Part shown: positions 1 to 64,000 of the stretch, piece by piece | Position numbering within the stretch: the first letter of the stretch is position 1 | Layout: each line of letters starts with the position of its first letter | From: Nymphaea colorata | Taxonomy: Eukaryota; Streptophyta; Magnoliopsida; Nymphaeales; Nymphaeaceae | NCBI RefSeq assembly: GCF_008831285.2 | Contig: NC_045143.1 | Coordinates: forward strand, 2,303,503-2,367,502 | Length of the DNA stretch: 64,000 bases | Reading direction: 5' to 3' | Notes under the pieces: model-generated | Seen by the model: the letters and a program-made list of their open reading frames with translations, nothing else | Databases searched by the model: none | Told to the model about the DNA's origin: nothing | Made by a program: the position numbers and the translations under genes

Positions 1-159
1 CTTTCATCTTACTGCTATGAAAAGATTATGGTTTTGTTGTTTTGGCTTTGGGTTACCAATTTCAACTGAAACGTCATTTCCATATATACGTAGTGTTAAT
101 CTACCCGATATACATCATCGCATTACAGCTAAAATTTAAGGGAAATGATCAAATAGACT

Positions 160-1060
160 AAGAACTGGTAAAGAAGGACTTAGATCACTAAACTTCCATC
201 AAAAGCAAAGACGTTTGATCAAACGCATCTTTGATTTTGGAACACGTCGTTTTCAGAAAATCAAATCAACGTTGGTCTTCATTGACAAAGCTTAATGCTA
301 AGAATATTTTCATCGTTCGGACTTGTCAATGTGGCTGTTGTTCAAACTAATTGGTCAACAAGAGATCGTCATACACACGCATTTACGTGAACGTTTGGAT
401 TATTAAATCCCACCTACATGATCAACTTCATTTTCCACACACGCAAAAGGAAATTTCACCCACATTACATTTACAATGTGAATCTCTTGTTTTCCTATCT
501 TTCTTTGTCATATTGTAAAACCTCTTGATTAATACTTTGTTTTTTTCACTAGGAAGTCTCCTGATCAACATCATTTTTTTTTACTTCGTTCTAGAGATTA
601 TGGCAGGGTCTGCTTCAGTCCAGATTGAATGAGAATTAGAGTTCCTTTGCCCATTCATTTTTTTTTTCATTATTCCTTTTTTCCTAGATAATCTTAGTTT
701 ATAGCACCTGCTTTGTGCATCGCTAGCAAAGCTCTCATAAAACAAAGAGTGCCTTGTGAAATCATGAGTAAAGGGCTTCGCGCATTCAAAGGAGGTGCGC
801 TTTAACGCTGACACGTTGTTTTATGAGTAAACCCGATTGTGGACTTGCATCGAAATGGAACCAGAGCAAAAGCCCGGCCTTAAATTGTTTCCAGACAATT
901 CAAGGTACTCATGATCTTACAAAATTAAGTAAGGGAGCCTTGCCTAATTCAATCTACCAACAATTAGGGGATTGATCTAACCGAATTTCATTTTCATGAA
1001 TAATTGCTTTAACTCCAACACCAAGGAGGAAGAATCCTGGCAACTGCAAATGACAAACAA
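160..1060. repeat. Diverged duplicated block, copy A (left of WRKY gene)
   Basis: The part from about 541 to 1060 aligns by eye, in the same orientation, with 5195-5680 inside intron 1 of the WRKY gene. Shared landmarks include CAGTCCAGA, TTAGAGTTCCTTT, TGCTTTGTGCATC, ACCAGAGCAAAAGCC and TTAACTCCAACACCAAGGAGG. The part from about 160 to 510 resembles pieces of 8155-8790 (for example ACTTAGATCACTAAACTTCC). No coding potential is seen. It could be an old segmental duplication or a degraded mobile element; the ACCAGAGC string resembles an initiator-Met primer binding site, which is weak evidence for the latter. Confidence 0.7.
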
Positions 1061-2809
1061 GCTTTGGTAGATAGTGATACATGCATCTTAATTAAGTCCA
1101 TATGGCAGAGAATTGATGGCAACGAGGAAAAGGAATCCTGTAAATCGCCAAGACTTAGAAGATTGAGGCAGGACTCAGCCTAGACAGCATGACGTTGGTA
1201 GCCGTTATTTGAATAGCATCTATAGATGGTTTTACAACCATAACTACGGAAAAGTGGCGGCAGATTGTGAACCTGTCCCAACATTTGGGATATTGTGATT
1301 TTGTCAGACTCGGTTCTTATCCATCGAAGGACGATCAAGTGTATGATATCCAAATTCAGGCAATAGAATTTGTGGAACAAAACAGATCTCGTCAATCTCA
1401 AATTTGTATGTATTAAACTGCATACCAATTAAACCCTGTTTGATGTCCTCGAGGTTGTGTTCAATTCACTGTAGATCTGAGCCCCACAGTCCGATCTTAT
1501 GTTACTGCCAAAACACATCTTTTAATGCATCCTTGAATCTATTAAACGCAATCGGAGAGACAACACACCGAACAGGGGTTCGGTAGGTAGCCAGTTTAAT
1601 TTAGAATCCTTGGGTCATCAACTACATGTGTTGTAAAATCAAGTCACCAACATGCAAATTGAAACACGATAATGGGGCACTCCAAAACACCAAAAGGAAC
1701 CGTATACATTAAGGAGACAAAGGGATTGAATGAGGGCTTTGGTCTTCAGTACAGTGGTGGGCTTCCCAGCTTACCCAAAATTAACCCATCTTTGATTATT
1801 ACTGGGACCTATTCATATTTCCAAACTCTTCCTGTTAAGATCCAATTTTAAAGTACAGTAATTTGTTAAACCAACTTATTGACATCCCTAATAATACAAA
1901 AATAAAATCTGAGTTGCTCAATCTAATTTCGATGGAACAACTGATTGCAGCGCTTCGTGGGTAGGTTTTCTACCGTCTAGTTCTCATATTTTACTGATGG
2001 AAATAAAGAGACGACATGCTGACACATGAACGCCCATGCGCACATAGAAAGGGAATGAGAAAAAGGGTGAGTGCTTGTGTTCTAAGCCAAACAGTAGGAT
2101 GAAATACTGTCCTGCTCACACAAACAAAAAATCAGTTCTTCTCTACAATTCAAACAACTATGGCCTGAACGTAGGGCATGCCTAAAATTTTTTCACTCGG
2201 GATCCAAGCAACAAGAATATCAAAATCCAACTGAGATTTGTAATCTCCTCCTTGGACAATTGAAATCAGAAACAGGAAAGCTAGTCTGGTAGGTAACGGA
2301 ACTTGGGCTGAAAATGAAAATGTTGTTACACGAACTTTATCGATTTAACCTTGTGTTTAATGATTGGATCTAGGTGAACTTATGTTCCAATTAAAAATTT
2401 GTTACCTATACATTTGGTGTTTCATTTACTCTGCCCATGCAGCAACCCCAAGATGGAAGCACGTTCGTCACTTCGATATATGACATAAGGTCACACAGAA
2501 TTCATAAAAAACACAGATGATGTAAGTTCTGCGCGTTCTCCGTCGGACGTTCGCATCCATTTTGATGGAACGAAGATGCAGCGTTTCATGGGCAAAGGAA
2601 TGACACACACAACTTCTGTAGTGGTTTACCTATCCACCATATCGTGAGATCGTCTTGCAGCAACCCCAAGTAGATTTTGCATTCATAATATCTATATATC
2701 ACACAAGAAGATGAGATGGCCGGCGTCAATTCACATTGATATTGGGAATCAACAACGGACCGATTATTCTATTATGAAAGAGTTGTGATTGGCGATGCGT
2801 TGCTCTGTT
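1061..2809. other. Intergenic, no gene seen
   Basis: AT-rich DNA downstream of the WRKY stop codon, presumably including its 3' UTR and polyadenylation region. Short open frames here match no family I recognise and show no splice-compatible extension. I see no repeat array or RNA gene. Confidence 0.5.
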
Positions 2810-5800
2810 CTAGCTCTCTATATAGTTCGACAGGTAGAATCCCCCACGGCCGGCATATGGTGCACCGTGAGAGAGGAAAGGAATCTGAGCTGCATCGTTG
2901 ACGCCTACATCACAAACATGTTGTGGTGTGATGTAGTAAATGACGTAGGGGCACTCGTGGTTGTGCGTACCCTCATAAGTGGTGACCACGAATCTTGGGT
3001 CGTCTCTGTCTCTTTCAACCCTTTTCTTCACGCTGCAGCCTCCTCCATGGGAGCACCGATAGTAGTTCCTGCAGAGTTAGCTAGGTTTGATTAGATGTGT
3101 GTGGTCGGCAAACTTCTGTTAACTATTTTCATATGATCAAACTGCCAAAGTATTTCAAACAATATTTTCATAGAGGTAGTAATTTGATGTATGAATGCAT
3201 GCATTTTCTCGTTGCTCAATTAGAAATATAAATATTTTTCTGTAACGAGATCTTCTTTTCTTATGCCAAATCGTAACCTTGGTATATATATTTGAGGGCC
3301 AATGATTCCTTGAAGTTTACTATATATGTCAGCCCTACTCATCTCATCTAGGTGTGTGGAGCCCCTTGTGGGCTTAGTGCAATAGACTTGAATATTATGG
3401 AAGAAAGAAAGCAGTGGAGCTCAACTTGGTTGTCGTTTCAATTTATTTGCCAAATATTGATTATGAAAACGTTAAAAAGTCTAAAATGTTGTTATCTTTG
3501 TAAACGATTTCTAGAATATCCCAACCCCACTTTTTTTTATTTAGTATATATTTGTTGCATGCACATACCTGTGCACACAACTCAATATAGGTGAGAAAAT
3601 GTTTACTGTGCAAGAATTTTCAATTGTTTTAGCAATATCTATCACATCACATGTACTTCGCTTAAGGATAAAGCGCTAGAAAAGCTTGGTTTGGTTTATG
3701 TCACGTATCTTTTACATAAACTTCAGTCTTTAGCAATTTAATGCTGATCATGGTAAATGAACTTTTGACATTTTCGACAATGGTAAATGCCAGTTGCATC
3801 TTTGTTCATGACTTACCACAGGGACCCCCCACCCCAATTCAAAAGTAGAGAGGATAATGAATTCAATTATTTTTCTCAAATCATTTAGCTTCAAGGTTTG
3901 TAGAATAATTCGCCCATCACAACTAAAAGAACCAGTTTTGTTAAGTCGTATGAAGCATATCGTGTCGACAGCACTATATGATATTTTTGCTTTCTGGAAT
4001 GAAACAAGAGAATGGTCGATTGTTACCAACATCCTAGGTGGTCCTTTTATGTTTTTATTAATTTTTTATGATCACTGTCATGATATAGATCACACCTTTT
4101 GGCCTTTATCCTGTCAGTCAGAGAAACCCGTGGTCAGGTTAGCCTAGTGTTGTAGAACATTTTGTCCTTAACCCAAACGATGTCTGGTAGTCTAGTTCAT
4201 GGTTAACCTAGTGTGAACATCTTGTCCTTAACCCAAACGATGTCTGGTAGTCTAGTTCATGGTTAACCTAGTGTTCACCAAGAGAGAGAGAGAGAGAGAG
4301 AGAACAAGATAGTATACAAAGACCAAGCTCGTGAACCGCAATGAGGAATCATTTTGAAACTGAAATATAATTTATGACAAGCTAAATAGGTTCCAAAGTC
4401 TGCCTTGTAGGTAGGTTTCTCCATTTCTTTTAGTTACATACTTTTCCCTCTCCATTGCTGATTTTAAGCGCTTTATGGCTGTATACCTAAATCATATATA
4501 GTTTTGGCAAACAAAAAAAAGGGAAAAACCATTTAGATAGCATCCATATGTTGTGACAAACCTAGATATATATGATTTCCATATCCAATATTAATTCCTT
4601 TCACAAACTAATACCCTTTAGTATATATGTGCCAAAGGAAGAGAACTGATCATCGTGATAATGATGAAGATGAAGAGATAGTGCAAACTTATTACCTAGG
4701 GTTTTGGTTGTCCTTAACCATCTTCTTCCCGTACTTCCTCCATCTGTAGCCGTCGTCCAAGACTTCAACATCCGACATTGTCTTAAAAGCGACCTTAAGG
4801 CCAAGTCCATCTGATTTTCTTTTCCTGGAGCCACGCCCACCCGTCTGTTTACTGAAAAACAAACACCCCACCTCGTCATTATCTGAAGTAATTGGTCATT
4901 AGCTATTACACGAAGGTCTCTTCTACTGAACAAGCCCGGTGGATGACTTGAAGTTTAATTTTTTACATTATTGCCTAGTACTTTTTTTCAGTTCTTTGTT
5001 TTGCAGGCAATTCTATCAGATTTAGAGTTGGAACTGACGCAATTAAGTTTTTGTTCCCAAAAATATTTAAGCCAAAGAAGATCATTTAAACCTTTTTACT
5101 TATTCAAACGCATATATAGTTGTCTGTATCATTTCTATTATATATAACAGCATGCCATCTTTGGGCAATGTCATCAATATTAGTTACAATTTTTTTTTTT
5201 TACTTCATTCTAGGCAATATTGCAGGGTTTACCTCAGTCCAGACTGAACGAGACTTAGAGTTCCTTTTCCCGTTCATTTTTATTATTATTATTGCTTGTT
5301 TTCCAATATAATCTTAGTTTCTAGCACATGCTTTGTGCATCAGGAGCAAATCTCTCATCAAAGCAAAATGAATAATTTGTAGTATAATCATGAGCAAAGC
5401 CCTTGCATATATATCAGAAAAAATTGCGGTTTGACACGGACACATTACTTTATGAGTGAACCCAACTGTGGAGTTGCATCAAAATGGTACCAGAGCAAAA
5501 GCCTAGCTTGCCTTGACTTGTTTCTGGACAATTTCAAGGGCCTCGTGATCTCATAAAATTGAGCAAGGACCCTTTCTGAATTTGATCTACCAACAATTAG
5601 AGGGTTGTTGATCTAATCGAATTTCACTTCATGAATAACATTAACTCCAACACCAAGGAGGGAGAATCCATAGAAATACCACTTATATGACTTCTCAGGA
5701 AACACGTCAAATTGAAAGCTAAAGTTGTTGCCTAGCAGTAAACCGGCATTGGGACAACATACTATATATCGGCCTGACCCATATACTAGGCCACATAGGT

Positions 5801-6715
5801 GCAGGTACCCGTAAAAATTTAAGTGCAGCGGTGCGCCAAGAATATTTATTTGTTATTATTAATTTATTATAATATATATGTATATAAGAATTAAGAAATT
5901 TAGATCATGCACTATAGTCTATACACTCTACACTAGATAAATTATATGTTAATATTATATATTACATAATTATAAGTTATAATATATTGTGTATATGAAT
6001 GTAACATATTAAACGTTAACATGCTTATTAAACAAGTAGACAAAAAACAACAAAACCAGGAGAGAACACAAAAATGGAAGAAAAATGCTAAACAAGAAAT
6101 AGCAGTCTTTGCACCAAAACAGAAAACTGAGAAAGTGAAAAAACTAACAGTCAAATATGGACATTTACAAATAGAAGCATCAGTGCTATGAGTCGTTAGT
6201 TGAATCGCTTGCACAATAAAATGAATACTAACTCAAGAGTGCAATGAGGAACCGTGAATGGCTGAATCAAGCCAAAAATAGATAGAAAAAAAGTAGTTTT
6301 GTCAGAAATAGGGTTGAAAAAGATGCAAACGATAAGTCAGGTGCAGCAGTCACTTTGAAGCATCCATGTGACTTAGCCCATATATTGAAGGATCTCTATC
6401 AGGCATGTCTTGGATGAGGTGATCAGTTGGCGTTCCACTACCAGAGCCACCACTGGCACCATGTGAGGTGTTTAACAATGTTAAATCCGTCCTACTCACT
6501 TACTTTGCTTGAGAATCGCCGATCTTGTTTGGCTGGCTTGAATCCAAGGCCGGAAACTGTAGGTTCCCGTCAATTTCCCTGCCTTCAAACAACTCACCGT
6601 CGATTAGTGGGTCGCTGAAGTCGAGGATGTCAGGCAGCTGGAAGGAGGAGCCATTGTCTGCAGCCGGAAAATTTTCCGGTAGGTACGCCGGCAATTCTGT
6701 GCAGAACTTCATCAT
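2810..6715 (-). CDS. WRKY transcription factor, WRKY50/51-like (group IIc, WRKYGKK type)
   Basis: Three exons read on the minus strand: 6715-6504, 4851-4696 and 3068-2810. All junctions are GT-AG, both introns are phase 2, and the joined product is 208 aa. The ATG at 6715 is preceded by an in-frame stop. Exon 1 encodes an acidic N-terminus (FQLPDILDFSDPLIDGELFE) like that of Arabidopsis WRKY50. A basic stretch (about 77-83) leads into VEVLDDGYRWRKYGKK, with the heptapeptide at 108-114. The intron after NPR is the classic R-type WRKY-domain intron. Zinc ligands are C128, C134, H158 and H160. The protein should bind DNA in the nucleus. In this subfamily Q to K is known to change W-box preference, and relatives act in salicylate/jasmonate defence signalling. 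Both introns are about 1.6 kb. The C-X5-C spacing is odd for group IIc. The exact paralogue is uncertain. Confidence 0.93.
4137..4275. repeat. Tandem repeat, about 60 bp, two copies plus a partial third
   Basis: Copies at 4137-4200 and 4201-4260 share GTCCTTAACCCAAACGATGT and the following TCTGGTAGTCTAGTTCATGG without change; a 15-bp partial third copy follows, then a (GA)n run at about 4281-4302. It lies in intron 2 of the WRKY gene. Near identity implies a recent duplication. Confidence 0.9.
5060..5680. repeat. Diverged duplicated block, copy B (inside WRKY intron 1)
   Basis: Aligns with 541-1060 over roughly 500 bp in the same orientation. Its first 110 bp (AAATATTTAAGC then GATCATTTAAA then TATAGTTGTCT) also resembles 9190-9300. 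It contains TGGTACCAGAGC at about 5485, similar to a retrotransposon primer binding site. Non-coding. Confidence 0.7.
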
Positions 6716-6868
6716 CGGGGATGCTTAACGGTGATCCCGATCGAAAAAACAGCAAGGGGTGCCGGATTGGCGGGTTCCTCTGGGGCTTTGCTCTGCCTTG
6801 TACACCACGGAAGGAGCGCTCGGTTTGTGTTTATATGTATTGTATATATAAGAAGAAAGCGCTTTGTG

Positions 6869-6876
6869 TTTATATA
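6869..6876 (-). promoter_or_regulatory. Candidate TATA box of the WRKY gene
   Basis: Reads TATATAAA on the minus strand, about 154 bp upstream of the ATG at 6715. A second similar TATA-like stretch lies closer, at about 6828-6850, and the surrounding TTTGTGTTTATAT string occurs twice about 40 bp apart. Which one is used cannot be told from sequence. Confidence 0.3.
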
Positions 6877-7166
6877 CATGTAAAAGTAAAATTACTGTGC
6901 ATCAAACCGTCAAGAGTTGAACCGCGCCAACTCCAAGGAGAAAAAAACAGATGACCAAAAAAAAATAACGACAGGGTCTCGTCAGCCCGCTACCTAAGCA
7001 AGAATCAGGCGATTGGATGCTAGCATGAAGTTGGGAGTGAAATTTCCGCTTACACGTCTCAAAGAATGACTGATTGTAGTGTGGCCGTAGAGGTGGGACC
7101 TGATAATTAATGGAAGAATTCCACCGCGTGGTTGTCGTCGGCCGGGCTCACAGAATTCGGCGCTCC

Positions 7167-7224
7167 AACTCACCTGGAATGGGATCAGAAGGCTCCATGA
7201 ACTCACCTGGAATGGGATCAGAAG
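7167..7224. repeat. 33-bp tandem duplication in WRKY upstream region
   Basis: AACTCACCTGGAATGGGATC followed by AGAAG occurs at 7167 and again at 7200 with no mismatch across 25 bp. It lies about 450 bp upstream of the WRKY ATG. Confidence 0.9.
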
Positions 7225-7572
7225 TCCAAAGTATTCACTCAGGCAAACCAAGTTTTGTGAAAATTGAGTTTCGAGCCAAGCTTAGTTTTCACATCATCCA
7301 AACCCAAAATCATGTTTTGGACTGTCATCTAAGCCTCCCCCTTTAAAGTTTTAGAATACAAACAACATTCATATATAATTAAACGATCGGAAACTGAGGA
7401 AATGGTAAAAATAGCTACGCCAGACTGTTAGGCACATTAAATTAATAATGGAGTTGTATTAGGTACGGCGTACATCGTTAGCACTTCCACTAATAATTTG
7501 GATCGGCATGCATTCCCCATCCATTATCATCCTGCAGATCCGCCGCCACAACCAACAAATTTTGAGATCAAT

Positions 7573-7575
<3 letters not shown>

Positions 7576-7650
<75 letters not shown>
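7576..7650. repeat. (AT)n microsatellite, 75 bp
   Basis: Uninterrupted alternating A and T. Open frames crossing it on both strands encode only Ile-Tyr repeats and are not genes. Confidence 0.98.
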
Positions 7651-7656
<6 letters not shown>

Positions 7657-7838
7657 AAGCTTAATACATATGCAATTTAATAATTTTTAAAAGCAAGTTG
7701 GACGCTAAAGTTCCCAATATTCCCTCATACGTGGTGAATATCCCATCATCAGTTGACGTTAGCCGCCATGATGCAAGATGTTGGCCTGCATTTTGCTCGT
7801 TTTCAAATCCACAGGATTTTCCTCGTCTTCAGTATATG

Positions 7839-7957
<119 letters not shown>

Positions 7958-8154
7958 CTTCTTTATTTACATTTTTTTTTTTGCTTTTTTGTTGACTCTT
8001 GGTTTTCTTAATTGATCACTCCTCACTCAATTTTGTTAGTGTGTTCTCATTTTGTTGGCTCTCTCTCTCTCATGCCGTTTTAAGTCGAGCTTAGGATTAT
8101 TAATTCCAGGAACTATGAATTTCAGTCAGAATTTTTAACCTTATTAATGAAGCA

Positions 8155-9300
8155 AGTAACATCAGATAGGCCAAGAAACTGGCAAAGAAAGACTTAGATC
8201 ACTAAACTTCCATCAAAAGGAAAGATCACATCTCATCTTTTAGGATTCGTTACTGAACTGTTCTCATGGAAAATGCTATGCCATTACTTCTCTACCGAGC
8301 TGTTCAGCATAATGGTTAAAGATGATGCAAGTATAAGTCGACGTGAATGTTGTTTGTCTTCTTTTATTCCAGGAGAAATTCAAACCTAAACCTGTTTTGG
8401 TTGTGGTATGGACGCAGGTGTGCGGCCATGTAAAATCATGGAGGAATTTTCCGCCACGTGATTGTCGCCGGGTCCCACAAAATGGAACGGGAACAGAACG
8501 TTTCCGGCCGGCGGCAAGGTTCTTCAGCACCTTCCTGGAAGTTTGCTTTTCGAACGTGACATTCTCAGAAAATCAGATCAACTTCGATCGTGATGATAAA
8601 GCTTCTAAGAATGTTTTCGCCGTTTGGATTGGTTGCACATTGTGGCTAATATTGTTCAATATATCCATCTAAATAACAGATACAATTTCAAGGAAATCTC
8701 AACCTCTAATAAACAAATAGTGTGAATTTGTTTTTCTTTCTTTTCTTTTATAATTGCAAAACATCTTGATTCAAAGAAATTTGATCATCACTTCAGCCTT
8801 GTGACAAAATATGTAGATAAGTATCAGACTCATTTTAACCTTTAGCTTGAAAGACTCAAGTCAATCCGCCAATCCGGATGCACAAAGTAATGCGGCCCCA
8901 TTGGATTTGTACTTATCTAGGTCGTAGTTACAAACCATTTGGAATGTGAAAGCACTAAAATTGTCGATCTACTTAGCAATTCGCCGCCTGACCAGAGTCT
9001 TTTGTTAGTATTCTAGTCGAATTTCTGAAAACCAGATCACATCTTATCTTTTAGGAATCTTTCTCACTGTTCTTATTGAAAATAGTAGTGTCCGGTCAGT
9101 TCCCTTCCTGTGCTTGATCTTAACCAAAAGGCCGAGAAAGGTACAGCTGTGCCCAGTCCGCATTACAAGCTATTAGCTTTATGCATTTTCTAAAATGTTA
9201 ATTTCCTTAAATATTTAAGCAAATATGATCATTTAAATTATATAGTTGTCTCATTCTTTTTTATTGTATGTAGCAGCAAGCCATCTCTAGTCTTGCTATG
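8155..9300. repeat. Diverged duplicated block, copy C (upstream of WRKY gene)
   Basis: Contains stretches matching copy A (8180-8260 and 8560-8790 against 160-510) and copy B (9190-9300 against 5060-5170). The part around 8420-8490 (GGAATTTTCCGCCACGTGAT) resembles the WRKY upstream region around 7112-7150 (GGAAGAATTCCACCGCGTGG). I read it as a broken copy of the WRKY upstream and intron sequence with no recognisable WRKY-domain coding. An embedded CACGTG G-box is present at about 8455. Confidence 0.55.
9113..9143 (-). pseudogene. U2 snRNA 5'-end fragment
   Basis: The reverse complement reads TACCTTTCTCGGCCTTTTGG then TTAAGATCAAG, matching the conserved 5' end of U2 snRNA over 31 nt with one change (GGCTAAG to GGTTAAG). 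The match stops just before the branch-site recognition GUAGUA, and the following bases differ from U2. No plant snRNA upstream element (TCCCACATCG) is seen upstream. It is therefore a fragment, not a functional gene, perhaps carried by a retroposed chimera. Confidence 0.75.
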
Positions 9301-9315
9301 CAATGTTAAGAACAA

Positions 9316-9540
9316 CACGAAACTCTTTTCTCGCACTCTCAAGAGAGGGTTAGAAACAACAATTAAGAAGACAAATATTTACGTGGTTCGGAGCAAAAAT
9401 CTCCTACGTCCACGGTCACACAGATTTTTTACTATTCACTCACAGATAAAAACAGACACTCTCAGAGAAGACTGAACAAAACTACGGCTCTCCTCTCAAC
9501 ATAAGGATTAGGGCGAAACTCGCATTTGTACAAAATGACA
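9316..9540. mobile_element. Possible LTR- or TRIM-derived fragment
   Basis: Contains TTTACGTGGTTCGGAGC followed by CTCCTACGTCCACGG, a motif pair I know from plant LTR-type repeats. A related pair occurs at about 62740-62780. No boundaries, target duplication or coding part can be defined. Confidence 0.35.
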
Positions 9541-10789
9541 TAAATGTCTGCATTTTGATCTGCGGTATTGTATATGAGTGTCCATTATAAATCAAGTTCC
9601 ATACACCAACATGCAATGCATTCAATATTAGTTGTAAAATGTTTATCTTGTTCTATATTTTCTAAGATCCAGAAAATGTGTGTATATATGAAGACCCACA
9701 AGAACTACAATCAGTTTTTCCATTGGATTCGATTGAACAGCTCAGATTTTGTTGTCATGTTAATTAATTTTCACAGAGGGGCTTCAATGAGCTGGTCTAT
9801 CGAATTCTTGTTCCACAATCGAACATGTTCAGAGGAACTTGGTAATAAAAAATAGCTTCCAATAATAATCAATCATGGGTTCGTATGTAGTTTTAATGCA
9901 TAGAAGTTGGAGAGTATCGATCAGACCTTGTTCGGTTTCCAAAATTTCCATCCGCTTCTAAGCTTGAATTTGGATATGATATCTTTGATAATCCCTGGAT
10001 CAGATCCAAATTCACAACCCTGAAGTTGGGATAGGTTCATAATCCATCACCGACTTCCTGATTGATTATAGGTGTGAAACAAACCATGGATACTGTTCAA
10101 ATAGCTGCTATCTCATGGAGTCTAGTCATGCTCCTATGCCTCAGTCTTTCTAGGTCGGAAAAGACTCGCCTTCCTAAGTCTTGTTCTTTGACAGTTCTCA
10201 TCTTTTCAGACTCCGCTCAATTCTATATCTTAAGGACTTAAGTTGGATCGACCACTATCCACCAAAATGGACTCGACAGGATCCCAAATACTTTTCAATG
10301 ATACCGGGCTTTTCAGTCTTGTGGGGCATTCTATGATGTGAACTGCCAGGAAGCTTTCTTAATTTGATGTTAATTGGGATTTTGGTAATAGTAGGACAGG
10401 TATTGGGTTTGGACACAAATACTGAATTTTGTATCTCGAACTTGGTTTGGGTTTCAGGTCGGAAGTGGGATGGATATTGGATTTGGTATGGGTTTGGGTT
10501 AATGGTTCCTTCTCAAACAATGCCTTGAACTATTTTTCTCCCATCATTCCTGAATCACTAGTTCGATTCTCATGGGCGTCAAGGCAGTGTGTAGGCCTAA
10601 GCAAGCATGGGCTTTGGAAGCAGGCCTGGTTACTAGCTTTTCGGGTGTTTTATGATGCCGAGGGAGAAACAATGTGAGGGGTTAGTCCAGTATGGGATAT
10701 TGATAAGAAAGGTTTTTCGAGGGCAAAACAAGACCAGTTAAGAAATGGAATGCCCTAATTCCTAGTCCTTTTGGGGAAGGGACCGAAAC
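9541..10789. other. Intergenic, no gene seen
   Basis: Low-complexity, AT-rich DNA. The open frames at 9568-9855 and 10429-10677 have no recognisable domain and no plausible splice partners. Confidence 0.45.
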
Positions 10790-10795
10790 TGCTAT

Positions 10796-11199
10796 GCTAA
10801 GTCACACGGGTGCGGGTGCGGATACGGGGATACGGGTACGGACACGGCAATTTTTACAATTCTCGGATACGCGGATATGGCAAATATAATATTATCAAAA
10901 ATTATAAATTGAAAAAAAAAAACATTAAATTAATAGTTCACTATTAAAGTCACAAACAAAACATTGTTTATCACAAAACATTGTTTATCAATATCATCAT
11001 TCTAGTCATTTATCAGAAAAACAGAAAAAAAAAAAACCCCCAAAGAGAAAGGGAGAATTAACTTAAAATCTGTTTTTTTTTTTGTTCGGATCGGGTCTAA
11101 TCCAGACCCAATTCAAAACATATCCGTGCCGTATCCGCACCCGTATCCCCGTATTGACATGGATACATGGGCCAAATAGGCGTATCCGTGTGACTTAGC
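10796..11199. mobile_element. MITE, 404 bp, with terminal inverted repeats
   Basis: Begins GCTAAGTCACACGG and ends with its exact reverse complement (CCGTGTGACTTAGC), flanked on both sides by TGCTAT (10790-10795 and 11200-11205) as an apparent 6-bp target duplication. Subterminal regions contain several GATACGG and GTGCGG motifs in inverted orientation at the two ends. The interior is AT-rich and lacks an open frame, so it is non-autonomous. Superfamily assignment is uncertain. Confidence 0.85.
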
Positions 11200-11205
11200 T
11201 GCTAT

Positions 11206-13140
11206 GGGATGGCTGGCTTGAGATCCACTAAACAGGAACCCAAGCCGAGTGTGGAAGTGGACCAGGTCATAACACTTTGGTATCAAAACCGGTTCAATAC
11301 TTGAACTTAAGGTCTCATACTTGCAAACACATACATCTAAAAAAGGGGGTGAAAATGTGATAGTTTAGTTTTATATCGAAGATTGAGAGTTTAGTCATTC
11401 TTGAATGACATATAAAGGGACTAATTAAGAGATATAATATCATGGTTCTTAGCATTTTTTGGAGAAGAACCTACGTTGTTAGGATCCGCCAAACCAGGAG
11501 CTCGAGCCTATGTTGGAGTTGACCCGATTCTTGACAAAGAAAGTCTGTCTGCAGAATGTTGTTTCCTCAGGAAAAAAAAAAAAAGTTGCAAAATTAAGCC
11601 ACTGGTCTGACTTGTTGCTTTTCTTAGTGTTCTAGAAGCAAAAAATAGTTGGATGTAGACTTCTTTTGTCGTGTGTCAAGTTTGGAGGTTCCTCTTACCA
11701 AGCCCATTACGACAGGTAACAAGAACTATCTTGTAGTCACATTGGGATAGTGCTATTTTAGCTTTCAATTTGCTCTGTGAGCCGAGTCGTATGAGTGATC
11801 CGTGGTTTTTTGCTCCTCCTTTTGGTGTTAAAGTTATAGAAGATCATAAAGACAATATTTGATGAGATCAACCATCTAATATTTGTTGGCAGACCAACTG
11901 AAAGTGATGATTCCTCGCTCAAGTTGATGAGGTTATGTCTCTTGAATTGTCTGGAAAAAAAAGGGAGTTGTGCTCTGCTCTGGTACCACTTTGATGCAAA
12001 TCTATGGTTGAGTTCACGGATAGGAAACTAAGGTTTCCGAAGAAAATGAGCAATGATAAAGCAATAAATGAGAAAAAAATAGATGAGAAAATTAAAGAGC
12101 AAGATAATCTCCTTAAGAATGATAATATTGGAAAGCAAAAATTATCCTGGTTAATGTAATTAACGAAATTAATAATTGCTTCTTAAGCTAAAATACAAGT
12201 CCATATAAACAACACAAGTATTAGATCTTAATGAGTGGAGTTCTACTTCAGTTTTTTCGGCACCAACTCAATAATTCTTTGTCCACATGACCATATGTTC
12301 CCTTATTTCCATTAAAATTTTCCAGCATCGCCAAGGATACGTCTGGTTAGATATGAAGATATCACGTTCAATGCACCTGCCAATATTTGTTCAAACGGTC
12401 TTTCCTACTTCTAAAACATGAAAGGAGAAGCAGGAAATTTCCCAAGTTAGGGCAGAACCAATATTTTTTTATTTTGAAATTTTAGTTAAGTTATTAATAG
12501 TGAAGGGTTTGGAATGAAAATCCAGAACTTTGCATTCTGGATTAACCCAGCAAAATCAATCACACATGCAGTCAATAAGAACTCTATCTATCTTCATTTA
12601 TGAACTATGTATCGTTTATGTTGGTTTTATTTTTTTAATTGAATTTAAACTATTAAACATATAATCGAATAACAGAAATAAAGTCATAAAAACATTACCC
12701 TAGCACAAATTTTGTCGTGATTATTCTAGACAAAGTTGGTATCATCTGTCTGAAAGATTGCAATTGATGAAACTTTTTGGAACAATATTCTCCTTTCCAC
12801 TTAATAATTTATGCTCCTGTTATGGATATGGGTGAAAAATCATTTCTTTTCACCTTGTCCGTTGAAACTAAGCGTGAAGAGACCGAGGTATGTCAAGAAT
12901 CAACCGAGTCTGTGCGTGACGACAAATGCAAGAAAAGAGACATTTGTTGTGGCCTGAATGGGTTAAGAACTCTATGTGGCCTCCAAGAATTGTCGATTAA
13001 GGGAGGAAATTTTTTTGTTTCTTTTAGTTGAATCAAGAGTCAACCCAGTAAACTTAGCCGACTTGTTGATTTAGAACCAACCAAGTGAGGCCAACTGCCG
13101 AACTTTGTTCATTGTGAATGTTATCATACTATTAATGAGT
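11206..13140. other. Intergenic, no gene seen
   Basis: AT-rich sequence with a TTTGGTATCAAAACCGGTTC string at about 11277, weakly like a retrotransposon primer-binding region. No polyprotein fragments were recognised. An 84-codon frame at 12777-13031 has no recognisable domain. Confidence 0.4.
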
Positions 13141-13493
13141 GGGGAGTTTGATGGCCTTGAATTTTGAATTAAGATTCTAAAAACAAAATTCCTCTTCAAA
13201 CTGGAATTGGAATGACAATTCCAGTTCTAGCTTTTTGTTCCATAGTCTGAAATTTTGATTCTAGAACTGAAAATGATGTGCTTGTTAAAACATGAATTAA
13301 AATTATAGAATTCCATGAAGAGAAATGAAAAAAATTTAAAATTCTGAGATCATAGTTTCATAATTCCAGAATTTTAAATGAGCCTATAGCTACTGAATCG
13401 AAATTCTTTGTTTGATAACGCAATTCTGATTTCTTCAAAAATGAGAATTTTGATTGTAGAATTCTACAACTCAGGCATCATCAAACACTCCCC
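13141..13493. mobile_element. Probable MITE-like palindromic element
   Basis: The left end GGGGAGTTTGATGGCC and the right end, read as reverse complement GGGGAGTGTTTGATGATGCC, form imperfect inverted repeats. The interior is a degenerate mix of GAATTC, TGGAATT and AATTCCA motifs on both strands, as in foldback-type MITEs. No clean target-site duplication is visible, so the exact ends are uncertain. Confidence 0.5.
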
Positions 13494-14800
13494 AGGAGTC
13501 GAAAGGATCTAGGGTTTTGGACCTATGAGTTTGGTTGCAAGCTAAGAATAGTTAAGATGGTTTTCGGCATTTGATCATGATCAAATACAGCTTTTGGGTT
13601 CACGTGTGTATGTCATATGAAAAAGATGAGTTTAGCCTTGAAAAAAGGTTAACAACTCATGGCCATGAAAAGAGGCCCAAAAGCTTCTTTATTCACCCGC
13701 TGGGTGCGTCTTGGGCTGTGCCGGGGCCTGAGTGAGGTATGATGCACCCATCAACTTAATGAAAGAAAATTATCACAAATGAAATGTGACAACTGGCCGC
13801 CTCTGAATGCAAGGCGACGTGATTGCGATCCAAACTTTCATTCCTATAGAAATCTGAATCCAGACTTCGCACTAGATATGCTAGTAAGATCGAGGCTGTG
13901 CAAAGGATGTATGTTCATGAATTCAACCAAGAGTTCAATTCGGTGATGGTATCTGGTTCTGAAGTTCTCTCTCTGAACCCACTGTCCTCATGCAATGCTT
14001 TTTCTGGAAGTCACAAATTCAATGCTGTGAGACATTATCATTTCCCATAAGATCAAAGCTGGGTATGCTCTCCATTGGGTGTCTGCCAATGTACACTCTT
14101 GATTGGCAACCTTTTTAAAGAAACTTTTTGTTGGGGAGACACCTTTTGGCCATAATCCCCAGAACAGATATGACTTTTTTAATTATTTTAGGTTGTCAGT
14201 CAGATAAAAGCCGACCTTTATTGTTGCCCCTAGCTCTAAAAGCTAAAATATCAGTTATCACAGTGCTTTCGTTTTGTGTCTGCAAAGTGGAGAACTTTTT
14301 CAAATTCAAAAGAAATTCTTAAAAGCATAAATTTTCAATGGTTCCAACAAGATCTGAGATTTAATTTGATGCCTCCCAAGTCGACAGCTTTTAGCAAAAG
14401 GGAGATGATATAGGGAAAATGAAACTTGTGAGCTTCACTCGCATTTTGGCTAAGGGTGGCCAAGACAGGAACGACTACTTGATACCTAAATGTCCTACTC
14501 GATAAGCAATTAAAGGAAAATAACGAACAGTTTAGCCAAATATCTCCCAAGAAAAGATACAAATGAATTAGGGGCACATCCAATTTTACATCAAAAGCAT
14601 CAAACAAAGAATTGTCGGCACTGGGATAAACATGTAGCTCCGCCTTTGGCTTCAACATGAAAGCTCAAAAGCTGCACTAGTTTGAGGCGTAGTGTAGATA
14701 ATGGAACAAAGAAAAATACAATAACACTAAATTCAAGACACTGATCGTTGTCAACTCAGATCAGAAACATGATGATACATGGAACCCAACCAGAGGCAAC
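13494..14800. other. Intergenic and RAB7 3' flank
   Basis: Includes the likely 3' UTR and termination region of the RAB7 gene. An open frame at 14335-14658 on the minus strand has no domain and lies in this 3' region. Nothing else is seen. Confidence 0.45.
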
Positions 14801-16138
14801 TCAACATGCACAGCCTCCACTTTGCGGCTCTGCTTCAGAAACTGCCCTTGGCACACTCTGAAAGTAACTGCAGAAAAAAATAACCAAGGATCAGAACCAC
14901 AGCGACCGATATATAACATATAAAAAAAAATGATAAAAAACGGGAAGCTAATGCAGCAATGGAACAACAAAAGGCAGCAAGTTAGTACGAGCATTTCTTT
15001 ACCCAGCTCCATCAAAATGAAAATCTTCAATTAGGTCATGCCAGTCAGCCCAAAACAAGTTCTTGGTTAAATCATCCAAACATGAAAAGAAAAGAAAATT
15101 CACATACTTGTAATTTTATGATGATATATGACTCATAAAACAGAGTTTGAGGCAGCTCTTTAAGCCTCACAGATTATGAGATAGGAGACGAGTGTTTCCA
15201 TGTAGTATGTGACGTGAATTTTAATTTTTATGTCATATGATTAGATCTCAGCTATGCAAAATGATGTACAATATAGACAGAATTAGGAAGAGGCTTGTTT
15301 CAGTCATTCCGACAGAAACCAACAAGAGCTACCTGTAGGTTACACTAAACCAGTGATAATTCTCAGATTGCTATACAAAAATATTATAAAGCCGCACATA
15401 AGCAAACCTTCAAGATCAAGTAACAAAGTTTTACAATTCACAACGAAGTTGCAAACTTGACACATGAAAATATAAGCGTTACACATCATAAATGTGACAC
15501 ACCTCTTCATGCAGGGATGGATAAAGTTCAACTCATTTACAAACAGAAAAGCAAAAGTGTCCTGAATGAAGCTACAATTATAAAAGTACACTACTCTATA
15601 TTGAAAGGAGAGCAGTGAACACGAATTCAATACTGCATGACCTTACTGATGCTAAATGGGCTCAAAAAACCATAATAGTTTGTGATCATCCATGTTTGCA
15701 TTTAATTGTCAAAAACAAGACCTGGTAATTGAGTCGTAATTGCACAATGAAGCTTGAAACATAGTTCAAAATCTTCCAAGATAATGAATCTATCATTTTT
15801 AATGTTATTCTGAAAACAAAATTCCGAAGAAAACAAGGACATAAAATTGATTATACGCATTTGTAAGCTGACCAAAGAAAATGATAGGTTACATTTGAAA
15901 ATCACCCTATCAATATTTCAAATATCATTATTGCAGGTTGACCATGCTTCATTTGTTAACTAAAGTTAATTTTAGCATAAAAGGGCAAAGCCAAGTGAAA
16001 ATTTACCAAGTCCAAAATGGGGTCCAGAAAAAGAGGGATGTGCTTTACAGGGAACAGGATGGCACAGGGAGGAAAAGAAAAAGCAAACAAACTGCCAGAA
16101 CCAACGAAAAGGAAAAGCCATAGGTGCAAAACCAACAC

Positions 16139-16183
<45 letters not shown>

Positions 16184-18800
16184 GTTTGTGCCAAGAAACC
16201 GCATTTACCACCTCGTTTGTTTGACCTGCAGCAATTATCAAATTCAAAAACTTGAGCAAACAAAGGCTGCAGAGGAACATTAATCTCCACCTGAGAACAC
16301 CTAACCTAAGAAAGAAACAGAGATTTCAGGATTTCACTAGAAAAAGGATCACAAACAGTTCTATGTCATGCTCCAGTGCCATGATATTTCTTCAGATTTT
16401 GAAGAAAGATGAAAATCTGTGTGCCTTCTAATTGACAAGAAAAATGCATGGTCCAAGAAAGCTCCAACATGAAAATGAAAAAGCACGTGCAACGCCACAA
16501 TCAGAATCCATTAGTGTGGAAACAATCACTAACATGTCTTGCGCACGATCACTGGCAAGTGCATTTTTCGCTATGCAGAAGAATGCATCATCAATATTGA
16601 TGTCCTCTTTTGCAGATGTTTCAAAATAGGGTATATTCCCCTTTGCGGCACACCAGTCCTTGGCTTTTCTTTCAGATACCTAAAGATTTTCACATTTGAA
16701 TTAGACAAGTATATCAAATAGAAGGGCAATAAAGAATAATGTCCAAGTACTCACCACTCTGCTGTTCCCCCCATCTATGTCAACTTTATTCCCAAGTAGT
16801 ATAAATGGGAATGTCTGGGGATCCGTGGGGCTTGCCTGCAACATATTCAAATTCATCAACAACACAATCACCTGCCACTGCCAGGTCCAAACCTAATCCC
16901 ATGGAGATGATAAATCCTTCTAAGGGAACAAAACTGTTCTGCTAGGCATTAAAAAATCAGACAATTTCACCAATGAAGTACCCCAAGTTCTGCCGCTAAC
17001 GCACAAAGAAGCATTTTAGCTACTACATCAAAGGTCTATTGCTTGTTAAACAAAAAGATTATTCCCGTTTCATGTCCTCTTCTCTCTTGTCACTTCAAAC
17101 AAATAAGCTTAAATCTATTTTGATCATTCACCCAGTAATAAGATGAACTTCTCCTTTTTTAGCAGAAAATGAAATAAAAGCTACCTGATTAAGAAATTCT
17201 GTGTGCCAATTGTCAAGATTGTCAAATGACTTCAACACATTCACATCATAAACAAGAACGCAGCAATCTGCCCCTCTATAAAATGCAACTCCAAGACTTT
17301 GAAATCGCTCCTGCCCAGCTGTATCCCATATCTGCCACAAATGTAGAATATTTCAAGTCAAGAATCAAGAATAAAGGTTTTATAAGACTAGTTTTTGAAG
17401 TTCAAGCGAATCCAGATAAGTGGGACAACTTTGTACTTTAGAGTATACTGCCCCGACAGAGGAATATAATATGCCAGCTTACCTACTTTCTGGAAGAAAA
17501 AAAACCAATCACCTATTAATAAGCACCCGAGAAAGATACAAAATTCACTCACTTGAAGGGTTACAAGCCTATCCTCAACCTGAAGTTCCTTTGTGACAAA
17601 ATCTGCTCCGATGGTTGCTTTGTATTGGTTGCTGAATTTCTTGTGCACATATATGTTGATCAGTTAAGGAGTTACTACCATCTACCGTTCAGATAAATAA
17701 GACAATAGGCAGCTCAAGATGTGCATTGAGATTCAATGAGTAATAAATGAACAAGACAAAGCTGGATATCTAATCCCGTTAAAATAATAACCAATTTTGA
17801 GATCATAGAACCATTTGAACGTGATCAGTTACTTGTGTGCGCGACAGATCACAAGTTTGTCGACACAAAGAATTAGCATAGACAGTGGCCTAAAAGCGGT
17901 TCAAATCGAGCTCATGAAAGCAGTAGCCGACATAAATAAGTGAAGATGCAAATAAAAAATATAATCTCAAATCATATAATAACGATTAGTTGCGCAAACT
18001 TTTCAAACGCTTCAAGAAGGAGCTCCATTCACTAAGCTCGCTAATTATCTGAGACCAGAGAAATTAAATCTGAAACCAGCTTCGAATTATGCCACGACTA
18101 GTATGAGTACACCAAACTGAATATCTCGAGTGAACCAAAAATAAATTCGACTCAAGTTGGTCTAGTCGCTCTTTTATGCCGATCTACTCTGTAAATCACC
18201 ATTTCACTCACTACATATCGACACTAACAACCCATTTGTCTCACTAAAAGTTTGAACCTACAGTTTCCTTCATATTTTGACCGGGAGCACCAAAACTAAA
18301 CATAATATCGGGAAGAATGTTGATGTCAATCTGTATTTGGTTGTTTACTTCAATATTTCAATTAGAAAAACATGTAATAGCAACATCAAGAACCGAGTAG
18401 AGAAACATCGTCAGAGCAATCAAAACTCGCACTTGAGATCCCAACCGTCAAACAACGAAACAACAATTCACAAAAATAAGACGGAAGACCAATTCACTAT
18501 TGAATCTTCGACGAAAATAAAAGGCGACCCAGAAATTCATCTGTTCCCAAACCAGAGAACGAACAACAAGGGAGATCCAGAAGAACCAGCCACCAAAAGG
18601 ATACTGATTCATCAACGAAGTCTTTCCCACCCTGAAAACCAAAAACACAACGGAGGTCCATGAGTTGTATAGCCCGACATCAACAACCCCATAAAATAAC
18701 CAACACACACACACAGAGGGGGGGGAGAGAGAGAGAAAAAGATTTACCCGCTATCACCGAGGACGATGACCTTGAGGAGAGTTCTTCTGCGCATTGACAT
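14801..18800 (-). CDS. RABG3: RAB7-like small GTPase (RABG3 clade)
   Basis: Seven exons on the minus strand: 18800-18748, 18631-18605, 17652-17553, 17331-17185, 16835-16755, 16679-16534 and 14867-14801. They join in phase to 206 aa, the usual RABG3 length. Visible motifs: P-loop GDSGVGKT (15-22), switch I with T40, WDTAGQE (62-68), GNKVD (124-128), ETSAK (156-160) and a C-terminal Cys-Ala-Cys for double geranylgeranylation (204-206). The start [18 protein letters not shown] is typical of the family. RAB7 cycles between GDP and GTP on late endosomes and the tonoplast and drives vacuolar fusion through HOPS. Exon 2 is only 27 nt. The intron after it looks U12-type, and the other junctions are GT-AG. 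The last intron (14868-16533) holds a (CT)20 tract. The specific paralogue cannot be fixed. Confidence 0.96.
16142..16181. repeat. (CT)n microsatellite
   Basis: Twenty uninterrupted CT units inside the last intron of the RAB7 gene. Confidence 0.97.
17653..18604 (-). other. Probable U12-type intron in the RAB7 gene with apparent GT-AT ends
   Basis: The donor reads GTATCCTTTT, a perfect U12 5' splice site. TCCTTAAC, the U12 branch consensus, occurs 11 nt before the intron end (branch A at 17664), and there is no pyrimidine tract and no AG near the 3' end. Keeping the conserved MNQYVHKKFS reading puts the junction after ...ATCAACAT, giving GT-AT termini. Shifting the boundary by one to four bases gives the same protein but loses the donor consensus. 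Length 952 bp, phase 2. Confidence 0.75.
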
Positions 18801-19257
18801 CTTGGTGTCAATGCAGAAGAAGATGAAGAGGAGGAGGCAGAAGAAGGAACTCGAATCACGCTGGTGATGAGAGAAGACAACAATGAGGAGGTGTAAACGG
18901 GTTGGATTCGGGTCACCAATAATACATAGCAAATTCATTTTAGATCGGGTCTAGTACAACTCTAAATCCTCAAAACCATATCCGATCCATTTTTTGTTAA
19001 CGTAAACCCCTTCGAACGGTATACCATGACCGAACACGAGAGAGAGAGACCAAGCTTTTGGGCGAACATGAGAAACATTTCTTCTATTGGTTATATGTTG
19101 GTAGTAATTTGTTATAGCAACTAATATGCATCAATATTGATAACATTAGTATAAATAGATACAAAACTTCATAAAATGTAAAAACTAAGAAAGACATTAT
19201 TTTTCATGTCTGACTCTAAATCCAATTATATGAGTTGATAAAAATAAAATTAGACCT
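18801..19257. other. RAB7 5' flank and promoter region
   Basis: Upstream of the RAB7 ATG at 18800. The sequence nearest the start is rich in AGAAGGAG-type purine repeats on the plus strand (pyrimidine-rich on the transcribed strand), as is common in plant 5' UTRs. No confident TATA box could be chosen. Confidence 0.4.
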
Positions 19258-19357
19258 TTTAATCTTAAACTTTTATAGAATCTATTTTGTAACACAAGCA
19301 TTTGATTTTAATCTTAAACTCCTATAGAATCTATTTTGTATCTAAAAAAACAGCATT
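19258..19357. repeat. 50-bp tandem duplication
   Basis: Two adjacent copies of a unit containing AATCTTAAAC then TATAGAATCTATTTTGTA, followed by a partly shared GCATTTG. Two mismatches are visible in the core. Intergenic. Confidence 0.8.
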
Positions 19358-20329
19358 TGGCACTCGTCAGTGGTATATTTTAATGCAGGCCTTGTTAAAA
19401 AAGGATTTGGAGGGGGATGCATTGTAAGAATAATGACAAAAATACCGTTTATGTTATTTTTAGCACTAAATTTTAGAATTTTGGTCATTCAACAACTATT
19501 GGCACACGACAGCATATAAAAGGTTTTTCAGAGCTCGTTTAACCAAATCCTTTTATGTTCTCTTGGATTATAGCCGAATCTAAACATTTACCAAATTTGA
19601 AACATAATCAGATCCCTTCTAATTGGATTTCGATTTAGACATGGATTGAAATCCTAACTTTTTAACACCAAACTCAGTTCCAACTAACATAAGATCGGAC
19701 GTTTCTTTGCAATTGTGCTCAATGTTTGTCGGATCAAGGTTCAATATCAGATTCAACCGTAACAAATTATAATCCAATTATTGATAAATTTTTTGTAATA
19801 CAATATCTAAGTGGATTCAAAATCGGATCTTCATTTATGCATGGATCCCTGAATTCAACTGAAAGACCAAGTGGCTTGTTCACGTGGTACAGGTAAAAAA
19901 GGAAAAGATCGTGCAAATTCAGAAGCCGCTCATCTTCACATGCACCGAGAAAGCACTGTGCATTATCAACCCCACCAGTTCACGAGTTCCGGCGACCACG
20001 TGGAGAAAAAGGAAACACAGACAAAGGTGATTTATGGAAGAGATAAAAGGTCATGTGGTTGGAGCGATCATGAATTCAAGAAAAGAATGAAAACCAATCA
20101 TGCATCTTTCTATAATTGAAAAATATTGTCCCTCATCCAAGAAAAATTAGATCACACACTGTGCTGTAAATATAGTTGCCTGAACTTAAAGCTAAAATCA
20201 GGTTTTCACAAAGTGAATAAACCCCTCGCAACGGCTTAGGCGGCAAACCGCTTGTGCCAAACTTCTTCTGGTTTAAATTTTTTGAGATCATTAACATGCA
20301 AGTTGAAGCATGACGGAGGCACCTTGGCC
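19358..20329. other. Intergenic, no gene seen
   Basis: AT-rich DNA. From about 19560 to 19860 there are degenerate GGATT, ATCGGATC and GGATTTCGATTT strings resembling those at 61980-62345, suggesting members of one old repeat family. The 82-codon frame at 19871-20119 has no recognisable domain. Confidence 0.4.
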
Positions 20330-20525
20330 TAACTTTTCGCTTTTGCCAACCAAACCTTACCTGCAAGTAGCATAGGGTACCGATCAGCAGCTCTTGAAAA
20401 TGATGTGTCCAACGTCCAGGCATTGAAAGCAAACCCTGTAAACTAGTCAGGCAAGCGTTTAGCAGGGGCTCGATTTTCATAAAACATAACTTTCCACTTT
20501 TGCCAACCAAACCTGACATGCAAGG
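20330..20525. repeat. Direct repeat pair, about 35 bp, 155 bp apart
   Basis: CTTTTGCCAACCAAACCT, followed by a CTGCAAG/ATGCAAG-type end, occurs at about 20339 and again near 20495. The sequence between them is unique. Confidence 0.7.
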
Positions 20526-20699
20526 AGCTTGAAGTCCAAGGTCTATTACATGTGATATGTGGACATCAATCAATTAGAATTGGTAGGTACCAAGAAACTG
20601 GCTTCTGGAAATCTTCTCACGAGCTTTCATGTTGTGCTTAGCTTAAGGTTGCTTCTTAGACGCCCAAGAGAGGGGTTGAGCATAATTTGTGGGACCAGA

Positions 20700-20945
20700 C
20701 TAAAAGGCCAACCTTTTGCTGTGGTTAAGGGTGGAGCCAGAAGTTTTGTGTTGCATGGGTCAAACTATAGTTTCAAAATTTTGACAGGGACAGAAATAAA
20801 TATTTTTAAAATTTTTTATATATATTAAATTAAAAAATTTTAGATTTACATATAAATTTTTAAAGTTTTTAAAATCTGAGGGCGGGCCAAAACCCCTGCC
20901 CGTGCCTCCTTCCCTCTGCCCCATCCTAATGGGGTCCAACTCTTG
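20700..20945. mobile_element. Possible degraded transposable-element end
   Basis: AAGGGTGGAGCCAGAAG, an AT-rich core of TTTTAAA strings, then GGGCGGGCCAAAACCCCTGC with a pyrimidine-rich stretch. This pattern recurs widely in plant genomes as repeat debris. No ends or duplication are defined. Confidence 0.3.
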
Positions 20946-22109
20946 CCTCATAACCTTGGGAATAGGGAGAAGAAATTGGATCTTTGACTTTTGGTTTGCT
21001 TTTGAAGGGGTTAAGCCCCCAAACTAGGGTTACCAATTTTTTTTGTAGCATTTGGATGCCTCAAAACTAGATTCGAAGAAAACCTAATTTTGATGAAACT
21101 CGGTTTTGTAAAATAGAGTGAAAAACTTGGTTTGCTCATGTTATTAGAAAAACATGTTTTGGCCTTTGGGTGCATAAATTAGACAGACAAGGTTTAAAAG
21201 CCTTGGTTTTTATAGAACTATGTTTGGGTTGGATGAGGGTGTCCTCTCAACTTATTTGTGCAATGAATGGCATTATAACACATGCATATAATATACTATA
21301 GAGTTTATATGTGTGTGTATGTGTGCTTAGTATTTATGAGGATTCAAAAATGTCACATGCAAAAAGAGCTAAAAGTTGAAAATTCATTGTCGAAAGCACA
21401 ATATCGATTGCCTAAAGCACCATAACTAATTGTTGCATTATAAACTATTTGGTAACATTTTCTTAGCAATCGATTCTTAAATTTTAACTATCCAGCAACA
21501 TCAGTATGTTATATTTGATTATTCAAATTCAATGGAAACCAACACATCTAATGGCGTCATATAGGCAAAATGTGGACCCATTGATAATATATATATTTTT
21601 TTCTGAACAGTATCAGCCTATTGAAAACATGAGCGTAGATAAATGTATTTTTGAAAAGGAGATCAGTTTCGCAAAAAATATCGATGGTCGGTTGGGTTTA
21701 GTTGGCCGTTGCTTTCTGTGTGACCTGTTGATGGGCCCTCCTGTATTTATGTCGGTTAAGAAAGGGACTAGCCGTTGACGTAATTCAGTTTAAAAAGAGA
21801 ACAACACCGTTCTGGTTATTAATGTAAAAGAGGGTTCAAGTACGTAAAGCATCTCCACTTCCAAGAGAATGGGTTTTTAACGTGTAAAGATAAGACAATT
21901 TCCTAAATAATAGGAAGTCATTAATAATGAACATATTATATGTAGTAATGTAGTTCATTTTTTTAATTATGTGTAAATACAGAAGTTTGTACACATTCAC
22001 ATGTGTGTGCACTTCTTTGATAGTGGTAGGGGTGGAGCAAAAATTTGTTGAGCGAATGGAATTAGTTAATCTTAATAAAAACCAAAATATATAAGACATG
22101 TAAAATTTT
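20946..22109. other. Intergenic, no gene seen
   Basis: No recognisable coding or RNA gene. The open frame 21506-21778 has no domain I can identify. Confidence 0.45.
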
Positions 22110-22640
22110 TTAAACAACGAGTCGAGTTCGACTCATGAACGAGTTCGAGCCGAGTCATTTGCTTAACAAGTCGAGCTCGAGTTCATGAGTCGACTCGTTC
22201 AAATAACCAAGTTGAGTTCAAGTTCAACACGTAACTACGGAGTCGAGCTTGAGCCTCAATCGAGTTTGTCGAGCATTAATCAATATATTCAAACGAGTTT
22301 ACGAGTTTGTCGAGCTCGAACTCAACAAGTCACGATGAATATCAATGATGAATATCAATTCCATTCAAACGAGTTTGTCGAGCTTTAATCGAGTCGAGCT
22401 CAAACTCAACTCGTAACGATGAATATCAATTCTATTTAAACTATTTTGTCGAACCTTAGTCGAGTCGAGCTTGAGCTCAACACGTAACTGTCAAGTCGAG
22501 CTTGAGCTCAACACGTAACTGTCAAGTCGAGCTTGAGCTGCTTCCATCGAGCTATTCTCGAACTTGAGCTGAGTCGAGCTCAAAGTTTCATTAGTCGAGT
22601 TCCAGCTGACTGAACTCTTGCTCATTTGGGCTCGTGGTTC
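22110..22640. repeat. GAGTCGAGCTCGAG-rich degenerate repeat array
   Basis: About 530 bp composed of variants of AGTCGAGCTTGAGCTCAA on both strands, with longer subrepeats (ATTCAAACGAGTTTGTCGAG; GATGAATATCAATTC, three times). A perfect 31-bp tandem copy (AGTCGAGCTTGAGCTCAACA then CGTAACTGTCA) occurs around 22464-22525. The high self-complementarity points to foldback element debris. No open frame of note. Confidence 0.8.
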
Positions 22641-24304
22641 ACCCATAGTCTCATGTTAGGACCTAAAATAAGCCTTGATTCCAAACTCCCTAAGACTCAC
22701 AATTTCAAGTTTTCACTTCGGAGATCTACCCTTATAAGAGTAATCTTCACGTAAAATCTCTCTCTTTAATAACTTTTCAAATTTTCTTTTCCCTTTTGTT
22801 AAGTCTGAATTTATAAGTCATGTGGAGTTCATAAAAGTTTGATAGCTCATTTTTTGTGGCAAGACAAGCAACGGTGATCTCATAGTTTGCTTTTAACAAG
22901 ACAAACCGAGTCGAACAACGAGCAGCTTTGCTTGTTTGCCGCTAAAATCTTGGCCATAGTTTGCAAAAGTTAGTACTGTCTATTGCAACCAACAAAAAAA
23001 TTTGGGGTTTCCTTCGGAATGATAAGTACGGCTAAATGCGAGCACAGATTTTATCGGTGGAGTCCGCTGAATACGACCACCAAAATGCGATATCAGAATG
23101 TCTGCAACAGCTGAAATGTAAAATATCACAATCCCTTGGGAAACGGATTCACAGATTGGTTGTCAGAAGACTCGAAAAGAAGCTTTTGCAGGTTGGGGTC
23201 TTCAGTTCGAGGCAAACCACGACTCGCCAAGCTGGAGTTCAGGTGGTGAAAGGTTGAGGTACAGCTGGTCGGAAGCCGGCGGTCGATCGTTGGTCGGCGA
23301 AGAGCTTTTCGTATAGGGTAAGGAACTCCCTCTCTCTCTCTCGCAGACGAGCACACACACAAAAGTACTGAGCAATTGGATATGCAGAGGACCTGTTTGT
23401 TCAAAAAATCCTAACCAGATTATTTAGGTTTTTTTGTTAATCCAAGGCACAAGGAGTTTGGAGCAGAGTGTAGGGTGCCAGATTGTGTTATGTCAATAGT
23501 TGGCTCTTTAGTAGCAGTTTTTTGAATTGGTTGTAGCTGAAGAACTCCATAGTTTCTTCGTTCTTGACTGTGACTTGGTGACTTGAACTATATGTCTTGT
23601 ACCAGATTGAAGGAGTTACTGCCCATTGACCGATCATGCCATGAAGGATGCGAAGGGTTTATAGGTGGCAGTTTAAGACTTTAAGTTGTGAGGCGGGTGA
23701 ACAAAGATGAGTGATCGGATGGTGCTATTGGCCGTGGTATTTTTCTCAGATATGCACCATTCGTGTTCCTGCAGTTATTATGCAGCATTTCCTATTCTTC
23801 TGCAAGGATTAAACTTGCCTAATCTTCTTATCATTGAAAAACCACCCCGTACCAGGCCTTGATCTTTTGCTTTTTCTGTACATTTTTTAGCAGGATGTTG
23901 TTTAAATTTTCATTCTTGACAGAAATGTGCAGATAATATATTCTTCTGCCTCAATGATATAGCAATTTGTAGTTGCTGGGATAGGGCCAGTTTAAGTTCA
24001 TGGCCACCTTCTTATCTTGTGGCAGACAGTGTAGGTGCCATGCTTAGTTGCCACAAGAATCTCTGCCCTTTTCATTTTCGTGGCATCGGAGAGACTTGTT
24101 TGATAGTATATCAGGTTGTAAACTTGGTGTGAATCATGAGAAGCTTTTCTTAGGATATGTTTAAACCCTGAATCCTAGTTATTGATATGATGAACCAAAA
24201 AAATTGATTTTTTTTCCTCTTGGTCTTCTATGACAACGATTCAGAATATTTGTATACATTTTTTGTATACAAATCTAAACTAATTTTTAATTTCTTCTGG
24301 ACAG
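22641..24304. other. Upstream region of the TH1-like gene
   Basis: Presumably holds the promoter, 5' UTR, transit-peptide exon and first intron of the downstream gene. A (CT)n tract lies at about 23330. No confident TATA box was chosen. Confidence 0.4.
23036..23191 (+). CDS. Candidate first exon of the TH1-like gene (tentative)
   Basis: Starts with ATG, runs 52 codons to ...KKLLQ, and ends at a CAG|GTTGGG donor in phase 0. That phase fits the acceptor at 24304/24305, which opens a 33-codon frame ahead of the first ATG of the next exon. The peptide is basic but not clearly a chloroplast transit peptide, and other 5' exons are possible (for example the donor at 23319). Only a transcript would settle it. 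Confidence 0.25.
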
Positions 24305-24403
24305 AACTGCTCTTCAGGACACCATATCCAACCTCCTTCAGGCAGGCTGCAATTAGCTGAAAGTTTCACCAAACATTTGAGACCTCTACGAGCTAACATA
24401 AAG

Positions 24404-27400
24404 ATGACCTCCCGAAATTTAAGTGATGGAACTATCAAACATGCAGAAACCCTCAAAGAAATAAATGCAATATCTAAAGTTCCTCATGTAATGACTGTTG
24501 CGGGTTCTGATTCGGGGGCAGGAGCTGGCATACAAGCTGATTTAAAGGCTTGTGCTGCACTTGGTGTTTTCTGTTCTTCTGTCATTACAGCAGTGACTGC
24601 TCAAAACACTTGCGGAGTCCAGGTGAGTCCAGGTGGTGCAACTCTCTCAACATTGAATTTGTTAATTTTGTGCAAGAATGAGAAACTATTTTTGTGGTCA
24701 CAGGGAATTCATGAGGTGCCAGAAAATTTTATTTATGAACAACTGAAGTCAGTATTATCAGATATGCATGTCGATGTGGTAAATTGCTGATTCTTTGCCA
24801 TTTTAACCAATTAAGTTTTGCTTGCTTATTTATTAATTTGATGCGTGTTATCCAATGATATCTAAAAACTATTCTGATTAGTTAGTTTCACAAAACTATG
24901 CATTAGTAGGTCACTTTTGAGTTTTGACGCTGCTATCTTATTTCCCCAGGTGAAAACTGGGATGCTTCCTTCTGTTGGTGTGGTTAAGGTTCTCTGTGAC
25001 AGCTTGAAAGAGTTCCCTGTTAAAGGTAAGTTGCATTTCTTTAGGGTCAAAACATTGTGATTCTTGTTGCTGTGTAGCATGACTTTATTCTCGAGTGCAG
25101 CTCTAGTGGTAGATCCTGTCATGGTTTCTACAAGTGGAGATGCACTGTCAGGGCCATCTGTCCTAGATATACTTCGGTATGTAAAATTTATTGCACTAGA
25201 TGTATCAAATGTTAAGTAGATAGCACATGGGCTTCTCTCAAATACTATGGCTGATGTCCATGCTTTCTGGGTCTGCTGCCCCCTAGGCATATATGAACAT
25301 ACCAACTTCCATCTGCAAAATGTATTGGGATGTTAAGAGAACATTTTGAAACATCTCATGTTGTGTGCCTATTTTTTTGAAAAGGAAATAAATTTTCCTT
25401 TTTCTTTTCTTTGAAGTACTTGTTATTTGCCTGAGTGTCTCACAAAGTTGATTCTGCATTTGGGACACAGGAAGGACCTTCTTCCCATGGCGGACATTGT
25501 TACTCCAAATCTTAAAGAAGCGTCTACTTTATTGGGTGGAACTGAGGTCAAAACAGTTGCTGATATGCATTCTGCAGCAAAATCAATCTATTCTTTAGGC
25601 CCAAGGTTGAAATTTGGATTATAATTTAAACTCTAAGTGATATTGTTAATACGAGAAAGAAAGCTTTCTTATGCTCTTTAAATTTGACTACATATATTGG
25701 CTGAAACATTATTGTCTTTATTAGTTTTATTTCATAGTACTTATGTGCTGCAGCCCGCTTGGTTCAAATGTTTATGGCATGGGCTGGTGCAACTTTAGGT
25801 TGTAGATCAAGTGTGAAAGCTGGTTTGTTTCACACCAGCTTATTAGTGGATTTATATGTTATAATCCTATGTTTGTTTGGGAAAATGAAAAGATAACTGA
25901 TATTTGGCCACTCATTATTTGATTATCAGCAAACTGTGTGCTGCATAACATGTGTATGTTCCACATCTACCAGTGCCATGCAAATAAAGTTATGGTTCAT
26001 GTTAGACCTGACACATCTATCCTAGGAGTATGACTTAAAAGTCATCCTCTAGGGTAGCTTTTAACTTTAAGCATATCTACAGTCTTTTCTTTTATTTTTC
26101 TTGTTACTGCTTTCTGGGAATTAAGTATCTGCTATTTTTTTTTTCCAGAAATGTTCTGGTCAAAGGTGGGCACCTTCCAGACTCATCAGATGCTATTGAT
26201 GTATTTTTTGATGGTAGGGTGAGACTGTACTACAATGTCCTTATGGTCCTTTCAAATGTAAACATTTTTATTTCCTCTTAGCTGATGTCCTATGTGCTTT
26301 TATGTGTGTGTTGTTATATACCTACCAACAATATTGAATTGGAAAAAACTGTTGCTGGCATGCATAGGTGTGCATTCTGTTGAGCTCCAGGCACCACGTA
26401 TCAGGGCTTATAATACACATGGAACTGGTTGCACCCTGGCATCATGTATAGCTGCTGAGCTGGCAAAAGGTTCTCCTATGCTTCCAGCCGTCCAGGTAAG
26501 TTTATAACCATGGCCTAATGAGTTCCATTTAGAAAGCAATCTCTCCATTATTAGTTTCAGCAGGAAAGGTGTTTGTTTTTTTATTTTGGAGTTACAAACT
26601 TACAACTTTTGCTCCATGAATCTTGTCAACTGAAATTACCTCTTTTCTATAGAACCTCAAATGATGTTCTTAGTGGGCTTTATCTTTTTTCTTGATTCTT
26701 TTTACCTTGTGATGGTGGAAGAAGGGGAACCTTTTTAAACCTTTTACCTCATGTTCTTAGTAGAAGATAACACCAGGATCCATATATGTTGGAGACTTGC
26801 ACTTTGTGGAACAATTGAAGAGCCATATCGATGACGGCATTTCGTGACACATATGCTTCCTCTTCCCAAATTAAAGCAGGATATTAGCGGGACTTGAGTA
26901 ATGCAAAAGATAATCGGTTTCAGGCTCCAGTCCTGATGTGAGAAATTTTTCCAATCTAAGATACAATTGGGGCATATGTCCTGATCAGGAATTTGTTCAC
27001 ATGAAAACTGTTGATTTTTGTTAAAATTAGAGTCAGATGAGGTTCTGTATTTGGATCTGGATGTGAAGGTACTGAAATTCGTTATGAAGTCTGATTAGTA
27101 AATTAGTAATAAGAGTCTATTCTCTTGTCAATGCAGCAGCTGACTGGAATTCACTAGATATATCCCCTAAACCCTGACTATGTCCCTATTTGAGAAAGTC
27201 TTTGTGTGTCATGCAGGTGATTTAGCTAGAATTGTTTGGCTGGTACACATAAAAGCTATTATAGGTCAATCAGTTGTAAATGGACAATATATGGGTTCCT
27301 GAAACATGTTGCTTTTAGCAAAAGGGTAAAAGCTCAATTGATTCTGATACAAGTTCAATGTTGCTAACAATATAAGAAAGCCTTTTCACTTGAGTATAAA

Positions 27401-28157
27401 ACTTAACCAGAAAATTGTGGTATACCACAGATTCCTCAAATCAACATTTGTTTACCAAGGGGAAAAAAACTTATCAATTTTTCATGGCAGAAAATTTAGG
27501 GATCCTTCTTTTTTCGGTAGGACCCTGTGGTAATTGATTTGCCTTAAAATATATGTATAAAAGTTTTGAAGTTTTGGCAGGCAGCAAAACAGTTTGTTGA
27601 GCAGGCGCTTGAGCACAGCCAAGAGTTTCTCATAGGAAGTGGGCCTCAGCGGCCATTTAATCACTTATTCATGCTTCAAACTGGTGATGTGAAACAGCCA
27701 CAGAAACCATTTAAGCCAGCTGATTTGTTCTTATATGCAGTCACTGATTCTGGAATGAACAAAAAATGGGGCCGTTCCATTTCAGAAGCTGTGAAAGCTG
27801 CCATTGAAGGTGGGGCAACAATTGTCCAATTGAGGTTAGTTTTCTTTAAATTAAAAAAAGTCCCTCTGTAAAGTTTTCTAAATTTGTACTTTTCGGTGCT
27901 GACATAAACAATTCTTTAGATGCATTTTAAATATATGCTGAATGTTTACTCCTTTCTGCTTACTGAAATTTGTTATGACGTTGTATATGTGATTCTTATG
28001 TTCATGGTAGGTTTGCATCGAGAGATTTCTCTAATTTCATCTGGTTTCTAGTGATTAAGAATTCAAATGCCTGGTCATCTGGTCTTGAGACTTTTGGTGG
28101 TTCAGTTGAATGATTCAGTTCAGGATTTAGGTGTATCTGACTGAGCCAGCTTGTAGC

Positions 28158-28203
<46 letters not shown>

Positions 28204-28968
28204 AGTAAAATTGACATTTGTGACTGACAGTCGAACTTAACATATCTTATAATTTTTGGGTCTAAGCATTTTCTGGCCATTATTGTATCAAAAGCTGCAG
28301 GAAAGTCTATTATCGTCCTGCATAAACTGTAGTTACATCAAGAAGGTATCAATCACACAGTTTGATGAAAGAAAATCCAGATCATGAATGGATTTGTTGA
28401 AGATTAAAATGTAATCTGCTCATAAGTTTCTTTCTTTTGCAGAGAAAAGGAGGCTGAAACCAAGAAATTTGTAGAAGCAGCTGAGGAATGCATGGAGATT
28501 TGCAAGTCATTTGGTGTGCCTCTGTTAATTAATGACCGGATAGATGTAGCCCTTGCTTGTGATGCTGATGGAGTGCATGTTGGGCAGTCAGATATGAGTG
28601 TCCCCATGTCTCGCAAGCTACTTGGCCCTGGAAAGATCATTGGTGTCTCCTGCAAGACTCCTGAGCAAGCCCGAAAAGCTTGGTTGGATGGTGCTGACTA
28701 TATTGGCTGTGGTGGCATGTTCCCTACAAATACAAAGCAGAACAACCCTACGATTGGGTTGGCTGGATTGAAAGCAGTCTGTGAGAGCTCACCGTTACCT
28801 GTTGTGGCTATTGGTGGCATTGGCATCAAGAATGCCCATTTGGTCATGGAATCTGGCTTCCCAAATTTAAGCGGTGTAGCTGTTGTCTCAGCACTGTTTG
28901 ATCGAGAATCTATTTCTGAGGAGACTCGTAGGCTGAAGTCTGTGATCTCAAAAGTGGTATCAAACTGA
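24404..28968 (+). CDS. TH1: Bifunctional HMP-P kinase / thiamine-phosphate synthase (TH1)
   Basis: Nine coding exons: 24404-24622, 24704-24778, 24950-25025, 25101-25176, 25471-25605, 26149-26213, 26368-26495, 27581-27834 and 28443-28968. All are GT-AG and in phase, giving 517 aa from this ATG (Arabidopsis TH1 is about 522). The N-terminal half is Thi[11 protein letters not shown] (33-42), [11 protein letters not shown] and HGTGC with the conserved Cys (233-237). The C-terminal half is ThiE: QLREKEAE (from 341), [25 protein letters not shown] and VVAIGGIGI. It phosphorylates HMP-P and couples HMP-PP with HET-P to give thiamine phosphate, normally in the chloroplast. The exon containing this ATG is open for 33 codons upstream to an acceptor at 24304 ([14 protein letters not shown]...), so part of the transit peptide probably lies upstream. 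An alternative donor 5 nt after 26213 would shift the frame. Confidence 0.95.
28162..28201. repeat. (TA)n microsatellite in TH1 last intron
   Basis: Forty bases of uninterrupted alternating T and A, about 240 bp upstream of the final TH1 exon. Confidence 0.97.
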
Positions 28969-31835
28969 TATGAAATGGTCACAGAATCTGATAACTTATG
29001 CTCAGTTGGCTTGAGAAAATAAATGGATAATCTATTCTTCATTGTAGCCAATAAATTGGTTTGCATGGAAATAAATGGTTTTAGAAATCTCTGACTCAAT
29101 TTGTCACACTTGTTTTGCCGCTCATCATGGAAGCAATTTATAAGTTTTGTGTCACAAAATTATTGCACAGACAAAGGTAGGTCACACGTTTCAAGAAACA
29201 TATGCCGGTTTCTGTTAAACTGTTATAGGAGTTTCAAGATTTTGAAGATCACGGGATTGTTCGAAGTCTCTTCTTGTGATAGCCAAACAACTCAGATGAT
29301 CCTATCTGCATTTGTTTCCCCCCAATATTCTATATATGAGAGCCGGTATTATCCCAGGATGCCAAAGAGGTTGTTGAGATTCCAATTTCAAGCAGGGCGA
29401 CAAGTATCTGTCGGGTTTTACTATTGCTCCCATTAAGGTCTAGGTCTCAAACTACTCTTATTGGAAAAAAGGAAGTGATGCTGGAGAAATGGAGAATCCT
29501 GCATCCGGACATTTCCCTTTGTGCTTATATCTTGATTGAATTTGAAGGAGTCAGTACAACTGGGGAGGCCCATGGCCAGGCCAGTAGGCCTTACTGTGCA
29601 GCAAAGGCCCTTAACTCTCCAATTTTAAAATGTTGGGGAGGTGACAGTGCGGAAGACAAAAACCAGCACAACCAAATTTTCCACTAAAAAAAATGAGTTC
29701 TCTGCTCTAAGGAAAATTTCCAATGTCTTGCAAGATCCAGGTGCCTCAATAAACAATCACTGGCATTTCAGGTCACAACCTGCCCATGCAAATTTCTGCA
29801 GTTTCTGTCTAATGGTTTTGCCATAATTGGATGTAACAAGATCTCATGGAAATATGAGTTTACGTGCTTCAGCTTTCTATGATTCACCCTGTTCGCCGAA
29901 AAGGCCAGTACGAGCCGAAGTATATCCTATCGTTTTAAAAGGTTAATGATACAAAATAAAAACCAATATCAGGAAACCGATCACTCTTCGTTCTTGTGAA
30001 AAATGAGTTCCATATCGCCTGATAGGTTTTTACCTAAAACTACGTGACCACTAACAACGCTGGATAATAATTTGAATAAACTTGATTGTAGGAACTTAGT
30101 CTCAGCATCCACACAAGTAACAAGAAATTGTTCGAACGACATTAGATTGCATCCAAAACTTAGTTTTAGCATCATAGCCAGTGCAAAAAAACTTAATTCA
30201 GCGACAAAATCTAAGGTCTTGTTTGGGTTATACCTTTAAAAAATAATGTTTGTGATGACATTTGTACTAACTATTTTGTAAAACTTGTTTGTTTTAGTGA
30301 CGAAAGAAGAACAATATTTTCTGCTAATAACCTGAAGGGGGCTGAGCTCTTCACTCCCCCAATTTGTATATGATATTTTGTTAAAGTTGAGTTTTTCAAC
30401 AACCCAATTTCCACCATCACCCAAGCACACCTTAAACAAGTAAAATTAAATGAACATTTGAACTGTTACCCAAACAACTGATATGTATATAAATGGTGTG
30501 AACCAATACTAAACAACGAAAAATGCTTGTAATCTTTTTTTTTCTTTGTTTTTTTCTTAACTGTACATTATGATGTAGCGGACGACACACATATATATGA
30601 AAATCATATGGATATATAATAGATGAACTAATGTTGTTATTACATGTATATATATATAATATGACAAACATGTGTAGATTAGTTCTGTTCTGCCTGTGTT
30701 TGTGCCCACAGGAATTTTTGTTGATGATCGTCACTATGATTATGTTTGGTGGTGGTTAGACTATTAGTGTGTATTTGCAACCTACAATGATTTGTGCTAC
30801 TACATTTATGGTAGTAAGCTTAGCTTTAGCCAAACTTAAGATTTCAATTCATAAGTGGTAGCTTTGAGCTGCATACTGGTTTTTATTTGAGATAAATGTA
30901 TATCCATTTTTCCAAACCATACCCTACTTAAGGTTAGACATTTTCATACTCATATTGCAATCTAACTCAATTTCCATTTTATCTCTACAGGTAGTTTTTG
31001 ATTGACTATTGACTTTTGGATGAACTCCATAAGTTTTGGTACAAACTAGCATTGACAATCTATACATTGAATCGAGTTTGAGATTTTTTTTTTCATTGAG
31101 TCATTGTAATCTTTTTTCTTTGGGCTATACATTAATTCTTGTGACATCGTTATTCTCATTGGATCTGTTTTTGCTTTGGTTATTACTTAAATTTGATTTA
31201 ACGTTTAAAACTTGATGTTCATTCCTTAATATATCTATACTTTTTTCTTTTATATATATATATATATATATAATTTTGTGTCAAAACTTGAGTAGTGACC
31301 GAAGCGCCCTTTATATATATGTATATATGTCCTTAAATTTTTAGTATGATTTTGTTGTCATATAAGCAAATAGGACATTTTTTAATCCCTTGTGGCTTGC
31401 CAACTAATTGGCTTGTTTGACGCGGCTGGAGTAACCGGCTTTGAGTTGAATAAACGCTCGGTTCGCTAACGACGTTTTATTAGCCTTACCTGCTACCCTC
31501 CCTCCAACACACAGAGCACTGGCACTTGCCACGAGTAACTGAAGCGTGCGAACATGATGCACACGAGCGGTTAACGTTTGGAAATACATGGAGATCGTGG
31601 CAGCGCGCGGAGAGCAGTCCCGAGGAAGAGATGCAAGAAGCGAAGACGCAGCGGACAACGAGGAGGAAGAGAGGGAGAAGAAGAAGCAGCGGCAGCGGAA
31701 AGTCGGACTGCGCCTGATTATTCACGATCTTTGTCTTGTCAAGTTCCCGTACATTTCCCCTGTGCGCTCCACTTAAGAGGACTGAGATCGGGATCAACAT
31801 TAGATCTGGTTCTGCAAGATTCGGAATTAGGACCG
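28969..31835. other. Intergenic between TH1 and SEC31
   Basis: The first 100-150 bp are the probable TH1 3' UTR (AATAAA-like strings at about 29020-29075). There is no TPP riboswitch-like motif there. The rest is AT-rich with short (TA)n and no recognisable gene. A GC-richer CpG-bearing segment begins near 31410 and leads into the SEC31 promoter. Confidence 0.5.
30212..30434. mobile_element. Probable Tourist/Harbinger-like MITE, about 220 bp
   Basis: The left end TAAGGTCTTGTTTGGGTTA and the right end, read as reverse complement TTAAGGTGTGCTTGGGTGA, are imperfect inverted repeats next to TAA/TTA, the target typical of PIF/Harbinger MITEs. No coding capacity. Divergence between the ends indicates age. 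Confidence 0.5.
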
Positions 31836-31842
31836 TATAAAA
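31836..31842 (+). promoter_or_regulatory. Candidate TATA box of SEC31
   Basis: TATAAAA, 44 bp before the SEC31 ATG at 31886. This position would give a very short 5' UTR of roughly 20 nt, so an upstream start site is also possible. Confidence 0.4.
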
Positions 31843-31885
31843 ACGAGAACGAAGGAGAGAGAGAGTTTGCGCGGAATTGGCATCC

Positions 31886-48305
<16,420 letters not shown>

Positions 48306-50629
48306 GATTGAGCAACCTCAGCACTGATTGGCTTTCCTTTCCTGATCGCAGTGCAAGAAGCAGCAGCGTTTCTACCAGTGATGGTCTCTGCGTCCTTCAG
48401 TCGATAACGTTTTGAAGTGCCAGTGCGGCCTCTTTGTATTCCTCAGGATTTCGTTTCATTTTTCTTGATCAAATGGGTTCTATGAGATGGCGCCGTTACT
48501 GCTTAGCTGGTGGCCGTGCAAGCTGGGGCTTGGTTTGTTAGTTTTTATACAAACGATTGTCTCATAAATTTTAGTCCTTTGTCTCTTTGCTAATTCAATT
48601 ATTCTACCAATTATTTTTCCATATCAAGATGTAAATTGCTGAACATCATGTCACAATTCTCAATGGTGGATCCTGGCAAACCGTCTTCTGAGTCGCCGTC
48701 TTGGAAAGTCGACACTCTCGGTGAATGATTTTGCAAACAGTTATTCACGGCATATCTGTTTAGGTACCAAGTTGAGATTAATCTCCGTTGGAATTTCTTT
48801 TGATGAAAAATTGAAATGAAAATCAGATCAAATAGAAAAAGATCAAGCAAAAATAAGTTCTTCATTTTTATGTGCATTTTTATAAGCCAATGCAGGTGAT
48901 ATCGATGAGACAGCATAAGATCCCCCAGCATTCCTTTCTCTTGAAAACCTTTGTACGGACAATATGGACGAGCTCATTGGGGTTTGATGTCTACAATGCA
49001 CCTAAGTGTCCTCGTAAGCAACTTGATTCAGATGAGCCAAGGCTGTCAATAGGCTAAGGCGGGACCAAGTCACATGCCTAATGAAAGATAATGTGAGATG
49101 TAAACAGATGTAGAAGGTGGTACTGGAGGTTTCTAATGAGTCATCAAACTTGTTCGGCAAGAAAATTCAGATCCACTTGTATGTTCCAAAAACTAGACAT
49201 AGGGAATGAACACCATTTATAAATGACTGAAAAAAAACGGGTTTGCCCTAAAATCCTACTATTTGGAGTTAGTTCATGTGAGACTGTATGACATATTTAG
49301 GAGTGACAATCACACACTTGGCAATGTTTACTTGTGGCAATTTTAAAAAAAATAAAAAGGCTCATGCCTACCAAGAAAGAAGGCATGTTTTTATCAGACA
49401 GCCATTTGAACCCCCTTTTTTGTTTCTTTGAATAGTTCCCAAATAAATTAATCACCTGTAAGCATCACCACTGAACACAGTGCTCCTTGAAACACAGTAT
49501 TCCGTGAATGTGTTTCAAAAAATGGACAAGTTCATGGACTCTGTGTGTCCCAGGGAACACAGCATTCCCGTTACCAAATGCCCTCTAATGTGTACGGGTT
49601 TTCCTTTCTACCAGAACATAAATCACTTCCATCAATTTACCATAGTGACCACTAATTCCAAATCACGAGTCAGAATGCCCAAAATTTCCTCAAAACAATT
49701 TTTCCTCCTAATATCTACGCCCATATTCCCCCTTAGCTTATGCTAATACTGTTAATGCATATTTAAAGCTTTTTCATTATCCTTTCATAAATTTATGTTG
49801 AAATTAGGTTCATCCTCAACAAAGCTAATTGCTAAACATTAGGCATTGTTTTCAGCTGTTCCTATTGTTAATGGAGACATTCGCCTTCCCTTGAGGGAAG
49901 TTCCAGAATGTCTGAATTATTTTCAGACATGGACTAAAATCAGACGAAAATTCAATTGCAGCGTCTCAATTAGTTACTTACTCAAAGTAGCTTGCAATTT
50001 CTACTAGCAGCAGGGGATCTCGAGTTTAATGTGATAGGAAGCCTCGTGAATCAAACCAGTTAAATGACCGACGACCTCCACCATGGACAGCACCATGAGA
50101 AAGCTTAATAGTTGCGAGAACAGAAGTATGATTTAGATTCAAGGTCTTCACCTTATGAGAATCTGCACTGGTAGTAGAAGTTAATGAGCTGAACACAAGT
50201 TGACTTGATAAGATTACAGCGACGAACCCAAACTGGTGATGATTCTAGCTGGGCTCCTATAAGCTTATTAACCAAGTGAGCTATTAACCAGCTGCCCGTC
50301 GAATGCATGCCTTTTCCAGACATTTTTTAATCTACTCTCTTTTAAATGTTATAGGGCTAATTGACCCTTGTAAAATCAACCATATAAATCATACTTTTAC
50401 AGTTAAAATTTGGTCCGTGTTGCCACTGCGTCATTTTGAGGAGCTTCGGCTTAGAAAAACATTTGGATATAGCGTGAACTGGGTCCGTGGTGAACCCGTT
50501 ACACGCTCTCCTTTGGAGCTCGCGAATTCCAGAATTGATTTTCTGTCCTCCGTCGCGCCATGAGTTTCTGCTGGTTAAACCCTTCTGCTACAATTGTCTC
50601 TTGGGTTTAAGAGCCTGGAAGTTCATGGT
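48306..50629. other. Intergenic between SEC31 and the TPR gene
   Basis: The first few hundred bases are the probable SEC31 3' UTR. Around 49450-49600 there are imperfect repeats of AACACAG/TGTGTTTC type on both strands, possibly MITE debris. No gene seen. Confidence 0.45.
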
Positions 50630-53600
50630 ATGGCAGCCCACTCTCTCTGTGCAACTCAAATCCCTTCTTCCCAGCTGCTTTCTCCCCACAGAGTCTCTCT
50701 CCTTTCCCAAATCAGAATTTCCAAACCGAACTCCCTCAATATCCCTATTTTCATCTCCCGCTTTCCTCCTTGTCTTCTTCTCCGTAAGCCCATTTCCACC
50801 AATGTCAAAGCCTTCGCGTCAAATCCCAGAAACCCAAGTGGATCTTCCTTTCTGAAGGAATGTACGAGAAGTATTGGATTTTTTGCAGTGGGGTTGCTTA
50901 TTTCTATGGGCAGTTTCAATAATCCTGCACTGGCTGATGTGAAGGGCAGTGGTACTCCTCCATCGCTGGAGGAAAAGTTGGGTGCCCAAGGTGAAAAGGC
51001 TGTTGACGCTGATGCTTCTCCATCTTTGGAGGGAAAAGTGGAAACACAAGATGAAAAAGTTGATGAAGACTTGTATATGAGGTTGTTGGAGAGGAACCCA
51101 AGAGACGTGGAGGCACTTAAGGTGGTTTTGTATGGAAGGATGAGAGCTGGGAAGACGAAGGAGGCAATCAAGTATGTGGAGAGGCTGATAGAGGTCCAGC
51201 CCGATGAAGTCGAGTGGAAGCTGATACAGGCGCTATCTTACGAGTTGTTAGGTCAGCTGAGCAAGGCGAAGAGGTTATTTAAGAAGATATTGGAGGAAAG
51301 GCCTCTTAATCTCAGAGCATTACATGTATGACATCTCTCATCCCTCTTTTATTATTATAATTTCTTTTTTCCATACGTGAAGGCTGAAGCGCTTCATGGA
51401 TTGTTTAAGTATAGCAGTATTGGTTTATAGTTAAACACTTAAAAGTTATTCGTGAATCGCCCGAGGTTTCTTTGTTACATTTGGTATTTTTGTGTTTGAG
51501 TTATTGTGGTGATTGTTATCTTTATAGGGTGTTATGTTGATATTGTTGTTATGGCTGCTTTATTATTGTTCTTGCCTGATTTTTTGCTACTTCTTTGATT
51601 GGCAATCTGGGCTTCTTGTTTGTCGTTATTACTTTTGATATTTCATTGTTGTATTTTAGGACACGGCATTTATTCAATTAATTCGATCTGTTGGTAGAAA
51701 TGTTCCTTGAAGGCTTGGGAAATTACCAACTTTCAGAACATCGAGTTTTCATGTCCTTTGGTTCTTGTAAGCGAGAGCATTTTACTTAGCCCTGTCACTG
51801 TGACGGCAAACTCCTAAAGAATTCTAATGCGCAGGGACCAAAACTCTGACCGGTGAAAGAGTGCGTGTATACGCTAGAATTGGGTTGTTATTACCTCTGG
51901 CTGGCATATCTAGCGTGCTGCATGTTGGCTCAAGATTGACAGTTTGATGTTCGGCAAATACTGCTTTAATGTTTATCGGTATCTAAGGATTCCTATACAA
52001 TACCACGTGGAGCACTTGAGGTTAATTTGTAGGGTACAGTCAGCTACTCTAGGTGAAGTGGTCAAAATGCTCATTTGTCCAGCCAGAGAGACTTCCGTAT
52101 GCCGTTGTGGCCTGTTCTTTGTCTTTTCATGGTCAAAGCGGGTAATTTGAACCAGATTTTTCATGGTCAAGCTAGTACTTTAAATTTTTAACCAGGAAAG
52201 AACATTTGAGACTCTTTTGGAAGCATATTAACAAATCTTGTGCATCTAACAAGAGATGAGAAGGTGCACAAGTTCTTTACTGGTACTCAGTTCCTTCAGG
52301 TGGAGTAGTGAAAACATGGATATGTTAAAAAGAAATTCTGAGAGAAATGCCATTGGCAATTTATGTTGTGTTCCACAAGCCAATTTCCTGTTTGCATGTT
52401 ATCATTGCAGTTCTGACAGTAGTGCCAATTGAAGGAGAAGGACATGGTTCTAAGCTATTGATACCGATCCTTCTAGAGTTGGTACAGCAAGCAAGGAATC
52501 AATGGCCTCTACTAGTGAGATCAAGTAGTATCTTTTCCTATGAAACAGGTCTGGGATTATTCTGCTTTTGCCCACAACAATCAGCTGTCAATGGAGGCGT
52601 TTATGGCTGCAACATTCTGGTATTAGAGTTGAACAAGGAATTTTTAGAGTTGATGTGCTGATATTACCCCCTTATGCTATCTTTGGAATCCAGAGGTTAC
52701 GGATCTTTTACCCTTAAGATCAAGCATAATGTCTGTGATGCTACACAAAAAAAAAAAAAAAAATTGATTACTCTATAAGCATGCATGTTAGAAGTTCCTT
52801 TTGCTGGGATAGATAACCCAGACATGCAGATTGCAGGAAAATTGCAAATTTTTTGGATAAATATTCATCTATTATGGGGAAAAATAAATTCATTTGCATC
52901 ATTAACTAGAGAGTGGCCTATAAACAAACGGTGTCAAGTGTGGGTAGATAATTTGAGTCCTGCTCAGAGATCTTCTGACTTTGGAGATGATTTTCCTTTC
53001 ATCAGTATTTCATAAACTTAAGGTTGTTTTGACCTTCATCGACACAATATTTACAGAATTTAACATTATTGTTAGTGTGTTTGCCTCCATCTTAAATTCT
53101 GAAAAAGAGTTAACTTTATCCTTTTTAGGGGCTTGCACTGGTGATGCACAAGCGCAATGAAGGTCCAGCTGCTTTTGAAATGCTTAATGATGCCCTGGAT
53201 CTTGCTCAGCAAGAAGCCAGGGTAACTGAGGAGCGCAACATTAAAATATTGATTGCACAAATGCATGTGGTAAAGGTAATGTATCTAGCCTACCACGATG
53301 TAACTGATTTGGTTGAGTTAGCTTGGTTGTTGAACCTTGGCCGAGAGGGCCATAATCATTGTCTTGTTGCTGCATCATGTTTGTAGGGTGAACTTGAAGA
53401 AGGACTAAGAGAATTTGAAGATTTGGTTAAAGAGGATCCTCGAGATTTCCGGCCATATCTATGTCAGGTGCTCTTCACTTCAACTATTTCATAATTGCTG
53501 TGTAGGATTGTGGGTTTACTAAGCCACATTTTTTGCATGCTGGCTTGTATCTTGAGCTATTTGTTTCTTCTATTCTGTACAAATGGTGGTGAAGCAAACA

Positions 53601-53828
53601 GATCTTTATGCTTATCGCTGCTACATGCCTTTTCTGATACAGGGGATAATCTACAGCTTGTTAGATATGAAAGAGCAGGCAGAAGAACAATTCAACAATT
53701 ACCAAAGTCTTGTTCCTCATGAATTTCCTCAAAGAGGTTTCCTTGATGAAGTGATGGTATCAGCGAAAACGGAATCAAGAGAGCACCTTGAGAAGGAATT
53801 TGCTGCACAATACACATCAAAAAAGTAA
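50630..53828 (+). CDS. Chloroplast TPR protein, SLOW GREEN 1-like
   Basis: Four exons, 50630-51325, 53129-53275, 53387-53467 and 53643-53828, all GT-AG and phase 0, give 369 aa. The first in-frame ATG (MAAHSLCATQIPSS) starts a Ser/Pro/Arg-rich, acid-poor stretch typical of a plastid transit peptide. A hydrophobic segment follows at about 82-95, then NNPALADV with an AxA-like site near 100-102, which fits either a membrane anchor or a lumen-transfer signal. TPR-type helices follow (LLERNPRDVEALKVVLYGRM, AIKYVERLIEVQPDEVEWKL, LREFEDLVKEDPRDFRPYLC, QAEEQFNNYQSLVP). The C-terminal pattern RPYLCQGIIYSLL is characteristic of the SG1 and chloroplast lumen common families; SG1 is needed for early chloroplast development. 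Residues 109-129 and 130-147 are an internal duplication. The exact subfamily is uncertain. Confidence 0.88.
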
Positions 53829-54877
53829 AGCTGGAAGTTTGGAGGTTTATAATTTCATTCAAATGAGTGCGTTTTTAGCCCAGCTGCCCAGGTTTTTATA
53901 CAGTGTTACCCATTTATAAAAAATGCTGTTGTGTCCTCCTGTAATATCCTCTTCAGCTCGGTGTTTTGACAAGAAATAAGAACTTTCGGACGTGATGTGT
54001 ATGCTCGTCTGCTGATCTTGAGAATCTACTGTAACGTATGCAACATGCTGGGAATGTTATGCGGAAGCTCGTGCACTTGCTTGTGTGTGAATCAGAATGT
54101 ATTGCTTTTAGAATTTCTTCCCTGCTTAAAGAAGATTTGTCATGGATATTTACCAGCCCTGTGCATTTACGTCTAAATGGCGATTACCAATCTCTGTTTA
54201 GACCTCCTGATAAAATCCCGTTTTCAGGTGGCCAGTAGAGGGCAAGTCTGCTATCATTATTGTCTTCAGTTGCAGATTGTCCTGAAAAAAGGCCAGCAGT
54301 GCTAGAATTTCTTCCATCATGGAGCTAAATCGTAGCAACTAACGCCAAGCATCGAATTTTGTACTGGGTAAGTCTTGAAAATGGAGCACAAGAGCTTCTT
54401 TCCAGCTCGTTGTTCCTACAGACCCTTGAGGCGTGTTTGAGATCCAAGAATCTTAATCCATGGATGCTTGATGTGGTAAAGCTCCACTCTGGCAAGAAAT
54501 CCACGTCAAAATTCTCTGGCCTCTCAACCGATGGATCTCAGATCTGTTCAAAGGTTCCTACTTACTATCCGCATTTTGCAATTTTTCAGTTGTCAGAAGG
54601 GCTTATCTAAGATCAATGGGAAAAAAGAAAAAAAAAAAAAAAAAAAAACTTGATCCTAAATCTCCGGATTTGAAAATCTGAAGGAGCTCTATTGGACGCG
54701 ACATGTTCCGGGGCTGTCGGACGCCATACGTTCCAACAGTGAGTTTCTGACTTTCTGCTGATTTAGTAAGAGATTTAGTTGGCAGAATCTGAACTTCATT
54801 CTAATACAAAGGACAACATCACTAGTACATCATGAAATCTGAAGATTAACACTACACAAGCCGGTAAGCGTAACAGA
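53829..54877. other. Convergent 3' region between the TPR and small membrane protein genes
   Basis: Holds the two 3' UTRs, which face each other. A poly-A run of about 22 bp lies at 54627-54648. No gene seen. Confidence 0.5.
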
Positions 54878-55282
54878 TCACCATGGAGGGTAAGTGATAC
54901 GTGGGACCGCCGGAGAGACGAGTTTGCCGGCCGAGTCATACATGATGACACCAGAGAACTCAGGTGGCTGACACTTTTCACCCATAAGTATGTTCTTCTT
55001 CCACAGACACAGCTCTTGGCTTACGAAAGATTCATCGATGCCATCTTCTCCCGGACGCGTGCACCGAATGGCCTTTGTGGTTAAGGGCTGCGGCTCGGCG
55101 TTCATGGGAGCGGTTGGGTTGGATATGAACATGTGGGAAATCAGGTGTCGTCTTCTCCGGCGCTTCAGGCGGAAAGCACACATTGTCAGCACAAAGGTGC
55201 TGAGAATGAGACCAGCTAAGCCCATGGCGCCGGCTTGAGCAGAACCGAGTCCATGCTCAGCTTTGAGTGACCACCGCGCCAT
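54878..55282 (-). CDS. Small single-pass membrane protein, plant-conserved, unknown function
   Basis: An uninterrupted frame of 134 aa. Residues about 17-37 (AGAMGLAGLILSTFVLTMCA) form one membrane span, followed at once by RLKRRRRRH, a strong positive-inside stop-transfer, so the C-terminal tail should face the cytosol. The tail carries LWKKNILMGEKCQPPEFSG (93-111), a motif I know from uncharacterised plant transmembrane proteins, and ends in PRITYPPW. There is no enzymatic motif. A TATAAATA box 46 bp upstream of the ATG supports this start. It is probably intronless. I do not know its function. Confidence 0.82.
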   Translation of the reverse strand: MARWSLKAEHGLGSAQAGAMGLAGLILSTFVLTMCAFRLKRRRRRHLISHMFISNPTAPMNAEPQPLTTKAIRCTRPGEDGIDESFVSQELCLWKKNILMGEKCQPPEFSGVIMYDSAGKLVSPAVPRITYPPW

Positions 55283-55327
55283 TTTTTCCGGTAAGTTGGT
55301 TACATCGCAGCGCCAACGGAGGAGGTC

Positions 55328-55335
55328 TATTTATA
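55328..55335 (-). promoter_or_regulatory. TATA box of the small membrane protein gene
   Basis: Reads TATAAATA on the minus strand, 46 bp upstream of the ATG at 55282; a perfect plant TATA consensus at a plausible distance. Confidence 0.65.
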
Positions 55336-55806
55336 GCTTTCCACAACCCATCTGCTTCACTTTTCTCGTTTTTCTTCTCTCGATGACCTTAGGCATGTGG
55401 TGCTAGTAAAATGTTGTTTGATCAGAGGCACAGATCTGTTACTGTGATTTTCCCAACAAAGTGAAATTGCCCAACAAGCGAGAAACCTTTTTCGTTGAAA
55501 AAATGTGAGAAAATTATTTTTAGTTTTAAAGTTTAAGGATCTAAAATTTGAGGGAAAAAGTTTTCAGTAAAAACATCAAGCTTTTAAAACAAGTGTTTTT
55601 GTTGTCATCTCTGTGCCATAGAGCAAGTAGGATTGTTTGATCACCAGCTCCACTTTCAAGGTGTAGGGGTTCTGGTCGTCCCAACCCAATCCATTAGTTG
55701 ATAGCTCCACCATGGAGCAACGCCTTTTTGGTCTGGTTGGCTATAGACCCACTATTATCTGGAGGTTATGTGCAAAAACCTGAAAATAGAAGACTTGACC
55801 AGACCA

Positions 55807-55808
<2 letters not shown>

Positions 55809-55880
<72 letters not shown>
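55809..55880. repeat. Compound (TA)n(GA)n microsatellite
   Basis: About 43 bp of TA followed directly by about 29 bp of GA; the reverse-complement arrangement of the tracts at 43428 and 56276. Confidence 0.97.
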
Positions 55881-55883
<3 letters not shown>

Positions 55884-56273
55884 GTTGGTAAAAACTAAAC
55901 CACTTGATAGTAACAAAAACAAGACCCATTAAAATTAATTATTAAATTATTTTTACTGCAATCTAACCTTGTACGTATAATCTTAAGAGTGTTTTGGTGA
56001 GAGACATATATTGAGTTAGTCATTTTTCTTACTTAAATAATGCTTTTTAAATAATAAAAAATGAACGGTGCTTATAATATCAAAACCTTGATGGTAGAAA
56101 GATTTTTTTTTGACAAAAATGACTTAAACTAAAACATAACTTACATTAAATTAGTGTTTATAAACACATTAGAAGGTTCATATTTAGTTTAAAACATATT
56201 TTAACAGAGATTTAAGAGGTTTGGTTTTATCCCTTACCCAAGTGGTCTGGTATCTATCAATCACTCATGTGTG

Positions 56274-56275
<2 letters not shown>

Positions 56276-56356
<81 letters not shown>
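56276..56356. repeat. Compound (CT)n(AT)n microsatellite
   Basis: About 36 bp of CT passing directly into about 45 bp of AT. Confidence 0.97.
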
Positions 56357-56358
<2 letters not shown>

Positions 56359-57661
56359 TTTTGACAATGTTGTCAATCTATAACAAGCACTTCAAGAAAG
56401 CAAAATTGTATCTGAAAATTAATATTCTTCTATTATTTGGCTAATATGGGTTTTCTATGATTGGTTGGACATTGTTCATTCACCGCTAGAGATGGCTTAG
56501 AACTAGTACTAATGGTTCGCTATCCAATGGATCTTTTTGTTGCAAGACTCTGTTCGAGAGTTATGATCATTTACCAAATCTGTTCCCATCTGATAAAGAA
56601 ATGATATTAAATGAAATGAGAAAGAGTTTGGCGCAGCTGGCCCATTCATCATATCTTGTCAACACGTTTTCATGAAAGTAGATTCAACAGAGTCAGCTTG
56701 AATTGTTTTCTATCGTTTGCCACCATGCTATTACAATCTCATATTCTACTTTTTCTTGTTTATGAGATGAAGGGAGAACAATGTCAAAATCGAGAACTGA
56801 ATTGAATTTGAACTGATGATGTATGAGCAAAAATGTTATTGCTTAAAACAAATTAAAAAATTAATATAAAAATAAAAATAAGAAACCTGTAAGCAGATTT
56901 AATTCGATTGAGATCGGTTGATTCAAACATATCTTTTCAACATTGTCATACGAAGCCTGTTCTAAGCAGACGTGCAGTCATGCCATGCACAATATTAGAC
57001 GTCACATGCATCTTCTTCTACCGCTGAGTTAGGTTGTCAAAGGGTTGAGTTTCAGTTGGAAAGGTGGCCCTGCCTGCGACCACTCACGTATAAATATAGA
57101 AAATTTCACCCAAAACCCTTTTCGGGTCCATCTGAATTCAACCTGTGATTTCAGATTTTTAGCGTAAATTTCTCTCGAAGTTATTATTATGAGTTTTTTA
57201 ATATGGTGTTAGGCAAATCTCTCTATCAGTTGATGCATAGAGATGCCCTAGGTATTGAACTAGAAACTTCTTCAATTTGAAAGTCTTAACCAAAATCCAA
57301 ATTGCATGAAAACCAGCTGGTTTTTTTTACTGAACTGAGAACCTCTTCGTCCTCAATTTTAAAAATATGTTCTCAAATCACCCACTCAAGTTATACTTAG
57401 AATGGTGATGGATGTAATGATGGATCTGCTAGATATAAAAAATTTAAATATTTGTTTCTAGGGAATTGGCGATATTGTGAAAGAAGATCGTCATGGACAA
57501 AGCGCATTTTATTTTCTTTGTTGAATTGACCAAAACCATATATTCCTTGGCCCGTCTGTGGTAGATCTGTGTTGGCATGAACATGCCCACTTGTCAGCCT
57601 TCTCATATCAATCAACGATGGGTGGAAGAATGTGAGAAGATCAGAGAAGCCCTTCTTCACC

Positions 57662-60577
57662 ATGATCACTAACGAGCAGTTTGAAGGGTTCCTGGAGGCC
57701 CTCCTCATGGCTAAGTGGGAGCTATTCAACTGGCTATTGGCGGCCTTCTTTCTGTTTTTCATGATCAGTTGGGAACAATTCAAAGGGCTTCTACTCTGCT
57801 TCTTTTTCATGCTAAACTGGGAGAAGATGAAGGGTTTCATGGAGGCTTCTGTCAGGTGGCATGGCCTTGTCGTACTCCATTTCTATTATCTCAAAGAGCA
57901 CAAGAAGATCTATGGAGCTCTCGTGGAGGAAATGAAGAGATTGAAGAACAACCAACACATCATTCACAGGCATGCAGATGATAGAAGCAGGGGAGAAGAG
58001 AAATGCCACATACAGGACTGGCTAGACAAGGCAGAGGGCATTGAGAGAGATATCGTTTCTATTAAGAAGGAAATTGAACAAAGGAAGATGAACATGAATC
58101 CGTGGCTTGCTAAGCACTACCTGAGCTACAAGCTTGGGAAGATGGCCCAAGATAAGCTCAATGAGATGATTGAGCACAATGCTAAAATCCCACTTGACCA
58201 AGAAGAGTTAAGCTCCTCTTGTAATGGCAATTTATTAATGGAGTTTCCTATCACAGCCTCGGAGAATGAAGTGTGTTCCCATGAGAGAATGCAAACAATT
58301 CTCAATTATGTAGAAGATGATCAGAATCCAAAAATTGGCATCTATGGTATGGGAGGAATCGGGAAGACGACGCTTGTGCGTCATGTTCACGAAAGAGTCC
58401 AGGGATTTGATCCCATCATCTTTGCTACGGTCTCCAAAGAACCCAATCTCCAAGTTCTCCAAAGGAACATTGCAACAGCGCTGGATATATCACTGCCTGC
58501 AGAATCAACATCTGAAGATATTGCACTGAGAATTTACATTCAGCTTAAGCACAGAAAGTACTTGCTGATCTTAGATGATGTGTGGGGAGAATTGGACCTT
58601 ACACAACTGGGAATTCCTGATCCAACGAACGGTAATGGCTGCAAGATCATCTTGACAACCCGATCTTTGCATGTCTGCAACTCGATGCAGACAGGTGTGC
58701 AGATCAAAATAGAGCCGATGACCAAATCTGAGGCATGGGATCTACTCCGGAAAAAGGCGGGAGATGTCATACTTAAGGACAGCATACAACCAATTGCTGA
58801 AGAAACCATGGAAGAGTGTGGTGGACTGCCTCTTGCCATCGTCACCCTTGGTGGAGCACTGAGAAACAAGAGCACTACAGGCCCTTGGAATGAAGCCTTA
58901 AGGGAGCTGAGACTGTCATCAGGAGAGACTGTAGGTATGGAGCTTGCTGTCTTTCAAAGTTTAAAATTTAGTTACGATTACTTGAAAGGCGTTGATCTGA
59001 AAAAGCTCTTCTTGTACTGTTGTTTGTTCCCCGAGGACTGCGACATAGATATAAGATCTCTTAAGGACATCTGCTACTTCGATAGAGTCCTCAATTATGT
59101 AAGCAGCCATTTCCAATCACACTCAAGGATCGATAAAATCATTGAGAAACTCAAAGAGTTAAGTTTGTTAGAGAGTGGATTTGTAGATAACTACTATGTT
59201 AAAATGCACGATTTGGTGCGCGACATGGCCTTATGGATCACATCTGAAGGAGAAGGGCCCAGGTTTTATGTGAAAGCAGGTGTTGGACTAACAGAGGTTC
59301 CAGAGGACGAAGTGGATTGGGAGGAAGTTGAGATCATATCACTGATGATGAATGATTTACAAACACTTCCAGACGAGCCAAAAGGCACAAAGGTTAGAAT
59401 GCTGTTGCTTGGCCAAAACAGTGGTTTAAGAAGCATCCCATTCAGCTTCTTTGTTCACATGGATGGAATGCAGGTCCTTGATCTTAGTGACACAGCAATT
59501 TCATCACTTCCTCCATCAATTTCCTTGCTGAAGAAACTGAAAGTCCTTCTGTTAACAAATTGTGAACATTTGGAGGATGTGCAACCCTTGGCAGCCCTCA
59601 CACAGCTTTTACATCTAAAGCTTGATGGAACAGCAATAAAGGAGTTACCAGCAGCAATGAAGGGGATGAGAAGCTTGAGGCTTCTGTCGCTGCATGGTAC
59701 ACGCCATCTTAGTAAAATTGCACATAATTTGTTGAGTGGAATGAACAATCTGCAGAAACTCGACATGGGGATGAGCTACAGGAGATGGGTAGCAGTAGGA
59801 AGATATGCAGTTAGTTCAGGCGTTCATTTGAGTGAGTTGCTATGCATGAAACATTTGAGATATCTGGAGATCACAATAGAAAGCAACATTGAGACTCTGG
59901 AATGGATGCTGAGAAGCAGATTAACAAGAGTATTAAAAGGACTGCACATCATCAGCTGTGAAGGCTTAGTTGAAATACAGTCATGCCACTTGAGCAGTTT
60001 GGCTTCCTTGAGCATTCTTGGCATTTCTTGTTGCTCCGATTTGGAAAGGATTGGAACAATAGGTGACAATGAGGAGCTACCATTCACCGATTTGGTGCAC
60101 TTGGGATTGATTGAACTGCCAAAGTTGGAAAGCATATGGGAAGGTTTAGAGTCACCCAGGAGCTTCCAAAACTTAGAGGTTGTTGTAATCGATCGCTGTC
60201 ATTCATTGAAGAGCTTCATTTCACTTAACAGCGTGCTGCAACTAAAAAAACTCTGCTTTCTTACAATCTCAAATTGCACAGAGATGGAGGAGATAATTGA
60301 TGCGGAAGTTGGTGAAGAGAACCCATTGCCGAACCTGAATGCATTGCGGATTCTGAAGCTTCCAAAGCTTACAAGAATTTGCACAGCTTTTCTGACATGG
60401 ACTTCATTGAAGCATGTAGACGTGGAAGAGTGCCCACAGTTGAAGGCAGTTCCATTTAACTCCCACAATGCAAGGAGTCTGAAGATTGCAGGAGAAAGAG
60501 GGTGGTGGGAAACGTTGCAATGGGAAGATGAGGAGACCAAGACCTCTGTGCAGAAGAATTTCATCCCCTCCGATTGA
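57662..60577 (+). CDS. CC-NB-LRR immune receptor (CNL, RPS2/RPS5-like), single exon
   Basis: One uninterrupted frame. The first ATG in frame (MITNEQFEGF) gives 971 aa; the frame extends 28 codons further upstream without an ATG. NB-ARC motifs in order: P-loop GMGGIGKTTL (229-238), kinase-2 LLILDDVW (301-308), RNBS-B GCKIILTTRS (326-335), GLPL in CGGLPLAI (386-393), RNBS-D FLYCCLFPED (450-459) and MHD in VKMHDLVRDMALW (513-525). LRRs run from about 570 to 945 and end WWETLQWEDEETKT, typical of this clade. The protein should sense pathogen effectors and trigger cell-death signalling. Oddities: residues 8-62 hold three imperfect repeats with two strongly hydrophobic stretches instead of a usual amphipathic helix, and the WIAEG-type motif after RNBS-D is absent although the spacing to MHD is normal. 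All nucleotide-binding motifs are intact, so it is not an obvious pseudogene. Confidence 0.95.
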   Translation: MITNEQFEGFLEALLMAKWELFNWLLAAFFLFFMISWEQFKGLLLCFFFMLNWEKMKGFMEASVRWHGLVVLHFYYLKEHKKIYGALVEEMKRLKNNQHIIHRHADDRSRGEEKCHIQDWLDKAEGIERDIVSIKKEIEQRKMNMNPWLAKHYLSYKLGKMAQDKLNEMIEHNAKIPLDQEELSSSCNGNLLMEFPITASENEVCSHERMQTILNYVEDDQNPKIGIYGMGGIGKTTLVRHVHERVQGFDPIIFATVSKEPNLQVLQRNIATALDISLPAESTSEDIALRIYIQLKHRKYLLILDDVWGELDLTQLGIPDPTNGNGCKIILTTRSLHVCNSMQTGVQIKIEPMTKSEAWDLLRKKAGDVILKDSIQPIAEETMEECGGLPLAIVTLGGALRNKSTTGPWNEALRELRLSSGETVGMELAVFQSLKFSYDYLKGVDLKKLFLYCCLFPEDCDIDIRSLKDICYFDRVLNYVSSHFQSHSRIDKIIEKLKELSLLESGFVDNYYVKMHDLVRDMALWITSEGEGPRFYVKAGVGLTEVPEDEVDWEEVEIISLMMNDLQTLPDEPKGTKVRMLLLGQNSGLRSIPFSFFVHMDGMQVLDLSDTAISSLPPSISLLKKLKVLLLTNCEHLEDVQPLAALTQLLHLKLDGTAIKELPAAMKGMRSLRLLSLHGTRHLSKIAHNLLSGMNNLQKLDMGMSYRRWVAVGRYAVSSGVHLSELLCMKHLRYLEITIESNIETLEWMLRSRLTRVLKGLHIISCEGLVEIQSCHLSSLASLSILGISCCSDLERIGTIGDNEELPFTDLVHLGLIELPKLESIWEGLESPRSFQNLEVVVIDRCHSLKSFISLNSVLQLKKLCFLTISNCTEMEEIIDAEVGEENPLPNLNALRILKLPKLTRICTAFLTWTSLKHVDVEECPQLKAVPFNSHNARSLKIAGERGWWETLQWEDEETKTSVQKNFIPSD

Positions 60578-62675
60578 TCAAATGCTAAAACAAATACGCA
60601 AAGTTAAACTGCAGTTCACATCAATGCAGAGTCGCAGACCTTTTTTCTTCTGTTTTCCTTTTTCTTGCAATGAGTTTCTTGATTTGCCATGCCTGGTTGA
60701 GGATGAATATCTTCTTCTCGTGTCCGTGTTATGCATTGTCTGTGTTTTTCCATTTAATGTTTCTTGTATATTTGGGCTTGATCTTGCTCACGGTGGACAC
60801 TTTGACACATTTTCTTTGTTGGGATTTTGTCTGTTGATCAATGAAGTTTCTCTTTTCAAGAAACTGTGAAGGTAATAAGTGGAAGGTTATTTTTTAATGA
60901 CAATGAAAAGCACAGGTGTTGCATGTTAACATTATCAAAGGTTGAGTATGCCTTTTTGTTCATCACCAAATGTTCACGTATGTTTCCTAAAAGTTTCAGT
61001 TTTTTGCAACTATAGTTTTGCTCATATATTCGTAGATGCAATTAAACTCTCGTAAAGGTAAGCAGAAGTTTAGCTTACGTGAAATTCTTATGATTTTTCT
61101 GGATGGCATGTTTCACATTTGGTTATTGTGATGATTTGGTGTATTTGGCACATCAAGTAACAATGTTCGTTTAATTATGCTTTAGAATGAATTCAAACAT
61201 TCGTAGTTGCCTTTAGCTTTGTTATACCAAATATTTATGTAATTTATTATCATCATTTAGATGCAGTGTTATGTTTCCTTAACATTATACCTTTTTACGC
61301 ATTTGTATAGAACTTAAAAAATTTAAAACTCATGCCGGCTTGTTGCAAGTTAGACATTCCATAAGAAAAAGTACTTATAAGGAGAATAAAGCAAAATGGA
61401 GGAACTAATTAAATGAAAATGTGTTAAACCAAAACTTCTATAAACTTAAAAAAAATCAGCTGCTGAAAAGAGTTCAAAGTGAAGAGCTAGAGAGAGAGAG
61501 CCGATAAAATGAGAATTCATTACAAAATTTGGAGACAAGAAGTCCCCTAACTACAATAACAAACCGCAAAAATAGAAATAAAAGAAGAGATATATAAGAC
61601 AACTGCACAATAAAACAAAATAAGAGAGGTGCGAAGAGAAAGGGAGGTGCTTGAATTCCTCTCGAGGTAGAAAGAGGGGCATACATGGTCTACCATAAAA
61701 TCTAATAATAGTAATATTTCTAATAATTCATATGCCTTCCTCACATATTGGGCCTTGTTGTGTCAAGCCAATTGGTTCAAAGAAACAGTATTAAAAATTC
61801 GTACTCCAAGAAAAAATCATTGATCTAATTCCTTTAGATGCTTAATGCAGTTCTTGGAACATGCTTTGAGATTAACCCAAAAGCTTATAATTGCACTTTT
61901 CGAATCTATTTGGCTTCACATGTAGAATAAAAAAATAAACCAATTCTTTTGACACATTTTTTTATTTTTTCAACTATGTTAGCACTAGGGATGCTAATAT
62001 ATTCCATTTATATCGGATGCTGAACCATTTAAAAAAAAATCTGATTAGAAACTAATCTAATATCTGATTAAGAAATTGGATCGAATTAAGATTTAAGGAA
62101 TAGCATCGGATCAGATTCAGATTAGAATATACATAAATATCCTATCAGATTTAGATTTGGATTCAAATTGGTTTTAGTTTTAAATAAATATCATACATCC
62201 TTAGATTCGGTTCAAAATTTGGATTCATATTTAGATATGAATTTAAAAATCAGATTTCGGTTTTGAGTGTGACTTTTCTTTGTTTGTATTTGAATCTAAA
62301 TTTGAATCCGAATAAGGTAGATCGGATCTGTTGACATCCTTAATTAACACTTAGTTTAAATATGTCGACATCCTTGCATGCATTCTCCAAATTTAACGGT
62401 GTAACATTTTGAACATTTTACTCTACGTCCCTTAACTAAGCTTCAACGTGAGGCCAAACGTTTAAACGTACGCCGGAAGCAATGGGAACAAGGAAGAAGT
62501 AGTAGAAGAAGAAGCTCAGCAATAACAGCACATGGAGGAGGTTGTTTGGGTGTGAAGCAAAGCTTTTGAGCATTATTCCTGATCATGTGCACCAAAACGC
62601 ACGTTCGACAGGAAAATTTTGGAATCTAGACGTAGTTTGTGGCGCTGTCTCCATCTCTCGCGGCCATTGATTAGA
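60578..62675. other. NLR 3' flank and repeat-derived intergenic DNA
   Basis: No gene seen. The stretch 61980-62345 consists of degenerate ATCGGAT, GGATTCAGATT and TTAGATTTGGATTC strings like those at 19560-19860, pointing to an old dispersed repeat. Confidence 0.45.
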
Positions 62676-63005
62676 TGTTGGTGCTTGAGAATGGCGGTGC
62701 TTTATGGTGGGAAGAAGAAAGAAAAGCAAGAAACAAGCAAGATTTAACGTGGTTTGGTCTGCTCAGACCTACATCCACGACAAAGGCTCCATACCTCGCT
62801 TTGTATTTTTCATTGTTTTTTAGGCCAAAGGCAATACACGTGATATATGAGAGCTTCCACCAAAATGCCGAAGGAATGTGGAAGGCTCTATCACAAGACA
62901 ATACAATAAAAGAAATTATGATAGTTTCTAAAACATGCACAAGAAGAGAACGGCTATATGCCCAACAGGTAGGAACAAGAAAGGAAACTTGATTCTTCAA
63001 CAACA
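62676..63005. mobile_element. Possible solo LTR, about 330 bp
   Basis: Starts TGTTGG and ends CAACA, with the TG...CA ends and short inverted repeat of an LTR. It contains TTTAACGTGGTTTGG then CCTACATCCACG, the same motif pair as at 9370-9415. No clean 5-bp target duplication is visible, so the ends are tentative. The 110-codon frame on the minus strand inside it is spurious. Confidence 0.4.
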
Positions 63006-64000
63006 GATAGAGAAGAAATTGCTAAAAATAACTGAAGGACAAACACTTGGGCATCTTTTGTTATGAATTATGGAGACCATGCATGAAGCAGCTTGGTCAA
63101 AGCAAAATTGTTTGCTTCCTTCCTAGCCCTGTATGCATGTGCAGAGTTGGAGTAAAAGGTGAACAAAGCATGGCCTTCTTCCACCTTTGTTCTTCTGTCT
63201 CCTTGTGTCCTTTCTTTTTTAAACTTATACCTCTCTCTCTCTCTCATCTTTACTTCGTTTCTTTAGATCTCTCTCTCCCTTATTTTGCTTCTCTAGGTCT
63301 CACGCAAGATTTTTAGATAGTCGACGATTTTGAGCATATACAACTCGTCTGAACGGTTCTTCGTCGACTGCACAATAAATTACGTTCCATGTCATACTGG
63401 GCAACAGAACCCAATAAGCTCTCTATGTGAACTAATTAATGAACCTCAAGAACCTCGAGGGGCTTGGTGCATTGCGTGGATTACAAAACTCATAGTTACT
63501 GTCACGATCCAATGTGCTACTTTTCTAGACCATAAAATGCATGCGCTGGGCACAAGAAGGGGCTACAGCCTGTATTCTGAGCTGTTGCAGAAAAGAAAAT
63601 GAAAGTAACTGTTTAGTGAGGTTGAAAATATGTCTTAAATTGATGTTTAAATTCACAAAAATAAAAAACACGCTGATATGGGCCAACACATGAAACCGAC
63701 GCGCTGCTGATTCCGGTCAGTTACGTTACAGCAATGAATCATATTGCAAGCTGATTTCTTCTTATGACATTCTAGCTGATGGAAATTTATGAAGTAAACA
63801 TGGTATCAGCGGTTTAACCAAATCTTTGTTCACCTTCTTTAGTATGTGATCCATCACTAAGAAAAACATTGGATCTCCAACTTTGGACAAAGACGACGCA
63901 AAGACGACGGTTCTTGAGTTTTCCATTTAGAATTTGTCTTAACTTTGAAGCATACAAAAACTTGCATACAGGTTTGAAGAGATGCGATCAAAGAGCTATT
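63006..64000. other. Intergenic, no gene seen
   Basis: Contains short (CT)n tracts around 63230-63280 and a TGGTATCAGCGG string at about 63801 that weakly resembles a Met-tRNA primer binding site. No protein similarity recognised. Confidence 0.4.

What the first reader, a model, noticed from the sequence alone, without database searches (positions are those of the whole stretch)
17640..18610. U12-type intron in a RAB7 gene with apparent GT-AT termini
Seen: donor GTATCCTTTT and branch site TCCTTAAC 11 nt from the 3' end, both textbook minor-spliceosome signals, with no AG anywhere near the acceptor. Known: U12 introns are usually GT-AG or AT-AC; GT-AT is a rare class. Inferred: the conserved Rab7 reading MNQYVHKKFS forces the 3' end to ...CAACAT. 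If right, an essential trafficking gene depends on a very rare splice class.
Basis: partly seen in the sequence, partly recalled or inferred. Interest (0 to 1): 0.7.

Follow-up and report, generated by a model that had tools for sequence, protein, structure and literature searches.

The report
Rare-ended minor intron in plant RAB7
One of three full RAB7 trafficking genes found in a plant genome has a minor-spliceosome intron that appears to end in AT where its two sister genes end in AG, a rare but already recognised variant that still needs an RNA test.

Summary
On the minus strand lies an intact 7-exon, 206-aa RAB7/RABG3 gene. Its second intron, 18604-17653 (952 nt), starts GTATCCTTTT and has TCCTTAAC with the branch A 11 nt before ...GATCAACAT|ATATGTGCAC. 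With that donor fixed, 49 AG and 44 AC acceptors were tested (from 30 nt inside the intron to 30 nt before the end of exon 3). One keeps the [11 protein letters not shown] reading, an AG 21 nt inside exon 3 that removes seven conserved residues.

Two paralogues in the same genome give independent support. They have the same phase-2 intron, with GTATCCTT kept 8 of 8 although synonymous sites are saturated against the window gene. Both start exon 3 at the homologous base but end the intron in TAG or CAG. So this is a U12-type intron whose AG has most likely become AT.

GT-AT minor introns are rare but known (passages of PMC8280824, PMC4176328): a new member of a known kind. The 'essential gene' claim is weakened by the two paralogues with GT-AG ends. 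No transcript could be examined, so a splice-site lesion, an allele or a base-call error is not excluded. Modest interest.

The parts
18748..18800 (-). RAB7/RABG3 coding exon 1 ([18 protein letters not shown]...)
18632..18747 (-). intron 1, 116 nt, GT-AG
18605..18631 (-). coding exon 2, 27 nt, ends AATCA (phase 2)
   Evidence: also 27 nt in both paralogues, counted on the sequences
17653..18604 (-). intron 2, 952 nt, U12-type, apparent GT-AT termini
   Evidence: homologous introns in L021 and L022
18595..18604 (-). U12-type 5' splice site GTATCCTTTT
   Evidence: GTATCCTT conserved in both paralogues
17663..17670 (-). U12-type branch site TCCTTAAC, branch A 11 nt from the 3' end
17653..17658 (-). 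3' end CAACAT; the paralogues have TAG and CAG as the last three bases
17553..17652 (-). coding exon 3, begins A TAT GTG CAC (completes CAA Gln, then YVHKKFS)
17185..17331 (-). coding exon 4
16755..16835 (-). coding exon 5
16534..16679 (-). coding exon 6
14801..14867 (-). coding exon 7, ends ...SGGCAC stop (Cys-x-Cys tail)

Best explanation
Intron 2 of this RAB7 gene is an old U12-type intron shared by the three complete RAB7 genes that I found in this plant. In this copy the last intron base has changed, so that the intron ends in AT instead of AG. The minor spliceosome recognises it through the perfect 5' site and strong branch site and cuts after CAACAT, at the optimal 11-nt distance. The exons are joined as AATCA|ATATGTG (Asn-Gln-Tyr-Val). 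Shown: the motifs, their spacing, the frame constraint, the homologous boundary in the paralogues. Inferred: that the minor spliceosome uses this site in vivo, and that AG was the ancestral state.
For: Intact gene, 7 exons, 206 aa, ungapped to Rab7 chains through MNQYV-KKFS. GTATCCTTT donor and TCCTTAAC with branch A 11 nt from the end; optimum 11-13 nt in a review (PMC3584512 passages). Of 49 AG and 44 AC acceptors tested, 1 keeps [11 protein letters not shown] in an open frame, and it deletes YVHKKFS and changes Gln to His. Both paralogues have the U12-type donor at the same phase and exon 3 starting at the homologous A, with AG before it. dN 0.18-0.19 with dS saturated against the paralogues. 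A 5' G is said to pair with a 3' G or T in U12 introns (PMC4176328 passage); GT-AC is disfavoured; GT-AT is listed among human G-type minor introns (PMC8280824 passage). The DNA search found no second copy of the junction.
Against: No transcript evidence. The AT is a single-base difference from CAG, so one base-call error or one heterozygous site would explain it. The paralogues' branch sites are weaker (by my reading GCCTTGAG and CGCTTAAG; best scores 7 and 6 of 9, no better than the 6-7 of 9 of the window gene's five GT-AG introns), so their U12 type rests on the donor. A GT-AC site 2 nt upstream competes and would shift the frame. Boundaries shifted by 1-2 nt (TA-TA, AT-AT) give the same protein, and other in-frame non-canonical cuts exist that add or remove residues (GT-AT 6 nt upstream, GT-AA 3 nt upstream and 12 or 15 nt downstream). 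In plants almost 75% of non-canonical minor introns are AT-AA, so GT-AT is at most a part of the remaining quarter.
Confidence: 0.8

Rival explanations
1. The AT is a recent lesion: the 3' splice site has been lost in a redundant RAB7 copy, the intron is mostly retained or mis-spliced, and the gene is on its way to a pseudogene.
For: Two complete paralogues with GT-AG ends exist. Retention would give a stop after 78 aa, and use of the AC 2 nt upstream would shift the frame into a stop.
Against: The rest of the gene is intact: five other introns GT-AG, no frameshift or stop, full Cys-x-Cys tail. Its branch site is the best U12 match of the three paralogous introns (8 of 9 against 7 and 6) and at optimal distance. 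GT-AT is a workable U12 pair in the literature. A very recent lesion would leave the rest intact too, so this does not exclude it.
Confidence: 0.1
2. Base-call error or heterozygous site: the true or common sequence is CAG and the intron is an ordinary U12 GT-AG.
For: One substitution separates CAT from the CAG of paralogue L022. Only one assembly was available.
Against: The DNA search found no conflicting copy in the assembly. If this is the Nymphaea colorata assembly, it was PacBio-based and polished with Arrow and with Pilon (PMC7015852 passages), which makes a lone substitution error unlikely.
Confidence: 0.08
3. An AG 21 nt inside exon 3 (ending at 17632) is used, giving a protein that lacks seven residues and reads [11 protein letters not shown].
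For: The only one of 93 tested AG/AC acceptors that keeps [11 protein letters not shown] in an open frame.
Against: It lies 32 nt from the branch A, far outside the 11-13 nt optimum. It removes YVHKKFS, which aligns without gaps to the four Rab7 alignments shown and to both paralogues.
Confidence: 0.02
4. Boundary shifted by 1 or 2 nt (TA-TA or AT-AT) with the same protein but codon CAG.
For: GTAT at the donor and ATAT at the acceptor make the join ambiguous at protein level.
Against: It puts the donor out of register with the U12 consensus. Both paralogues fit a cut before the G of GTATCC with exon 3 starting A TAY. AT-AT is almost absent among conserved non-canonical minor introns of plants.
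Confidence: 0.02

Closest known systems
U12-type (minor spliceosome) introns, GT-AG subtype
   Same: 5' site GTATCCTTT, branch site TCCTTAAC, branch-to-end distance 11 nt; homologous introns in two paralogues end in AG
   Different: last base T instead of G
GT-AT (G-type, GT-AN) U12 introns
   Same: same terminal dinucleotides: listed for human (PMC8280824 passage), stated as possible (PMC4176328 passage), and in a list of accepted non-canonical ends in grass EST work (PMC4323234 passage, which cites Lewandowska 2004, not held here)
   Different: here in a RAB7 gene, without transcript proof; I saw no earlier report for this gene in the listings
RAB7 / plant RABG3 small GTPases
   Same: 206 aa, best solved matches are Rab7 chains, Cys-x-Cys end; the RABG3 name is recalled
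   Different: nothing notable in the protein

Membership tests
U12-type intron | 5' splice site [A/G]TATCCTT | tested here: met
   GTATCCTTTT at 18604; GTATCCTT at the same place in L021 and L022
U12-type intron | branch site close to TTCCTTRAY near the 3' end | tested here: met
   CTCCTTAAC, 8 of 9; the consensus used in the script is recalled, TCCTTAAC is given in PMC2831892 (passage)
U12-type intron | branch A to 3' splice site about 11-13 nt | tested here: met
   11 nt; optimum as in PMC3584512
U12-type intron | no distinct polypyrimidine tract | tested here: inconclusive
   0.60 pyrimidine in the last 20 nt against 0.45-0.70 in the gene's five other introns
U12-type intron | removed by the minor spliceosome | not testable with these tools
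   no RNA data; a search for U12 snRNA (RF00007) in the own genome did not complete
GT-AG or AT-AC U12 subtype | canonical terminal dinucleotides | tested here: not met
   of 93 AG/AC acceptors tested one keeps the reading, and it deletes seven conserved residues
GT-AT U12 subtype | GT start and AT end at the true exon boundary | tested here: met
   frame and homologous boundary in two of two paralogues; sequence level only, no transcript
RAB7/RABG3 | Rab7-type GTPase with Cys-x-Cys tail | tested here: met

The most novel reading that the evidence does not exclude
The CAAC|AT|ATATG end is a tandem acceptor in which the minor spliceosome chooses between a frame-breaking GT-AC cut at 9 nt and a productive but weak GT-AT cut at 11 nt. 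If so, the output of this RAB7 copy would be set by minor-spliceosome activity, while its two GT-AG paralogues stay constitutive.
Probability: 0.08. Interest if true: 0.55.

Novelty: new member of a known kind. Interest (0 to 1): 0.33.

Why it matters
It would give a clean natural test of how freely the minor spliceosome treats the last intron base. Three paralogous genes in one plant share the same intron with a U12-type donor, two ending in AG and one in AT, the AT copy having the strongest branch site. It is also a concrete case in which gene prediction that assumes GT-AG would be expected to mis-annotate an intact gene.

Tried and rejected
A second copy or haplotig carrying the same junction: the DNA search of the own genome with 18800-17553 gave 3 matches, namely the locus itself, a C9 fragment and a short exon 1 match on C1 in the paralogue L022 (that tool scores only its best candidates). 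The C9 fragment lacks the junction.

Relatives outside the plant: the genome-contig scan returned 26 loci, by their titles archaeal and bacterial, no plant, so no other species' intron could be compared.

Prior reports tying RAB7 or RABG3 to U12 introns: 318 papers, 20 listed; 1; 73, 20 listed; 5; 2. By these listings none looked relevant; I opened none of the hits. Dietrich 2005, Lewandowska 2004 and a third paper (PubMed id 16914448) are not held.

Minor-spliceosome snRNAs in the own genome: not completed (calls in the membership test). Rfam on the window: 0 matches at gathering score.

AT-AC readings of the intron in the range scanned need the donor out of register and change or add residues; rejected. 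An earlier count said four other GT-AG introns; one search shows five.

Full report
WHAT IS THERE. The window is part of an unnamed 408-Mb, 783-contig genome. It is plausibly the water lily Nymphaea colorata (409 Mb in 804 scaffolds; PMC7015852 passages), but the contig count differs and I did not test the species. On the minus strand 18800-14801 lies an intact 7-exon gene coding 206 aa. Its best solved relatives are Rab7 chains, and the four alignments shown are ungapped through the region in question. Five of its six introns are GT-AG; intron 2 is not.

INTRON 2. It runs 18604-17653 (952 nt): AATCA|GTATCCTTTT ... CTCCTTAACTGATCAACAT|ATATGTGCACAAG. The donor fits the U12 consensus, the branch site matches 8 of 9 positions, and the branch A lies 11 nt before the end. 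The best U12 branch-site scores of the five other introns are 6-7 of 9, with the branch A 16 to 26 nt from the end. The motifs alone are not rare in 64 kb (TCCTTAAC six times, 2.0 expected). Their places are what is unlikely: about 3e-4 for the donor at a given GT, about 2e-4 for the branch site in 13 placements.

FRAME. With the donor fixed, I tested 49 AG and 44 AC acceptors, from 30 nt inside the intron to 30 nt before the end of exon 3. The criterion was an open frame that keeps [11 protein letters not shown]. One passes, and it would delete seven residues and turn Gln into His. The GT-AT cut gives exactly MNQYVHKKFS. Shifts by 1 or 2 nt (TA-TA, AT-AT) would give the same protein from codon CAG. 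Other in-frame non-canonical cuts within the scanned range (GT-AT 6 nt upstream, GT-AA 3 nt upstream and 12 or 15 nt downstream, and some with shifted donors) add, change or remove residues. Full retention gives a stop after 78 aa, and the GT-AC cut 2 nt upstream runs into an early stop.

PARALOGUES. The protein search of the own genome gave 87 matches. Those nearest in sequence pointed to two further RAB7 genes and a fragment, which I fetched: L021 (C6:5403500-5413000), L022 (C1:30128500-30138400) and L023 (C9). L021 and L022 read as intact 206-aa proteins with seven exons, 74-75% identical to the window protein. Synonymous distance to the window gene is saturated (NG86 dS 3.3 and infinite) and dN is 0.18-0.19. 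Both keep GTATCCTT 8 of 8 at the same place and phase, while blastn of the window's intron against theirs gave only matches of 15-18 nt. Both start exon 3 with A TAY GT, and both end the intron in AG...TTATTAG and ...TTCTTCAG. So the exon boundary in the window gene is fixed by homology as well as by frame, and the base before it differs: T for G. Against this, their branch sites are weaker (best scores 7 and 6 of 9), so calling them U12 rests on the donor.

OTHER COPIES. A DNA search with 18800-17553 found the locus, an 84% fragment of intron 2 on C9 and a short exon 1 match on C1, which lies in L022. The C9 piece (L023) also holds an 86% copy of the exon 4 tail and start of intron 4, but not the junction. 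No haplotig with CAG was found.

HOW IT MOST LIKELY WORKS. Minor introns are recognised by donor and branch site; the optimum branch-to-end distance is 11-13 nt, and GT-AC is disfavoured (PMC3584512 passages). A 5' G can pair with a 3' G or T (PMC4176328 passage). AT at 11 nt is then the expected cut; the AC at 9 nt is both short and disfavoured. This step is inferred.

WHAT IS KNOWN. GT-AT appears among human G-type minor introns (PMC8280824 passage) and in a list of accepted non-canonical ends in grass EST work (PMC4323234 passage). Non-canonical ends are about 4% of conserved plant minor introns, almost 75% of them AT-AA (PMC10639083 section 30). So this is a new member of a known rare class. 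I found no paper on RAB7 or RABG3 and U12 introns in the held library by the listings, two of which showed only the first 20 papers; most subscription journals are not held.

VERDICT. Observation confirmed; interpretation right in its core. The claim of dependence of an essential gene is weakened by two paralogues with GT-AG ends. Confidence in functional GT-AT splicing is about 0.8; the rest is mainly a recent lesion or a base-call or allele issue, and RNA reads would settle it.

Noticed in passing
own genome G000, loci L009 (C339), L011 (C419), L013 and L014 (C735), L015 (C81), L016 (C333), L017 (C117): Small unplaced contigs carry Rab-like genes, uninterrupted in the matched stretch, with in-frame TAA/TAG. 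In L009, L015 and L016 the stop sits where the query has the Glu of WDTAGQE. This suggests contamination by a ciliate with reassigned stops, perhaps a peritrich with UAA/UAG = Glu (code recalled, not tested). Of the eight loci looked at, L019 shows no stop in the matched part.
   Followed up: partly
L023 3813-3938 and 4656-4869 (C9:10270312-10271368): Decayed, mosaic fragments of this RAB7 gene: an intron 2 piece (84%) and the exon 4 tail plus start of intron 4 (86%), with sequence between them that does not align.
   Followed up: partly
window 57632-60577, +: 981-aa open frame with NB-ARC and LRR domains, a plant NLR-type disease-resistance gene.
   Followed up: no
window 50594-51331, +: Open frame with TPR-type repeats towards its C-terminal end.
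   Followed up: no
window 16142-16181: TC/GA dinucleotide microsatellite inside intron 6 of the RAB7 gene.
   Followed up: no
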